A stretch of DNA of 64,000 nucleotides from Mycolicibacterium fluoranthenivorans. Lineage in GTDB: Bacteria; Actinomycetota; Actinomycetes; Mycobacteriales; Mycobacteriaceae. Location of the stretch: contig NZ_JAANOW010000001.1 in NCBI RefSeq assembly GCF_011758805.1, positions 1,488,001 to 1,552,000 of the forward strand. Reading direction: 5' to 3'. Numbering within the stretch: position 1 is the first letter of the stretch; each line of letters begins with the position of its first letter. Under the pieces are notes generated by a model, which saw only the letters and a program-made list of their open reading frames with translations, was not told the origin of the DNA and did not search any database. Shown piece after piece: positions 1-64,000 of this stretch. The translations under genes were made by a program, and so were the position numbers.

Positions 1-716
1 CGGGCGGTGCTGATGGCTTGGGCGACCATCCGTGCGGCACCCTTGCCCGAGTTGGCCTTTCCGGCGCGGAGCCGCATCCCGGCGATCACCGGAGCCGAGG
101 ACGCGGTGCTGATCGTGGTGGCGAGCGGGGACAGTCCCTTGCGCAGGATCTGCTTGCCGGCGATCTTGGTGTGCCCGTAGGAGGCGCCTTGTTTGGCGTG
201 GCCGTAGACCGGGCGCAGCAACGAGTCGATGTCGATGAACACCCGTTGTTCGGCGGCGTTGGGGAGCAGGTCGACCCGGCCGCACAACGCCACCAGGTGC
301 TCGCGCAGCACCGACTCCAACTGGCGGGCGTGACCGAAGGTGAACTCCCGCAGCAACGTTCCCACCGTCGACGGTGCGTACACGCCGTCGAAGAGCGACT
401 TCATCCCGCCGCTGCGCAGGATGTCGACGTCATCGATGCAGTCCGCACCGGCAACCATGCCTGCGACCACGGTGGCCAGCTTCGGTGCCGGGTTCGCCGA
501 CCCGGACTTTATCCGCGGCGCGCTGATGTGGACCTTCTCGCCGAGCAAGCGCGAAAGCCCGGTCTGCTCGGCCAACGTCATCACCGCAACCACACCGGCA
601 CACGACACGAGATTGCCATCGTCGAACACCGCTGAATCCGAGGCGAACCTATGCGAAACTTGCACCGGAAGTGCCTTTCCGAACTGGACCGATTGATGCG
701 TGAGAACACCAATCAT
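1..716 (-). CDS. IS1380-family transposase, N-terminal part (runs off the window)
   Basis: This is the first 238 or so codons of a DDE transposase of the IS1380 family, equivalent to the start of the 485-residue transposase at 19942-21399. The ATG lies at 714-716, 67 bases inside the terminal repeat, matching the start chosen in the complete copy. No stop or frameshift is visible in the part shown, so the protein may be intact beyond the window edge. It would catalyse cut-and-paste or replicative movement of the element. Confidence 0.9.
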   Translation of the reverse strand, partial: MIGVLTHQSVQFGKALPVQVSHRFASDSAVFDDGNLVSCAGVVAVMTLAEQTGLSRLLGEKVHISAPRIKSGSANPAPKLATVVAGMVAGADCIDDVDILRSGGMKSLFDGVYAPSTVGTLLREFTFGHARQLESVLREHLVALCGRVDLLPNAAEQRVFIDIDSLLRPVYGHAKQGASYGHTKIAGKQILRKGLSPLATTISTASSAPVIAGMRLRAGKANSGKGAARMVAQAISTA

Positions 717-783
717 CCCAGCCCAGAGGGCACTTTCCTCATTCCGACACCCCTATACAACCAGGTCAGTCGGTGGAACGAGG
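1..783 (-). mobile_element. IS1380-family insertion sequence, left copy, cut by the window start
   Basis: This stretch matches the complete element at 19875-21535 in reverse orientation. Wherever I compared the two they agreed base for base from the terminal repeat inwards. The outer end at 763-783 reads, on the minus strand, CCTCGTTCCACCGACTGACC, the same terminal inverted repeat as the other copy. The flank just outside (784-788) is CTTAG, i.e. CTAAG on the minus strand, close to the CTAAA duplicated around the other copy, which suggests a CTAA-like target preference. The rest of the element, including its other end, lies outside the window. Confidence 0.93.
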
Positions 784-814
784 CTTAGGCTTCACATCTC
801 CCCCGGAGGACCCT

Positions 815-2329
815 TCACCGGGCGCGTGGGAACCGTTCTGCCACATCCCGATACTCGGCGCGAATGGTGCGTTTGTCGAGTTTCCCGCTGGGCAGACGCG
901 GTAATGGCTCGTCCCGCAGCACCACATACCGCGGCACCTTGTAGTCGGACAGCAGCGCCTCGCAGTGCTGGATCACCACCGCTTCGTCACCGACCGTTCC
1001 GGTGATGATCGCGGCAGGCGTCTCGCCGAACCGTGCATCGGCAGCGGCGATGACCGCCACTTCGGCCACCCCGTCCAAGGTGGCGATGGCCGACTCCAAC
1101 TCGACGGGAGAGATGTTGATACCCCCGGAGATGATGAGGTCCTTCAGCCTGTCGACGAAGCTGATCCGGCCCGCTTCGTCGCAGGTGCCGAGGTCGCCGC
1201 TGTGCAACCATCCGTCGTGGATGGCGGCCGCGGTCTCCTCCGGTGCCTCCCAGTACCCGGGCGTCACGCCGGGGCCGCGGACCACCAATTCGCCCAATTC
1301 ACCCGGTCCCAGCAGCGCACCGTCGGTGCCCATCACCCGCACCTCGGTGAAGATGGATCCCATTCCGCAGGAGCCCGGATGCTCGAGTGCCTCGTGGGGC
1401 AGCGTCGCCGTGGCCACCCCGCCAGACTCCGTCATTCCGTAGATCTGGCGCAGCAGAACCCCTTTGGCCGCCCAGCGGCCCAACAGTTCGACGGGTACCG
1501 CTGCACCGCCGATGATCGCGGTCTGCAACGAACCCAGATCGGCTTCGGCGAATTCCGGAGCTTTCGACAGTGCCTCGAAGATCAGTGGAACACCGAAGAG
1601 GACACGCGCACGGTGCTGTTCGATGAGGTTAACCGCACGGGACGGGTTGAGTTCGGGTTCGACGATGAGGGTTCCGCCGAGAATGGTGGTGACCAGCACG
1701 CCGTAGACCAACCCCGGTGTGAAGGCCAGCGGCAGCACCAGGAGCGCGACCGTGCCCGGACTGAATCCGTCCTGGGTGAGCGTGTTCTCCAGTACGATGC
1801 CGAGCAGCGTTGCGCTGGTGAGGATCACGCCTTTCGACAGGCCGGTCGACCCGCTGGTGAAGATCACCGCGATGGGTTCTTCCGGTGCCCGATCGATCTT
1901 GAAATCGTCCGGGGCTCCATCCCGCTCGGCGTCCACGATGCCGAAGTCCAGAACAGCGAAGTCCCGACCACCGGCGCGGGCCTCTTCCGCTGTCGGCAGG
2001 TGTGCCGGGCTGGACACGATGAGACTCAGTCCGGAGTCATCGGCGATCTTGCGAATCTCGGCTGCTTTGAGCCGGGCGTTCAGCGGTACCAGCACCGCGC
2101 CGGACTTGACGATCGCCAGCGCCGCCACCGGCCACTCCAGCGAGTTCGAACCCAGCAGTCCGACCCGATCGCCGGGCTTGACGCCTTCGTCGGTGAGCCG
2201 CCGCGCCAGCCTGCTCGACCAGTCATGCAGCTCCCGGTACGTCAACCGGTCCTCTGCCACGATGAGAGCGGTGTGTTCGCCCTTGGTTCTGGCCCACCAG
2301 TTGAGGGCTGAACCGACCGTCGCTGCCAT
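815..2329 (-). CDS. acyl-CoA synthetase (AMP-binding, FadD-like)
   Basis: A 504-residue member of the ANL superfamily that should activate a carboxylic acid to its CoA thioester through an acyl-adenylate. The P-loop FTSGSTGLSKG is at about residues 157-167. YGMTES is near 298, HSGDLG near 377, the hinge motif ISGGINISPVE near 400, and the catalytic lysine region SGKLDKR near 482. The ATG is preceded by a strong GAGGAGA ribosome site. It is the last gene of a leftward run with the thiolase-like, DUF35, GNAT and Rieske genes, which suggests it activates a substrate or intermediate of that pathway. The substrate cannot be read from the sequence. Confidence 0.9.
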   Translation of the reverse strand: MAATVGSALNWWARTKGEHTALIVAEDRLTYRELHDWSSRLARRLTDEGVKPGDRVGLLGSNSLEWPVAALAIVKSGAVLVPLNARLKAAEIRKIADDSGLSLIVSSPAHLPTAEEARAGGRDFAVLDFGIVDAERDGAPDDFKIDRAPEEPIAVIFTSGSTGLSKGVILTSATLLGIVLENTLTQDGFSPGTVALLVLPLAFTPGLVYGVLVTTILGGTLIVEPELNPSRAVNLIEQHRARVLFGVPLIFEALSKAPEFAEADLGSLQTAIIGGAAVPVELLGRWAAKGVLLRQIYGMTESGGVATATLPHEALEHPGSCGMGSIFTEVRVMGTDGALLGPGELGELVVRGPGVTPGYWEAPEETAAAIHDGWLHSGDLGTCDEAGRISFVDRLKDLIISGGINISPVELESAIATLDGVAEVAVIAAADARFGETPAAIITGTVGDEAVVIQHCEALLSDYKVPRYVVLRDEPLPRLPSGKLDKRTIRAEYRDVAERFPRAR

Positions 2330-2357
2330 CTTTCTCCTCGCTCCAGGAATACCGGTG

Positions 2358-3524
2358 TCAGACCGTCGCCGGCGACCCGAACAATGTCGAACTGACCAAT
2401 GGTGCCATCGGACCGCCGATCAACAGGGAGACCTCAGCACCGTCCACCGGATTGGGAGAGCCGCCCCGAATCTGCCGCACGGCTTCGACCACGAGACCGA
2501 TGCCGTGGACGAACCCCTCCGCGATGTTGCCGCCTGCGGTGTTGATCGGGAGTCCGCCGGTGCCCACCGTGAGGTTCTCCAAGGTGAGGAAGTCACCCGC
2601 AGCCGGCCCGGCCGGACTCAATCCGTGGTCGATGATCGCGGCGACGGCCGGCCCGGTGAAGTTCTCGTAGACCTGCGCCACGTCGACTTCCTTCGGTCCG
2701 ATACCGGCACCCGACCACAGCCGCTGAACCAGCGCCGGATGAAAGCCCGCAGTGGTGTAGTTCTTCTCGTTCTCCACCGACTCGGTCCAGCCGGCGGCAG
2801 CACCTTGCACCCCGGACAGGATGTAGGCAGGCACCCCGAGGTAGTCGGCCGCGCGCTCGGCGCTGACCACCAGTACAGCAGCCGCGCCGTCGTTCTCCCT
2901 GGAACAGTCGAACAGATGCAGGGGTTCGGATATCCACCGACTGTTGTCGTAGCGCTCGTGATCGACGGTGTTCCCGTAGCCCACTGCTTCGGGATTGTTG
3001 CGCGCATGGTGGTAGCCGGCCAGTGAGACCGCCTCCAACGCCGACCGCGGCACCCCATCGACCTCGAGCAGCCGCTGGGTACGCAGGGCGCACACCTGGG
3101 CAGGCGCGAGCACGCCGTGCGCGGCATAGAGCGATCCGAGATGGCCTTTGGCGAAGGCACGACGGCCATCGGTGGTCTCGGACAGGCCCCGGTACACCGC
3201 GACGCACTCGGCCTGCCCGCTGTGCACTGCCGCCGCGGCACAGTTGATCGCCGCGGCGATACCGCCGCCTCCGCCACCCCACACCTCCGTGGACCACCGG
3301 ACCTCGTGAACCCCGAGCGCCGCGCCGATGGCCATGCCTTCGCTGGAATCCCCGCCGTAGGAGACGAATCCGTCCACGGTGCGGGGGTCGGCACCGGCAT
3401 CCTCGCAGGCGCGCAAAATGGCTTGGAGGACAAGCTGTGGTGAGGTGAGCGGGCTGGTCCCACGCTTGTAGTAACCGGTGCTGCCGACGCCGACCACGGC
3501 TGTGGATCCGCGGAACCCGCTCAC
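2358..3524 (-). CDS. thiolase-fold lipid-transfer protein (Ltp/SCP-x type), probable aldolase or thiolase
   Basis: A 388-residue thiolase-superfamily protein with the N-terminal GSTGYYKRG segment and the C-terminal GGNIAEGFVHGIGL segment of Ltp proteins. Where ordinary thiolases carry the nucleophilic cysteine loop, this protein has a run of six glycines at about residues 83-88. Cys-less Ltp proteins that pair with DUF35 partners act as retro-aldolases in steroid side-chain breakdown, which is established for Ltp2; applying it here is inference. The GTG start overlaps the stop of the DUF35 gene by four bases (GTGA), so the two are translationally coupled and likely form one complex. Confidence 0.85.
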   Translation of the reverse strand: MSGFRGSTAVVGVGSTGYYKRGTSPLTSPQLVLQAILRACEDAGADPRTVDGFVSYGGDSSEGMAIGAALGVHEVRWSTEVWGGGGGGIAAAINCAAAAVHSGQAECVAVYRGLSETTDGRRAFAKGHLGSLYAAHGVLAPAQVCALRTQRLLEVDGVPRSALEAVSLAGYHHARNNPEAVGYGNTVDHERYDNSRWISEPLHLFDCSRENDGAAAVLVVSAERAADYLGVPAYILSGVQGAAAGWTESVENEKNYTTAGFHPALVQRLWSGAGIGPKEVDVAQVYENFTGPAVAAIIDHGLSPAGPAAGDFLTLENLTVGTGGLPINTAGGNIAEGFVHGIGLVVEAVRQIRGGSPNPVDGAEVSLLIGGPMAPLVSSTLFGSPATV

Positions 3525-4276
3525 TTCGTCTCACTTTCGAGGTGCCAACGCAACAACGGCCAGTGCTCTTCGTCCGGGGGCGCCTCGATGGTGCCACGCA
3601 CGGGTGCACCGATGACGGGGGTGATGCCGTCGGCATCTGCGAGGACGCCGACCACGCGTGATCCGCCTGCGCCGCGCAACTCCACCAGGACCACCACATA
3701 CGGCAGATGCCCGGTGCTCTCGGGGGTGAACGGCTGCCAGGTCCGGGTCCAGGAGTAGACCGTGCCGGTCGGTTCCACCGCTTCCCATCGGGTGTCGAAG
3801 GAATGGCAGGACGGGCAGATCGGGCGCGGTGACCAGATCCAGGTCCGGCACGTGCCGCACCGCTGGATTCGCAGCACACCGTCGCGCAGGCCGTCCCAGT
3901 GTGGCTGGTCGGAACCGTCCTCGGCCGAGCCGGTGATGTCCATCCACGGCGCAGTGGCCGGAATATTGCGGACGCTGAAGACCCGCCAGCTGCCGTCTTC
4001 GAACCGCAACCAACGGCTGCGCAGCTCGAACCATTCGTCATCGAGTTTGGTGTACCGGATGACGGCGTCGTAGCGACCGTTTCCGACATCGGAAATACTG
4101 CGCACCTCAGCACCTTTGAGCCGGTTGGGCACATCAGCTGAGGCGATCAGCTGCCCGATCCGGTCGGGCATGAAATCCGCCAGAACGGAGCGGTTGTCAC
4201 CGGCGGCCACGGCCTTGCCGTGGGCCTCTACGGTATCGGCCAGATCGGGCGGAAGTGTCTGGACGTCGACTGTCAT
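3521..4276 (-). CDS. NTF2/SnoaL-like domain fused to a DUF35 zinc-ribbon/OB-fold domain
   Basis: A 251-residue two-domain protein. The first 115 or so residues look like a SnoaL/NTF2-like cone. The C-terminal half is a DUF35 protein with a rubredoxin-type zinc ribbon (Cys140, Cys143, Cys154, Cys157) followed by an OB fold containing GTVYSWT. DUF35 proteins bind acyl-CoA and partner Ltp thiolase-like enzymes, or MaoC hydratases as in ChsH. The fused N-terminal domain may supply a second active site or a binding surface. Both ends overlap neighbours by four bases (ATGA upstream, GTGA downstream), indicating tight coupling with the GNAT and Ltp genes. Confidence 0.85.
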   Translation of the reverse strand: MTVDVQTLPPDLADTVEAHGKAVAAGDNRSVLADFMPDRIGQLIASADVPNRLKGAEVRSISDVGNGRYDAVIRYTKLDDEWFELRSRWLRFEDGSWRVFSVRNIPATAPWMDITGSAEDGSDQPHWDGLRDGVLRIQRCGTCRTWIWSPRPICPSCHSFDTRWEAVEPTGTVYSWTRTWQPFTPESTGHLPYVVVLVELRGAGGSRVVGVLADADGITPVIGAPVRGTIEAPPDEEHWPLLRWHLESETK

Positions 4277-5169
4277 GCGTGGCCTCCGAGTTGTAGAAGC
4301 ACATCGGTGCGGTCATGTTGAAAGTTGGCCAGGCGGCACGCGTTGACCAGGCCTGAATCGTCGGAGTCGACGTGGATGATCAGCCCGGTACGGCCCGCCT
4401 CGTGTGCGATCGCCGCGGCACCGTTGAGCAGCTGCTTACGATGGCGCGCATCGGCGTTGGGTGCGCTGGCCACGGACCGGACCGTGGCGCAGGCGCCAAA
4501 CTCCTCGGACGACACGGGCGCGAGGTCGAGGGCGACCGCGCCGATGACCCGTCCGCCCTCGCGTAGAGCGTGACACGCCGCGGTCGCCGGGAAGCCGGAC
4601 GCCCATCCGAGGTCCTCAAGAGCCGAGACCGAGGTGGGTTCCAGCACGGGTGCACTGGTGGCGTCTTCGAACGAATCGGTGGCGCGGATGAGCTTCCACA
4701 CGCGCCGTGTCCGCGGGATCAGGAATCGATTGCTGATACGGCCGGTGGCGGGGTGGTTACCCTGCGCCCACGCGGTCAGTGTGTGCACACCGGTGCCCAG
4801 CCAGCCGCCGGGTGCCGAGGTGTCCAGGCCGACGCGCTCCAGTAACAGGGTCACGATGCCGATGGACCGCAGATCGGGGTCGACGACGAGGAATGCCTCG
4901 CCGAAGCCATTGCCCGAAGAGGTGATTCGCAGCAGCGCGGCGATACGTTCGGGCCGGTCCCGTTCACCGAGCGCGGTGGCGTAGGGAAGCATCCAGACCA
5001 GCAGGTGGCGACTCAACGAATCCGGTTGTGCCATGGCGTATTCGACATCGCGGAAGTCGATGGTGGTGTACTCGGGTTCGGCATCGTACTCGGCGGCTCG
5101 ATGCAGCAGGTCCGCGAGTTCGGTCGACTCAGCCTCACTGAGGCTGTTCCGCCATTCGTATTTGATCAT
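4273..5169 (-). CDS. double-GNAT acetyltransferase, mycothiol-synthase-like
   Basis: A 298-residue protein that reads as two GNAT folds in tandem. The first has the acetyl-CoA loop region VDPDLRSIGIVTLLLE, followed by HTLTAWAQGNHPATG and RTRRVWKLIR, which resemble the middle of mycothiol synthase MshD. The second half has ARHRKQLLNGAAAIAHEAG and a C-terminal ANFQHDRTDVLLQL. The ATG at 5169 is chosen because it lies four bases after the stop of the Rieske gene; longer readings into that gene are not gene-like. MshD acetylates Cys-GlcN-Ins, but a biosynthetic mshD is not expected inside a catabolic operon, so this is probably a divergent paralogue with another substrate. Confidence 0.7.
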   Translation of the reverse strand: MIKYEWRNSLSEAESTELADLLHRAAEYDAEPEYTTIDFRDVEYAMAQPDSLSRHLLVWMLPYATALGERDRPERIAALLRITSSGNGFGEAFLVVDPDLRSIGIVTLLLERVGLDTSAPGGWLGTGVHTLTAWAQGNHPATGRISNRFLIPRTRRVWKLIRATDSFEDATSAPVLEPTSVSALEDLGWASGFPATAACHALREGGRVIGAVALDLAPVSSEEFGACATVRSVASAPNADARHRKQLLNGAAAIAHEAGRTGLIIHVDSDDSGLVNACRLANFQHDRTDVLLQLGGHA

Positions 5170-5173
5170 CGGG

Positions 5174-6352
5174 TCAGGATTCGCCGATACCTTCGGCGAC
5201 GAGCTTCTTTGTTTCGCGGCGGAACACCTGGTTGGCGGCCTCGTTGCGGCCCAACAGCATATCGCCGGCATCGGCGCTGGCCATACCGCGCTGAGAATTG
5301 CGCAGCAGGGGGAAGTCCTCGTTGTGCAGCACCGCGAGGAGGATCTCCCAGTTTTTGTCCCAGACTTTGTTCCAGTGCTCTTCGGTCATTCCCGACTTCT
5401 CCACCGAAGGCACCATCAGGCGCTGCTCCATACGAGACCGGGTCGGGTCCTGGGGGTGTGGACGGAAGGTCAGCAACTGGAAGTGGTCGGGCTGGCGCAG
5501 CAGGGTGCTGTTGGGTAGTAGGAAGTGCGTCTCGGTGACGTAGCGATCGAGCGGCCGGTCTCCGGGATCCTCCTCCAACCACCGGTCGATCGACTTGCGC
5601 GGCGCGATGAAGCGGCAGTGCCTGCCGAAGTCTTCGAACGCCATCACGTTGGTGTGAATGATCTTGCCCGCGGTGTTCGGGTGGGCGTACTGGATGTGGT
5701 AGCCGTCCAGGAACGCATCCTGCATGATCTTCCAGTTCGTGGGTTCGTCGAAACCGGCCGACCGTACACATTCCAGCTCGTCAAGGCGGTAGCCCGCCAG
5801 GATGGTGTCCATCTCCGGGCCCAGCCAGTCGGCGACGTCGATCGAGGCGTTCGCGTTGTCGACCAGCCAGACGAACCCGTGCCGTTCCTCGCACGGCAAC
5901 TCGATGAGTCCGTGCTCTTTGTGGTCGATCTCGCCGAAAGTGTTGTCCCTGGTCACCATTCGCAGCGATCCGTCGGGATTGTACGACCAGCGGTGGTACT
6001 GGCACGAGAAGAACCGGCAGCGTCCCTTTTCGTTCTCTTCCAGAAGGGCGCCGCGGTGCCGGCACAGGTTGACGAACGCCTTGATCCCGCCGTCCTTCTG
6101 GCGGACGACGATGACGTTGTTCCGGGGCATCTGGACGGTGAGGAAGTCGTAAGGCTTCGCCAATTCGGTACTGTGCGCCACGATCGACGGCACCTTGCCG
6201 AAGATGTGGTCTCGCTCCTGCTGGGCCAGCACCGGGTCGGTGAACTCGTGTGCGGCGAAATCGACGACGTCGTCGAGCTTGTCGGTCGTCTCGTTGCGTA
6301 GCAACTCCAGCGCCCGTCGGATGCGATCCTGCCGGGGAAGCGATGTTGTCAT
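5174..6352 (-). CDS. Rieske non-haem iron aromatic-ring-hydroxylating oxygenase, alpha subunit
   Basis: A 392-residue terminal oxygenase. The Rieske 2Fe-2S ligands are Cys97-x-His99 and Cys117-x2-His120. The catalytic iron site DGYHIQYAH gives His219 and His224, and an acidic third ligand is expected in the C-terminal NEDFPLL region. It takes electrons from NAD(P)H through a reductase and ferredoxin, which fits the FprB-like and 3Fe-4S ferredoxin genes just upstream. No beta subunit gene is present, so an alpha-only oligomer is likely. The 238-base gap to the next upstream gene probably holds its own promoter; I saw only a weak imperfect dyad near 6508-6524. Confidence 0.92.
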   Translation of the reverse strand: MTTSLPRQDRIRRALELLRNETTDKLDDVVDFAAHEFTDPVLAQQERDHIFGKVPSIVAHSTELAKPYDFLTVQMPRNNVIVVRQKDGGIKAFVNLCRHRGALLEENEKGRCRFFSCQYHRWSYNPDGSLRMVTRDNTFGEIDHKEHGLIELPCEERHGFVWLVDNANASIDVADWLGPEMDTILAGYRLDELECVRSAGFDEPTNWKIMQDAFLDGYHIQYAHPNTAGKIIHTNVMAFEDFGRHCRFIAPRKSIDRWLEEDPGDRPLDRYVTETHFLLPNSTLLRQPDHFQLLTFRPHPQDPTRSRMEQRLMVPSVEKSGMTEEHWNKVWDKNWEILLAVLHNEDFPLLRNSQRGMASADAGDMLLGRNEAANQVFRRETKKLVAEGIGES

Positions 6353-6590
6353 GATGTGCCTTTACTTCTCTGCGGTGAATGTGACCGGCGAGGGCGTGCA
6401 CTGGCGGACCGGAGTGTCATGACCCTCCCTTTTTGGCTCGCCTCACGTCATCGGTGGCAATCGGTACTCGGCTTGTGGCCTGTGACCCCGTACCACCGGT
6501 GCAAAAAACCTTACGCCGATAGGTATGAGACGTCAATCAAGAAGTGTCGTATGACGCTTTCGTTGATCTCTATTGCCTGCTCAGGGGTGG

Positions 6591-8192
6591 TTATCCGCGT
6601 GCCGCTGCCAGCATCTCGGCGATGTCCACGAACTTGATTCGCGGGCGTTTCGTAGCACTGCCCCTGCGCCGCTCTTCGGCGTCGATGGCACGCCAGCCCT
6701 TCCAGCCGACAGGGTCTGCGCCGCGGTCGGCCAAGGTCTGTCGCAATGCCTCGCGATTGCCCACCTGGCCGCTGAGTCGTCCCCCGTCGAAGTCCTGCCA
6801 AAGACTCTCGACGGTTTCTTCCGCACAGGTGCGGTTGGTGCCGATCACGCCACGTGGTCCGCGCTTGATCCAGCCGGTCACATACACGCCTTCGACCGGT
6901 GCGCCGTCGGGGTCGACCACGCGCCCCCGGTCGTTGGGTATCACGCCACGGTCCTCATCGAATGGCAATCCGGGACTTGGTATTCCGCGATAGCCGATCG
7001 AACGCAGGATCAACGGGGTGTCCAGCACCTCGGTCATGCCGCCGGCGAGGCCAACTCGTATCCCCTCGGCACGGTCGGTCCCGGTGATCTCGACCGGTGT
7101 GGTGTCGAACCGGAAGACGATGCGCTTGTTGCCAGGGTTGGCCTCCCGTTGGGCGTAACGACGGGCGATCTCGAGTTTCAGGGTGGTCTCCACGTCATCA
7201 TCCGGAAGATCGGCGAGATCGTTGGTGTCGACGACGACGTCGATGCCCGGAAGGTGCTCCAGCGCGGCGAACTCACCCACCGAGTACGCCCCGTAACGGG
7301 CGCTGCGCCGCCCGAGGATGACCACCTCGCGTATCGAGCTGTTCGACAACGCATCCAGGGCATGTTGGGCGATGTCCGTGCCGGCCAGCTCGGCGGCGTC
7401 CATGAGCAGGACCCGGGCCGCGTCGAGGGCGACATTGCCGTTGCCCACGATCACGACCCGCTCGGCCGACAGATCGAACTCGTGTCGGGCATGGTCGGGG
7501 TGCCCGTTGTACCAACCGACGAAGTCGGCGGCCGGCGAGTTCCCGGGTAACCGCTCGCCCGGGATTCCCAGCTCGCGGCTGCGGGAGGCTCCGACGGCGT
7601 AGATCACCGCGTGGTGGTGTGCCATCAGGTCGTCATGTGTCAGATCGCGCCCGATCTGGACGTTGAAATGGCAGCCCACCCGACTGTCACCAAACATGCG
7701 GTTGAAGATGTCGACGACCGATTTGGTGTGCTGGTGGTCGGGCGCGACCCCGGCGCGCACCAGGCCGAAAGGAGTGGGAAGTCGTTCGTAGACATCGACT
7801 TCCACGCCCGGGGTGCGAGTCAGTGCCGCTACGGCGTAGCACGCCGCGGGTCCCGCCCCGACCACGGCGACCCGGAGTGCCCCTGGCTCGACGGCCGGGT
7901 GGTCGGCCGGCGATACCGGCTCGCCGGCGGTGAGTGGATGCCGGTCGAAGTACCGCGCGTTCATATCGCGGAAGATGGCGAGTTCGGCAGGCAGGTCTTC
8001 GTCGTAGTAGATCGCGTCGACCGGGCATTCCTCCATGCACGCACCGCAGTCGATGCAGGTCTCCGGGTCGATGAAATGCATCTCCGTGTCCGTGTACTCG
8101 CCGCCCGCGCCGGACGGCCGAATACAGTCGACCGGACACACCGCTATGCAGCTGGCATCCTTGCAACAGTTCTGGGTGATGACGTAACTCAT
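6591..8192 (-). CDS. ferredoxin/ferredoxin-NADP reductase fusion (FprB-like)
   Basis: A 533-residue fusion. Residues 1 to about 65 are a 7Fe/8Fe-type ferredoxin with two cysteine clusters (from Cys9 to Cys23 and CIDCGACMEEC at 46-56). The rest is an adrenodoxin-reductase-like flavoprotein with an FAD motif VVGAGPAA near residue 110 and an NADP motif VIVGNGNVALDA in the middle. The layout is that of mycobacterial FprB. It would pass electrons from NADPH to the small ferredoxin sixteen bases upstream and so to the Rieske oxygenase. Confidence 0.9.
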   Translation of the reverse strand: MSYVITQNCCKDASCIAVCPVDCIRPSGAGGEYTDTEMHFIDPETCIDCGACMEECPVDAIYYDEDLPAELAIFRDMNARYFDRHPLTAGEPVSPADHPAVEPGALRVAVVGAGPAACYAVAALTRTPGVEVDVYERLPTPFGLVRAGVAPDHQHTKSVVDIFNRMFGDSRVGCHFNVQIGRDLTHDDLMAHHHAVIYAVGASRSRELGIPGERLPGNSPAADFVGWYNGHPDHARHEFDLSAERVVIVGNGNVALDAARVLLMDAAELAGTDIAQHALDALSNSSIREVVILGRRSARYGAYSVGEFAALEHLPGIDVVVDTNDLADLPDDDVETTLKLEIARRYAQREANPGNKRIVFRFDTTPVEITGTDRAEGIRVGLAGGMTEVLDTPLILRSIGYRGIPSPGLPFDEDRGVIPNDRGRVVDPDGAPVEGVYVTGWIKRGPRGVIGTNRTCAEETVESLWQDFDGGRLSGQVGNREALRQTLADRGADPVGWKGWRAIDAEERRRGSATKRPRIKFVDIAEMLAAARG

Positions 8193-8208
8193 GGGACGGA
8201 CCGGGGCC

Positions 8209-8445
<237 letters not shown>

Positions 8446-8549
8446 ACTATAGGATTTAGGTGTATTGAAGTCCACAGTGGGTAACGCGGGGTATAAACCT
8501 CACGACTTTAGATATATTGCGTTACCTTGACCGAGGGGAAGTATCGTCG

Positions 8550-10103
8550 ATGGACCAAACCACCACTGCCCCAGCGTCCGACGCGAGATCTGAGATCGTC
8601 GTACGCTGTCCGGCCGATGGCAGCGTGGCCGGCGCAGTGCCCGACCTGACACCCGCTGATGTCGCCGCCATGGCCGCCCGGCTGCGTTCGGCTCAGCCTG
8701 CGTGGGAGGCGCTGGGTGCGCGCGGGCGCAGCACCCACCTGCTGAGATGGCTGGACTGGTTGTTGGACAACGAGCGCCGGATATTGACGCTGGTACAACA
8801 GGAAACAGGTAAATCCTGGGCTGATGCGTCGATGGAGATGGCGGTCGTCATCGACGTCATCAATTACTTCACCAAGCACGCCGAGGGCTTCCTGGCTGAC
8901 CGCAAGGTGAAACCGGCAGGTCCGGCGAACTCGGTACGCCGCCTGCGCGTGCAGGTGCGGCCCCATCAACTTGTCGGCTTGATCACGCCGTGGAACGGCC
9001 CGCTGGCCGGACCGATGATGGACGTGGCCGGCGCCCTGGTCGCAGGTGCGGCGGTGTTGTGTAAACCGTCAGAGGTAACTCCGCTGGCCTGGTCCGAGGC
9101 TGTGCGAGGCTGGAACGAGGAGATCGGCGCCCCGCCCGTACTCGGCTGTGTGACCGGCGGCGGTGCCGCCGGTGCCGCCGTCGTCGACCAGGTGGACATG
9201 GTCATGTTCACCGGCTCGGTCCGGACTGGCCGGGCCATTGCCGTCCGCTGTGCGGAGCGGCTGATCCCGTGCAGTTTGGAGCTCGGCGGCAAGGACGCGT
9301 TCATCGTGCTCGCCGACGCCGATATCGAACGAGCGGCCGGGGCCGCGGTGTGGGGCGGGATGACCAACTCAGGGCAGGCCTGCGTGGGAGTCGAGAGGGT
9401 GTATGTCGAGTCAGCCGTCTACGACGAATTTGTGGCGCTGGTGACGGCCAAGGTGAAAGCGCTGCGGCAGGGGATGGACGCGCCGGGCAGCTTCGCCTGC
9501 GATATCGGCGCCATGGTGACGGCCGCCCAGGTCGCCATCGTGACCGATCACGTGAACGATGCGGTCGACAAGGGCGCCAGGATCCTGTGCGGGGGTGAGC
9601 CCGGCACGGAGGGCAACTTCTTCGAACCCACGGTCCTGGTCGACGTGGACCATTCCATGACGTGCATGCGGGAAGAGACATTCGGGCCCACACTGGCGAT
9701 CATGCGCGTCGCCGACGCCGAGGAGGCGATTGCCCTTGCCAACGACTCCGAGTACGGATTGAGCTCGAGCCTGTGGACGCGTGATCGCGGCACGGCCGAC
9801 CGGCTGTCCCGGCGTATCGAGGCTGGATCGGTCTCGGTCAACAATGCGCTCGTGGCAACGTTCCAGATGCCCATCCCGATGGGTGGATGGAAGAACTCGG
9901 GACTGGGGACGCGATTCGGCGGCGCCAACGGCGTGTTGAAGTACTGCCGTCAGCAATCAGTTGTGGAAGAGCGTTTTTCGCTGAAGTCGGAGCCACTCTG
10001 GTACCCCGTGCTCCCGGCCAAGGCGCGTCTGATCAGCCGCGCGGCGAGGCTGCTCGGTGCGCACGACTGGCGGCGGCGGCTGGGGCTCAGGGCACGTCGG
10101 TGA
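8550..10103 (+). CDS. aldehyde dehydrogenase (NAD(P)-dependent)
   Basis: A 517-residue ALDH-superfamily enzyme. The cofactor-binding segment ITPWNGP is near residue 145, FTGSVRTGR near 220, the general base glutamate in LELGGKDAF is about residue 244, and the catalytic cysteine in NSGQACVGVE is about residue 278. The ATG at 8550 follows GAGGGGAAG. It would oxidise an aldehyde to the acid, plausibly one released by the Ltp/DUF35 step of the divergent cluster; the substrate is unknown. Confidence 0.9.
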   Translation: MDQTTTAPASDARSEIVVRCPADGSVAGAVPDLTPADVAAMAARLRSAQPAWEALGARGRSTHLLRWLDWLLDNERRILTLVQQETGKSWADASMEMAVVIDVINYFTKHAEGFLADRKVKPAGPANSVRRLRVQVRPHQLVGLITPWNGPLAGPMMDVAGALVAGAAVLCKPSEVTPLAWSEAVRGWNEEIGAPPVLGCVTGGGAAGAAVVDQVDMVMFTGSVRTGRAIAVRCAERLIPCSLELGGKDAFIVLADADIERAAGAAVWGGMTNSGQACVGVERVYVESAVYDEFVALVTAKVKALRQGMDAPGSFACDIGAMVTAAQVAIVTDHVNDAVDKGARILCGGEPGTEGNFFEPTVLVDVDHSMTCMREETFGPTLAIMRVADAEEAIALANDSEYGLSSSLWTRDRGTADRLSRRIEAGSVSVNNALVATFQMPIPMGGWKNSGLGTRFGGANGVLKYCRQQSVVEERFSLKSEPLWYPVLPAKARLISRAARLLGAHDWRRRLGLRARR

Positions 10104-10188
10104 AATCGACCGCGCCGGGCGGGATCGGTAGTCCAGAGCGCCGCAGCATCCGCTGGTCGAGCTTTCGGCCGCCGGACAGAAAGCCCAT
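10087..10188 (-). CDS. possible 33-residue small protein (unrecognised)
   Basis: An open frame from ATG at 10188 encodes MGFLSGGRKLDQRMLRRSG and ends GLPIPPGAVDFTDVP; its last 17 bases overlap the 3' end of the aldehyde dehydrogenase gene. The sequence looks protein-like rather than random, and it could be a small gene or the remains of a larger one. There is no clear ribosome site. I do not recognise it. Confidence 0.25.
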   Translation of the reverse strand: MGFLSGGRKLDQRMLRRSGLPIPPGAVDFTDVP

Positions 10189-10246
10189 ATGCAACTTTCG
10201 CTGCGGTATGCTAGCCGAGTCTCATTAGGTTATCGGGGAGTGTGGC

Positions 10247-10900
10247 ATGGCGCGACCGTCCAAACCGCTGATCAGCAGAGCAGCAGCGGTGCAGGCGTCC
10301 ATCGAGATCATCGACTCCGAGGGTTTGGACGCTTTCAGCCTGCCGCGGCTTGCCAGCCATATGGGTGTTCGCGCCCCGTCGCTCTATCACCACTTCTCCG
10401 ACAAGAACGAAATCCTCACCGCGATCGCGCGGCACGTCGCGGGCAAATCTGTCATCAAGCCGAGGCGTGCGCCCGGACCGGACTGGCCGGAATACTTCGT
10501 GACGCTCGCGCTGAACTTCCGGCAGTCGGTGCTTCGGCACCGTAATACGGCACCGATCCTGGTCGAACACCTGCCGCGCGAGACGCTTGTCAACAGCTTC
10601 GAGGATGCCGCCCGATTCCTGGGTGCGTCCGGCGTTCCCGTCCGCCTGCACGTGCGCATTCTCGACGGGATCGAAACGCTATGTATCGGAGCCGTTCTCG
10701 CCGAGGCGGTGCGTAACCCGCGTGGCAGGCATGCCTTGTTCCCCGATATCAATGCGACCGAATACCCGCATCTGGCAGAGGCTTTGGCCGCCAACGAAAT
10801 GACGGTCAAGGAGATGTTCGCCGAACGGATCCGTAGTTTCCTGTACGGGGTCCTGCTCGAAGACGAGAACCGTGCCAGTATCGACGAGGCATCGGCCTGA
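10247..10900 (+). CDS. TetR-family transcriptional regulator
   Basis: A 217-residue regulator with an N-terminal helix-turn-helix (LPRLASHMGVRAPSLYHHF, about residues 40-60) and a tetracycline-repressor-like C-terminal domain. The ATG follows GGGGAG. It is 143 bases downstream of the aldehyde dehydrogenase and is the likely local repressor of the oxygenase cluster through the palindrome at 8430-8445; that link is inference. Confidence 0.9.
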   Translation: MARPSKPLISRAAAVQASIEIIDSEGLDAFSLPRLASHMGVRAPSLYHHFSDKNEILTAIARHVAGKSVIKPRRAPGPDWPEYFVTLALNFRQSVLRHRNTAPILVEHLPRETLVNSFEDAARFLGASGVPVRLHVRILDGIETLCIGAVLAEAVRNPRGRHALFPDINATEYPHLAEALAANEMTVKEMFAERIRSFLYGVLLEDENRASIDEASA

Positions 10901-10976
10901 ACTCGTCACCACTCCGTGACGACCGTAAATGCCTCACGCTCTGTAGTTTTCGCTCGGTGACCGGTCGGCGGCTGCG

Positions 10977-11432
10977 CTACAGTCCGATCCGGCCGGCGAG
11001 TGCGGTTCGGGGATCGGAGAACCTCTGCGCAGCCAGGCGCAGGAACCGGGCATCGGCGAACGCGCCGGATGCGGCGTTGGTCGCCATTGTGGCCGACAGT
11101 TCAGCCAGCCGGAACCAGGTGTTCTCGAACTCGGCCAACGGTCGCCCGAAAACCTTTCGGACGCCGACATATTCGATGCGCGGACAAAGTGCTGAGCGTG
11201 CGGCCGCGGCCGCCGTCACCGCGAATGGCTGGGACGAGTCGAAGGCAGGTACGTCGGCGGCGGTGATGGCCGCGTTCGCCAACGCCTGGGCAAGTACCAC
11301 CCGTTCGGAGTGGCAAACTGTGCACCGAATCCCCTGCTGGTTTCGAACGTCGACCTGACGCCACTGAGGCAGGCGTTGGTACCGGCGCCCAGCCGTCGTA
11401 TCGGGCTGTTCGAATCCATAGTCGCTCCTCAT
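10977..11432 (-). pseudogene. remnant of an acyl-CoA dehydrogenase
   Basis: The frame contains YVGVRKVFGRPLAEFENTWF followed by RLAELSATM, the well-conserved helix of acyl-CoA dehydrogenases around their C-terminal domain. The protein of 151 residues is far below the usual 380, and the sequence before and after this motif does not follow the family. It is best read as a decayed fragment on the opposite strand between two TetR genes. Whether any of it is translated is unknown. Confidence 0.4.
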
Positions 11433-11525
11433 CGCCGGCCGGTTGGCTCAGGCCACGGAGTAATGCGACGATGAGGCTCTAAACTCGCTGGGAGAAGATT
11501 TGTTGACCGCAGCGAGGGGAGATCC

Positions 11526-12191
11526 GTGGCGGAGGTCGCGAACGGCGAACAGTCGAAGCGTCCCAGGGGAAGACCTCGACTGGCGATCGATCGTGACGCG
11601 GTCGCCGACGCGGTGGCGGCTCTGTTCGCCGAGGGCGGGTACGAGGCGGTGACGATCGTCGATACCGCCGACAAGCTGGGTGTTTCTCGTGCCACGCTGT
11701 ACCGGGCGGTGCCGACCGAAGAGGACCTGCTCGGCATCCTGTTCGAACGCTGCACCGGGGAACTGACTGAGCGCACCAAGGCCGCCATCGCCGGCTCGTC
11801 CGACCCCGGTGAACAACTGATGGCGATGATCAGACTGCAGGCCGATGCCGCGGTGAGTATGCGCAGCTACCTGCCGGTGTTCTTCGGGGGAGCGGGATTG
11901 CCGCCCGAGGTGTACAACCGGTGGCGTTCGTGGAGCCGCCATTTCGAGAAGATGTGGGTCGGTGTGGTCAGTGCGAACATGGAACGCGGATACCTCGACG
12001 AAGGGGATCCCACGGTCACCGCGCGGCTGATCCTGGGCATGATCATCTGGGTGTCTCGCTGGTACCGCCCTCGCGAGCAGATCACGTCCGAGGAGATCGC
12101 GGACACCGCGATCCACCTCGTCCGACTGGGGGTCGCGCCACCTCGTGACCGCAGAACCCGTGGCGGCAATGCCACCACGGATCAAGGCTGA
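11526..12191 (+). CDS. TetR-family transcriptional regulator
   Basis: A 221-residue regulator: a basic N-terminal arm (KRPRGRPRLAIDR), a helix-turn-helix ending TADKLGVSRATLYRAV at about residues 45-62, and a ligand domain. The GTG start at 11526 is preceded by GCGAGGGGAGA. No target gene is obvious; upstream is only the acyl-CoA dehydrogenase remnant. The gene is convergent with the helicase, with a perfect hairpin between them. Confidence 0.88.
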   Translation: MAEVANGEQSKRPRGRPRLAIDRDAVADAVAALFAEGGYEAVTIVDTADKLGVSRATLYRAVPTEEDLLGILFERCTGELTERTKAAIAGSSDPGEQLMAMIRLQADAAVSMRSYLPVFFGGAGLPPEVYNRWRSWSRHFEKMWVGVVSANMERGYLDEGDPTVTARLILGMIIWVSRWYRPREQITSEEIADTAIHLVRLGVAPPRDRRTRGGNATTDQG

Positions 12192-12244
12192 CGACGCCAC
12201 GTCGACTTTGAGCGCGCCGGCCGGGCGCGCAGCCGATACGACTA

Positions 12245-12275
12245 CGCACCTTCAGCATTCGATGCTGAAGGTGCG
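12245..12275. terminator. perfect 14-bp hairpin between convergent genes
   Basis: The arms CGCACCTTCAGCAT and ATGCTGAAGGTGCG pair without mismatch around a three-base loop. The hairpin sits between the 3' ends of the TetR gene (12191) and the helicase gene (12314), so it probably acts as a bidirectional terminator. There is no T-run, as is common in mycobacteria. Confidence 0.7.
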
Positions 12276-12313
12276 CAGTCGGTTCGACGGGGTGGCCGCC
12301 GCAGTGTCAGGGC

Positions 12314-13663
12314 CTAGCGGTGCTGCCCGGCGCTGCCGTGGCGTGCCCGGCCCCCGGCACCACTGTGACCGCCGGAGCGGCCGGCACCGGCGCCCGTGGC
12401 CCGGTTGGGCCGACGGCGTTGGCCGGACGAACGACCGGGCTGCTGCGGCGACCGCGTCGCTGCAGGCTCAGGGGTGGACAGCGCGATCGGACCGGTGAAA
12501 GTCCGCTCGCCCGGGGCGATCTCTTGAAGCACCGGATGCGAGGCACCGCTGAACTTGGTGACGGTCGGCTTGATGCCCGCCTTGCGGGTCAGCACGCGGA
12601 CATCGGAGACCTGATCGTCGACCATCAACGTCACGACGGTGCCGTCGTTGCCGGCGCGGGCCGTGCGCCCGGACCGGTGCAGGTAGGCCTTGTGTTCGAC
12701 CGGCGGATCGGCGTGCACCACGAGGCTGACATCGTCGACGTGAATACCGCGGGCGGCGATATCAGTGGCCACGAGGACCGTGGCCGACCCATCGGAGAAC
12801 GCGGCCAGATTCCGGGTGCGGGCGTTCTGAGAAAGGTTGCCGTGCAGTTCCACTGCCGGGACACCACGCGAATTAAGTTTCCGCGCAAGACCTTTAGCGC
12901 CGTACTTGGTGCGGGCGAACACGATGGTGCGGCCCGGCGACGCGGCCAGGTCGGCGAGCACGTCGAACCGTGCGGCCCCGTCCACGTGCAGCACGTGGTG
13001 GGCCATGGCGGCGACCGGCGACTGCTCGGAATCGACGCTGTGCACCACGGGATCGTGCAGGTAGCGGTCCACCAGCACATCGATGCCATTGTCGAGCGTG
13101 GCCGAGAACAGCAGGCGCTGACCGTCGCGCGGGGTGCGGTCCAGCAGGCGCTTGACCGGGGGCAGGAAGCCGAGGTCGGCCATATGGTCGGCCTCGTCGA
13201 GAACGGTGATCTGCACGCCGGACAGGTCGGCGTGACCGGACTTGACGTGGTCTTCCAACCGGCCGGGGCAGGCGATGACGATATCGATGCCGTTGCGCAG
13301 CTTGTCGATCTGGGGGTTGGCGCTGACGCCGCCGAAAATGGTGGCCGACCGCAGGCCGGTGGCTTGCGCCAGGGGCGCAAGGGCCGCGTCGATCTGGCTG
13401 ACCAGTTCGCGAGTGGGGGCCAGGACCAGCGCGCGGAAGCTCTTGGAGCGCCGCGGGGCCGGGTTGGCCGCGAGGCGGCTCACCAGGGGCAGCAGGAACG
13501 CGTAGGTCTTACCCGATCCGGTGCGGCCGCGGCCGAGCACATCGCGACCGGCCAGGGAATCCGGCAGGGTCGCAGACTGGATGGGGAAGGGGCTGGTGAT
13601 GCCGTTGGCGGCAAGGGTGGTGACAACGGCCTCGGGCAAGCCGAGGTCGGCAAACGTGGACAC
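12314..13663 (-). CDS. DEAD-box ATP-dependent RNA helicase (RhlE-like)
   Basis: A 449-residue RNA helicase with all core motifs: Q motif FPIQSATLP (about 26-34), Walker A GRTGSGKT (about 45-52), DEAD in VLDEADHMA, SAT in LLFSATLD, and the C-terminal HRSGRTARAG. The last 60 or so residues are rich in Arg and Gly, an RNA-binding tail. GTG start at 13663. The gene has an upstream gap of about 216 bases (13664-13879) with no gene in it, which could be a leader; such helicases are often cold-regulated. Confidence 0.9.
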   Translation of the reverse strand: MSTFADLGLPEAVVTTLAANGITSPFPIQSATLPDSLAGRDVLGRGRTGSGKTYAFLLPLVSRLAANPAPRRSKSFRALVLAPTRELVSQIDAALAPLAQATGLRSATIFGGVSANPQIDKLRNGIDIVIACPGRLEDHVKSGHADLSGVQITVLDEADHMADLGFLPPVKRLLDRTPRDGQRLLFSATLDNGIDVLVDRYLHDPVVHSVDSEQSPVAAMAHHVLHVDGAARFDVLADLAASPGRTIVFARTKYGAKGLARKLNSRGVPAVELHGNLSQNARTRNLAAFSDGSATVLVATDIAARGIHVDDVSLVVHADPPVEHKAYLHRSGRTARAGNDGTVVTLMVDDQVSDVRVLTRKAGIKPTVTKFSGASHPVLQEIAPGERTFTGPIALSTPEPAATRSPQQPGRSSGQRRRPNRATGAGAGRSGGHSGAGGRARHGSAGQHR

Positions 13664-13879
13664 GAATGAACTCCAGAAAAGTCGAGTGTGGTCGTCCTGC
13701 CCGGCGCGGGGTGGTTCCCGCGGCGCTCGGTGTGACGATCGAGCAGGGCCCGAAGAGGCCCTGGCGAGGCGGCAAAAGGCAGAACAGACGATGCCGCTGG
13801 ACTAAAGCGTACCCAACAATGGCGCATCCGGCCCAATTGTGAGGCGCGCGTCACGTGGGACGGCGCGGCGCCGACCCGC

Positions 13880-14920
13880 TCAGTCGGTCAGTGCGACGAG
13901 ATCCTCGGCGAACGCGACGGCCTCGGTGGCGTCGTCGGTCAGCGGATGTACCAGGATGGTCGTCACGCCGGCCTCGGCATAAGCGGCCAGCCGTTCCTTG
14001 ACGAATCCCTTTGGCCCGACCAGGGATACGTGGCGCACCAGATCGTCGGGCACGGCGGCGATCGCCTCGGCCTTCTTGCCCGCCAGGTAGAGGTCCTGGA
14101 TACGGTCGGCGACCTCGCCGTAACCGTAGCGGGTGGCCAGATTGTGATAGAAGTTCTTCCCGCGCGCGCCCATACCTCCGATGTACAGGGCCAGTTGCGG
14201 TTTCGCCCACGCCAGGCGGTCCTCGACGTCATCGCCGATGGCCAGGCTGGCGCTGACCATCACGTCGAGCGGGCCCAGTGCCGGATCGCGTTTGGCGGCG
14301 CCGGCGCGCAGCGCCTCGCCCCAGACCTCGTCGGCCTTCTCCGGGTAGTAGAAGACGGGCTGCCAGCCTTCGGCGATCTCGGCGGTGAGCGCCACGTTCT
14401 GCGGTCCGAGTGCCGCGATGGTGATCGGAATACGTTCCCGTACAGGGTGATTGATCAGCTTCAGGGGCTTGCCCAGTCCCGTGCCGCGGCCGGCGGGTAA
14501 CGGAAGTTGGTAGTACTTGCCGTCGTAGCTGACCTTCTCGCGCCGCCACACCTGCCTGCAGATCTCGACCACCTCGCGGGTGCGCCCCAGCGGTGCATCG
14601 AACGGCACGCCGTGGAAGCCCTCGACGACCTGCGGCCCGGACGTGCCGATGCCGAGGCGAAAGCGTCCCTCGGAGACGTAGTCGACCCCGGCCGCCGTCA
14701 TCGCCAGCAGGGACGGGGTGCGCGTGTAGATCGGGACCACGCCGGTGCCCAGCTCGATTGTCGAGGTCTTGGCGGCCAGGTAGCCCAGCTGGCTGATCGC
14801 GTCGTAGGAGTAGGCCTCGGCGACCAGCGCGATGTCGATGCCGACCTGCTCCAGTGCCACGACCTGTTCGGCCGCCTCCTTGAAGCCGCCGGCGTAGCCC
14901 AGAAAGATCCCTGTCCGCAT
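13880..14920 (-). CDS. LLM-class F420-dependent oxidoreductase
   Basis: A 346-residue luciferase-like TIM-barrel enzyme of the F420-using mycobacterial group, resembling Rv3520c in length and sequence style. Typical segments are GTGVVPIYTRTP (about 58-69), GRFRLGIGTSG (about 86-96) and ALGPQNVALTAEIAEGW (about 170-186). It would oxidise or reduce a substrate with coenzyme F420; the substrate is unknown. A 14-bp palindrome lies 14 bases before the ATG. Confidence 0.88.
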   Translation of the reverse strand: MRTGIFLGYAGGFKEAAEQVVALEQVGIDIALVAEAYSYDAISQLGYLAAKTSTIELGTGVVPIYTRTPSLLAMTAAGVDYVSEGRFRLGIGTSGPQVVEGFHGVPFDAPLGRTREVVEICRQVWRREKVSYDGKYYQLPLPAGRGTGLGKPLKLINHPVRERIPITIAALGPQNVALTAEIAEGWQPVFYYPEKADEVWGEALRAGAAKRDPALGPLDVMVSASLAIGDDVEDRLAWAKPQLALYIGGMGARGKNFYHNLATRYGYGEVADRIQDLYLAGKKAEAIAAVPDDLVRHVSLVGPKGFVKERLAAYAEAGVTTILVHPLTDDATEAVAFAEDLVALTD

Positions 14921-14934
14921 GCCAGAGTTATATC

Positions 14935-14948
14935 ACCAACCGGTTGGT
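14935..14948. promoter_or_regulatory. palindromic operator upstream of the LLM oxidoreductase
   Basis: ACCAACCGGTTGGT is a perfect 14-bp palindrome. It overlaps the probable promoter or leader of the F420-type gene. The AAC-N2-GTT core recalls the KstR motif, and the A-N-C-A-A frame recalls KstR2, but neither consensus is fully met. It is best called a TetR-type operator with unknown regulator. Confidence 0.5.
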
Positions 14949-14970
14949 TGGGATTTGGACGGTTCGGCTG

Positions 14971-15813
14971 TCAGCCCTTGAGTAGGGCGACGACCTTGTC
15001 CTCCAGCGTCGGCGGGACGGCTTCCGGGTCGATCGGTGCGGTCTTGGGCAGCGTGACCTCCGGGTCGGCGAACTCCCGGTAGGTCTTGTCGCCGCCCAGC
15101 ACGAACAGCAGGTAGCCGGTCAACAGCGCCCGCACCGCCTTCTGCGTGCCCCGATCGGCACCGGGCAGGCCGACCAGCCTGCTCAGGCGCCGACCCTCCA
15201 CGAGCCCGCCGGGTTCGGCCTTGGACACCGTGCGCGTCGTCGCGGTGCGCCACGCGCCGGCCAACGCGTCGGCATTGGAACGGATGGCGGTGCCGTCGGA
15301 CGGCGCCCGCAGGATCAGCCCGGGCAGCGTCAGCCCGGCGGCCGGCTGCTCGGCCGGCGGGCTGGATGCGGCCGGGAACAGGGCGGCTGCGGCTTTGAGC
15401 CTGCCCTGCATACCGGCCGCGGCGAACACCGCCGCGGATCCGCCGAAACCGTGCCCGGCCACGGCCAGCTTGTCCGGATGGACGCTGATCTTGCCCGGTC
15501 CCAGGCGCACCCCGGCGATGATGTCGAGCGCGGTGCCCAAGTCGAACGCGGCGTTGAGCACGGACGGGGCCAAGGACTTCTCGGTATCGGGTGCCGCCGC
15601 CACGATGCCCCAGGACGCGAGATGCTCCAGGGTGCCCGCATACCGGTCGGCGCCGGTCAGCCAGTCGTGCCCGAACGCCAGGCCGGGCAGGCCCAGCCCC
15701 GATTCAGGGGTGTAGACCACGCCCGGCAGACCGGCAAAGGCCAGGTCGCCGCGGAGTACACGATGCGGGCCGCGCCGGGTCAGCGCAGCGAATAGTTTCT
15801 TCGTCCTGGCCAC
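14971..15813 (-). CDS. alpha/beta-hydrolase-like protein lacking the nucleophile serine
   Basis: A 280-residue dienelactone-hydrolase-like protein. The nucleophile elbow, expected as G-x-S-x-G, reads AVAGHGFGGS at about residue 120, so the serine position is glycine. A GTG start at 15813 is used. It may be a non-catalytic binder, or use another residue. It is transcribed toward the LLM oxidoreductase 50 bases downstream and away from glmS. Confidence 0.75.
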   Translation of the reverse strand: MARTKKLFAALTRRGPHRVLRGDLAFAGLPGVVYTPESGLGLPGLAFGHDWLTGADRYAGTLEHLASWGIVAAAPDTEKSLAPSVLNAAFDLGTALDIIAGVRLGPGKISVHPDKLAVAGHGFGGSAAVFAAAGMQGRLKAAAALFPAASSPPAEQPAAGLTLPGLILRAPSDGTAIRSNADALAGAWRTATTRTVSKAEPGGLVEGRRLSRLVGLPGADRGTQKAVRALLTGYLLFVLGGDKTYREFADPEVTLPKTAPIDPEAVPPTLEDKVVALLKG

Positions 15814-15914
15814 CCGTTGACCCTAACCGAACCGCCCGCGGCGGTGTCTCGTGTGAGCGAGCCGCCGCGAACGCAGCGACAGGGAGTCCGTCCGCTGCAC
15901 TACCCTGGGTAACC

Positions 15915-17783
15915 ATGTGTGGAATCGTCGGTTACGTCGGACGGCGCCCTGCCTGCGGGATCGTGGTCGACGCGTTGCGGCGGATGGAATACCGGGGCTA
16001 TGACTCCTCGGGTGTCGCCCTGCTCGACGGCGACGGCGGTCTGGTGGTGCGGCGCCGAGCCGGCCGGCTGGCCAATCTGGAGGAAGCCGTCGCCGAGACG
16101 GATGCGGCGCTGCTCGCCGGTACGACGGGGATGGGGCACACCCGGTGGGCCACTCATGGCCGGCCCACCGACCGCAATGCGCATCCGCACCGGGATGCCG
16201 ACGGCAAATTCGCCGTCGTGCACAACGGCATCATCGAGAACTTCGCGGCGCTGCGCACCGAGCTGGAAGCCGTCGGCGTCGAGTTCGCCAGCGACACCGA
16301 CTCCGAGGTGACCGTGCATCTGGTCGCCCACGCCTACCGCGAGGGCCCCACCGCCGGGGACTTCGTGGGCTCGGTGCTGTCGGTGCTGCGACGGCTCGAA
16401 GGGCATTTCACGCTGGTGTTCGCCAGCGCCGAAGAACCCGGCACCATCGTCGCGGCCCGCCGGTCCACCCCGCTGGTGGTCGGGGTGGGGGACGGCGAGA
16501 TGTTCGTCGGTTCCGATGTCGCCGCGTTCATCGAGCACACCCGCGACGCCGTCGAACTGGGGCAGGACCAGGCGGTCGTGATCACCGCTGACGGGTATCG
16601 GGTCACCGACTTCGCCGGCGAGGACCAGACCGCGAGTGCCCGCACGTTTCATATCGACTGGGACCTGAGCGCCGCCGAGAAGGGTGGCTACGACTACTTC
16701 ATGCTCAAGGAGATCGCCGAGCAGCCCGCCGCGGTCGCCGACACCCTGCTCGGTCATTTCGTCGACGGTCGCATCGTGCTCGACGAGCAGCGCCTGTCCG
16801 ATCAGGAACTGCGCGAGGTCGACAAGGTCTTCATCGTCGCCTGCGGTACTGCCTACCATTCCGGACTTCTGGCCAAGTACGCCATCGAACACTGGACCCG
16901 GCTGCCGGTCGAGGTCGAGCTCGCCAGCGAATTCCGGTACCGCGACCCGGTTCTGGACCGCAGCACGCTGGTGATCGCCATCTCGCAGTCGGGTGAGACG
17001 GCCGACACGCTCGAAGCGGTGCGGCACGCCAAGGAGCAGAAGGCCAAAGTGCTGGCCATCTGCAACACCAACGGCAGCCAGATCCCGCGCGAGGCCGACG
17101 CGGTGCTCTACACGCGTGCCGGTCCGGAGATCGGAGTGGCGTCCACCAAGACGTTCCTGGCGCAGGTGGCCGCGAATTATCTTGTCGGACTTGCCCTTGC
17201 GCAAGCACGGGGGACCAAGTACCCCGACGAGGTGGCCCGCGAGTACCACGATCTGGAGGCGATGGCCGATCAGGTCGCCCGAGTGTTGACCTGCATGGAA
17301 CCGGTGCGCGAGCTTGCCCGCCGGTTCGCGCGGTCGTCGGCGGTGCTGTTCCTCGGCCGGCACGTCGGTTACCCGGTGGCGCTGGAAGGTGCGCTCAAGC
17401 TCAAGGAGCTGGCGTACATGCACGCCGAAGGTTTTGCCGCCGGTGAACTCAAGCACGGACCCATCGCGCTGATCGAGGACGATCTGCCGGTGATCGTGGT
17501 GATGCCGTCGCCGAAGAACTCGGCCACCCTGCACGCCAAGCTGCTCAGCAATATCCGCGAGATCCAGGCCCGCGGCGCGGTGACCATCGTCATCGCCGAG
17601 GAGGGCGATGACACCGTGGCGCCGTATGCCGACCACCTGATCGAAATCCCGGCAGTGTCAACGCTTTACCAGCCGCTGCTGTCGACGATTCCGATGCAGG
17701 TGTTCGCGGCGGGGGTGGCGCAGGCGCGCGGCTACGACGTGGACAAGCCGCGCAACCTGGCCAAGTCGGTGACGGTCGAGTAG
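15915..17783 (+). CDS. glmS: glutamine-fructose-6-phosphate aminotransferase (isomerizing)
   Basis: A 622-residue glucosamine-6-phosphate synthase that makes the first committed precursor of peptidoglycan. The start is fixed by MCGIVGYVG, whose Cys2 becomes the N-terminal nucleophile of the glutaminase domain. Two SIS domains follow (ISQSGETADT near residue 358), and the protein ends with KPRNLAKSVTVE as in the family. Open frame extends upstream of 15915 but is not glmS. No glmS ribozyme or riboswitch was seen upstream. Confidence 0.97.
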   Translation: MCGIVGYVGRRPACGIVVDALRRMEYRGYDSSGVALLDGDGGLVVRRRAGRLANLEEAVAETDAALLAGTTGMGHTRWATHGRPTDRNAHPHRDADGKFAVVHNGIIENFAALRTELEAVGVEFASDTDSEVTVHLVAHAYREGPTAGDFVGSVLSVLRRLEGHFTLVFASAEEPGTIVAARRSTPLVVGVGDGEMFVGSDVAAFIEHTRDAVELGQDQAVVITADGYRVTDFAGEDQTASARTFHIDWDLSAAEKGGYDYFMLKEIAEQPAAVADTLLGHFVDGRIVLDEQRLSDQELREVDKVFIVACGTAYHSGLLAKYAIEHWTRLPVEVELASEFRYRDPVLDRSTLVIAISQSGETADTLEAVRHAKEQKAKVLAICNTNGSQIPREADAVLYTRAGPEIGVASTKTFLAQVAANYLVGLALAQARGTKYPDEVAREYHDLEAMADQVARVLTCMEPVRELARRFARSSAVLFLGRHVGYPVALEGALKLKELAYMHAEGFAAGELKHGPIALIEDDLPVIVVMPSPKNSATLHAKLLSNIREIQARGAVTIVIAEEGDDTVAPYADHLIEIPAVSTLYQPLLSTIPMQVFAAGVAQARGYDVDKPRNLAKSVTVE

Positions 17784-17796
17784 TAGCGGGCTGACG

Positions 17797-17931
17797 GTGG
17801 GTGAGGTCGGCCGCTGGCGCAGCGCCGCCGCCCGCGCTCACTTTCTCACCGTGTACGAGGCGGGCATGGCCGCGCTGCCGGTGGTGGGTGAATCCGTCGA
17901 CGTGCCGACGACGTTCGGTACGGCGGCCTAG
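17797..17931 (+). pseudogene. 5' fragment of a split alpha/beta-hydrolase gene
   Basis: From GTG at 17797 the frame reads GEVGRWRSAAARAHFLTVY, then EAGMAALPVVGESVDVP, then TTFGTA and a TAG at 17929-17931. This is the conserved N-terminus of an actinobacterial alpha/beta-hydrolase family that normally continues past the FGT segment. The missing C-terminal part of such a gene is found 5.9 kb downstream (23862-24143), after a foreign block. The fragment starts 13 bases after the glmS stop. Confidence 0.7.
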
Positions 17932-18095
17932 GTTTTTCGTCGCCGTCGAACTCGGCCGACCTCTCGGTGGTCGTGGATCGCCAAAGTGGACCCCTCGAAT
18001 TGTGTGAAGGTCAAATCACTTGTGCGCACACCAGTCTAATATCAGCACACGGATGTTCGGTTGCGGCCGAGCGGTACTGAGCCAAAGAAGCTTGA

Positions 18096-18659
18096 CTACG
18101 CCTGGTCGGTCTTGATGCCGTTGATCAAGTACCACAGGCCGCGTTCGAATGATTCTGGTGACCCGCCTTGTCCGCGTTTCGTCTGAATCATGACGGCGCC
18201 GAGTAGGTAGTTGAAGATGATGCTGATTCCGTCGATCGCCTGGTGTTCGTTGTAGCCGCCGCTGCGCAGAATGTTGAGGAGGCTCTCGCGAACTTCAGCA
18301 ACCCAGGAGCCTTTCAATTCCTGCGTGATCAGAACTTCGGCGATGCCAGGGCGGGTGACTAACGTCTGGCGAAGATCCTCAATGGCCTTGAAGAGCACTT
18401 CATCCCATGGTGCTTTCTCAGTGGTTCGAATTGATGGCACCGCGATGGTGTGGGCGACGAGTGCTTCGAGTAGTGCTTCCTTCGAGTCGAAATACCCATA
18501 CAACGTCATATGACTGACGCCGAGGTCGGCACTGACGCGACGAAACGTCACGGCCTCCAAGCCATCCGCGTCGAGGACGGCGAGCGCCGCAGTGATCACC
18601 TGCTCGACGTCCAGGAGTGCCCGACGCCCTGGACGTCCCCGCTGATTATCCGTCGTCAT
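18096..18659 (-). CDS. TetR-family transcriptional regulator
   Basis: A 187-residue regulator whose helix-turn-helix reads FRRVSADLGVSHMTLYGYF (about residues 38-56), with a C-terminal ligand domain. The ATG at 18659 is chosen because the protein then starts MTTDNQRGRPGRR like its relatives. It is divergent from the luciferase-like gene, and the shared 105-base region holds two abutting palindromes that are its likely operators. Confidence 0.88.
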   Translation of the reverse strand: MTTDNQRGRPGRRALLDVEQVITAALAVLDADGLEAVTFRRVSADLGVSHMTLYGYFDSKEALLEALVAHTIAVPSIRTTEKAPWDEVLFKAIEDLRQTLVTRPGIAEVLITQELKGSWVAEVRESLLNILRSGGYNEHQAIDGISIIFNYLLGAVMIQTKRGQGGSPESFERGLWYLINGIKTDQA

Positions 18660-18684
18660 GACAAACAGTAATAGAGCACGGGGG

Positions 18685-18725
18685 TTGACATCACAAAATT
18701 TTACCAAGTAAATTTACGGCGTAAA
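18685..18725 (+). promoter_or_regulatory. promoter with two abutting palindromic operators
   Basis: A -35 hexamer TTGACA lies at 18685-18690. Two 13-bp palindromes follow without a gap: TTTACCAAGTAAA (18700-18712) and TTTACGGCGTAAA (18713-18725), both of the form TTTAC-N3-GTAAA. The first covers the expected -10 position (about 18708-18714), so repressor binding would block transcription of the luciferase-like gene at 18765. The same sites can also autoregulate the divergent TetR gene. Confidence 0.75.
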
Positions 18726-18764
18726 TATTCGTCGCTCGTCGACTTCCCGACCGATGGTAGAAAC

Positions 18765-19847
18765 GTGAAACTTGGCTTCTTGCTGCCCACAATGCATTCG
18801 CTGGACGTCAACCGCATGGCGCTGGACGCCGCTGTGCGGCTAGGAGTGGACGACGTATGGGTACTTGACCACATGATGGGTCTGACACATCCCGCTGTAT
18901 GGCCGTTGTTCCCTGCCTCCCAAGCGCTTCCCGACCCCGACGCGCTGCTGGACCCTTTTTGCCTTGCTGCGGCGCTCGGACCTATCACCGATGTCCCTCT
19001 CGGTGTGTGCGTCACCGATGCCACGCGGCGCCGCGGCGGTGACCTCGCGCGCGCCTCGCTCACGCTGCACGACATCTGCAACGGCGGCTTCATTCTTGGC
19101 CTCGGCTCCGGCGAAGCCGAGTCGATCTTGCCGTTTGGATACGACTATGGGGCTCCCGTGGGCAATGTCGAATGTGCACTTCGCGAGTTGAGGTCGATGC
19201 TCGACCACGGTCAGATGCCCGATGGTGTCGGACGCACGGGGCTGTCCCGCGACGGCGCCAAGGGGGTCCCCCAGGTGTGGGTCGCCGCTCAACAACCACG
19301 CATGCTGCGGCTCACGGGTACCTACGCTGACGGCTGGTTGCCACTGCCCAGCAGTATCGAGTCGTACCGAGAACAACACAACGTCATCAAAACGGCCGCT
19401 GCGAAGGCAGGCCGTCCCGCTCCTGTTGCATCGCTGGTGCCCGCCACTATCTTTGGTGACTCCCGTGAGCACGTCATGCAGACTCTCGACCAGGTTCCGG
19501 TCGCGCGATTGATCGCCTATTATCTGCCTGCGGCGACATGGCGCAAGTACGGCTTGGACCATCCCGGCGGGCCCGACTGCCGCGGCCAGTCTGACATCAT
19601 CCCGCACGCTGTTGACGCCGAGCAGCTCATCGAGATCGCCCGCAAAATCCCGGTCGAACTGGTCGAGGAACTTGTATGGCTCGGTAATGCCGACGAAATC
19701 GCCGAGCGTATAGCACCATTCGCCGAAGCTGGCGCAACGCACCTGATGCTCGGCGACGTCACCGGAACGACCTATGCGCCTGAGGAATCAGCCAGGGTAC
19801 TCGGCGACCAGCTTCCACGACTAAAGACTCTGCTCGCCGAAATCTGA
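18765..19847 (+). CDS. LLM-class flavin/F420-dependent oxidoreductase
   Basis: A 360-residue luciferase-like TIM-barrel protein starting MKLGFLLPTMHSLDVNR, with GVCVTDATRRRGGDLAR (about 83-99) and GGFILGLGSGEAE (about 108-120). It is divergent from the TetR gene and controlled by the tandem palindromes. The gene ends 27 bases before the IS element, so any downstream partner has been separated from it by the insertion. The phosphotransferase and DUF7064-like genes beyond the element may once have been in the same transcript. Confidence 0.88.
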   Translation: MKLGFLLPTMHSLDVNRMALDAAVRLGVDDVWVLDHMMGLTHPAVWPLFPASQALPDPDALLDPFCLAAALGPITDVPLGVCVTDATRRRGGDLARASLTLHDICNGGFILGLGSGEAESILPFGYDYGAPVGNVECALRELRSMLDHGQMPDGVGRTGLSRDGAKGVPQVWVAAQQPRMLRLTGTYADGWLPLPSSIESYREQHNVIKTAAAKAGRPAPVASLVPATIFGDSREHVMQTLDQVPVARLIAYYLPAATWRKYGLDHPGGPDCRGQSDIIPHAVDAEQLIEIARKIPVELVEELVWLGNADEIAERIAPFAEAGATHLMLGDVTGTTYAPEESARVLGDQLPRLKTLLAEI

Positions 19848-19874
19848 CATTGACCACACGTGACGATGCCTAAA

Positions 19875-21535
19875 CCTCGTTCCACCGACTGACCTGGTTG
19901 TATAGGGGTGTCGGAATGAGGAAAGTGCCCTCTGGGCTGGGATGATTGGTGTTCTCACGCATCAATCGGTCCAGTTCGGAAAGGCACTTCCGGTGCAAGT
20001 TTCGCATAGGTTCGCCTCGGATTCAGCGGTGTTCGACGATGGCAATCTCGTGTCGTGTGCCGGTGTGGTTGCGGTGATGACGTTGGCCGAGCAGACCGGG
20101 CTTTCGCGCTTGCTCGGCGAGAAGGTCCACATCAGCGCGCCGCGGATAAAGTCCGGGTCGGCGAACCCGGCACCGAAGCTGGCCACCGTGGTCGCAGGCA
20201 TGGTTGCCGGTGCGGACTGCATCGATGACGTCGACATCCTGCGCAGCGGCGGGATGAAGTCGCTCTTCGACGGCGTGTACGCACCGTCGACGGTGGGAAC
20301 GTTGCTGCGGGAGTTCACCTTCGGTCACGCCCGCCAGTTGGAGTCGGTGCTGCGCGAGCACCTGGTGGCGTTGTGCGGCCGGGTCGACCTGCTCCCCAAC
20401 GCCGCCGAACAACGGGTGTTCATCGACATCGACTCGTTGCTGCGCCCGGTCTACGGCCACGCCAAACAAGGCGCCTCCTACGGGCACACCAAGATCGCCG
20501 GCAAGCAGATCCTGCGCAAGGGACTGTCCCCGCTCGCCACCACGATCAGCACCGCGTCCTCGGCTCCGGTGATCGCCGGGATGCGGCTCCGCGCCGGAAA
20601 GGCCAACTCGGGCAAGGGTGCCGCACGGATGGTCGCCCAAGCCATCAGCACCGCCCGCGCCGCCGGTGCCAGCGGGAAGATCCTGGTCCGCGGCGACTCG
20701 GCCTACGGCAACCGCAAGGTGGTCGCCGCGTGTGTCCGCGCAGGCGCCCAGTTCTCGCTGGTGATGACCCGCAACCCGGCCATCGACCGCGCGTTGGCCG
20801 CCATCGACGACGACGCGTGGACACCGGTGTCCTACCCCGGAGCGGTCCAAGATCCCGATACGGGGGCCTGGATCTCCGATGCCGAAGTCGCCGAAATCCC
20901 CTACACCGCATTCGCATCCACCCCCGATGCGATCACCGCCCGCCTGGTCGTGCGCCGCGTCAAAGACGCCCGCTACCCCGACGCGCTGTTCCCGGTGTGG
21001 CGGTATCACCCGTTCCTGACCAACACCGACCTGCCGGTCACCGAGGCCGACGTCACCCACCGCCAGCACGCGATCATCGAGACCGTGTTCGCCGATCTGA
21101 TCGACGGAGCGTTGGCGCACATCCCGTCGGGCCGGTTCGGCGCGAACTCCGCCTGGGTGCTGTGCGCGGCGATCGCCCACAACCTGCTGCGCGCCGCCGG
21201 AGTCCTCGCCGGAGAACGTCACGGCCGAGCGCGGGGATCGACGCTGCGCCGCCGCATCGTCAACGTGCCAGCCCGACTGGCCCGTCCACAGCGCCGACCA
21301 GCCCTGCACCTACCTAGCCGCTGGCCCTGGTCGAAGGCCTGGCTTGCCCTGTGGCGCAGCATCATCGGACACAGCCCACCACAACGCGCGATCCCCTGAT
21401 CAACTGCCAAACAGGCCCGACCGGAGCACACAGGAAAAGCTGGCCAGACCAGCGGGGCCACCTCATGCCCGCATCCCGAACATCGGCATCAACGAGAAAC
21501 GACTCCCGTCACCGAGGTCAGTCGGTGGATCGAGG
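19875..21535 (+). mobile_element. complete IS1380-family insertion sequence
   Basis: The element is 1661 bp, the usual size for IS1380. Its ends are CCTCGTTCCACCGACTGACC (left) and, read inward from the right, CCTCGATCCACCGACTGACC, differing at one base. The flanks carry a 5-bp direct repeat CTAAA (19870-19874 and 21536-21540), the expected target duplication. It encodes one transposase. A second, oppositely oriented copy lies at 1-783. Confidence 0.95.
19942..21399 (+). CDS. IS1380-family transposase
   Basis: A 485-residue DDE transposase occupying most of the element. The N-terminal part includes VVAGMVAGADCIDDVDILRSGG, and the C-terminal part includes AIIETVFADLIDGALAHIPS and an HNLLRAAG segment typical of the family. 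There is no frameshift or early stop, so the element may be active. The ATG 67 bases from the left end is used; a start slightly downstream cannot be ruled out. Confidence 0.92.
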   Translation: MIGVLTHQSVQFGKALPVQVSHRFASDSAVFDDGNLVSCAGVVAVMTLAEQTGLSRLLGEKVHISAPRIKSGSANPAPKLATVVAGMVAGADCIDDVDILRSGGMKSLFDGVYAPSTVGTLLREFTFGHARQLESVLREHLVALCGRVDLLPNAAEQRVFIDIDSLLRPVYGHAKQGASYGHTKIAGKQILRKGLSPLATTISTASSAPVIAGMRLRAGKANSGKGAARMVAQAISTARAAGASGKILVRGDSAYGNRKVVAACVRAGAQFSLVMTRNPAIDRALAAIDDDAWTPVSYPGAVQDPDTGAWISDAEVAEIPYTAFASTPDAITARLVVRRVKDARYPDALFPVWRYHPFLTNTDLPVTEADVTHRQHAIIETVFADLIDGALAHIPSGRFGANSAWVLCAAIAHNLLRAAGVLAGERHGRARGSTLRRRIVNVPARLARPQRRPALHLPSRWPWSKAWLALWRSIIGHSPPQRAIP

Positions 21536-21747
21536 CTAAAAAGCCGAACTCATGAACGGAGGTTCGCTCAGGCCGTCGACAACCTGCAGGACTACAACGC
21601 GCAATGCGGAGCCATCGCAGAGCCCGTCATTCCCGACGCGCCAGGCGCTAGCAACCCCAGCAGGCTACTTGCCAACTGCAACCCCAGCATCCACCCGAGT
21701 ACGCCGAGCTCCAAACACAAGCCCAACTGCGGAAACGAGGACACGCC
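21536..21747 (+). other. spacer after the IS element with a possible gene remnant
   Basis: The first five bases are the target duplication. One reading frame stays open through the spacer, contains ERRFAQAVDNLQDYNAQCGA, and ends in a TGA that overlaps the ATG of the next gene (ATGA at 21748-21751). Such overlap is typical of coupled genes, so this may be the 3' end of a gene that preceded the DUF7064-like gene. No start for it is visible, with or without the element. I do not recognise it. Confidence 0.3.
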
Positions 21748-22740
21748 ATGACCATTGACACCGAACGTGAGATCACTCCCGAGGATGACTCGTGGCGGTT
21801 CCACGAGCGGCCCGCGGACCCATTCTGGAATGAGTCAGGCCTATTCGGGTTCATGATCCCCGAGCGCAAGATCGACGGTTACTTCTACATCTGGCACCGT
21901 CCGAACATGAATCTCACGTCGGCGGGTGTCGCGTTGTGGGACGACAAGGGAATGGAATCGCACGATTGTCTGTATTCGGAGTGGTTTCATTTCAACCCCA
22001 TGTCTGCTGACACTGACATGTTCGACTTCAAACTCACCAATGGCATGAGCTGCAGGGTGATCGAGCCGCTGCGGCAGTACCGGCTGGGCTACACCAGTGA
22101 GACCTACTCTCTCGATCTCTTATGGACCGGCGCCTACCCGCCCCCGAATCTGCATTACTCCGGCGAGCACGGCTTCGACATCTATGGTGGCGTGCACTAC
22201 GAACAACTCGGCTCGGTAACCGGCAGCATCACACTGCATGGCGAAACAATTTCCGTTGATTGCCACCACTTTCGAGACCACTCCCGTGGGTTGCGGCCCG
22301 GTCCCGCCCATAACCTGCCCGGCGGTGGATTCGACTTCGCCTGGGCCTCGGAGGAGACTTCATTTGCGGTGACGTCGGCCCGCCCGGACCCCAAAGCGCC
22401 GGTCACCGCCCGATCCATCGACCGCATCAGCTACGGGCACATGACCAAAGATGGCCTCATGGCGCAGGTGGTCGACGGCACCAGGGAAGTGCTTGAACGT
22501 GAATCGGACGGCAGACCGCGCCGGGTCGTACTGCATCTGATCGACGAGCACGGACGCGAGATGCACGCACAATCGCAAGTAGTGAACTGCCTTAAGTGGC
22601 ACAGTATCTGGCATATGCAATGGTGCCTCGCGTATTGGGAAGTCGACTGCGAAAGCGGGTGGGGTGAAAACCAGGACTGGTTCGACATCGACGTGATCCG
22701 CGCCCACCAACGCCGGGCAATGGGCGCCGGGCAGCCGTAA
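21748..22740 (+). CDS. DUF7064/AttH-like protein of unknown function
   Basis: A 330-residue cytoplasmic-looking protein rich in Trp, Tyr and His, with no signal peptide or membrane helix. Segments such as GYFYIWHRPNMN, GHGFD-type turns (SGEHGFDIYGG) and CHHFRDHSRGLRPG resemble the beta-rich AttH/DUF7064 proteins found next to acyl-CoA and phosphotransferase genes in actinobacteria and sphingomonads; that family name is tentative. An ACGAGGA ribosome site precedes the ATG. The phosphotransferase gene follows 37 bases later in the same direction, so the two are probably one operon. Confidence 0.65.
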   Translation: MTIDTEREITPEDDSWRFHERPADPFWNESGLFGFMIPERKIDGYFYIWHRPNMNLTSAGVALWDDKGMESHDCLYSEWFHFNPMSADTDMFDFKLTNGMSCRVIEPLRQYRLGYTSETYSLDLLWTGAYPPPNLHYSGEHGFDIYGGVHYEQLGSVTGSITLHGETISVDCHHFRDHSRGLRPGPAHNLPGGGFDFAWASEETSFAVTSARPDPKAPVTARSIDRISYGHMTKDGLMAQVVDGTREVLERESDGRPRRVVLHLIDEHGREMHAQSQVVNCLKWHSIWHMQWCLAYWEVDCESGWGENQDWFDIDVIRAHQRRAMGAGQP

Positions 22741-22777
22741 CGAATCACGCCGACAACAGAACGGAGACGTGGTTTCA

Positions 22778-23839
22778 ATGTCGATATCCAACGCCGACGA
22801 CCTCACACCCGAATGGTTCACTCGTGTTCTCGGAAGTTCCGGGGCGATGGTCATCGACGTGCATCGCGAACAGCTCAGTAGCGGCGCGATGTGCGGCATG
22901 ACGCGCGCAGGGCTGACGTGGGACACGATTGGCCATGAACCCGCCTCAGTCATCGTGAAATACCCGACCGCAGACCCTGGCACCCGAGCCCTCGCCGAAG
23001 CGATGAGGATGTATGAACTCGAAGTCCAGTTCTACCGCGACCTGGCGCCCCACCTGGCCGGCGTGAGTATCCCCACCTGCTATTTCTCGGAGCTCAATCA
23101 CACCACCAGCGCCTTCACCCTCGTGTTGGAAGATCTCCGTGGAAAGACCCGCCCCGGAGACGTTCTCACCGAGAGCACCGCCGACGAATGCGCCGCGGTC
23201 CTTGACCAACTCGCACACCTGCAAGGGGCATCTTGGAACCTATCCGCTGCCGCAGCGATGCCGTGGCTCGCGGATCGCAACCGCACCTACACCGTCTTCG
23301 ACTCTATGCCCGCCGGACTACAGCCGTGGCTCGATCGATTCGGTCACGCGCTGGAGCCCGAACAGGTCGCCCTGTTCGAGACCGTCATTCCCCAGGCAGG
23401 CCGATGGATCAGATCGTGGAACGGACCTTCAGTGGTCCAGCATGGAGACCTACGCACCGACAACATCCTGTTCAGCCTCGACCCAGTTCCACGGGCTACG
23501 ATCGTGGACTTCCAAACCGTGCGCCTCGGCCCGCCCGGGATCGATCCCGCCTACTTCCTCGGCTCGTCACTGTCCACGCAGAACCGCCGCGCATACGAAC
23601 TAGACCTGCTCAAGGAGTTCCACCGCCACCTCGTTGCCGTCGGAGCCGCCGACTACGACTTCAACGCGTGCTTGCGCGACTACCGAGAGGGCGCCATCTA
23701 CGCTGTCTTCCTTTTCTGCGGCCTATCCAGCCAAATCCCACCATCAGAACGTTTCGATCGCGTCATCGCCGACCAGACCCGTCGATACGCAGATATGGCG
23801 CTCGACCTCAATTCCGCCAGACTAGCCAACCTCATGTGA
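22778..23839 (+). CDS. APH/ecdysteroid-kinase-like phosphotransferase
   Basis: A 353-residue small-molecule kinase. The catalytic loop VVQHGDLRTDNILF (about residues 222-235) contains His-x-Asp-x4-Asn, and IVDFQTV about ten residues later supplies the metal-binding Asp. The nucleotide lysine is probably in ASVIVKYP near residue 65. The ATG at 22778 is preferred over the GTG at 22769 because GGAGA lies ten bases before it. Such kinases phosphorylate hydroxyl groups of antibiotics, steroids or other lipophilic alcohols; the substrate here is unknown. The gene ends just before the right edge of the foreign block. Confidence 0.85.
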   Translation: MSISNADDLTPEWFTRVLGSSGAMVIDVHREQLSSGAMCGMTRAGLTWDTIGHEPASVIVKYPTADPGTRALAEAMRMYELEVQFYRDLAPHLAGVSIPTCYFSELNHTTSAFTLVLEDLRGKTRPGDVLTESTADECAAVLDQLAHLQGASWNLSAAAAMPWLADRNRTYTVFDSMPAGLQPWLDRFGHALEPEQVALFETVIPQAGRWIRSWNGPSVVQHGDLRTDNILFSLDPVPRATIVDFQTVRLGPPGIDPAYFLGSSLSTQNRRAYELDLLKEFHRHLVAVGAADYDFNACLRDYREGAIYAVFLFCGLSSQIPPSERFDRVIADQTRRYADMALDLNSARLANLM

Positions 23840-23861
23840 CATCGCAGAATCGGGGCCATGC

Positions 23862-24143
23862 CCTAGGGCTTGCCTCCTCGGCGGGCCGGATGTAGCGCTC
23901 CATCAGCCGACGCCCACCTTGTTCACCGACGCCCAGCTGCGTGCGCTGGACATGCCGGTGCTGGCATTGATCGCCGGCCGCAGCGTCATCCACGAAGGAC
24001 GACGGGCGGCCGACACCGCGCGGTCAGTGCTGCGGCACGGTCAGGTCGAACTCTGGGCGTCGGCGTCCCACGCCATCAGCGGAGAGTTCCCGGACGAGAT
24101 CGCCGCGCGGGCGCATCGGTTCTGGGACGGTGTCGACAGCTGA
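23862..24143 (+). pseudogene. 3' fragment of the split alpha/beta-hydrolase gene
   Basis: The frame reads GGPDVALHQPTPTLFTDAQL, then RALDMPVLALIAGRSVIHEG, and later VELWASASHAISGEFPDEIA before a TGA at 24141-24143. This is the C-terminal part of an alpha/beta-hydrolase, with the catalytic histidine in SHAISGEFP. It is in the same orientation as the N-terminal fragment at 17797. About 150 residues between the fragments are missing. It has no start of its own beyond a TTG at 23919, so it is unlikely to give a working enzyme. Confidence 0.72.
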
Positions 24144-24156
24144 GGCCGACGGGATG

Positions 24157-24924
24157 TCAGGTGCGAATGACGCTGGGCCCCAAGGCTTCATACCGGTGCG
24201 CCTCGGCCGTCGGCAGTTCTGATCCGGTGACGATGGATTCGAAATCCGACACCTCGGCGAACCGGCAGAAGCTGGTCTCCCCGAACTTCGTGTGGGCGGC
24301 CACGAGAATCCTGCGCCCGGCGACGTGTACGGCCGTCTGCTTGACCGCGGCCACGGCCGGGTCCGGTGTGGTGAGGCCGTGTTCCACGGTGATCCCGTTG
24401 GTGCCGAGATACGCCACGTCGATCACCAGTGTGCGCAGCCGCTCCACGGCCCAATGATCCACCGTCGCAAGAGTTCTGCCCCGCATCCGGCCGCCCAGCA
24501 GGAGTACCGTGACCGTGTCGCTGTGCGCGAGCGCCTCGGCGGCCAGCAGCGAGGAGGTCACCACGGTGAGCTCCCGGTCGGCGATCTTCTCGGCGATCAG
24601 GCGAGGTGTGAATCCCTCGTCCAGATAGACGGTTTCGGAGCCGTGCAGGAGTTCGACGGCCGCGGCGGCGATCCGGTGCTTCTGGGCGAGGTCGACCTGG
24701 CTGCGATACTCGACGGTGGATTCGAACGCGACGGTCTCCAGTGGCACCGCGCCGCCGTGCACCCGTTTGAGCAGCCGGCGCCCGGCGAGGACCTTGAGGT
24801 CGCGGCGGATGGTCTCGGACGCGACGTGGAGTTCCTCGGCCAGCGGCAGCACCTCTACCCGGCCCCGAGTACGGGCGAACTCGACGATGCGGCTCTGACG
24901 GGTCTCTGAATCCACGGCTGACAT
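24157..24924 (-). CDS. DeoR-family regulator of sugar/polyol uptake
   Basis: A 255-residue DeoR repressor. The N-terminal winged helix contains ELHVASETIRRDLKVLAGRR (about 30-49) followed by the family hallmark LLKRVHGGA, and the C-terminal DeoRC domain holds YLDEGFTPRLIAE and VDVAYLGTNG-type sugar-phosphate binding segments. It lies 52 bases after the PTS gene in the same direction, separated by a perfect palindrome. It probably represses the PTS and dehydrogenase genes until a phosphorylated sugar is present. Confidence 0.9.
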   Translation of the reverse strand: MSAVDSETRQSRIVEFARTRGRVEVLPLAEELHVASETIRRDLKVLAGRRLLKRVHGGAVPLETVAFESTVEYRSQVDLAQKHRIAAAAVELLHGSETVYLDEGFTPRLIAEKIADRELTVVTSSLLAAEALAHSDTVTVLLLGGRMRGRTLATVDHWAVERLRTLVIDVAYLGTNGITVEHGLTTPDPAVAAVKQTAVHVAGRRILVAAHTKFGETSFCRFAEVSDFESIVTGSELPTAEAHRYEALGPSVIRT

Positions 24925-24938
24925 TCTGATCGGCGGTC

Positions 24939-24970
24939 CGAAAGCCCTGGCCCGCGGGCCAGGGCTTTCG
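24939..24970 (-). terminator. 32-bp perfect palindrome between PTS and DeoR genes
   Basis: The arms CGAAAGCCCTGGCCCG and CGGGCCAGGGCTTTCG are perfectly complementary, giving a hairpin of at least 14 bp. It starts seven bases after the PTS stop codon. It probably terminates or attenuates the PTS transcript so that less regulator is made. Confidence 0.8.
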
Positions 24971-24976
24971 AAGAAC

Positions 24977-26959
24977 TTACTTGCTCGCGCTCAGAACGGC
25001 GCGGATCTCCTCGGCCGTGCCGGCCTCCCGCAGCCGAGCCACCTCGTCCTTGTCCAGGAATACGTGCGCGATCCGGGTCAGCAGCGCCATGTGATCGTTA
25101 CCGGCCCCGGCGATCCCGACCACGAACTCGGCCGGCTTGCCGTTCCAGTCGATCGGGTCGGCGTAGCGCACGAACGAGATGCCGGTCTTGCGGATGGCGC
25201 CCTTGGCGTCGTTGGTGCCGTGCGGGATGGCCAGTCCGTTGCCCATATAGGTCGACACCGACTTCTCCCGTTCGTGCATCGCGTCCACATAGGACGGGTC
25301 CACCGCCCCGGCGGCCACCAGCAGCTGCCCCGCTTCGGTGATGGCTTCCTCGGCGTTGGACGCCGCGCCGTTCAGCACGATCGAATCGACCCGGAACACG
25401 TCGTCCGTGGCATCTGCGGGCTCGGTCTGCTGCGCGCCGGGCCTGGCAGGGGCGTCACCGTTGGTCTGCTCCAGCAGTTCGACGACCTCGTCGTAGCGTG
25501 GGCTGCTCATGAAGTCGTCCACCGAGATGTGCACGGCCGAGCCGGTCTTGAGTTTCGCGCGGTCGGTCAGGTCGCGATGCGTGACGACCACGTCGTAGGT
25601 GTCGGTCAGGTTGGCGATGGACTGATTGGTCACCTTGACATCGCCGAAGCCGGCCGACTGCACCTTCTTGCGCAACACCGAGGCGCCCATCGCCGAGGAC
25701 CCCATCCCGGCATCGCAGGCGAACACGATGGTCGTGATCTTGCCGTTGATACCGCCGGTCAGTGCGGCGGCCACACTGGAGCGCTTGCCCTTCAAAGCTT
25801 CCATCTCTGCGGTGGCCGCGGCCAGATCGGGTTCGTCGGTGGCCCGGTCGGTCTTGAGCAGCAGAGCGGCGACGACGAAGGACACGGTCGCGGCCCCCAG
25901 CACCGACAACGTGACACCCAGGAAGCTGCCGCTGGCGGTCTGGGCGTAGACGGCGATGATCGAGCCGGGTGCCGCCGGGGCGCGCAGCCCGGACCCGAAC
26001 AGCACGTTGATGAAGACGCCGGTCATGCCGCCGAGGATGGTGGCAGCGATCAGCTTGGGCTTCATCAGGACGTACGGGAAGTAGATCTCGTGGATGCCGC
26101 CGAAGAACTGGATGATCGCCGCGCCGGGTGCCGACGCGCGAGCGGCGCCTTTGCCGAATGCCATGAAGGCCAACAGAAGACCCAGGCCCGGACCGGGGTT
26201 GGCTTCCAGCAGGAACAGGACCGACTTGCCGGTCGCCAGGGCCTGTGTGGTGCCCAGTGGGGTGAGTACGCCGTGGTTGATCGCGTTGTTGAGGAACAGC
26301 ACCTTGGCCGGTTCGATGAGGATCGAGGTGAGCGGCAGTAGGTCGTGGCTGACCAGGAAGTCGACGACGTTGCCGGCCCCGCGGGTGAACGCCGAGACGA
26401 CCGGCCCGATACCGAAGAATCCGAAGATCGCCAGGGCCATGCCGAGGATGCCGGCGGAGAAGTTGTCGATGAGCATCTCGAAGCCGGGGCGGATCTTGCC
26501 GTCCCACAATGCGTCCAGCTTCTTCATGGCCCAGCCGCCGAGCGGACCCATGATCATGGCGCCCATGAACATCGGGACGTCCGCGCCGGTGATCACACCC
26601 ATGGTGGCGATCGCCCCCACCACGGCGCCGCGGTTGCCGTGCACCATCCGGCCACCGGTGAAGCCGATCAGCACCGGCAGTAGGTAGGTGATCATCGGGC
26701 CGACGATGCCGGCGCCGTCGAAGCTGCCCCAGCCGCCGATCTGGGCGACCCAGCCGTCCGGATTGCGCAGCGCCGGGAAGATGCCCTGCAGCCATCCGGC
26801 CTTGATGAACAACGCGGTGATCAGGCCCCAGGCGATGAATGCGCCGATATTGGGCATGACCATGTTCGACAGCGCGGTGCCCAGTTTCTGCACCCGCACG
26901 CGCGCGCCGGTGCGCGGCGTCCCGTCCGCAGGGGTGCTGGGGGCTTCGACCAGGGACAT
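24977..26959 (-). CDS. PTS mannitol-type transporter, EIICBA
   Basis: A 660-residue three-domain permease that imports a hexitol while phosphorylating it. Residues 1 to about 345 form the membrane EIIC domain (it opens TALSNMVMPNIGAFIAWGL). EIIB follows with the phosphocysteine in IVFACDAGMGSS at about residue 414. EIIA has its phosphohistidine in AIPHGTND at about residue 579. The length and domain order match mannitol-specific enzymes. EI and HPr are not in the window. The divergent zinc dehydrogenase and downstream DeoR gene complete a polyol module. Confidence 0.92.
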   Translation of the reverse strand: MSLVEAPSTPADGTPRTGARVRVQKLGTALSNMVMPNIGAFIAWGLITALFIKAGWLQGIFPALRNPDGWVAQIGGWGSFDGAGIVGPMITYLLPVLIGFTGGRMVHGNRGAVVGAIATMGVITGADVPMFMGAMIMGPLGGWAMKKLDALWDGKIRPGFEMLIDNFSAGILGMALAIFGFFGIGPVVSAFTRGAGNVVDFLVSHDLLPLTSILIEPAKVLFLNNAINHGVLTPLGTTQALATGKSVLFLLEANPGPGLGLLLAFMAFGKGAARASAPGAAIIQFFGGIHEIYFPYVLMKPKLIAATILGGMTGVFINVLFGSGLRAPAAPGSIIAVYAQTASGSFLGVTLSVLGAATVSFVVAALLLKTDRATDEPDLAAATAEMEALKGKRSSVAAALTGGINGKITTIVFACDAGMGSSAMGASVLRKKVQSAGFGDVKVTNQSIANLTDTYDVVVTHRDLTDRAKLKTGSAVHISVDDFMSSPRYDEVVELLEQTNGDAPARPGAQQTEPADATDDVFRVDSIVLNGAASNAEEAITEAGQLLVAAGAVDPSYVDAMHEREKSVSTYMGNGLAIPHGTNDAKGAIRKTGISFVRYADPIDWNGKPAEFVVGIAGAGNDHMALLTRIAHVFLDKDEVARLREAGTAEEIRAVLSASK

Positions 26960-27035
26960 CTTGCGACCTCCGTCTTGTTCCAGTGTGCTGCCGGCAGTGG
27001 GTGACGCCGGTCACATGAGACCAAGTTAACCGCAC

Positions 27036-27074
27036 AAGTGGGCATGAGTGCAAGCATTCAGGCGTAAATGGGCA
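27036..27074. promoter_or_regulatory. direct repeats in the PTS/dehydrogenase divergent promoter region
   Basis: AAGTGGGCA (27036-27044) and AAATGGGCA (27066-27074) differ at one base and are offset by 30 bp, about three helical turns. They lie in the 191-base region between the divergent PTS and dehydrogenase genes. DeoR-type repressors often use spaced direct repeats, so these are candidate operators for the regulator at 24157. Confidence 0.45.
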
Positions 27075-27150
27075 CAGAAGAATGTGGAGTTATGACCGTT
27101 TTGCGGTTAGAGTCGGCTCAGCATGTAACGCCGGACACAGGAGGCCTGCC

Positions 27151-28239
27151 ATGAAAGCTCTGCGCTACTACGCGCCCGAGGACGTCCGCCTCGAAGACGT
27201 TCCCGAGCCGCAGTGCGGGCCGGACGAGGTCAAGATCCGGGTGCGTAACTGTTCGACCTGCGGCACCGACGTGAAGATCTTCCACAACGGACACCAGAAC
27301 CTGACCCCGCCGCGCACCCTCGGGCACGAGGTCGCCGGCGAAATCGTCGAGGTGGGTGCCGAGGTGAACGCCACCTACGGCGCGACCTGGCAGGTGGGCG
27401 ACCGGGTACAGGTGATCGCGGCTGTGCCGTGCGGTGAATGCCACGAATGCCGCAAGGGCTGGATGGCGGTATGCCAGAACCAGACCTCGATCGGCTACCA
27501 GTACGACGGTGGTTTCGCCGAGTACATGATCGTGCCCCGGCAGGTGCTCAAAGTCGATGGGCTGAATCGCATTCCGGACAATGTGGGATACGACGAGGCA
27601 TCGGCGGCCGAGCCGTTCGCCTGTGCCATCAACGCCCAGGACCTACTCGGTATCGAGGAGGGCGACACCGTCGTGGTCTTCGGTGCCGGCCCGATCGGCT
27701 GTATGCACATCCGCATCGCCCGCGGTGTGCACGGCGCCGGCCCGATCTACCTCGTCGATGTGAATGAGCACCGGCTGAAGATCTCGGCCGATGCGGTGCA
27801 TCCCGACGAGACCATCAACGCTGCCGAGGTCGACGTGGTGGCCCGGGTCATGGAGCTCACCGGCGGCCGGGGCGCCGACGTCATCATCACCGCCACCGCG
27901 GCCAATATCACCCAGGAGCAGGCGATCGCCATGGCCGCGCGCAACGGCCGGATCTCCTTCTTCGGCGGGCTACCCAAGACCAACCCGACCATCACCTGCG
28001 ACTCCAACGTCGTGCACTACCGCCAGCTGCACATCCACGGTGCCAACGGATCTGCGCCCGAGCACAACAAGCGTGCCCTGCAGTACATCTCGACCGGGCA
28101 GGTACCCGTGAAGGATCTCATCACCCGGCACATCCCGATCGACAACGTGCTCGAAGCCTTCGACATCGTCAAGAAGGGCGAGGCGATCAAGGTCACCGTG
28201 GAGCCGAGCGCGGTCGCCGTCGGTACCGGGGTGCATTGA
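27151..28239 (+). CDS. zinc-dependent alcohol (polyol) dehydrogenase
   Basis: A 362-residue medium-chain dehydrogenase. The catalytic zinc ligands are in NCSTCGTD (about residue 37) and TLGHEVAGE (about 62), and the structural zinc site is the four-cysteine stretch CGECHECRKGWMAVC (about 95-109). The NAD motif VVFGAGPIGC is near 174. The ATG follows CAGGAGG. It probably oxidises a sugar alcohol or its phosphate after PTS uptake, judging from its neighbours. The exact substrate is not known. Confidence 0.88.
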   Translation: MKALRYYAPEDVRLEDVPEPQCGPDEVKIRVRNCSTCGTDVKIFHNGHQNLTPPRTLGHEVAGEIVEVGAEVNATYGATWQVGDRVQVIAAVPCGECHECRKGWMAVCQNQTSIGYQYDGGFAEYMIVPRQVLKVDGLNRIPDNVGYDEASAAEPFACAINAQDLLGIEEGDTVVVFGAGPIGCMHIRIARGVHGAGPIYLVDVNEHRLKISADAVHPDETINAAEVDVVARVMELTGGRGADVIITATAANITQEQAIAMAARNGRISFFGGLPKTNPTITCDSNVVHYRQLHIHGANGSAPEHNKRALQYISTGQVPVKDLITRHIPIDNVLEAFDIVKKGEAIKVTVEPSAVAVGTGVH

Positions 28240-28258
28240 GTCCCTGGCTCAGGCCCGA

Positions 28259-28633
28259 TCAGCCGCCCACGGCTGCGATATACCCGGCCATGCCCAGCCC
28301 GCACGCCACCGCGCACAACACCAGCGTCCCGGTCGCCCATGGCCAGGCCTTGGCGCGGCGGACCATCTGCACGATGGTGATCACGGTGCCGGCGATGGCG
28401 ATCAGCACGGCGACGCCGAAACCCGTCATTACCGCGGTGACCCCGGCGTCGATATGGCAGGTCGCCGGCGGGCAGTAGTCGGTGAAGGCCAACATGAACA
28501 CCGCCAGGAACGCGGCGACACCGCCGCCGGCATAGGTCAGCACCAACAAGGTGATGGAGATGGCGAGATCGACACCGGAGCGGGGTGGTGGCACCGGTGG
28601 GGGCGGTGGAAACGGCGGATAGCCGTAGCTCAT
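28259..28633 (-). CDS. small membrane protein with proline-rich N-terminus
   Basis: A 124-residue protein: MSYGYPPFPPPPPVPPPRSG and then three predicted membrane helices (about residues 22-50, 62-87 and 98-120). One loop contains DYCPPATCHID, two cysteines that could form an extracytoplasmic disulfide. No function can be assigned. It is convergent with the dehydrogenase gene. Confidence 0.75.
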   Translation of the reverse strand: MSYGYPPFPPPPPVPPPRSGVDLAISITLLVLTYAGGGVAAFLAVFMLAFTDYCPPATCHIDAGVTAVMTGFGVAVLIAIAGTVITIVQMVRRAKAWPWATGTLVLCAVACGLGMAGYIAAVGG

Positions 28634-28791
28634 GAGCGGTCACTCTAGCCGTGCTGACCACCGGCTGGAGGTCACCGAAGGCGGTTCCGGAAACTGCGCC
28701 CTCGTTTCGGTTTCGGCCCGGAGGCGTCAATTGTCGGGTCGGACCAATCCACGACACGTAACCTGGTGCGGCGACGTGAGAACGGGAGCCG

Positions 28792-30201
28792 ATGCGCCAC
28801 TACTACACCGCGGATGCCATTCGGGCCGCCGAGGCGCCATTGCTGGCATCCCTGCCCGACGGGGTCCTGATGCGCCGCGCCGCCTACGGGCTCGCGACGG
28901 TCATCGCGGGGGAGCTGCGGGCCCGCTTCGGCGCGGTGGCGGGCCGGCAGGTGTGTGCGGTCGTCGGTTCGGGCGACAACGGCGGCGACGCGCTCTGGTC
29001 GGCGACGTTCCTGCGTCGCCGAGGAGTGACGGCGACGGCGGTGCTGCTCAATCCGGATCACACCCACGCCAAGGCGCTGGCGGCGTTCCGTCAGGCGGGC
29101 GGCCGACTCGTCGACGGCATCCCGGCGACAACGGATCTGGTGATCGACGGCGTCGTCGGGATCTCCGGACGCGGGCCGCTGCGCCCCGAGGCGGCAACGG
29201 TGTTCGCCTCCAGTGCCGCACCGGTGGTCGCTGTCGACATCCCGAGCGGGATCGACGTGCACACCGGGGTCGCCGACGGGCCGCATGTCCACGCGGCGCT
29301 GACCGTCACGTTCGGAGGCCTCAAACCCGTGCACGCGCTGGGGGATTGTGGGCGCGTGGAACTCGTCGACATCGGACTGAAGCTGCCGCCCAGTGGGGTG
29401 CGCGGTTTCGAGGCGGCCGATGTCGCCGCCCGCTGGCCGCTGCCCGGCCCGCACGATGACAAGTACAGCCAGGGTGTCACCGGGGTACTCGCCGGCTCGG
29501 CCACCTACCCGGGTGCGGCGATCCTGTGCACCGGCGCGGCAGTGGCCGCGACCTCCGGAATGGTCCGCTACGCCGGCAGTGCCGCTGCCGATGTCGTGAC
29601 CCGCTGGCCCGAAGTGGTGGTCGCCCCCCGACCCGACGCCGCCGGACGGGTACAGGCCTGGTCTGTCGGACCCGGGCTGGGTACCGACGAATCTGCCGCC
29701 GCGACATTACGGTTCGCGTTGGCCACCGATCTGCCGGTCCTCGTAGATGCCGATGCGTTGACGTTGTTGGCCGCCCAGCCCGAGTTGGTGCACACCCGCA
29801 CCGCGCCTACGGTTCTCACGCCGCACGCCGGCGAGTACCAGCGACTGGCCGGGCATCCGGTCGGCCCGGACCGGGTCGGTGCGGCACAAGAGTTGGCCGG
29901 CCGGCTCGGGGCCACGGTGCTCCTCAAAGGCAACGTCACCGTCATCACCGACGGGGACACCACCTACCTCAACCCGGCCGGTCAATCCTGGGCCGCCACC
30001 GCGGGATCCGGCGATGTGCTCTCCGGTGTGGTCGGCGCGCTGCTCGCCTCCGGGCTGCCGCCGATCGAGGCCGCCGCCATGGCGGCGTTCGTGCACGCCC
30101 GCGCCGCGTGCCTGGCCGCCGCCGATCCGGGACCGCGTCCGGTGCCGATCTCGGCTGAGGGAATTCTGGCTCACCTTCGTTCATCCGTCGCGAAACTCTA
30201 G
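28792..30201 (+). CDS. nnrD: bifunctional NAD(P)H-hydrate epimerase / ADP-dependent dehydratase
   Basis: A 469-residue repair enzyme (Rv3433c-like). The N-terminal YjeF domain (about 1-215, with GSGDNGGDALW near 62) epimerises damaged NAD(P)HX. The C-terminal kinase-like domain (about 225-469, with ATAGSGDVLSGVVGALLASG near 400) dehydrates it at the cost of ADP. It starts the conserved mycobacterial block and lies 12 bases before gadB. Named nnr or nnrE/nnrD in other genomes. Confidence 0.93.
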   Translation: MRHYYTADAIRAAEAPLLASLPDGVLMRRAAYGLATVIAGELRARFGAVAGRQVCAVVGSGDNGGDALWSATFLRRRGVTATAVLLNPDHTHAKALAAFRQAGGRLVDGIPATTDLVIDGVVGISGRGPLRPEAATVFASSAAPVVAVDIPSGIDVHTGVADGPHVHAALTVTFGGLKPVHALGDCGRVELVDIGLKLPPSGVRGFEAADVAARWPLPGPHDDKYSQGVTGVLAGSATYPGAAILCTGAAVAATSGMVRYAGSAAADVVTRWPEVVVAPRPDAAGRVQAWSVGPGLGTDESAAATLRFALATDLPVLVDADALTLLAAQPELVHTRTAPTVLTPHAGEYQRLAGHPVGPDRVGAAQELAGRLGATVLLKGNVTVITDGDTTYLNPAGQSWAATAGSGDVLSGVVGALLASGLPPIEAAAMAAFVHARAACLAAADPGPRPVPISAEGILAHLRSSVAKL

Positions 30202-30213
30202 AAGGGACAACAC

Positions 30214-31608
30214 ATGCCACTGCGGCACCAGCCCGGACCGTCGATCACACCCGCCTACACGGGTCGGCTGTCCACCGACCCCGTGCCGGCGCTGCGAATG
30301 CCCGACGACTCGATGGACTCCCAGGCGGCCTACCGCTTCATCCACGATGAGCTGATGCTCGACGGCAGTTCCCGGCTGAATCTCGCCACCTTCGTCACCA
30401 CGTGGATGGAACCCGAGGCCGACAAGCTGATGGCCGAGACCTTCGACAAGAACATGATCGACAAGGACGAATATCCGGCCACCGCGGCCATCGAGGCGCG
30501 CTGTGTGTCCATGGTGGCCGATCTGTTCCACGCCGAGGACCTGCGCGACGACGATCCGTCCACCGCGATCGGGGTGTCGACCATCGGTTCCAGCGAGGCC
30601 GTCATGCTGGCCGGACTGGCCCTCAAATGGCGCTGGCGGGACAAGGTCGCAGCCGGCAAGGAGGGAGCCTGGAAGGGCCGCACTCCCAACCTCGTCCTGG
30701 GCTCCAACGTCCAGGTGGTCTGGGAGAAGTTCTGCCGGTACTTCGATGTCGAACCTCGCTACCTGCCGATGGCCGAGAACCGCTACGTCATCACCCCCGA
30801 GCAGGTCGTCGCGGCCGTCGACGAGGACACCATCGGCGTCGTCGGCATCCTGGGCACCACCTTCACCGGTGAACTGGAGCCGATCGCCGAGATCTGCGCG
30901 GCGCTGGACAAGCTTGCCGCGGACGGCGGCCCAGACGTGCCGGTCCACGTCGATGCCGCCAGCGGCGGATTCGTGGTCCCGTTCCTGCACCCGGACCTGC
31001 AATGGGATTTCCGGTTGCCGCGGGTGGTGTCGATCAATGTCAGCGGGCACAAGTACGGGCTGACCTATCCCGGCATCGGCTTCGTGGTGTGGCGCAGCGC
31101 CGAGCACCTGCCCGAGGACCTGGTGTTCCGGGTCAACTACCTCGGTGGCGACATGCCCACCTTCACGCTGAACTTCTCCCGCCCGGGAAATCAGGTCGTC
31201 GGCCAGTACTACAACTTCCTGCGGTTAGGCCGGGCCGGATATACCCAGGTCATGCAATGCCTGTCGCAGACCGCGCGGTGGCTCGGTGACCAGCTGCGCA
31301 ACAGCGAACACTTCGAGGTGATCACCGACGGCTCGGCCATCCCGGTGATCAGCTTCCGGCTCAAGGGGGACCCGGGCTACACCGAGTTCGACGTGTCGCA
31401 TGCACTGCGTGCCTATGGCTGGCAGGTGCCGGCCTACACGATGCCCGAGGGTGCCGAAGACGTGACGGTGCTGCGGGTGGTGGTCAGGGAGGGATTCTCC
31501 GCCGACCTGGCCCGGGCGCTGAAGGAGGACACCGTCACCGTGCTGAAGAGCCTGGACGAGCTGAAACCTGGTGGGCATTTCGACCTCGTGCAGCCGTTCA
31601 CGCACTGA
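30214..31608 (+). CDS. gadB: glutamate decarboxylase
   Basis: A 464-residue PLP-dependent decarboxylase that turns glutamate into GABA and consumes a proton. The PLP lysine is in NVSGHKYGLTYPG at about residue 279, and HVDAASGGFV (about 249) gives the aspartate that holds the pyridine nitrogen. An AGAAGGGAC ribosome site precedes the ATG. The position between nnr and alr matches Rv3432c. Confidence 0.95.
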   Translation: MPLRHQPGPSITPAYTGRLSTDPVPALRMPDDSMDSQAAYRFIHDELMLDGSSRLNLATFVTTWMEPEADKLMAETFDKNMIDKDEYPATAAIEARCVSMVADLFHAEDLRDDDPSTAIGVSTIGSSEAVMLAGLALKWRWRDKVAAGKEGAWKGRTPNLVLGSNVQVVWEKFCRYFDVEPRYLPMAENRYVITPEQVVAAVDEDTIGVVGILGTTFTGELEPIAEICAALDKLAADGGPDVPVHVDAASGGFVVPFLHPDLQWDFRLPRVVSINVSGHKYGLTYPGIGFVVWRSAEHLPEDLVFRVNYLGGDMPTFTLNFSRPGNQVVGQYYNFLRLGRAGYTQVMQCLSQTARWLGDQLRNSEHFEVITDGSAIPVISFRLKGDPGYTEFDVSHALRAYGWQVPAYTMPEGAEDVTVLRVVVREGFSADLARALKEDTVTVLKSLDELKPGGHFDLVQPFTH

Positions 31609-31702
31609 GTGACGCCGGCCCGCGGTACGCCGGCATGTGATGGAGGTCTCGAGCCTTCCGCGCAAACAAGCCTACGTTCGCGGGCATGAGAAAATGGTGC
31701 TG

Positions 31703-32848
31703 ATGCAGACAACTGATGTTCTCGGCGCGCAGGCCCTCATCGATCTCGATGCGGTGGCCCACAACGTGGGTGTGCTTCGCGATCACGCCGGGTCCGCCAC
31801 CGTGATGGCCGTGGTGAAAGCCGACGGCTACGGCCATGGCGCCACGCCGGTGGCTCGTGCCGCACTGGCCGCGGGAGCCGGGGAACTCGGGGTCGCGGCC
31901 ATCGACGAGGCGCTCGCCCTGCGCCGGGACGGCATCACCGCGCCGATCCTGGCCTGGCTGCACGCACCCGGCACCGATTTCGGGCCCGCGGTGGCCGAGA
32001 ACGTGCAGATCGCGGTGTCCTCAACGGCTCAGATCGACGATCTTGTCGAGGCGGCGCGGCGGACCGGCGTCACGGCTGCGGTCACGCTCAAGGTCGACAC
32101 CGGCATGACCCGCAATGGGGTCGCCGCCGCGGACCTGCCCGAGGCGCTGGCGGCGCTGCGCCGTGGCGCGGCCGAGGGCGCGCTGCGGTTGCGCGGGATC
32201 ATGAGCCATCTGGCCAACGGTGACGACCCGGCGCACCCGGCGGCCACCGACCGGCAGGTCCGCCGATTCGACGAGATGCGTGCCGCGGCCCGCGCGGCCG
32301 GGGTGGATTTCGAGATCGCGCACCTGTGCAGCTCACCCGCAGCGATGACGCGCCACGACCTGGCCTACGACATGATCCGGCCGGGTATCGCGCTCTACGG
32401 GCAGAGCCCCATCCCCGAACTCGGGGATATGGGTCTGCGGCCCGCGATGACACTGAAATGTCCTGTCGCCCTGCTCCGTTCCGTTCAGGCCGGGGAGGGT
32501 GTGTCCTATGGGCACACCTGGGTGGCACCACACGACACCACCTTGGCGCTGCTGCCGATCGGGTACGCCGATGGCGTGTACCGGCCGCTGAGCGGACGTC
32601 TGGAAGTGCTCATCAATGGTCGGCGCCGACCGAACGTGGGCCGGATCTGTATGGACCAGTTCGTGGTCGACCTCGGCCCCGGGCGCCACGATGTGACAGT
32701 CGGCGACGAGGCGATCCTGTTCGGCCCCGGGGACAGCGGTGAACCCACCGCCCAGGACTGGGCCGACCTGCTGGGCACCATCAACTACGAGGTGGTCACC
32801 AGCCCGCGCGGCCGGGTCACTCGCGTCTACAAGGGCGAGGCGGGCTGA
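31703..32848 (+). CDS. alr: alanine racemase
   Basis: A 381-residue PLP enzyme making D-alanine for peptidoglycan. The PLP lysine is in [12 protein letters not shown] at about residue 39 and the catalytic tyrosine in GVSYGHTW in the C-terminal domain. I chose ATG at 31703 because GAGAAA is nine bases upstream; ATG at 31694 is also possible, and longer readings are not supported. It begins a rightward run that continues, with overlaps or short gaps, through tsaD. Confidence 0.94.
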
Positions 32849-32853
32849 CACCG

Positions 32854-33972
32854 GTGACCGACGACGAGGCTCGGCCGCACCACGGCCGGGGCAAGGCACC
32901 CTGGCTGGCCGGGCTCGCGGGACTGGTCGCGGTGGGAGCCGGCGCCGGCGTATCCGTGGCCAGATCGGTCGCACACCGTATCGCCGATGAGGACCCTTAT
33001 CGGGACGAGGATTTCGAACTGCTCGGTGCCGATCGCAGCGTCATCGTCACCACACCCGACGGGGTGCCGCTGGCGGTGCGCGAGGTCGGGCCGCCCGATG
33101 CGCGCCTGACGGTGGTGTTCTCGCATGGGTTCTGTCTGCGCATGGGCGCGTTCCATTTCCAGCGGGCCCGGCTCGCCGAACAATGGGGCGACCAGGTGCG
33201 GATGGTGTTCTACGACCAGCGCGGCCATGGAATGTCCGGGGACGCCCCGCCGGACACCTTCACTGTTCCCCAGTTGGGCCAGGATCTGGAAGCGGTGCTG
33301 TCGGTGACGGTTCCACGCGGTCCCGTCGTCCTGGTCGGGCACTCGATGGGTGGGATGACGGTCCTCTCACACGCCCGCCAGTTCCCGAAGAGCTACCCGA
33401 ACCGGATCGTGGGTGCGGCGATGATCGCCTCTGCCGCGGAGGGTGTTTCGCGATCACCGCTCGGAGAGATCCTGCGAAACCCGGCCTTGGAGGCGGCCCG
33501 ATTCGCCGTCCGGTACGCGCCGAATGCGGTCAACCACGGCCGCGGCGCCACCCGGTCGATCATCGGCCCGGTGCTGCGCGCCGCCTCCTACGGCGACGAG
33601 AAGGTCAGTCGCAGTGTGGTGGCGTTCTCGGAGAAGATGATGCATGAGACCCCGGTGACGACGATGGTGGGATTCCTGCACGCACTCGAGGTCCACGACG
33701 AGACGGCCGGGCTGAAGACGTTGGCGAAGGTGCCGACGCTCATCGCGTGCGGTGACCATGATCTGCTTACCCCGATGGAGTACTCGCGGGAGATGGCGGT
33801 GGCCCTGCCGAAATCGGAACTGGTGATCGTCGAAGGTGCCGGGCACCTGGTGCAGTTGGAACAGCCCGAAGTGATCGATGACGCATTGGTGCGACTCGTC
33901 GAACGGGCCACCCCGTCCAAGCTGGTCGCACTGACCCGGCGCTTGAAAGAACGAGCCCGCCACCATGGTTGA
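32854..33972 (+). CDS. membrane-anchored alpha/beta hydrolase
   Basis: A 372-residue hydrolase. A hydrophobic segment near residues 14-35 (WLAGLAGLVAVGAGAGVSVA) is likely an N-terminal membrane anchor. The catalytic fold has the nucleophile elbow VLVGHSMGGM at about residue 163 and the histidine in VEGAGHLVQLE near the end. GTG start, five bases after alr. Its stop overlaps tsaE by eight bases, so it belongs to the alr-tsaD operon. Substrate unknown. Confidence 0.88.
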   Translation: MTDDEARPHHGRGKAPWLAGLAGLVAVGAGAGVSVARSVAHRIADEDPYRDEDFELLGADRSVIVTTPDGVPLAVREVGPPDARLTVVFSHGFCLRMGAFHFQRARLAEQWGDQVRMVFYDQRGHGMSGDAPPDTFTVPQLGQDLEAVLSVTVPRGPVVLVGHSMGGMTVLSHARQFPKSYPNRIVGAAMIASAAEGVSRSPLGEILRNPALEAARFAVRYAPNAVNHGRGATRSIIGPVLRAASYGDEKVSRSVVAFSEKMMHETPVTTMVGFLHALEVHDETAGLKTLAKVPTLIACGDHDLLTPMEYSREMAVALPKSELVIVEGAGHLVQLEQPEVIDDALVRLVERATPSKLVALTRRLKERARHHG

Positions 33973-34429
33973 GCGGGAAAGCGGAACCGCCGTACTCGCA
34001 ACCGAAGCCGACACCATCGCACTGGGGGTGCGCCTGGGTGCCCAACTGCGTGCCGGGGACGTGGTGGTGCTCGCCGGGCCGTTGGGTGCGGGAAAGACGG
34101 TGCTGGCCCGGGGAATCGCCCGGGCCATGGACGTCGACGGTCCGGTGACGTCGCCGACCTATGTGCTGGCGCGGGTGCATCCGGCGCACCGCCCCGGGGC
34201 GCCGGCTCTGATACACGTGGACATCTACCGGCTGCTGGACCAGACCGATGACATTCTCGGTGAACTGGATTCACTGGATCTGGACACCGATCTCGACGAT
34301 GCCGTCGTGGTGGTGGAATGGGGTGAAGGATTGGCCGAGCGGCTGTCGGACAACCATCTGGACATCCGGCTGGAGCGCGACGCAGAGACCGATACCCGCA
34401 CCGCGACATGGCATTGGAGCAGGGCATGA
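33965..34429 (+). CDS. tsaE: tRNA t6A biosynthesis ATPase TsaE
   Basis: A 154-residue ATPase needed for threonylcarbamoyl-adenosine at A37 of ANN-decoding tRNAs. Walker A is GPLGAGKT at about residues 38-45, followed by the family segment VTSPTYVLAR. Its stop overlaps the tsaB start (ATGA). TsaE works with TsaB and TsaD, all encoded here in one run. Confidence 0.95.
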   Translation: MVERESGTAVLATEADTIALGVRLGAQLRAGDVVVLAGPLGAGKTVLARGIARAMDVDGPVTSPTYVLARVHPAHRPGAPALIHVDIYRLLDQTDDILGELDSLDLDTDLDDAVVVVEWGEGLAERLSDNHLDIRLERDAETDTRTATWHWSRA

Positions 34430-35058
34430 CGTTGGTACTGGCCATCGACACCGCCACCCCGGCGGTGACGGCCGGGATCGTCGCGGTGGGCGACACCATC
34501 GCCACATTGGCCGAACGCCTCACCGTGGACGCCCGTGCCCACGCCGAATGCCTCACCCCGAATGTGCTTGCGGCCCTGGCCGACAGCGGAAAATCCATGA
34601 GCGATCTCGATGCCGTGGTGGTCGGTTGCGGCCCGGGCCCGTTCACCGGGCTGCGGGTGGGCATGGCCACGGCCGCGGCATACGGTCATGCGCTCGATAT
34701 CCCGGTGTTCGGCGTGTGCAGCCTGGATGCCATCGGCAGGGCGACGCAGGGGGACGTCCTGGTGGTGACCGACGCCCGCCGCCGCGAGGTGTATTGGGCG
34801 CGTTACCGAGACGGCGTGCGGATCGGTGAGCCGGCGGTCAGCGCCGCCGCCGACGTGGCCATCGACGGTGTTCAGGCGGTCGCGGGTTCACCCACCCACG
34901 CCGCGGCATTCGGTCTGCCGGTGATCGGCCCGGAGGTTCCCTCGTCGAGGGAACTGGCTGCGGCCGTTCCTGATTGGTCCGCCGATCCGGGAGCCCTGGT
35001 GCCGCTGTACCTGCGCCGCCCGGATGCCAAGTCGCTGGCCGAACGGGGCCTGGCGTGA
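34426..35058 (+). CDS. tsaB: tRNA t6A biosynthesis protein TsaB
   Basis: A 210-residue ASKHA-fold protein that dimerises with TsaD. It begins MTLVLAIDTATP and has VVVGCGPGPFTGLRVGMATA at about residues 63-82, both typical. The start at 34426 overlaps the tsaE stop by four bases; the six codons before it are not needed. The stop overlaps the rimI GTG. Confidence 0.95.
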   Translation: MTLVLAIDTATPAVTAGIVAVGDTIATLAERLTVDARAHAECLTPNVLAALADSGKSMSDLDAVVVGCGPGPFTGLRVGMATAAAYGHALDIPVFGVCSLDAIGRATQGDVLVVTDARRREVYWARYRDGVRIGEPAVSAAADVAIDGVQAVAGSPTHAAAFGLPVIGPEVPSSRELAAAVPDWSADPGALVPLYLRRPDAKSLAERGLA

Positions 35059-35504
35059 CGGTCATCGATGCGCTGACCGCGCTCGATGCCCACCGATGCG
35101 CCGAGTTGGAGGCGCAACTGTTCGCCGGAGACGATCCTTGGCCGCCATCGGCGTTCTTGCAGGCGTTGGAGGCAAAACACACCCACTATGTGGCGGCGCG
35201 GGACGGTGACCGGTTGGTGGGCTATGCGGGAATCGCCCGGCTGGGCCGGATCCCACCGTTCGAGTATGAGGTGCACACCATCGGTGTCGACCCGGACCAC
35301 CAGGGCCGCGGTATCGGCAGGCTGCTGCTGGCGGATCTGCTGGAGTTCGCCGGTCGGGGCGTGGTGTTCTTGGAGGTCCGCACCGACAACGATGCGGCGA
35401 TCGCTCTCTACGAAAGCGTCGGTTTCGTCGCAGTCGGGCTGCGTAAGCGGTATTACAAAGTCAGTGGCGCGGATGCCCACACGATGAAGCGGGAACCGAA
35501 ATGA
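35055..35504 (+). CDS. rimI: ribosomal protein S18-alanine N-acetyltransferase RimI
   Basis: A 149-residue GNAT enzyme with the acetyl-CoA loop [14 protein letters not shown] (about residues 76-89) and the C-terminal [19 protein letters not shown] at 35055 is the start because it overlaps the tsaB stop as GTGA; a longer frame upstream lies inside tsaB. Its stop overlaps the tsaD ATG. Confidence 0.93.
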
Positions 35505-36520
35505 TCATCTTGGCCATCGAGAGCTCTTGTGACGAAACAGGAGTCGGCATCGCGCGGTGGCAGGACGGCACCGTCGCCTTGCTCGCCGACGAGGTCGCGT
35601 CCAGCGTCGACGAGCACTCCCGCTTCGGTGGCGTGGTACCCGAGATCGCGTCCCGCGCGCATCTGGAGTCACTCGGGCCGACCATGCGACGCGCCCTGCA
35701 GACCGCCGGGATCAGTCGCCCCGACGCGGTCGCGGCCACCATCGGCCCCGGCCTGGCCGGCGCGCTACTAGTCGGGGTCGCCGCGGCGAAGGCCTACGCG
35801 GCGGCCTGGGGGGTGCCGTTCTACGCGGTGAACCATCTGGGTGGGCACCTGGCCGCCGACGTCTACGACCACGGCCCCTTGCCGGAGTGCGTCGGTCTGC
35901 TCGTGTCGGGAGGTCACACCGAGCTGTTGCATGTGCGTTCCCTCGGGGAGCCCATCGTCGAGTTGGGCAGCACCGTCGACGACGCGGCGGGGGAGGCCTA
36001 CGACAAGGTGGCCAGGCTGCTGGGGCTGGGGTACCCCGGTGGGCGACCACTGGACGAACTGGCCCGGACCGGTGATCCCGCGGCGATCGTGTTTCCGCGT
36101 GGGATGACCGGCCCGCGCGACGACCCGTACACCTTCAGCTTCTCCGGCCTGAAGACCGCGGTGGCTCGTCATCTCGAACGAAACAAGGACTATTCGGCTG
36201 CCGATGTGGCCGCCGGGTTCCAGGAGTCGGTCGCCGATGTGCTGACGGCCAAGGCGGTGCGGGCCGCCACCGACCTGGGTGTGTCGACGCTACTGATCGC
36301 CGGCGGTGTCGCCGCGAACTCGCGGGTACGCGAACTCGCCGAGGAGCGTTGCGCGGCAGCCGGACTGACGTTGCGGGTGCCACGGCCGCGGCTGTGCACC
36401 GACAACGGTGCGATGATCGCGTCGTTCGCCGCGCACCTGATCGACGCCGGGGCGCCGCCGTCGCCGCTGAGCGTGGCCAGCGATCCCGGGTTGCCGGTGG
36501 TGAAGGGGCAGGTGGCGTGA
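35501..36520 (+). CDS. tsaD: tRNA N6-adenosine threonylcarbamoyltransferase TsaD
   Basis: A 339-residue metal-binding ASKHA protein that transfers the threonylcarbamoyl group to A37 of tRNA. It opens [13 protein letters not shown], and the metal site NHLGGHLAA is at about residues 112-120. The C-terminal [11 protein letters not shown] and CTDNGAMIA segments complete the family signature. It overlaps rimI upstream and the SnoaL-like gene downstream by four bases each. Confidence 0.97.
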
Positions 36521-36978
36521 GTTCGTCCGAGGATATCGCCCGGCTGCTCTACACCTATGCCGAGCTGATCGATGCCGGGGATTTCGACGGCGTCGGGCAG
36601 CTGCTGGGCCGGGCGTCGTTCGGCGGACCGGCCACCGGGTCGGTGTTCGGGGCCGACAACATCGCCGGACTGTTCGCGCTGACCACCCGGCGTTACCCCG
36701 AGCACGGAAATCGCCCGCGCACCCGGCACCTCGTGTTGAACCCGATCATCGACGTCGACCGGGAGGTGGCCACGGCACGATCCACTTTCGTGGTGGTGCA
36801 ACACGTTCCGGACGGGCCGGTGACGGTGCCGCTGCAGCCGATCGTGGTGGGGCGCTACGCCGACGCGTTCACCCGGGATGACTCCGGCTGGTATTTCACC
36901 GAGCGCATCGTGGACGTCGAGATGGTCGGTGATGTCTCGGCTCATCTGAACGTCGACCCGGCGCAGTACGGGCGATAG
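36517..36978 (+). CDS. SnoaL/NTF2-like protein
   Basis: A 153-residue single-domain protein of the cone-shaped NTF2-like superfamily ([20 protein letters not shown] near the start, [15 protein letters not shown] near the end). The GTG start overlaps the tsaD stop (GTGA), so it is co-translated with tsaD, but nothing links it to tRNA modification. Relatives are small hydrolases, isomerases or binding proteins. Confidence 0.8.
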
Positions 36979-36979
36979 C

Positions 36980-38233
36980 TCAGAGTCGACGGGCCTCGCC
37001 GGTAACCGAATAGGCCTCGACGGGACGCAACGTGTAGCCGGCAGGCAAGGCGTCGTCGTGGTAGTACGCCCTGAAGACATCCGCGGCCTCTGCTGCGGTG
37101 AAAGCCTCGTGATGGTAGACGTTTTCCGAGAGGTGTGAGGTGACCGCGACGTCTTGCAGACCTGGATTCACACCGGAGCGACCGATCACCGACCGGACCG
37201 ACACGTCGCCATGGTCGAGACCGTCTGGCTGCCTGATCTCGAGCATCATCGCCGCCGCAGACCCGGCGGATTGGAGGTAGCGGACTGCCGCGTGATCCTT
37301 CTCGGCTCCGACGGGTGGCCGGACCTCCAGGACGAGACCCCATCGGTCGGCGCCGTCGAGCGCCCGCAGTTCCTGGTCGAATCTGCCCTGGTGATGTGCC
37401 CGCATCAGCTCTGTCGACCACGGGGGCTGCTCGGCTGAGATTCGGGTGACATCGTGAGTGGGCACCAGGCTGGCCGTGAATGCCGAATATGCCTGCGGTC
37501 CTTTGGCATAGGCCGCGAGATACTTCGTCACATAGGTGGCCGACGACATGTTTCCCTGCTCGCCGCGAGCGATCGCGGCGTCAGCGACATCCGCCGCCTC
37601 GGCGTTGGCCCCGGTCGCCAGCAGCGCGGTGATCTCCCGGACGATGTTGACCGAGGGGCGCTGTTCGGCATCGGAATGGGCGCGGACTGCCTCGACGAAG
37701 CTCGCGGCGGTCGGGTGCTTGGCGACGAATTCCGCGTGCACGCGCGAGAACTGGCCCAGTGCATCGCTCCAATCCGGCTGACTTGCGATGGCAACCTGAC
37801 GCCGTCCTTCGTCCAGGGTGAGGGGCCACACCCTGAACGTCCCATTGATCCGGCGGTTGAGACGCATTCGCGTGCCCATCTGCACGTCGGGCAGGAACGA
37901 CGCCCACAGGATGTCATCGACGGCCATGGGCTTGATGCCGGTGGTCCACGACATCTGCAGGAGGTCTTTGCCGACCCGATGCACGGTGACGCTCAACGAC
38001 GTGATGTAGACGTCATCGACGATGAAGCCGGTGTTGCTGACGAACCGCATCCGGCGTGCCTTACAGGCAGACGTGAATGCGGTGTACCACGCCTTCGTCA
38101 CGTCAGCGGTCGCCGAAACGTCTCCCGAAACCCGTCGCAACTCCTCAGGTGTGACCCCGAGAATTCCATCCCCACCCATCCGAACAACGCTATCGGCGCG
38201 AACCTGGATGCTTGCTGGGAGTTTTTCGGCCAA
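36980..38233 (-). CDS. unrecognised 417-residue protein divergent from groES
   Basis: The protein has no signal peptide or membrane helix and no motif that I recognise. It is mostly alpha/beta-looking, with an alanine-rich helical middle (ALLATGANAEAADVADAAI) and an acidic C-terminal third. The TTG at 38233 is used because AAGGA lies five bases upstream; ATG at 38179 is an alternative. It sits between the conserved tsaD and groES genes, one base from the end of the SnoaL-like gene. Its start is 16 bases from the CIRCE element, so it may be heat-regulated. Confidence 0.65.
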   Translation of the reverse strand: MAEKLPASIQVRADSVVRMGGDGILGVTPEELRRVSGDVSATADVTKAWYTAFTSACKARRMRFVSNTGFIVDDVYITSLSVTVHRVGKDLLQMSWTTGIKPMAVDDILWASFLPDVQMGTRMRLNRRINGTFRVWPLTLDEGRRQVAIASQPDWSDALGQFSRVHAEFVAKHPTAASFVEAVRAHSDAEQRPSVNIVREITALLATGANAEAADVADAAIARGEQGNMSSATYVTKYLAAYAKGPQAYSAFTASLVPTHDVTRISAEQPPWSTELMRAHHQGRFDQELRALDGADRWGLVLEVRPPVGAEKDHAAVRYLQSAGSAAAMMLEIRQPDGLDHGDVSVRSVIGRSGVNPGLQDVAVTSHLSENVYHHEAFTAAEAADVFRAYYHDDALPAGYTLRPVEAYSVTGEARRL

Positions 38234-38248
38234 CCCAATCCTTGAGCA

Positions 38249-38275
38249 CTAGCACTCTCGTGTATAGAGTGCTAG
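38249..38275. promoter_or_regulatory. CIRCE element (HrcA operator)
   Basis: CTAGCACTC and GAGTGCTAG are perfect inverted repeats separated by nine bases, the CIRCE architecture. HrcA binds this site and represses groESL except under heat or folding stress. It lies 129 bases upstream of the groES start and only 16 bases from the start of the divergent unknown gene. Confidence 0.95.
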
Positions 38276-38404
38276 ATGGCAGCGGCCAACCCCAGCGCCG
38301 GCACCCGCGACGACGGAGCGAGGGCACGGACGTCTGCCGAACACCTGAAAAACGCAGGGCCCGGGATATCCGGACCCACACCCAACTAAGTGGAGGGCTC
38401 CATC

Positions 38405-38704
38405 GTGGCAGTCAACATCAAGCCACTCGAGGACAAGATCCTCGTTCAGGCCAACGAGGCCGAGACCACGACCGCTTCGGGCCTGGTCATCCCCGACACC
38501 GCCAAGGAAAAGCCGCAGGAAGGCACCGTCGTCGCAGTTGGCCCCGGCCGCTGGGATGAGGATGGCGAGAAGCGGATCCCCCTGGACGTTGCCGAAGGCG
38601 ACACCGTCATCTACAGCAAGTACGGCGGCACCGAGATCAAGTACGGCGGCGAGGAGTACCTGATCCTCTCGGCCCGCGACGTGCTGGCCGTCGTCAACAA
38701 GTAA
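38405..38704 (+). CDS. groES: co-chaperonin GroES
   Basis: A 99-residue Hsp10 with the mobile loop [14 protein letters not shown] (about residues 17-30) and C-terminal [13 protein letters not shown]. The GTG at 38405 gives the usual [12 protein letters not shown]-terminus and follows GTGGAGGG. Controlled by CIRCE. Confidence 0.97.
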
Positions 38705-38715
38705 GCACTTCGTGT

Positions 38716-40405
<1,690 letters not shown>

Positions 40406-40419
40406 TACGTAGCTCCGCG

Positions 40420-40454
40420 AAACACCCCCGGTCCGCTTGGGCCGGGGGTGTTTT
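40420..40454 (+). terminator. rho-independent terminator after groEL1
   Basis: AAACACCCCCGG pairs with CCGGGGGTGTTT around a ten-base loop and is followed by a short T-run. It lies 15 bases after the groEL1 stop. Confidence 0.9.
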
Positions 40455-40579
40455 GCGTCCGGTCGGCCCAGTGCGCGCAGGTGTGGCACCGGATAAACCT
40501 CGCGGGGCCGGGTGCGGACGGGCATACTCTCGACCATCGGACACGGATGTCATCGCTTATGACGACGGAGGGGTGACGC

Positions 40580-41047
40580 GTGAGCATGGCGTACCTGGCA
40601 CAGCCGAGCCAGCAACAGCAGTTGGAATGGCTCGACGGCGGCACGCTGGCGATCTTGCTCGACGGTAAGGCCACGAACGGCCAGTTGATGGTCGGACGCT
40701 TCGATGTCAGTGAGGGTGAAGCGCCCCCGTATCACAAGCACACCCGCGAGGACGAGGTCTTCATGCTGATCAAGGGGACCGCGCTGCTGTGGTACGACGA
40801 CGAGGAGATGGAACTGTCCGAAGGCGGGATCGTCTTTCTGCCCAAGGACATTCCACACGCGTACCGCATCACGTCCAAGAAGGCCGATCTGCTGATGATC
40901 AACACTCCCGCGGGAATCGAGGGGATGTTCCGCTACGCCGGCCGCGACAGGGCAACACCGCGCCCGGACGGTTTCGAGATCTCTCCCACTCGGATGGCGG
41001 AGGGCGCGGACAAGTTCGGTCAGATCATTCTCGGGCCGCCGCGCTGA
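40580..41047 (+). CDS. cupin-domain protein
   Basis: A 155-residue single cupin. Motif 1 is YHKHTREDEVFMLIKG (His-x-His-x4-Glu, about residues 51-66) and motif 2 ends LPKDIPHAYR (about 90-99), so a metal site of three His and one Glu is intact. GGAGGGG precedes the GTG start by six bases. Its reaction is unknown; many such cupins are dioxygenases, isomerases or binding proteins. Confidence 0.85.
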   Translation: MSMAYLAQPSQQQQLEWLDGGTLAILLDGKATNGQLMVGRFDVSEGEAPPYHKHTREDEVFMLIKGTALLWYDDEEMELSEGGIVFLPKDIPHAYRITSKKADLLMINTPAGIEGMFRYAGRDRATPRPDGFEISPTRMAEGADKFGQIILGPPR

Positions 41048-41060
41048 CTCACGGGCGCGC

Positions 41061-41570
41061 TCACCGGGCCGTCGGCTGAATCGACACCAGCCGGTAGGCG
41101 CCGGGCTGCGCGTCGTCGGCTGCGAACCGAACCACCAGGCTGCCGGGCGGAAACCGGGTGGCCAGGTCATTGAGCGTCCTGGGCAGGAACACTCTGGCCT
41201 TGGCGTTGCCGTACCAATTGGGGTTGGCGGGGTCGACGTCGAGGTCGGCCACCTGGTCGATCGCGGTGTCCCAGCTTTGCACCGCCTCCGGTGCCGCAGT
41301 CCCGAATCCTGTCGACTTCAGATACGCATCCCCTTGTCCTGCAAGGGTTATCGGTGTGTCACTGTCGACCGGTGTGCCGGTGATCGTCCCGTTGACGACA
41401 TCGGCCGTCACCGACGTCAGGCGGGCGGTGCAGATATCGTCGACGACGTTGGCGGAACCACAAGAATCGGGCAGCGGCGGGGCGGCGTGCGCCGGGACGG
41501 GGCTGACGGAGGCCGCCATCGCCAGCGCGCCGATCGCGGCCGTTGCGCGGATGCGCGGTTTCGGGATCAC
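41061..41570 (-). CDS. secreted protein of unknown function
   Basis: A 169-residue protein with a clear signal peptide (MIPKPRIRATAAIGALAMAA, cleavage likely after PAHA at about residue 29). Two cysteines soon after (SCGSANVVDDICTA) probably form a disulfide. The rest looks beta-rich. I do not recognise a domain. It is transcribed away from the cupin gene's end, in the same direction as nothing obvious. Confidence 0.75.
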   Translation of the reverse strand: MIPKPRIRATAAIGALAMAASVSPVPAHAAPPLPDSCGSANVVDDICTARLTSVTADVVNGTITGTPVDSDTPITLAGQGDAYLKSTGFGTAAPEAVQSWDTAIDQVADLDVDPANPNWYGNAKARVFLPRTLNDLATRFPPGSLVVRFAADDAQPGAYRLVSIQPTAR

Positions 41571-41642
41571 AGAACTGTCATCGTCGTGTTCGTGAGAAGA
41601 GTTACCTGACCGGTCGCGCGGGTGAGGTGTGTGGGGCGATCG

Positions 41643-42947
41643 TCATCCGATGCGCAGCGGTGCCGGCCCCAACGCGGCCAGACCCTCGTGCGCGAACCCA
41701 CTCCACTGGGCGCGTGTCCGGCGGGCCAGCTCCTCGTCGATGGGTTGCGCCCCGAGCATCGGAGCATCCGACCAGGCTCCGCGGGATCCCAGCAACAGCG
41801 GCAACTCGATACAGTGACACGCTCCCAGCGGTGCCCGCCGGGGTGTCCAGTCGACGCGGAATGTCGAGGACCGTCCACCCGCGCGGTTCCACTTCTCGGC
41901 GAGTTGAGCTGCCGGGCGCCCGAAGATGCGCCGGGTCATGATGCGTCCGAATGCCGCGGCGAGGTAGGGACCGGCCGGCCCCGCCTGCTGGAGCCGGTTG
42001 CCCCGCGGATCCATCGAGACGAACGGCCGTGCGTCGGCACGGGTGTAGCCCACCAGGATCTCGATACGTGCCGCGGCGTCGGCGATCCGCGCGTCGACGT
42101 CGGCGGCGGACGGCAGCGGCGCGAACCCGAGGATCGGCGCGAACGGCATCAGTCCCAGCCTGCCGAACTGCTGGGCGGCCCGCGCGGCGGCCAGTTGAGC
42201 GTCCAGCAGCTGCGCGACGTCGGCTTGCAGGGCGGGTACCCCGGACAGCGACGCGGTCGCCGCGGCGAGCATCGCCTCCGCCATCGCCGGCCGGCCGGAG
42301 GACAGCCCCAGCGGCGCGCTCTGCAGGATGGCCCGCATGAACAATCCGGAGGCGTCCGGGCACAACATCAGCGACATCACCGAATCACCGCCGGCTGACT
42401 GCCCGAACACCGTCACCCGTGCCGGGTCACCGCCGAACGCCGCGATATTGTCCCGGACCCAGCGCAGCGCGCAGATCTGGTCGCGTAACCCCAGATTCTG
42501 GGTGTCCTGGTCGTGCAGGTTCAGGTAGCCGAAGACGCCCAGCCGGTAACTGACGTTCACCACGACGACCCGGCCCTCGGCGGCGAGCGCGTCGGGGTCG
42601 TACTTGTCGGATTCACCGCTGCCGGACACATAGGCCCCACCGTGGAACCACACCATCACCGGCAGCCGGTCGGCGTCGGCCGGTGCGGTCACGCTGAGCA
42701 CCTGACAGTGTTCGCTGATCGCCAGCCCCTCGCCGACCGCACCCGTGACGAACTGCAACCTCGAGGGGAACTGGGGGCACGCCGGACCGCGCTGGGTCGC
42801 GTCGACTGTACTGCTCCCGAATGTCGTCAACTCCGGTACCGCGAACCGCTCGGCGCGCGCGTAGCGGATACCGCGGGCCGTGATCAGGTGGTTTTCTTCG
42901 TTCACCAGCAGCGAAGCGCCGCCGCCATCGAGCCGTTGGGTCGCCAC
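41643..42947 (-). CDS. type-B carboxylesterase
   Basis: A 434-residue esterase/lipase. The oxyanion hole is VWFHGGAYVSGSG (about residues 96-108), the nucleophile is in VFGQSAGGDSV at about Ser184, and the C-terminal histidine is probably in the CHCIELPLL region. The GTG at 42947 gives the usual N-terminus VATQRLDGGG; longer frames upstream run through a terminator and are rejected. At 434 residues it is shorter than typical members of about 500. No signal peptide is seen. Confidence 0.85.
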   Translation of the reverse strand: MATQRLDGGGASLLVNEENHLITARGIRYARAERFAVPELTTFGSSTVDATQRGPACPQFPSRLQFVTGAVGEGLAISEHCQVLSVTAPADADRLPVMVWFHGGAYVSGSGESDKYDPDALAAEGRVVVVNVSYRLGVFGYLNLHDQDTQNLGLRDQICALRWVRDNIAAFGGDPARVTVFGQSAGGDSVMSLMLCPDASGLFMRAILQSAPLGLSSGRPAMAEAMLAAATASLSGVPALQADVAQLLDAQLAAARAAQQFGRLGLMPFAPILGFAPLPSAADVDARIADAAARIEILVGYTRADARPFVSMDPRGNRLQQAGPAGPYLAAAFGRIMTRRIFGRPAAQLAEKWNRAGGRSSTFRVDWTPRRAPLGACHCIELPLLLGSRGAWSDAPMLGAQPIDEELARRTRAQWSGFAHEGLAALGPAPLRIG

Positions 42948-42962
42948 GCGATGACGATACGA

Positions 42963-42995
42963 AAGCACCCCCGGTCCGATGGGCCGGGGGTGCTT
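42963..42995 (-). terminator. hairpin terminator after the small secreted gene
   Basis: AAGCACCCCCGG pairs with CCGGGGGTGCTT around a nine-base loop. It lies just past the 3' end of the small secreted gene at 43007 and before the esterase start, both on the minus strand. The stem is nearly the same as that after groEL1. Confidence 0.8.
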
Positions 42996-43006
42996 GGTCG
43001 GCGGGG

Positions 43007-43177
43007 TCAGAACGCTTGGTCGACGAAGCCGTTGGTGGTGTTCACCTCGTCGTGGTTGTCGACGCTGTAGTGCGGACCGACCGGCGTCCCGATGGCGGCC
43101 TGGGCGGGTGCGGCCAGACCCAGGACTGCTGCGGTCATGCTGGTGGCGATCAGGGTGGCGAATCCGAATTTCTTCAT
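43007..43177 (-). CDS. 56-residue secreted peptide
   Basis: MKKFGFATLIATSMTAAVLG starts a textbook signal peptide with a cut expected after AQA at about residue 27. The mature peptide has about 29 residues (GTPVGPHYSVDNHDEVNTT region) and no cysteines. GAAGAAG lies nine bases before ATG 43177; ATG 43186 is an alternative. It is followed by a terminator, so it is likely a real small gene. Unknown function. Confidence 0.65.
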   Translation of the reverse strand: MKKFGFATLIATSMTAAVLGLAAPAQAAIGTPVGPHYSVDNHDEVNTTNGFVDQAF

Positions 43178-43287
43178 CTGGATCATCTTCTTCTGTGGTC
43201 GTTGTTGCTCTGATGGTTGAAACAGGATGTCCGGCAGTGTCATTCCGCCCGGCAGGAACTGATCGATGGATGGCAGAAACGGCGTTC

Positions 43288-43497
43288 CTAGGGCTGCTGC
43301 CAGAACAGGAAGGCGTACGGATCCGGCTGTGAGACCGGCTCGGTGAAGTTGGCGCTGTAGTCGCCCGATCCGGCGCAGGTGATGCTGACCCGGTTGCATG
43401 CCGGGTCCGGGGCGGCCGCGGCCGCTGGTGCCAGGCCGATGCCCGCAGCAGCGGCGATGACGGCGATACCGGATGCCCGAAACACATTCATCTTCAT
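43288..43497 (-). CDS. 69-residue secreted protein with one disulfide
   Basis: MKMNVFRASGIAVIAAAAGI begins a signal peptide with a cut after the alanine run at about residue 28. The mature part holds two cysteines (PACNRVSITCAGSG) and ends PYAFLFWQQP. AAGGGAAA lies upstream of the ATG. It is 110 bases from the smaller secreted gene in the same direction and is divergent from the cutinase gene. Unknown function; probably in the envelope. Confidence 0.65.
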   Translation of the reverse strand: MKMNVFRASGIAVIAAAAGIGLAPAAAAAPDPACNRVSITCAGSGDYSANFTEPVSQPDPYAFLFWQQP

Positions 43498-43677
43498 GAC
43501 ATTTCCCTTGCTGGACTCGATGGTCACACCATCGTCTGCCCGCACGCCCGTGGTGGGCATCCCGATTGGCCCCCGTCTCGACTACCGGGTAGCCGGTATT
43601 CCCAGCTGGTTGCCAGCTGCGATGTGTCGGAGGTCATGCGCAGGCGACGCTGATACCACCAACAGGGAGGTCACATC

Positions 43678-44400
43678 ATGAAGCTCACCACCGGATCCAC
43701 ACTCCTGGCCGCGGGCCTGTCGCTTGCCGCGGTACTGGGGCCGCAGGCAACCGCCGCGGCGGCCCCCGCCTGTCCGGACGTGGAGGTGGTGTTCGCGCGT
43801 GGGACGTTCGAGGCGCCGGGCGTCGGTGCCACCGGCCAGGCCTTCGTCGACGCGCTGAACTCCCGGCTGCCCGGCGAGGCGGTGGCCGTCGATGCGGTGA
43901 ACTATCCGGCCTCACTGGACTTCGAGCAGGCGGCGCAGGGCGTGGCCGATGCCAGCAACACGCTCGAATCCTTGGCGGCCGGCTGCCCGAACACGAAGAT
44001 CGTCCTCGGTGGTTACTCGCAAGGCGCTGCGGTGGCCGGCTATACGACGGCGGACAGTGTGCCTGCCGGATTCGTTCTGCCCGCGGGCATTTCCGGCCCC
44101 ATGCCGGCCTCGGTGGCCTCGCATGTCGCCGCGGTCGTGCTGTTCGGAACGCCGTCACCGCTGTTTCTCGGGCTGGCGGACCATGATGCTCCACCGATCG
44201 CGATCGGCGACCGGTATCAAGCCAAGACGTTGGAGTTGTGTGCACCCGGCGATCCCGTGTGCTCGCCGGGGATCAGCCTGGACCGGGCTGCGCACAGCGC
44301 CTACAAGGACAACGGAATGGCCCTCCAGGCCGCGGATTTCGTTGTCCGCCAACTCGGTCAGCCGGCACCGTCGGTGCCGTCGGCCCAGCAGGCCACGTAG
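43678..44400 (+). CDS. secreted cutinase-family esterase
   Basis: A 240-residue cutinase-like serine esterase with a signal peptide (MKLTTGSTLLAAGLSLAAVL, cut near AAAA at about 27). The triad is Ser114 in VLGGYSQGAA, Asp in CAPGDPVC, and His in DRAAHSAYKD. Four cysteines sit where the family has two disulfides. A strong AGGGAGGTC ribosome site precedes the ATG. Mycobacterial Culp proteins act on cell-wall or host lipids. Confidence 0.93.
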   Translation: MKLTTGSTLLAAGLSLAAVLGPQATAAAAPACPDVEVVFARGTFEAPGVGATGQAFVDALNSRLPGEAVAVDAVNYPASLDFEQAAQGVADASNTLESLAAGCPNTKIVLGGYSQGAAVAGYTTADSVPAGFVLPAGISGPMPASVASHVAAVVLFGTPSPLFLGLADHDAPPIAIGDRYQAKTLELCAPGDPVCSPGISLDRAAHSAYKDNGMALQAADFVVRQLGQPAPSVPSAQQAT

Positions 44401-44405
44401 ACGAA

Positions 44406-44447
44406 ACGGCCGCCGCAACGAGGGGGAGGGGGCATTGCGGCGGCCGT
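44406..44447. terminator. bidirectional hairpin between cutinase and protease genes
   Basis: ACGGCCGCCGCAA pairs perfectly with TTGCGGCGGCCGT (13 bp, 16-base loop). It lies between two convergent stop codons. Confidence 0.85.
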
Positions 44448-44473
44448 GGTCTGGGGGTGGACTCCGGGGTGGG

Positions 44474-45778
44474 CTAGGCCTTCCCGAGGGTGACCTGAGT
44501 GGTCTGGGAAGCACCAGACTGATCCAGGTAGGTCAGAGACACGTTGTCGCCCGGTGCTTTTGAACGTACCGCCGCGACGAGCGCCTCGGGCCCATCGATG
44601 ACCTGATCGTTGACCTTGGTGATCACCGCGCCGTCCGGGATCCCGGCGGATGCGGCCGGGCCGCCGTCGGCGACATTGGCGATCGCGGCGCCGCTGCTCG
44701 CCGTCGGATCGGTGCTGAGCTGCACCCCGAGCGACCCGTGGCTGGCGGTGCCGGTGGACACCAGCTCGTCGGCAATGCGCTTGGCCTGGTCGGACGGGAT
44801 GGCGAAGCCCAGCCCGATCGAACCGCTCTCGCCGCCACCGCCGCCCGGGCCGCCCTGGCCCGCGCCCAGGGTGGCGATCGCGGAGTTCAGCCCGATCAGC
44901 TCACCCTTCATGTTCACCAGCGCACCGCCGGAGTTACCCGGGTTGATCGCCGCATCCGTCTGGATGGCGTCCAGGACGGACGCCTGACCGCCGGAGCCGT
45001 CGCCGGCCGCCACCGGGCGGTTGAGCGCGCTGACGATGCCGGTGGTGACGGTGCCCTGCAGGCCCAGCGGTGATCCGATCGCCACCACCTGCTCGCCGAC
45101 CTTGACGTCTTTGGACGATCCGATGGCGATCGGGGTGAGCCCCGAAACGCCCTCGGCACGCACCACCGCGAGATCACCGGTCGGATCGGTGCCGACAACG
45201 CTGAAGGGGACCGAGCGACCGTCGGAGAAGGTCACGGTCCGCGTGGCTTCGCCCCCGTTCATCGATGCGGGCTGAGCGCCGTCGGCACTGTCTGCGCCTG
45301 CTGCCGCCACGTGATTGTTGGTGAGGATCAATCCGTCGGAGGTCAGCACGACGCCGGAGCCCTCGGCCTCGCCCTGGCCCATCTGGATCCGCAGTTTCAC
45401 GACGCTGGGCATCACTTTGGCCGCGACCTGCTCGACGGATCCGGCAGGCGCCGCGGCGGCCGGCTGGGACGCCGCCGCGTGCGGTGCCGGCGACGCGACC
45501 GCGGGCGGGGGAGTGAGGCTGTCGGGATGCGCGACCCACGCAGCGGTCGCACCGATTCCACCACCGGCCACCGCGACCGCCAAGGCGCCGACGGTGAGCA
45601 GTCCGGCCTTGGAACGCTTGCGGCCCGCAGGAGCGATATTGCGCGCAGGGGCAGCCTGGTAGAACGGCGGCACGGGTTGCTGGGTGGCATATCGCCAGTC
45701 GTAGGCGCGTGGGATCGGTTGGGTCAGAGGAGCATTCGGGTCGTGTGGCTGAAACGGTTGCTGCTCAGGGCTTGTCAT
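44474..45778 (-). CDS. membrane-anchored HtrA/PepD-type serine protease with PDZ domain
   Basis: A 434-residue protease of the envelope. A cytoplasmic Pro/Gln-rich head (1 to about 60) is followed by a membrane helix (AGLLTVGALAVAVAGGGIGA, about 57-80). A trypsin-like domain has His in ILTNNHVAAAG, Asp in DPTGDLAVV and Ser in NPGNSGGALVN, and a C-terminal PDZ domain spans about 345-430. The ATG at 45778 starts MTSPEQQPF; the extra 20 codons upstream are not protein-like. It resembles PepD/HtrA of M. tuberculosis, a quality-control protease. Confidence 0.9.
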   Translation of the reverse strand: MTSPEQQPFQPHDPNAPLTQPIPRAYDWRYATQQPVPPFYQAAPARNIAPAGRKRSKAGLLTVGALAVAVAGGGIGATAAWVAHPDSLTPPPAVASPAPHAAASQPAAAAPAGSVEQVAAKVMPSVVKLRIQMGQGEAEGSGVVLTSDGLILTNNHVAAAGADSADGAQPASMNGGEATRTVTFSDGRSVPFSVVGTDPTGDLAVVRAEGVSGLTPIAIGSSKDVKVGEQVVAIGSPLGLQGTVTTGIVSALNRPVAAGDGSGGQASVLDAIQTDAAINPGNSGGALVNMKGELIGLNSAIATLGAGQGGPGGGGGESGSIGLGFAIPSDQAKRIADELVSTGTASHGSLGVQLSTDPTASSGAAIANVADGGPAASAGIPDGAVITKVNDQVIDGPEALVAAVRSKAPGDNVSLTYLDQSGASQTTQVTLGKA

Positions 45779-45852
45779 TGTGGAGTGTGCGTCACTTTCT
45801 TGAATGATGAAATAGCACAGTTGCTTAACCACAATCATCCGGCGGTGGCTGA

Positions 45853-45882
45853 GACTGGACTGAGAGTTGGCTCTGTCCAGTC
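45853..45882. other. hairpin in the protease/VOC intergenic region
   Basis: GACTGGAC pairs with GTCCAGTC, and AGAG with CTCT inside it, leaving a TTGG loop and a two-base bulge. It lies 75 bases upstream of the protease start, in its possible leader. Confidence 0.5.
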
Positions 45883-45942
45883 CGAGATTTCGGCCGCATT
45901 TTGGTAACCGGTCCTGTCGCGCACCTCACTGCAGGCCGGCAC

Positions 45943-45973
45943 TTGACCTCAAGTGGAGTTGAGGTTGGATGCT
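45943..45973 (+). promoter_or_regulatory. MerR/SoxR-type promoter with a SoxR-like box
   Basis: ACCTCAAGTGGAGTTGAGGT (45946-45965) is an inverted repeat with seven-base arms, close to the SoxR box CCTCAAGTTAACTTGAGG (15 of 18 positions). It fills the space between a -35-like TTGACC (45943-45948) and a -10-like GATGCT (45968-45973), a 19-base spacing typical of MerR-family promoters. No MerR gene is nearby, so the regulator acts from elsewhere. Confidence 0.7.
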
Positions 45974-45979
45974 CGATCC

Positions 45980-46378
45980 GTGACTGTCGAATTCGCCCAG
46001 ATCCGTGTCGCCCGCCCCACCGATCGGCTCGCGGAGGTCGAGCGGTTCTACGCCGAGTACCTGGGCCTGCCTGTCCTCTATCGGTTCGACGACCACGACG
46101 GGTACTCCGGAGTCATGCTGGGTCTGCCCGGGTCCGAGTATCACCTGGAGTTCACCACGCACGTCGCGGGAAGCCCGTGTCCGGCGCCCACGGCGGACAA
46201 CCTCCTGGTGCTGTACTTCCACGGCGACGCGCAGATGTACGCCATGGTCGAACGTCTCGCCGCGGCCGGATGTGCCCCCGTGGAACCGGAGAACCCATAC
46301 TGGAACAAGGTGGGCGCGTTGACGTTCGAGGACCCCGACCGGTGGCGGGTGGTGCTGGTTCCGCGCCGGGTGATCTGA
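45980..46378 (+). CDS. VOC-family (glyoxalase/bleomycin-resistance-like) protein
   Basis: A 132-residue metalloenzyme-fold protein with paired beta-alpha-beta-beta-beta units (FAQIRVARPTDRLAEVERFY at the start, VGALTFEDPDRWRVVLVP at the end). The GTG at 45980 is used because the earlier GTG at 45953 lies within the SoxR-like box. This implies a leader of only a few bases. The promoter suggests induction by a redox-active compound or metal-like signal. Substrate unknown. Confidence 0.85.
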   Translation: MTVEFAQIRVARPTDRLAEVERFYAEYLGLPVLYRFDDHDGYSGVMLGLPGSEYHLEFTTHVAGSPCPAPTADNLLVLYFHGDAQMYAMVERLAAAGCAPVEPENPYWNKVGALTFEDPDRWRVVLVPRRVI

Positions 46379-46383
46379 GAAGA

Positions 46384-46827
46384 CTAGTGCGCGGTCGTGG
46401 TGATCCGAACCTCGCCGGTCAACGTCTGATGGACGGGGCAGCGTTCGGCGATGTCCATCAGCTTCTGACGTTGACCGTCGTCGAGGTCCCCGATCAGTTC
46501 GATCTCGCGATCGATCTGAGCGATCCACCCGATGGTGGTTTCACAGTCGGCGCAGTCCTTGGCGTGAATCCGGGAATGGCGAAGGGCCACGCGTACCTGC
46601 TCGAGGGGCCAACCCTTGCGGTCGGCATACATCCGCACCGTCATGGAGGTGCAGGCACCGAGGCCGGCCAGCAGCAGATCATAGGGAGTCGGTCCCGCAT
46701 CGTCGCCGACCGGACGTGGCTCGTCGGCGGTCAACCGGTGCTGTCCGGCGATGATCTCCTGCGTGTAGGTGCCGGTGCCCGTCTCCGTGACGATCACGGT
46801 GCCCTCGGCGGGCGGGTTGGTGGACAT
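46384..46827 (-). CDS. OsmC-family peroxidase-like protein
   Basis: A 147-residue OsmC/Ohr-superfamily protein. The redox cysteines are in [14 protein letters not shown] (about residue 59) and ERCPVHQTL (about residue 129). Members reduce organic peroxides with thiols; extra cysteines in KDCADCETT are unusual and may bind metal or add a disulfide. It is convergent with the VOC gene, five bases apart. Confidence 0.88.
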
Positions 46828-46923
46828 CGGGCCTCCTGGACGGTGCGCGCTCGCGGATCCTCAAGAAGTACCATCGCCGACCGTGCGCGGTGTCCGGTAT
46901 CGGGAACAGGCCAAGCACACAGA

Positions 46924-46955
46924 AAGGCCCCGCCGGGGCATCGGGGCGGGGCTCT
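46924..46955 (-). terminator. terminator after whiB3
   Basis: GCCCCGCC pairs with GGCGGGGC around a ten-base loop, and on the minus strand the stem is followed by CTTTCT. It lies 16 bases past the whiB3 stop. Confidence 0.85.
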
Positions 46956-46970
46956 TCCGTCAGTCGAGTG

Positions 46971-47261
46971 TCAGGCGGTGCGGCGGATCCCGCGCTTGAG
47001 GAGGAGTTCGCGCTCGGACTCGCTCAGCCCACCCCAAATACCGTACGGCTCACCTACAGCAAGGGCGTGTGAACGGCATTGCGTGATCACCGGGCAGCTG
47101 CGGCACATCTCCTTGGCCCGCATTTCGCGCTGGGCACGGGCCCGGCCGCGCTCGCCGTCCGGATGGAAAAACATCGAAGAGTCGACACCTCGGCAAAGTC
47201 CTGCCATTTGCCAGTCCCAAATGTCGGCATTGGGTCCGGGTAGTTGCTGCGGCTGTGGCAT
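46971..47261 (-). CDS. whiB3: WhiB3 redox-sensing Fe-S regulator
   Basis: A 96-residue Wbl protein. MPQPQQLPGPNADIWDW is the WhiB3 N-terminus. The four cluster cysteines are in GLCRG and MCRSCPVITQC. The turn GGLSESERE and the basic C-terminus KRGIRRTA follow. WhiB3 senses O2/NO and redox state and works with the housekeeping sigma factor on lipid genes in M. tuberculosis. ATG at 47261 follows GAGAGGGG. A hairpin lies directly before the ribosome site. Confidence 0.96.
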   Translation of the reverse strand: MPQPQQLPGPNADIWDWQMAGLCRGVDSSMFFHPDGERGRARAQREMRAKEMCRSCPVITQCRSHALAVGEPYGIWGGLSESERELLLKRGIRRTA

Positions 47262-47279
47262 TTGGAAAACCCCTCTCGT

Positions 47280-47309
47280 CGCACCTAATTCGCGAAACGC
47301 GTAGGTGCG
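47280..47309 (-). promoter_or_regulatory. stem-loop in the whiB3 leader
   Basis: CGCACCTA (47280-47287) pairs with TAGGTGCG (47302-47309), and CGCG (47291-47294) with CGCG (47298-47301) around an AAA loop, leaving a three-base bulge. It ends three bases before the GAGAGGGG ribosome site on the whiB3 mRNA, so folding could affect translation or RNA stability. Confidence 0.6.
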
Positions 47310-47661
47310 TGAGTCGCGGAACCGATCCGAGCACTTGTCGCCGATGACTACTCGTGCACACAACGTAGAAGGGCTACCGAAAAATCGTCAATAGCCAGGT
47401 CGTGTGCGTAACCGCATAGCAGCAGCGTGAGAATTTACATCACGTTCATCATTGCGACCCGCACGCAACGAGAAGAGTGTTCAACAAACGCTGCGAAGTT
47501 GACGCTTGTGTGCATTTCCGCTGTTCGCCGTAATTGCAATTACCTAGCAGCCGTTAGGTGGTTGATCTATTGGAAACATGGAGACCACCAACTGTTAACC
47601 AAGGTTGGCTTCGTCACGTGACTCCGGTGCTTCCCGAGCGCGTTGATAACGTCGCAATCCG
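47310..47661. promoter_or_regulatory. whiB3 / sigD-cluster divergent intergenic region
   Basis: About 350 bases without a gene and with visibly more A+T than the surroundings, as expected for control DNA of a redox regulator. It contains a 14-bp palindrome GTAATTGCAATTAC at 47530-47543, AACCAAGGTT at 47597-47606, and GTCACGTGAC at 47613-47622. I could not assign promoters with confidence. Short frames on the plus strand here do not look like genes. Confidence 0.5.
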
Positions 47662-48453
47662 ATGACCACCACGACAACGTCCCTGGCCGAGGCCGCTTTC
47701 GGTCCGCATCCGGAGCTCTGGCCGCTGCCCGCGGCGACCTCACAGCGGGATCGCTGGCTGCGCGCCGTCGCGGCGGGCGGTCAAGGGCGCTACGCCAGCG
47801 CGCTGACCGACCTCGGCGAGATCTGCCGCGCCGCACACCCAGGACCGCTGCTGTCGCTGGCCCACAGCACCAGGGCCTCGTTTCTCCGACAGCTGGGTGG
47901 GCACGACAGCGCGCGTGGCTGGGACGGCCGAGCCTGGGCGGCCGCGGGCACGGATCCCGAGGCCGGTGCCGATGCTCTGGTGGGTCTGGCCGCCGACGCA
48001 CTCGGGGTGGGGCGGCTCGCGCTCTCGGCGCGGTTGCTGGCCCGTGCGGAGCGGCTGGTGGACGGATCCGGCCCCGCCCGGCTGCCGGTGCGGCTGCAGT
48101 GGGTGTCGGCGGAACTCAACATGGCCGGCGGCGACGGCGCGGCCGCCGTCGTCCATGCCGAACGTGCGGTGGAGCTGGCCGCATCGGTCGGTTCGCCGCG
48201 GCACACCGTCAAGTCGGCCGTGGTGCTGGCGGCCGCTCTGTGCTGCGCCGGACGCCTCGAGCAGGCGCGTTCGGTCGCCGACCAAGCGTTCGGTGACACC
48301 GAGCGGTTCGGGCTCGTGCCCCTGCGCTGGGCGCTGGGATGCCTGCTCGCGGATATCGGCAGTGCCGTCCATCCGCCCGCGCACGTCGTCGCTGTTCGCG
48401 ACGCTGCCGCCGATACAGTGCGACGCAGAGGCGGCGTGTGGTCGCGTCGCTGA
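47662..48453 (+). CDS. conserved mycobacterial protein, Rv3415c-like, TPR-like repeats
   Basis: A 263-residue helical protein with alternating Ala-rich helices (RYASALTDLGEICRAAHPGP, ALVGLAADALGVGRLALSAR, AAVVHAERAVELAASVG) that look like TPR-type repeats. It lies directly upstream of sigD as Rv3415c does. No signal peptide or membrane segment. Its function is unknown, but conserved linkage suggests a role with SigD. Confidence 0.8.
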   Translation: MTTTTTSLAEAAFGPHPELWPLPAATSQRDRWLRAVAAGGQGRYASALTDLGEICRAAHPGPLLSLAHSTRASFLRQLGGHDSARGWDGRAWAAAGTDPEAGADALVGLAADALGVGRLALSARLLARAERLVDGSGPARLPVRLQWVSAELNMAGGDGAAAVVHAERAVELAASVGSPRHTVKSAVVLAAALCCAGRLEQARSVADQAFGDTERFGLVPLRWALGCLLADIGSAVHPPAHVVAVRDAAADTVRRRGGVWSRR

Positions 48454-48520
48454 AGCGGTTCGGCCCGCCCGGATCGTTAGTGTTTATCTGACGCGCATCC
48501 TGCCTGGATGTGTCCCTTAC

Positions 48521-48546
48521 GTAACGCTGGAGATATCGCCCACGAT
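48521..48546 (+). promoter_or_regulatory. possible SigD-type promoter motif at the sigD start
   Basis: GTAACG (48521-48526) and CGAT (48543-48546) are 16 bases apart, matching the -35 and -10 elements described for SigD. The -10 overlaps the sigD ATG, so a transcript from it would start inside the gene; it could be a chance match or mean the start codon is later. Confidence 0.3.
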
Positions 48547-49123
48547 GACAATTTCGGGAGAACGTCTCGATGATGTCGTCGCTCATGCGGTGGCCGGCGA
48601 TCGGGATGCACTCCGGGTGGTGCTGGAGACCATCCGCCCGATCATCGTCCGGTATTGCCGGGCGCGGATCGGGTCAGCAGAACGAAGTGGTCTATCGGCT
48701 GACGATATTGCGCAGGAGGTGTGCTTGGCCGCCATCACGGCGCTGCCGCGCTACCAGGATCAGGGGAGACCCTTCCTGGCATTCGTGTACGGCATCGCTG
48801 CGCACAAGATCGCCGACGCCCACCGGGCGTCTGCGCGTAACCGCTCTGAGCCCACCGATGTGGTGCCTGAGCGGCTCTCGGGGGAAGCCGGGCCCGAACA
48901 GCGGGCACTTGACTCCGAGGCGTCCGCGCGGATGGACCGGTTGCTCGCGACCCTGCCGGACAAGCAGCGCGAGATCATCATCCTTCGCGTCGTGGTCGGG
49001 ATGAGCGCCGAGGAGGTCGCCGAAGCCGTCGGCAGCACGCCCGGCGCCGTCCGCGTCGCGCAGCATCGCGCCCTGGCCAAGCTCAAGTCCGAGATCAGCA
49101 CGGGCGGGGGCGACTATGCCTGA
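48545..49123 (+). CDS. sigD: ECF-type RNA polymerase sigma factor SigD
   Basis: A 192-residue sigma factor with region 2 (DDIAQEVCLAAITALPRYQD and RPFLAFVYGIAAHKIADAHR) and region 4 (LPDKQREIIILRVVVGMSAE and STPGAVRVAQHRALAKLK). Upstream codons in the same frame are also conserved in M. tuberculosis, but no start codon is available there, so ATG 48545 is used. Its stop overlaps the anti-sigma gene by eight bases. Confidence 0.94.
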   Translation: MTISGERLDDVVAHAVAGDRDALRVVLETIRPIIVRYCRARIGSAERSGLSADDIAQEVCLAAITALPRYQDQGRPFLAFVYGIAAHKIADAHRASARNRSEPTDVVPERLSGEAGPEQRALDSEASARMDRLLATLPDKQREIIILRVVVGMSAEEVAEAVGSTPGAVRVAQHRALAKLKSEISTGGGDYA

Positions 49124-50396
49124 TTTTGGTCGCTGGACCGCCAACGGGGGCGATCCGTCCCTCAACGACATCAACCGCGCCGACAAGTTCCTCGACGCGC
49201 TGGCCTCGGAACAGCCGGTGTTCTCCACCGACCGCGCCGATGCCGAACTCGCCTTCCTGCTCACCGGATGGCGTGACGAGGTCCGACAGGTCCCCATGGA
49301 CCACGTGGTCCCGCCGCACGAGGCCGAGTCTGCGCTGCACCACGCGCTCGACTTCTCGACGCGGCGCCGTAACCGGCGCTCGCTGGCCGTGATCGGTTCC
49401 GCCGCGGCCGCTGTGCTGTGCCTCGGTGGCTTCGCCTCGGTGGTGTACAGCGCCAACCCCGGCGACGGTCTGTACGGCTTGCACAGCATGCTGTTCGGCG
49501 ATCAGCGCCAGACCCGCGACGACGCGGTGGTGCTGGCGGCTCAGACCGAGATGGAGCAGGTCCAGCAGCTGATCAACACCGGCCAGTGGGACCAGGCTCA
49601 GGACAGACTGGCAGCGCTGTCGACCAAGGTGCAGAGCGTGGAGACGGTCGAGCGCAAGTCCGAACTCATCCAGCAGTGGAATGCGTTGACCTACAAGGTC
49701 GTCGAGCAGAATCCGGCCGCCACCCTGCCGCCGGCGGGTGAGCCGATGCCGGTGCTGCCGTCCTCACCTCTGACGCTGCTGCCGGTCCCGGTGATCGACA
49801 GCCGTACGGATACCTCCACGGCCACCACGACGCCGCCGGAGGCGACCAGCGTGACCTCGACCACCGGATCCGAGGTTCTGTTGACGACGACCACACCGTC
49901 GTCGGACACCACGACCACGTCCCCCGGCGCGGAGACCACGACCACCACATCTGAGCCGGCGACGTCCTCGACGTCCTCGACGTCCACGACATCGGTGGCA
50001 CCGTCCACGACGACCACCACCTCGGTGGCCCCGAGCACGACCACCACCACGGCCGCCCCGAGCACGACCACGTCCACGACGGCGCCGCCGACGACCACCA
50101 CGTCGGTCGCGCCGAGCACGACCGCCACCACGACGACGCAGGCCACGGTGTCGCGTACCGCGACCACGACGAGCACGGTGGCACCGAATGCGGCGGCCTC
50201 GCCGTCGGTCACCTCCGCGGCCCCTCCGGTACAGCAGGAGGAGCCCAGCGCCCCGCCCGCCCGTTCCCAGGCGCCCCAGTCGCATGCGGAGGAACCCGTG
50301 CAGACGACGAAGGCGCCCGCCGTGGAGTCGACGTCAGCGCCGCAGCGGGCGCCCGAGGTGGTGGTGACGACGACCACCGTGCCCAGCGGTCACTGA
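49116..50396 (+). CDS. rsdA: anti-sigma-D factor RsdA
   Basis: A 426-residue membrane protein. The first 85 or so residues are cytoplasmic and hold the SigD-binding region (DINRADKFLDALASEQPVF). One membrane helix follows (SLAVIGSAAAAVLCLGGFAS, about 89-108). The outside part has a helical section (about 110-205) and then a long Thr/Ser/Pro/Val-rich stalk (about 230-385) with repeated TSVAPSTTTTT units. In M. tuberculosis RsdA is degraded by ClpXP after regulated cleavage to free SigD. The overlap with sigD fits coupled translation. Confidence 0.92.
   Translation: MPDFGRWTANGGDPSLNDINRADKFLDALASEQPVFSTDRADAELAFLLTGWRDEVRQVPMDHVVPPHEAESALHHALDFSTRRRNRRSLAVIGSAAAAVLCLGGFASVVYSANPGDGLYGLHSMLFGDQRQTRDDAVVLAAQTEMEQVQQLINTGQWDQAQDRLAALSTKVQSVETVERKSELIQQWNALTYKVVEQNPAATLPPAGEPMPVLPSSPLTLLPVPVIDSRTDTSTATTTPPEATSVTSTTGSEVLLTTTTPSSDTTTTSPGAETTTTTSEPATSSTSSTSTTSVAPSTTTTTSVAPSTTTTTAAPSTTTSTTAPPTTTTSVAPSTTATTTTQATVSRTATTTSTVAPNAAASPSVTSAAPPVQQEEPSAPPARSQAPQSHAEEPVQTTKAPAVESTSAPQRAPEVVVTTTTVPSGH
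49899..50166 (+). repeat. degenerate Thr/Ser-Pro-coding tandem repeats in rsdA
   Basis: Short ACC/ACG-rich units recur, e.g. CCGAGCACGACCACCACCAC and close variants, several encoding V-A-P-S-T-T-T-T. The tract encodes the extracytoplasmic stalk and is a likely site of length variation between strains. Confidence 0.7.
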
Positions 50397-50423
50397 CACC
50401 GGGCGGGGTTGTCGATCAGGAAG

Positions 50424-50828
50424 TCAGCGGTACCCGTCGGATTCCGACGTGGCCTCGTTGAGTGACGCGTCCGCGTAGCCGCGGCAGTAGTCCCATGTCA
50501 CGTAGGCGTCGGGCTCGGGATCGTAGGCCGGCTCGTGCGGGCGCACGGTACCGTCCACGAGCAGCTGCAGCAGGTTGGCGCGCAACATGTCCCAGTCGTG
50601 ATAGTGGTCCTGCTGACATTCGTCGCAGCACACGACCAGACCGCGGATTCCCTTATGGGCCAGCAGGGCCTCGTACACCGCCAGATCGGCGAGGTCGGCT
50701 TCGACGGCGCTGCGTTCCTGCGGATCCAGCGGCAGACCGGGCTCGATCGCGTCGAGTGCCGCCGAGGGATCGCACGGGTCATCTGCGAAGGGATCCGGCG
50801 GCAGCCCCGGCGGGAGGTCATCACGCAC
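50424..50828 (-). CDS. DUF5319-type protein, Rv3412-like
   Basis: A 134-residue acidic protein with a central CCDECQQDHYHDWDMLRANL (about residues 71-90), whose cysteines and histidines could hold a metal. The GTG at 50828 starts VRDDLPPGLPPDPF. It is convergent with rsdA and divergent from guaB2, the same position as Rv3412. Function unknown. Confidence 0.85.
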   Translation of the reverse strand: MRDDLPPGLPPDPFADDPCDPSAALDAIEPGLPLDPQERSAVEADLADLAVYEALLAHKGIRGLVVCCDECQQDHYHDWDMLRANLLQLLVDGTVRPHEPAYDPEPDAYVTWDYCRGYADASLNEATSESDGYR

Positions 50829-50847
50829 GGTTCTAGCGTACGCAGCC

Positions 50848-50905
50848 CCGCCACATCCGCGCCAGCCGTCCGCCCGGGTGTCGCCCGAACGGGCGGGTGT
50901 GGCGG
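50848..50905. other. nested inverted repeats upstream of guaB2
   Basis: An outer pair CCGCCACA/TGTGGCGG (50848-50855/50898-50905) encloses an inner pair CCGCCCG/CGGGCGG (50870-50876/50890-50896). They lie between the divergent DUF5319 and guaB2 starts; a -10-like GATAAGAT follows at about 50934. They could be protein sites or a leader hairpin for the minus-strand gene. Confidence 0.45.
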
Positions 50906-50951
50906 TGTGGTCACGAGCATCGAGGTCAGTGCCGATAAGATGGTCTTTTAG

Positions 50952-52541
<1,590 letters not shown>

Positions 52542-52561
52542 GGCCTGGGAGCAAACCCCCT

Positions 52562-53698
52562 ATGCGTGACATGGTTGAAATCGGCATGGGCAGAACCGCC
52601 CGCCGGACCTACGAACTCGACGACATCAACATCGTCCCGTCGCGGCGCACCCGCTCCAGCAAGGACGTGTCCACGGCCTGGCAGCTGGACGCCTACCGGT
52701 TCGAGATCCCGGTGGTGGCGCATCCGACCGACGCGCTGGTCTCGGTGGAGTTCGCCATCGAGATGGGCCGCCTCGGCGGCCTTGGCGTGCTCAACGGGGA
52801 GGGCCTGATCGGCCGGCACGCCGATGTCGAGGACAAGATCGCCCAGGTCACTGAAGTTGCCGCCACCTCGAACGATGAGTCGGCGGCCATCCGGTTGCTG
52901 CAGCAGCTGCACGCCGCCCCGCTGGATCCCGAACTACTGGGTGCGGCCGTGGCCCGTATCCGCGAGGCCGGGGTGACCACGGCGGTGCGGGTCAGCCCGC
53001 AGAACGCACAGGCCCTCACGCCGGCGCTGGTGGCCGCGGGCATCGATCTGCTGGTCATCCAGGGCACCATCATCTCCGCCGAGCGGGTGGCTCAAGACGG
53101 TGAGCCGCTCAACCTCAAGACGTTCATCTCCGAACTGGACATCCCGGTGGTCGCCGGCGGTGTGCTCGACCACCGCACCGCGCTGCACCTGATGCGCACC
53201 GGTGCGGCCGGCGTCATCGTCGGCTACGGCTCGACCCGGGGCGTGACCACCAGCGACGAGGTGCTGGGTATCAGCGTCCCGATGGCGACCGCGATCGCCG
53301 ACGCGGCCGCCGCGCGCCGCGAATACCTCGACGAGACCGGCGGGCGCTACGTGCACGTGCTGGCGGACGGGGATATCCACACCTCCGGTGATCTGGCCAA
53401 GGCGATCGCCTGCGGTGCGGACGCCGTGGTGCTGGGGACGCCGCTGGCCACCGCCGCCGAGGCGCTGGGCGGCGGCTGGTTCTGGCCGTCGGCGGCCGCG
53501 CATCCGTCGCTGCCGCGCGGCGCGCTGCTGCAGGTGACCCTCGGCGACCGGCCTTCGCTCAAGCAGGTGCTCGACGGGCCGTCGGACGATCCGTTCGGTT
53601 CGCTGAATCTGGTCGGCGGGCTGGCGCGGTCGATGGCCAAGGCCGGGTACTGCGACCTGAAGGAATTTCAGAAGGTCGGCCTGACCGTGGGGGCTTGA
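52562..53698 (+). CDS. guaB3: GuaB3-family IMPDH paralogue
   Basis: A 378-residue protein starting MRDMVEIGMGRTARRTYELD, without CBS domains, as for mycobacterial GuaB3. It follows guaB2 by 20 bases. Recent work describes GuaB3 enzymes in other bacteria as GMP reductases; mycobacterial GuaB3 has been annotated as IMPDH, so its reaction is uncertain. ATG at 52571 is an alternative start. Confidence 0.93.
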   Translation: MRDMVEIGMGRTARRTYELDDINIVPSRRTRSSKDVSTAWQLDAYRFEIPVVAHPTDALVSVEFAIEMGRLGGLGVLNGEGLIGRHADVEDKIAQVTEVAATSNDESAAIRLLQQLHAAPLDPELLGAAVARIREAGVTTAVRVSPQNAQALTPALVAAGIDLLVIQGTIISAERVAQDGEPLNLKTFISELDIPVVAGGVLDHRTALHLMRTGAAGVIVGYGSTRGVTTSDEVLGISVPMATAIADAAAARREYLDETGGRYVHVLADGDIHTSGDLAKAIACGADAVVLGTPLATAAEALGGGWFWPSAAAHPSLPRGALLQVTLGDRPSLKQVLDGPSDDPFGSLNLVGGLARSMAKAGYCDLKEFQKVGLTVGA

Positions 53699-53780
53699 GC
53701 AGCCTGATCAACCGGGCTTTTCTTTACAAGTTAGGCGTTCCTGTCTAGAAGTTACCTGTCGGTAGCGTCATACTGGTCAC

Positions 53781-55517
53781 ATGCAGCCGGACTATGACGT
53801 CTTGATCATCGGCTCGGGTTTCGGGGGCAGCGTGAGCGCCCTTCGACTGACCGAGAAGGGTTACCGGGTAGGGGTCCTGGAGGCCGGCCCGCGGTACTCC
53901 GACGCAGACTTCGCCAAAACCTCCTGGGATCTGCGCCGCTTCCTGTGGGCGCCCCAGCTGGGCATGTACGGCATCCAGCGCATCCACCTGCTGCGTAACT
54001 GCATGATCCTGGCCGGCGCCGGGGTGGGTGGCGGCTCGCTCAACTACGCCAACACCCTGTACGTGCCACCGGAGCCGTTCTTCGCCGACAAGCAGTGGGC
54101 GGGGATCACCGACTGGCGCTCCGAGCTGATGCCGCACTACGAGCAGGCGCAGCGCATGCTCGGTGTGGTCAAGAACCCGACCTTCACCGACGCCGACCGG
54201 TTGATGAAAGAGGTCGCCGACGACATGGGTGTCGGGGACACCTTCGTCGCCACCCCGGTGGGCGTGTTCTTCGGACCCGACGGGGAGAAGACGCCGGGCA
54301 AGACGGTCCCCGACCCGTACTTCGGCGGCGCGGGCCCGGCCCGCACCGGGTGCATCGAATGCGGGGAATGCATGACCGGATGCCGCCACGGCGCCAAGAA
54401 CACCCTGGTGAAGAACTACCTGGGCCTGGCGGAGGCCGCGGGGGCGCAGGTGCACCCGATGACGACGGTGACCAGCTTCGGTCAGCGGCCCGACGGGCTG
54501 TGGGAGGTCAGCACCGCGCGGACCGGCAGCAAGCTGCGTCGCAAGCGCAAGACCTTCACCGCCACCAACCTGATCGTCGCGGCCGGCACGTACAACACGC
54601 AGAAGCTGCTGTTCAAGATGCGTGACACCGGCAAGCTGCCCAGGTTGTCGCAGCGTCTGGGCGTGCTGACCCGCACCAACTCGGAGTCCATCGTGGGTGC
54701 CCAAACCCTCACGGTGGACCCGCGTCGTGACCTGACCCACGGCGTCGCCATCACCTCGTCGATCCACCCGACCGCCGACACCCACGTCGAGCCGTGTCGT
54801 TATGGCAAGGGTTCCAATGCCATGGGCCTGTTGCAGACCTTGATGACCGACGGCGCGGGGCCGCAGGGCACCGACACCCCGCGGTGGCGGCAGTTCCTGA
54901 ACCTGGCCGGCGAGGATCCGCGCGGCATGATCCGGCTGCTCAATCCGCAGCACTGGAGTGAGCGCACCGTCATCGCGTTGGTGATGCAGCACCTGGACAA
55001 CTCGATCACCACGTTCACCAAACGCGGGCCGCTGGGCAAGCGGATGCTGTCGTCGAAACAGGGCCACGGTGAGCCCAACCCGACGTGGATACCCGTCGGC
55101 AACGAGGTGACCCGCCGGATCGCGGAGAAGATCGACGGCGTGGCCGGTGGCACCTGGGGCGAGCTGTTCAACATTCCGCTGACCGCGCACTTCCTGGGTG
55201 GGGCGGCGATCGGTGACAGTGCCGAGACCGGTGTCATCGACCCGTATCACCGGGTGTACAACTATCCGACGCTCTACGTCACCGACGGCGCCTCGATCTC
55301 AGCCAATCTCGGTGTGAATCCGTCGCTTTCGATCACCGCGCAGGCCGAGCGCGCGGCCTCGATGTGGCCGAACAAGGGTGAGCAGGACCAGCGTCCCGCG
55401 CAGGGGGAGCCCTATCAGCGTCTGGCTCCGGTCGCGCCGGTCCGTCCGGTGGTCCCCGCCGACGCGCCGGGTGCCCTGCGCCGGTTGCCGATTCACCCCG
55501 TCAGCTCTGCGGGCTGA
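53781..55517 (+). CDS. choD: cholesterol oxidase family GMC oxidoreductase
   Basis: A 578-residue FAD enzyme with the dinucleotide motif VLIIGSGFGGSVSALRL at residues 7-23, GAGVGGGSLNYANTLY near 74, and TGCIECGECMTGCRHGAKNT near 186. It matches ChoD (Rv3409c), which lies after guaB3 in M. tuberculosis; ChoD there is not the main enzyme of cholesterol breakdown. The C-terminus overlaps the convergent TetR gene by 17 bases. Confidence 0.93.
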   Translation: MQPDYDVLIIGSGFGGSVSALRLTEKGYRVGVLEAGPRYSDADFAKTSWDLRRFLWAPQLGMYGIQRIHLLRNCMILAGAGVGGGSLNYANTLYVPPEPFFADKQWAGITDWRSELMPHYEQAQRMLGVVKNPTFTDADRLMKEVADDMGVGDTFVATPVGVFFGPDGEKTPGKTVPDPYFGGAGPARTGCIECGECMTGCRHGAKNTLVKNYLGLAEAAGAQVHPMTTVTSFGQRPDGLWEVSTARTGSKLRRKRKTFTATNLIVAAGTYNTQKLLFKMRDTGKLPRLSQRLGVLTRTNSESIVGAQTLTVDPRRDLTHGVAITSSIHPTADTHVEPCRYGKGSNAMGLLQTLMTDGAGPQGTDTPRWRQFLNLAGEDPRGMIRLLNPQHWSERTVIALVMQHLDNSITTFTKRGPLGKRMLSSKQGHGEPNPTWIPVGNEVTRRIAEKIDGVAGGTWGELFNIPLTAHFLGGAAIGDSAETGVIDPYHRVYNYPTLYVTDGASISANLGVNPSLSITAQAERAASMWPNKGEQDQRPAQGEPYQRLAPVAPVRPVVPADAPGALRRLPIHPVSSAG

Positions 55518-56127
55518 CGGGTTCACCGGGTACCGATTCGAGCAGTCTGGTGATGAGGCGCTCGATCATGTCGGCGCGGATGACCCCGGGTTGCAGCATC
55601 TCTTCCAGCGCGACACCCGCGGTAACGGTGACTACGAGTTGGGCCAGGTCGGCCAGCCGCTGACTGGGTAGCCCGGTCTGGGCGCCCTCGACGACCTGCA
55701 TGGCCTGTTCGACGGCGGCGCGCCTGCGTGCGATGAGCCGGTCGCGTAGTGCGGGGTCGCGTACGGCGCGCAGCCAGTACTCGAAAAGCACCAGCTGATA
55801 CTGGCTCTCGTCGTGGATCGACCCGAGCATGGATCGGCTGAGTGCCTCGGCTGTCGCCTTGATGTCGCCACGGCCGGCACCGAACGCCGTCGCGATCAAG
55901 GCGCTGCGTGTCTCGAACTGGCGGTCGAGCAAGGCCAGGAACAGCTCGTCCTTGGATTCGAAGTTGGAGTACACCGCACCCTTGGTGAAGCCGGCCGCCT
56001 GGCCGATCGCGTCGATGGTGGTGCCTGCGAAACCCTCCGCGGCGAACACCTCCAGCGCCGCGTCGAGTATCCGATCGCGCACCTCATCGCGCGTGGGGCG
56101 GGTCCGTGCGGGTTTGACAGAGGACAT
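55501..56127 (-). CDS. TetR-family transcriptional regulator
   Basis: A 208-residue repressor with the helix-turn-helix TIDAIGQAAGFTKGAVYSNF (about residues 40-59) and a TetR C-terminal domain. ATG at 56127 starts MSSVKPARTRPTRDEVRD. It is divergent from the pseudo-ABC/YhgE genes, with two related palindromes in the 69-base gap that are its likely operators. Confidence 0.9.
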   Translation of the reverse strand: MSSVKPARTRPTRDEVRDRILDAALEVFAAEGFAGTTIDAIGQAAGFTKGAVYSNFESKDELFLALLDRQFETRSALIATAFGAGRGDIKATAEALSRSMLGSIHDESQYQLVLFEYWLRAVRDPALRDRLIARRRAAVEQAMQVVEGAQTGLPSQRLADLAQLVVTVTAGVALEEMLQPGVIRADMIERLITRLLESVPGEPVSPQS

Positions 56128-56137
56128 GGACGACAGC

Positions 56138-56175
56138 ATACTCGACAGTATCGAATCGATACCAGTCGGTATCGA
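56138..56175. promoter_or_regulatory. two related palindromic operators
   Basis: ATACTCGACAGTAT (56138-56151) and TCGATACCAGTCGGTATCGA (56156-56175) share the form ATAC-Y-N4-R-GTAT, and their centres are 21 bp apart, two helical turns. They fill the gap between the divergent TetR and ABC-like genes and suggest cooperative repressor binding. Confidence 0.75.
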
Positions 56176-56196
56176 AAGGTGCGGAGAGGTTGAGAG

Positions 56197-56898
56197 ATGG
56201 CAGACGCGCAGGACACCCTGGCCGCCGACGAATCCGTCGACGCCGCTCCGGCGCTGATCACGGCCGTCGGGCTCGGCGTCGACGGCGAACACGGACCGTT
56301 GTTCTCGGATATCGATCTCGAGCTGAGCAGTGGTTTCCACGCCATCCAGATGCCCGGCGGCTGGGGCCAGACCGCGCTCCTGCTGACCCTGGCGGGCCGC
56401 CTGAAACCCACCCACGGCACCGTCACCGTCTGCGGAGACACCCGGCCGCGCGACATCCGCAGACACTGCTCGATCGCGGCGTTCGACGATATCGACGAGT
56501 TGGAGGACTCGGTGACCGTGGCGACCGTGCTCGCCGAGCAGCGCCGCTGGCTGGCGCCGTGGTACCGGCAGGTGCCGATCGAGGCCGGCGAGACCGCCCT
56601 GCGTGAGGTGTTCGGTGAGATCCCGGCGCCGTCGGCCACGACCTTCATCAGTGAACTGTCCGATCTGGACCTGTTCCTGCTGCGGGTCACCCTGGCCCGG
56701 TTCTCGGATCGGCCGATCCTGGTGGTCGGCGATCTCGAACAGGTTCGGGACAACGCCCGCCGCGCGCTGGCCGTCCAGCGGCTCGGCGCCCTCGCCGAAA
56801 CGCAGACCGTCGTGGTGGGCGTGACCAATCCGCTGGGCGCGGATGCACCCAACCACGACCTCCACGATCACCGCAGCCTGACCGGAAAGGACTCCTGA
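56197..56898 (+). CDS. degenerate ABC-type ATPase-like protein
   Basis: A 233-residue protein with the overall layout of an ABC ATPase, including LKPTHGTVTVCGD after the P-loop. Walker A reads MPGGWGQTALLLTLAG, with Gln in place of the essential Lys. The signature region reads ELSDLDLFLLRVTLAR instead of LSGGQ. Walker B reads PILVVGDLEQV with no Asp-Glu pair. It is therefore probably unable to hydrolyse ATP. Its stop overlaps the YhgE/Pip gene start by one base, so the two are made together. Confidence 0.8.
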   Translation: MADAQDTLAADESVDAAPALITAVGLGVDGEHGPLFSDIDLELSSGFHAIQMPGGWGQTALLLTLAGRLKPTHGTVTVCGDTRPRDIRRHCSIAAFDDIDELEDSVTVATVLAEQRRWLAPWYRQVPIEAGETALREVFGEIPAPSATTFISELSDLDLFLLRVTLARFSDRPILVVGDLEQVRDNARRALAVQRLGALAETQTVVVGVTNPLGADAPNHDLHDHRSLTGKDS

Positions 56899-58892
56899 TG
56901 CTGAAAGGTCTTCGCGCAAGCGGCGGCTCATCCCCGCTGGCAGGACTCGCCTTCGGCTCCGAGATCAAACGCTTTGCCCGCAGCCGGCTGACCCGGGTGG
57001 CGATCGTGGTGCTGATGCTGCTGCCCCTGGTGTACGGCGCGCTGTACCTGTGGGCCTACTGGGATCCCTTCGGCCATGTCAACAAAATGCCTGTCGCACT
57101 GGTCAATTCGGACCGCGGCGCGGTGGTGTCCGGGCAGCAGGTCAACGTCGGAGACGAGATCGCCAAGAGCCTGACCGCCGACGGCAGCATGGACTGGAAT
57201 GTCGTGAGTGATGACGAGGCGCGCACCGGGGTCGAACACGGCAAGTACTACTTCATGCTCGAATTGCCCTCGGACTTCAGCGAAGCCATCGCCTCACCGC
57301 TGACCGGGCAGCCGAAACAGGCCAACCTGATCGCGGTCTACAACGACGCCAACAACTACATCTCGTCGAGTATCGGGCGCACCGCCACCGACCAGGTGCT
57401 CAATGCGGTGTCCACCAGAATCTCCGGGCAGGCCGTCAATCAGGTGCTGTCCGTGGTGGTCTCGTCGGGGGCCGGCATCAAACAGGCGGCCGACGGGGCC
57501 CACCAGCTCGCCGACGGCGCGGTCAAGGTCGACGACGGCGCCGCCGCACTGTCCACGGGTCTGCACACCGCGCGGTCCGGTTCGGCGCAATTGGCCACCG
57601 GCGCCCAACAGCTCTCCGACGGCATCACCAAGGCCACCGACCCGCTGGTCGCGGTCACCCGGGCCCTCTCGCAGATGGGTGGTGACACCGACAAGCTGCA
57701 ACAGGGCACGGCCGCCCTGCGGCAGGCCAACGACCAGATCGGTGCCATCGCCACCGCTCAGGACACCGCGGCCGACTCGCTCACCGCGGTGATCAACCAG
57801 CTCTCCACCAGCGCAGATCCGTTGGCCAACAGTGCCGCCGGAACGTTGCGTGGTGTGCAGGACCAGTTGCAGGCGCACCAGTTCACCCCGCAGATCCGTC
57901 AGCAGCTGACCGACGCGGAGAACGCCGCGATATCCATGACCTCGTCGATGCGCACCCCGGGCAGCCCGCTGGGCACCGGCCTGGATCAGGTGGGGGCCAA
58001 GGGCCAGGAACTCACCGACAAACTCAACGAACTGCGTGGCGGCGCCCAGAAGCTCGCCTCCGGCAGCGCCGAATTGGCAAGCGGAATAGTCAAACTCGAC
58101 AACGGCGCCCAGCAGTTGAAGACGGGCACCGGCCAGCTGCGCGCCGGATCGGCAGAGCTTGCGACCAAGCTCGCCGACGGTGCCAAGCAAGTCCCGGACT
58201 GGAGCGCGCAGCAGAAGGAGTCGATCGCCGACACCATCGGTGGTCCGGTGCATCTGGAAACCGCGCACGAGAACGCCGCGCCCAACTTCGGCACGGGTAT
58301 GGCCCCGTTCTTCATCACCCTGGCGCTGTTCTTCGGTGCCCTGGTGCTCTGGATGGTGCTGCGGCCGTTGCAGACCCGGCCGATCGCCGCGGAGGTCCTG
58401 GCCATCCGGGTGGTGTTGGCCAGTTATCTGCCGGCGGTGGCGATCGGGCTGTGCCAGGCGGTGATCCTGTACTGCGTGGTGCGGTTCGCGCTCGGTATGC
58501 ACGCGGCTCACCCCGTGGCGATGCTGGCCTTCATGGTGCTGATCTCGTGCGCGTTCGTCGCGGCCACCCAAGCGATCAACGCCCTCGTCGGACCGGCGGT
58601 GGGGCGCGTGCTGATCATGGCGCTGCTGATGCTCCAGCTGGTCAGCGCCGGTGGCATGTACCCGGTGGAGACCACCTCGCGGCCGTTCCAGGTCTTCCAC
58701 AACTACGACCCGATGACTTACGGGGTCAACGGACTACGCCAGTTGATCCTCGGCGGTATCGATCACCGGTTGTGGCAGGCCGTGATCGCACTGCTGATCA
58801 TCTGGGCCGGGGCGTTTGTGATCTCCTCGCTGTCGGCCCGGCGCAACCGGATGTGGAACATGACCCGGCTGATGCCGGCGATCAAGATGTGA
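56898..58892 (+). CDS. YhgE/Pip-family membrane protein
   Basis: A 664-residue protein of the ABC-2/YhgE type. One membrane helix near the N-terminus (VAIVVLMLLPLVYGALYLWA, about 35-54) is followed by a large extracytoplasmic region (about 60-460). This contains repeated LxxGxxxLxxG units such as LATGAQQLSDGITK and LASGSAELASGIVK, suggesting a long coiled or helical stalk. About five membrane helices follow (about 470-650). Such proteins move or anchor surface factors; their exact transport role is mostly unknown. It overlaps the convergent GH65 gene by 11 bases. Confidence 0.88.
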   Translation: MLKGLRASGGSSPLAGLAFGSEIKRFARSRLTRVAIVVLMLLPLVYGALYLWAYWDPFGHVNKMPVALVNSDRGAVVSGQQVNVGDEIAKSLTADGSMDWNVVSDDEARTGVEHGKYYFMLELPSDFSEAIASPLTGQPKQANLIAVYNDANNYISSSIGRTATDQVLNAVSTRISGQAVNQVLSVVVSSGAGIKQAADGAHQLADGAVKVDDGAAALSTGLHTARSGSAQLATGAQQLSDGITKATDPLVAVTRALSQMGGDTDKLQQGTAALRQANDQIGAIATAQDTAADSLTAVINQLSTSADPLANSAAGTLRGVQDQLQAHQFTPQIRQQLTDAENAAISMTSSMRTPGSPLGTGLDQVGAKGQELTDKLNELRGGAQKLASGSAELASGIVKLDNGAQQLKTGTGQLRAGSAELATKLADGAKQVPDWSAQQKESIADTIGGPVHLETAHENAAPNFGTGMAPFFITLALFFGALVLWMVLRPLQTRPIAAEVLAIRVVLASYLPAVAIGLCQAVILYCVVRFALGMHAAHPVAMLAFMVLISCAFVAATQAINALVGPAVGRVLIMALLMLQLVSAGGMYPVETTSRPFQVFHNYDPMTYGVNGLRQLILGGIDHRLWQAVIALLIIWAGAFVISSLSARRNRMWNMTRLMPAIKM

Positions 58893-61251
58893 CGTCCGAA
58901 CCGAGCCGGCGCCGGATCGGTTCCCTGCCGGGCGGCTGCGACGGCGCGGGCAGCAGGGGTTTGCGCACGTGCACGGCGACGGTGGTCGGCTCCTGAGTGC
59001 TGACGGTGAGTTCGGCCCCGGCGTGCCGGATTGTCAGGTGCGAGTGCGGGCCGTCGCGCAGGCTGTAGATCACCTCTGCGTGCGTGGCATCGACGGTCAG
59101 GCGAAATTCGCTCCAGCGCAACCGGAATCGCAATCGGTCGATCCCGTCGGGCAGGTGCGGGTCCAGCGTCAGCACGCCTTCGTCGTCACGCAGGCCACCG
59201 AACCCGGCCACCAGCGCGATCCAGGCGCCGGCCAGCGAGGCCATGTGCAGGCCGTCGCGGGTGTTGTGGTGCAGATCGCGCAGGTCGATCAGGGCCGCCT
59301 CATAGGCATAGTCGTGGGCCAGTTCCAGATGGCCCACCTCGGCACAGAGCACCGCCTGGGTGCACGCCGACAGGGAGGAATCCCTGGTGGTGCGGCGCTC
59401 GTAATAGTCGACATTGTGGGCCTTCTGCTCGGCGGTGAAGGCGTGACTCTGCCAATGCATGGCCAGTACCAGGTCCGCCTGTTTGAGCACCTGGGCCGGG
59501 TACAACCGGACGTAGTGTTCATGTAGCAGCAGGGGATAGTTCGTGTTCTCGGTGAAATCCCACTCGGCCAGGCTGGTGAAACCCTCGGACTGGGAGTGCA
59601 CCCCGAGTTCGCGGTCGAACGGGATGTGCACTGCCGCAGCGGCATCCCGCCACGCCGCGGTCTCCTCGGTGGTGACCCCGATGGCCGCGGCGCCGTCGGG
59701 ATGGCGCCGGCATGCGTCGGCCGCCACCCGCAGATTCAGGGCGGCCATCAGGTTGGTGAACACATTGTCGCTTGCCAGCGCCGTGTATTCGTCCGGACCG
59801 GTGACCCCGTCGAGGTGCCATACCCCGTGCCGATCGTGGTGGCCCAGCGAGATCCACAGTCGCGCGGTCTCCACCAGCACCGACAGCCCGCATTCGCGTT
59901 CCAGGCTGTCGTCGCCGGCCACCAGTCGGTAGCGCTCGTAGGCCATCGCGATATCGGCGTTGATATGCCAGGCGGCCGTGGCCGCCGGCCAGTAGGCCGA
60001 GCACTCCTCACCGCGTATCGTGCGCCAGGGGAAACTGGCGCCGGCGAGCCCGAGCTGCTCGGCGCGGTCCTTGGCGAGATCCAACGTCGCTGCGCGCCAG
60101 CGCAGGGCATCGGCGGCGGCATGCGGTTTGGTGTAGGTCAGAACCGGCAGCACGAACCCTTCGGTGTCCCAGAAAGCGTGGCCGTCGTAGCCCGTTCCGG
60201 TCAGCCCCTTACCGCCGATGGCCCGGCGCTCGGCGCGGGCGCTGGCCTGTAGCACGTGGAACAACCCGAACCGGACGGCCTGCTGTCTGTCCGGATCACC
60301 CCACACCTCGACATCGGCGGCATCCCAGAACTCGTCCAGGTAGGCGCGTTGGGCATCCAACAGACCCTGCCAACCGCTGTAGCGGGCGCCCGCCAATGCC
60401 CCGGCGACCTGGTCGCGCAGCGCCGGGCGCGACCGCAGGCTGGACCATCCGTAGGCGAGATACTTGACGATGCGCAGTTTCTGACCGGGCCGCAGACCGC
60501 AGATCACCGTCGTACGCGCCACATCGGCACGCGCCTCGGTGGTCACCTCGACGCGCCCGGGCACCTCGACCTCGTGGTCCATCGCAGCCGCCATCATCAG
60601 GCCGCTGTTGCGGGTTTGGTGCACCAGAAGGCCGCTGTGTTCGGTGTGCTCGTGCGAGACCGCCTCCAGCGGGTGATCGAGTCCCGCGGCCACCCGCGGA
60701 TCCGAGGACATCTCGGGTTGGTCCTCGTTGGCCACCAACTCCGATTGCACTGTGACAAGGCTGAATTCGTCGACCGCCTCGACCACGTACTCGATCGCCG
60801 CGACGCTGCGCTGCGTCAGCGACACCAACCTGGTCGAGGTGATCTTCACCTGCTTGCCGGCGGGGGAGCGCCACTGGGCCACCCGGGTGAGGATGCCGGC
60901 ACGCAGGTCGAGAACCCGTTCGTGGTCGATCAGTTCGCCGTACCTGATATCGAACGGCTCGTCGTCGACCAGCAGGCGCAGCAGCTTTCCGTTGGTGATG
61001 TCGACGATCGTCTGGCCGGCTTCGGGATAGCCGAAGCCGGTCTCGGCGTAGGGCAGGGCCCGGGTTTCGTAGAACGAGTTCAGATAGGTTCCCGGTAGTC
61101 CGTGCGGCTCGCCCTCGTCGAGGTTGCCACGCAGCCCGATGTGCCCGTTGGACAGCGCGAAGATGGATTCGGACTGAGCCAGCAGGTCGAGGTCCAGCCG
61201 TGTCTCGCGGATACGCCAGGGTTCGATGGGGAAGGCGTCGTGGTCGATCAT
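58882..61251 (-). CDS. glycoside hydrolase family 65 enzyme (Rv3401-like)
   Basis: A 789-residue GH65 protein that should phosphorolyse or hydrolyse an alpha-glucosidic disaccharide such as trehalose, maltose or kojibiose. The general acid glutamate is in [22 protein letters not shown] and the C-terminal [14 protein letters not shown] segments are typical. The ATG at 61251 overlaps the stop of the phosphoglucomutase gene (ATGA). Together they would convert a disaccharide to glucose 6-phosphate by way of beta-glucose 1-phosphate, which favours phosphorolysis. Confidence 0.9.
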
Positions 61252-61994
61252 CGGCCGGCCTCCAGCAGATCGGCGAGGTCGGTGACGACGATATCGGCGC
61301 CATGGGCGCGCAACTGGTCGGCCTGACCGACCCGGTCGACCCCGACGACAAGGCCGAAGTGTCCGGCTCGCCCGGACTCGACCCCGGACAGGGCGTCCTC
61401 GAACACCGCGGCGGCCGAGGGCGCGACGCCGAGCAATTCGGCCCCACGCAGGTACGAGTCCGGTGCCGGTTTGCCGTCGAGGTGTTCCTCGCGCAGGGTG
61501 ACGCCGTCGACGCGCTGCTGCACGTACCGGGCCAGCCCGGTCACCTCGAGGACCTCGCGGGTGTTGGCGCTGGACGACACCACCGCCACGCCCAGGCCGG
61601 CGGCGGCGACCGCTTTCAGATACCTCCGGGAGCCGTCGAACACCTCGACACCCTCGGTGTGCAGAACCTTCTGGAACATCTGGTTCTTTCGATTGCCCAG
61701 ACCGGCCACCGTCTCGGCGTCGGGACCGTCGTCGGGTGTGCCCGCGGGCAGGTCGATACCCCGGCTGTTCAGGAAGGTGCGCACACCGTCCTCGCGGGGC
61801 TTGCCATCGACGTAGCTCAGGTAGTCCTGGTCGATGTCGAACGGGACGAACGACTGACCGGTGCGGTCGGCATGCTCGCGCAGGTACTGGTCGAACATCG
61901 CCTTCCATGCCGTTTTGTGCACGCTGGCGGTGTCGGTGAGGACACCGTCGAGGTCGAACAGGCACGCGTGCACGTTCTTGGGCAGGCCGAGCAT
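61248..61994 (-). CDS. beta-phosphoglucomutase-family HAD hydrolase (Rv3400-like)
   Basis: A 248-residue HAD enzyme. The nucleophile motif [13 protein letters not shown] is at residues 10-22 with both aspartates. [13 protein letters not shown] gives the phosphate-binding Ser, [19 protein letters not shown] the Lys, and [15 protein letters not shown] the metal-binding acids. It would interconvert beta-glucose 1-phosphate and glucose 6-phosphate. ATG at 61994. Confidence 0.92.
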
Positions 61995-62079
61995 GACAGC
62001 CCTCGCTTTCCGGTGGCGGACGGGTACCACTCCACCATGCCCGTTTCCGGCTGTGGGCATGCTCGGCGATGTGGTGACG

Positions 62080-62954
62080 TCAGCCGGCTTGTTGGTACAC
62101 GGTGTCGCCGACGGCGCGGCTGCGCTGGCCGTACACGTCGACGGGCACGTCGCCGGCCAGGGTGACCCTGTGCATGACGCGGCGCTGGTCGTCATAGTCG
62201 TCGACGGCGCGATGCTGGGTGGCCCGGTTGTCCCACATGGCGACGTCACCCGGTACCCAGTTCCAGCGAATGGTGTTCTCGGGCAAGGTGATCCGACGCT
62301 GGAGCAGTTCCAGTAGGGTATGTGACTCGTGGCTGTCCAGGCCGAGCAGGCCGCGGACGAAATCGCCGGCGACCAGGGTCCGTTCGCCCGTCTCGGGGTG
62401 CACCCGCACCACCGGTGCTCGGCGCGCAGATCCGGCTTCTCGAACGCCTCCCGCAGGGCGCGCTGGGTGTCGGTGATCTCGCCCTGCGCCGCGGCGTAGT
62501 CGTACCGGTTGCTGTGCAGTGCCCACAGATTCTCGACGAGGTGCTTGAGCGGTGCCGGCAGGTGGTCGTAGGCGGCGGCGGTCGACGCCCACAGCGTCGA
62601 ACCGCCGTAGCGGGGCAGGGTCACCGCGCGCAGCACGGAGATGGCGGGATAGTCCGGCATGAAGGTGACATCGGTGTGCCAGCGGGTGGCCTTGGCGTAC
62701 TCGGAATCGATGGGCGCGATGACCCCGCCGTGCCGCGTGAAGGCGTGGTGCCCGACGGGGCTGCCCAGCAGTCGGGCGAAGGTCTGTTGGCGGTCGTCGT
62801 CGAGGTGGTGCTGGTCGCGGAAGAACACCACCTTGTGCCGGAGGAGGGCGGCGCGGATCTCGGCGACCGTGCCGGCGTCGAGATCGCCGGTCAGCTCCAC
62901 GCCGTCGATGCGGGCGCCGATACGGCTGCCGAGCTGGGTCACGGTGATGGTCAT
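62080..62954 (-). pseudogene. TauD/TfdA-type alkylsulfatase (Rv3406-like), frameshifted
   Basis: The product would be an Fe(II)/2-oxoglutarate-dependent type II alkylsulfatase. The first frame runs from [20 protein letters not shown] through [20 protein letters not shown] (the His-x-Asp iron ligands) to [12 protein letters not shown]. The sequence continues in another frame as [20 protein letters not shown] to the end [10 protein letters not shown], including the third ligand in DNRATQHRA. One C appears missing in the stretch at 62411-62416, where a P codon would restore the frame. It may be a true pseudogene or a sequencing error. Confidence 0.85.
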
Positions 62955-62980
62955 GTCGATCCTTTGCGCTGGCCGAGGCG

Positions 62981-63031
62981 GTGTAGTCAGTTGACTACAC
63001 GCGATATGGGCTAGCGTAGTCAAGTGACTAC
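62981..63031. promoter_or_regulatory. two palindromic operators of the Rv3405c-like TetR repressor
   Basis: GTGTAGTCAGTTGACTACAC (62981-63000) is a perfect palindrome, and GTAGTCAAGTGACTAC (63016-63031) is a shorter copy of the same GTAGTCA-N2-TGACTAC form. The first lies 27 bases upstream of the sulfatase start, and the second covers the GTG start of the repressor gene. This layout allows repression of both genes. Confidence 0.85.
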
Positions 63032-63572
63032 AAACGCGCCACCAGCGGGCCGCGAGGAAGTGGTCGCGGCCGTCCTGGACGCCGCGGCCGAACTTTTCGC
63101 CGACCGCGGGCCGTCCGCCACCTCCATTCGCGATATCGCCACCCGCTCCCGGGTCAACCACGGCCTGGTGTACCGCCACTTCGGCACCAAGGAACGACTG
63201 GTCGGCGCGGTGCTGGACCATCTGGGCGCCACCCTGCGCGTCCTGGTCGCCGCCGACGCCCCGGCCGAGGACATCGAACGTGCCACCGACCGGCACACCC
63301 GCGTCATGGCCAGGGCTCTGCTCGACGGTTATCCGGTGGGCCGGCTGCAGACGCAATTCCCCAACGTTGCGCTGCTGCTGGACCGGGTGCTGCCGGAGTT
63401 CGCAGACGAGCAAGCCGGCCGGCTGGCCGTCGCCAATGCCGTTGCCCTGCAACTGGGCTGGCGCCTGTTCGAACCGTTCCTGCGGTCGGCCACGGGTCTG
63501 GCCGAGGTGCCCGACGCGGCCGTGCACACCTCGGCCGCGGCAGCCGCCGCGCGGATCCTCACCCCGGACTGA
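63024..63572 (+). CDS. TetR-family repressor, Rv3405c-like
   Basis: A 182-residue repressor with helix-turn-helix [20 protein letters not shown] (about residues 35-54). It is divergent from the sulfatase gene, as Rv3405c is from Rv3406, where it represses that gene. The GTG start lies within the second operator, which would give tight autoregulation and a very short or absent leader. Confidence 0.92.
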
Positions 63573-64000
63573 TCAGCTGCCCTTGCCGACGGCGGCCGCC
63601 ACCCGATCGCCGAGATCCTTGTCGACATTGCGCCAGTACTCGAACGCGCGCTCCAGCACCGGATCGGACACACCCTTGGACAGGTGGCCGGAGATGTTGG
63701 ACACCAACCGATCCCGAGCGGCGTCATCGAGCACATCGCGCACCAGAGTGCCCGCCTGACCCCAGTCGTCATCCTCGGCATGCAAGGAGTACGCGGCGCG
63801 AACCATGTCGCCGTCGGCGTGCCAGAGCGGCTCGCCGGTCCGCGCCGGGTCGGCCTGGGGGCCGCCGTAGGAATTGGGTGCGTACACCGGGTCGGTCACG
63901 TTCTTGACGCGCATGGCGCCGTCCTTGGAGTAGCTGTGCACCTCGGTTCTCGGCGTGTTGACCGGGATCTGCTTGTAGTTCACCCCGAGCCGGGCGCGGT
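63573..64000 (-). CDS. haem catalase, C-terminal part (runs off the window)
   Basis: The visible 142 or so residues begin RARLGVNYKQIPVNTP, a conserved stretch of monofunctional haem catalases, then NSYGGPQADPARTGEPLWHA, and end in a helical tail FEYWRNVDKDLGDRVAAAVG. The reading frame is open to the window edge. The short C-terminus indicates a small-subunit catalase. The stop is adjacent to the end of the TetR gene, convergent. Confidence 0.9.
   Translation of the reverse strand, partial: RARLGVNYKQIPVNTPRTEVHSYSKDGAMRVKNVTDPVYAPNSYGGPQADPARTGEPLWHADGDMVRAAYSLHAEDDDWGQAGTLVRDVLDDAARDRLVSNISGHLSKGVSDPVLERAFEYWRNVDKDLGDRVAAAVGKGS

What the first reader, a model, noticed from the sequence alone, without database searches (positions are those of the whole stretch)
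17797..24143. An alpha/beta-hydrolase gene split by a 5.9-kb foreign block
The N-terminus of a hydrolase lies just after glmS and a matching C-terminus lies 5.9 kb further, in the same orientation. Between them are five genes and an IS element. Both edges fall at the hexamer CCTAGG, and joining them does not restore an intact gene, so about 150 residues were lost. The event marks recent acquisition of the TetR/LLM/DUF7064-like/kinase genes and gives the exact insertion site in an otherwise conserved glmS neighbourhood.
Basis: partly seen in the sequence, partly recalled or inferred. Interest (0 to 1): 0.72.

Follow-up and report, generated by a model that had tools for sequence, protein, structure and literature searches.

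The report
Foreign gene cassette replaced hydrolase middle
In this mycobacterium a small foreign gene cluster has replaced the middle of a hydrolase gene next to glmS; that kind of event is ordinary, but the cluster itself looks like a two-enzyme kit for removing alcohol groups using ATP.

Summary
The split gene is real. Intact one-gene versions follow glmS in 33 related genomes, chosen because they carry the gene. In four the order is glmS-hydrolase-deoR, as here without the block. About 150-166 codons, including the G-x-S-x-G motif, are gone. The remnants have not visibly drifted, so the event looks recent.

The CCTAGG claim does not hold up. The left hexamer starts 4 bp past secure homology; the right one ends 20 bp before it. 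Two such short stretches share a 6-mer 24% of the time by chance. No target duplication or inverted ends were found. I read a deletion-replacement by illegitimate recombination, not transposition.

The IS1380 is a separate insertion with its own 5-bp duplication; it splits genes that lie 14-18 bp apart in three relatives.

The block is a TetR / LLM oxidoreductase / DUF7065 / EcKL-kinase cassette. The DUF7065 protein is closest by sequence profile to 25-phosphosteroid lyase, which also leads its fold matches, tied with an AttH protein. I propose that kinase plus DUF7065 dehydrate an alcohol by phosphorylation and phosphate elimination. That function is inferred, not shown.

The parts
15915..17783 (+). 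glmS, intact left neighbour
   Evidence: 100% self, 84-93% for the full-length same-genus best matches
17797..17931 (+). N-terminal remnant of an alpha/beta-hydrolase (homology secure to 17923; stop TAG at 17929)
17924..18095 (.). left filler between hydrolase remnant and TetR stop, about 56% GC, single copy in own genome, only short weak plasmid matches; holds CCTAGG 17927-17932
18096..18659 (-). TetR regulator (TetR_N, TetR_C_1); start at ATG 18659 chosen by comparison with relatives
18700..18725 (.). two adjacent operator-like repeats TTTACCAAGTAAA and TTTACGGCGTAAA in the TetR/LLM intergenic region; the second recurs as TTTACGGTGTAAA in 3 mycobacteria and Pseudonocardia
18765..19847 (+). 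LLM-class (luciferase-like) oxidoreductase; F420 use inferred from its relatives, no curated F420 family cut-off reached
   Evidence: 80-81% identity in three mycobacteria
19875..21535 (+). IS1380-family insertion sequence, transposase 19942-21399, imperfect inverted ends (19875-19900 / 21510-21535), 5-bp duplication CTAAA on both sides; five identical copies in the genome plus one at 84%
21541..21747 (.). spacer between IS and DUF7065 gene, absent from the three IS-free relatives; origin unknown
21748..22740 (+). DUF7065 protein, predicted phospho-alcohol lyase, motif RDHSRGLR with D177
22778..23839 (+). EcKL/APH-family small-molecule kinase with HGDxRxDN and DFQT motifs; start ATG as in P0069
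23840..23886 (.). 47-bp right junction zone, not securely assignable to cassette or hydrolase; holds CCTAGG 23862-23867
23887..24143 (+). C-terminal remnant of the same hydrolase, frame open to its stop
24157..24924 (-). DeoR-family regulator, intact right neighbour; adjacent to the intact hydrolase in L071, L072, L074, L076

Best explanation
A horizontally acquired catabolic cassette (divergent TetR; LLM oxidoreductase; DUF7065 lyase-like protein; EcKL-type kinase) replaced an internal segment of about 450-500 bp of a dispensable alpha/beta-hydrolase gene between glmS and deoR. It arrived by illegitimate (non-site-specific) recombination: no terminal repeats, no target duplication, no recombinase of its own. 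Later, or just before, an IS1380 element inserted between the LLM and DUF7065 genes. Shown: one gene split in two, loss of its middle including the nucleophile motif, cassette present without the IS elsewhere, IS with its own duplication. Inferred: the recombination route. Inferred for function: the kinase phosphorylates an alcohol (probably a hindered or tertiary one on a steroid- or terpenoid-like compound) and the DUF7065 protein eliminates phosphate to give an alkene, as 25-hydroxysteroid kinase plus 25-phosphosteroid lyase do; the LLM enzyme acts before or after; TetR represses from the TTTACnnnGTAAA sites. The confidence below is for the replacement; for the enzyme function I give about 0.4.
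Confidence: 0.8

Rival explanations
1. The block is a transposon or other mobile unit that inserted at CCTAGG with a 6-bp target duplication (NCTAGN-type targets are known for IS481; recalled), and the hydrolase middle was lost separately.
For: CCTAGG occurs near both edges.
Against: None of the 25 inverted pairs shown (of 179) joins the two block edges; no recombinase among the block's proteins besides the nested IS1380; right hexamer not at the homology edge; 24% chance of a shared 6-mer; the 20 plasmid records listed of 131 match the IS only, and no phage record matches.
Confidence: 0.08
2. IS1380-mediated mobilisation (ISEcp1-like one-ended transposition, recalled) brought the block.
For: IS1380 is inside the block; the genome holds five identical copies.
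Against: The IS lies about 1.9 kb from the left edge and 2.3 kb from the right one, has a complete CTAAA duplication around itself, and the cassette exists without it in three genomes.
Confidence: 0.04
3. The replacement was made elsewhere and the whole glmS-block-deoR stretch came in by homologous recombination through the conserved flanks.
For: Needs no recombinase here; glmS and deoR are well conserved.
Against: glmS and deoR synonymous distances to four relatives (0.34-0.45 and 0.46-0.72) resemble those between L076 and the other three (0.32-0.45 and 0.66-0.82); no genome with the same junction was seen, which however scored only two candidate places per genome.
Confidence: 0.15
4. For the cassette: the kinase is a modifier of xenobiotics or drugs (APH family) and the DUF7065 protein has an unrelated role (hydratase, isomerase, pericyclase).
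For: APH Pfam match; the fold also hosts kievitone hydratase and pericyclases.
Against: Best Pfam match of the kinase is EcKL (1.1e-22) over APH (2.2e-15); the best PDB sequence matches of DUF7065 are 25-PSL entries; lyase-like genes recur beside phosphotransferases.
Confidence: 0.4

Closest known systems
25-hydroxysteroid kinase / 25-phosphosteroid lyase of Sterolibacterium denitrificans (PMC8449060, PMC11061730, passages read; PDB 9ft5, 9fsg, 9fzn, 9g2i, 9g4c by title only)
   Different: About 15% identity; kinase and lyase-like genes are adjacent here, whereas PMC8449060 reports no candidate lyase gene near 25-HSK; plus LLM enzyme and TetR; substrate unknown
Rv3167c-Rv3168-Rv3169 module of M. 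tuberculosis (PMC5340868, passages read; Rv3168 as APH-like kinase recalled)
   Same: TetR-family repressor divergent from an operon with a kinase-like and an Rv3169-family protein; a palindrome lies in the intergenic region
   Different: Rv3169 family score here 43.6 bits against a cut-off of 150; kinase first and partner second there, the reverse here; LLM gene added; the own genome holds two other genes above that cut-off (481 and 226 bits)
   Same: Same four genes, order and orientation, operator TTTACGGTGTAAA
   Different: No IS, no 207-bp spacer; glmS not matched in the 19 kb fetched around each
IS1380 family
   Same: Transposase above curated cut-off (324 against 180 bits), inverted ends, 5-bp duplication
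   Different: Nothing notable; duplicated target CTAAR at 3 of 3 copies examined

Membership tests
Split pseudogene of the glmS-linked alpha/beta-hydrolase | Both fragments align in order to one intact orthologue | tested here: met
Split pseudogene of the glmS-linked alpha/beta-hydrolase | Catalytic core lost | tested here: met
   G-V-S-x-G-G-W lies in the missing middle
Transposon (block as a unit) | Terminal inverted repeats at the block edges | tested here: not met
   179 inverted pairs, 25 longest shown, none of those joins the two edges
Transposon (block as a unit) | Target site duplication | tested here: not met
   about 450-500 bp of target lost; shared hexamer not at the right edge and expected by chance in 24%
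IS1380 insertion sequence | Transposase above curated cut-off, inverted ends, short duplication | tested here: met
Tn7-like insertion at glmS (features recalled) | Tns genes and insertion about 25 bp past glmS | tested here: not met
   no such family among the block's five proteins; left edge about 140 bp past the glmS stop
DUF7065 (PF23213) | Score above gathering cut-off 27 | tested here: met
   32.7 bits
Rv3169 family (NF053593) | Score above curated cut-off 150 | tested here: not met
   43.6 bits
25-phosphosteroid lyase | Same fold over the whole chain | tested here: met
25-phosphosteroid lyase | Conserved Asp of RDxSxGxR (role inferred from the Asn in 9g4c) | tested here: met
   D177 invariant in 51 sequences
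25-phosphosteroid lyase | Eliminates phosphate from a 25-phosphosteroid | not testable with these tools
   needs enzyme assay
EcKL (PF02958) | Score above gathering cut-off 22 | tested here: met
   81.1 bits
25-hydroxysteroid kinase | Sequence relationship to 25-HSK | tested here: inconclusive

The most novel reading that the evidence does not exclude
The block is a self-regulated, horizontally moving cassette for ATP-dependent dehydration of alcohols (kinase plus phospho-alcohol lyase, with an F420-type oxidoreductase), and DUF7064/DUF7065 proteins beside phosphotransferases, Rv3168-Rv3169 included, are a widespread actinobacterial version of the 25-HSK/25-PSL chemistry, in one case with a PPDK-type enzyme in place of the kinase.
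Probability: 0.35. Interest if true: 0.65.

Novelty: new variant of a known kind. Interest (0 to 1): 0.42.

Why it matters
The split gene alone is an ordinary case of gene replacement. The cargo is more useful: it gives a testable function to DUF7065 proteins and to their kinase partners. It also proposes a chemistry (phosphorylate, then eliminate) for a gene pair whose mycobacterial relative, Rv3168-Rv3169, is studied for its regulator; the passages that I read name no enzyme activity for it.

Tried and rejected
Rejected: CCTAGG as the insertion site; IS481-type or Tn7-like insertion (recalled features); IS1380 as carrier of the block. No sign of the cargo on plasmids or phages: the 20 plasmid records listed of 131 match the IS only (111 not listed), phages none.

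Inconclusive: the exact right edge. In a flush alignment of 23840-23897 against six relatives, random window segments scored at least as high in 4 of 1000 (L011), 53 (L013), 56 (L002), 91 (L020), 195 (L003) and 347 (L010) trials. The left filler has only short plasmid matches (34 bp at 91%, E 3e-3, in Rhodococcus, and one of E 4e-2 in Halorussus), which I discount. The 207-bp spacer has no plasmid match. The sixth DUF7064-type locus (L106) speaks against the pairing rule: a nitroreductase, an acyl-CoA ligase and an acyl-CoA dehydrogenase are near it, no phosphotransferase among the four frames scanned of six listed.

Limits and drops: one search scored only two candidate places per genome, so IS-rich genomes could hide a cassette; (DUF7065 protein, five candidates per genome at most) gave the same own plus three of 396. 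Two of 30 hydrolases (L080, L093), whose tblastn match stopped short, were left out of the DNA profile, so it has 28. A GC3 value for TetR was computed out of frame and is not used. Alignment A1 uses 50 of the 68 relatives; A2 uses 33 of the 120 listed of 234.

Papers: listings only (DUF7064, DUF7065) gave 0 papers each; 'phosphosteroid lyase' gave 2. Passages read in PMC5340868, PMC8449060 and PMC11061730. Most subscription papers are not in that library, so absence there shows little.
Full report
What was checked. The window lies in a 6.41-Mb genome (G000, contig C1), by its named relatives a mycobacterium. glmS runs 15915-17783 and is followed by an open frame 17797-17931; an in-frame remnant ends at 24143. 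Neither remnant scores in Pfam by itself. In six relatives one intact protein of about 290 residues follows glmS and aligns to both remnants. Searching 396 genus genomes with one of these proteins gave 129 with a match at E <= 1e-20. The 30 best loci all have it after glmS, 28 within 70 bp and two at 247 and 655 bp, with no stop inside the match. Four of the 30 (L071, L072, L074, L076) also have deoR next, at 92-94% identity to the window's DeoR. With three genomes seen only that makes 33. Three intact versions tested score as Abhydrolase.

How much is lost and where. A DNA profile of 28 intact hydrolases matches the window to 17923 and again from 23887, with looser envelopes to 17944 and from 23865; model positions 119 to 616 are missing, about 166 codons, with the G-x-S-x-G motif among them. 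phmmer extends the right-hand match in frame to 23835 (query residues 193-294), which would make the loss about 149 codons and would put the right CCTAGG inside the hydrolase. Direct comparison with six relatives is mixed. The 47 bp 23840-23886 therefore stay unassigned. Either way the hexamer is not shown to be the right edge. Two stretches of 21 and 47 bp from this window share a 6-mer in 24% of 20,000 draws, so the shared CCTAGG needs no explanation.

Age. The C remnant keeps an open frame; its dN to four relatives is 0.11-0.12, against 0.12-0.13 between L076 and the other three, and its dN/dS (0.09-0.21) is only somewhat above the 0.11-0.13 of those intact pairs. The event is recent on that scale. 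The gene seems dispensable in the genus: 267 of 396 genomes have no match at E <= 1e-20, and three good matches carry an internal stop (G157, G256, G364).

The block. Four cargo genes: TetR (start placed at ATG 18659 by comparison with relatives), an LLM-class oxidoreductase, a DUF7065 protein and an EcKL/APH kinase. The LLM protein reaches no curated F420-family cut-off, so F420 use is inferred from its relatives. Among 396 genus genomes three others (G069, G388, G156) hold a DUF7065 protein of 85-86% identity, the next being at 41% or less, and these three hold the same four genes in the same order at 73-75% DNA identity, without the IS. Pseudonocardia spinosispora and a Patulibacter MAG hold TetR-DUF7065-kinase without an LLM gene between. 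The cargo genes are 58-63% GC against about 67% around them, and third positions are 70-75% GC in LLM, DUF7065 and kinase against 85-91% in five neighbours. The TetR-LLM intergenic region has TTTACCAAGTAAA and TTTACGGCGTAAA side by side; the latter recurs as TTTACGGTGTAAA in the three mycobacteria and in Pseudonocardia, while Patulibacter has only the shorter TTACTGCGTAA. The cassette thus seems to have come with its own control region.

The IS. It spans 19875-21535 with inverted ends and CTAAA on both sides; two other copies examined have CTAAG and its complement CTTAG. Five copies in the genome are identical over 1661 bp and a sixth is 84% identical. In the three relatives the LLM stop and the DUF7065 start are 14-18 bp apart, so here the IS and a 207-bp spacer of unknown origin break what was probably one transcript.

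Mechanism of arrival. No inverted ends, no duplication, no own recombinase, target DNA lost: I infer illegitimate recombination replacing part of the gene. Mycobacteria have non-homologous end joining (recalled), which could do this. The route itself is not shown.

Relation to known systems. Rv3167c is a TetR-type repressor of the divergent Rv3168-Rv3169 operon and binds a palindrome in the intergenic region (PMC5340868, passages). The window's cassette has the same logic, but its DUF7065 protein fails the Rv3169 family cut-off, so it is a relative in design and not a member.

Verdict. The split gene is real and ordinary; the hexamer claim falls; the cargo is worth a bench test.

Noticed in passing
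window 1-783: Another copy of the same IS1380 element starts before the window and ends in it (G000:C1:1487123-1488783, minus strand), flanked by CTTAG on both sides.
   Followed up: yes
21541-21747: A 207-bp spacer between the IS and the DUF7065 gene has no counterpart in the three IS-free relatives and no plasmid match; it may be the remnant of another gene.
   Followed up: partly
L103 3-2474 (minus) and 2024-3025 (minus): In the own genome a DUF7065/DUF7064 gene lies beside a PPDK_N-domain enzyme, whose matches (all below cut-off in NCBIfam) include PEP synthases and rifamycin phosphotransferases, instead of an APH kinase.
   Followed up: partly
rows G157, G256, G364: Orthologues of the glmS-linked hydrolase elsewhere in the genus carry a TGA inside the match, so the gene may have decayed more than once.
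   Followed up: no
P0035: A 192-aa protein on a 7359-base contig is 99% identical to part of the DUF7065 protein but looks frame-shifted towards both ends; perhaps another assembly of the same or a near strain.
   Followed up: partly
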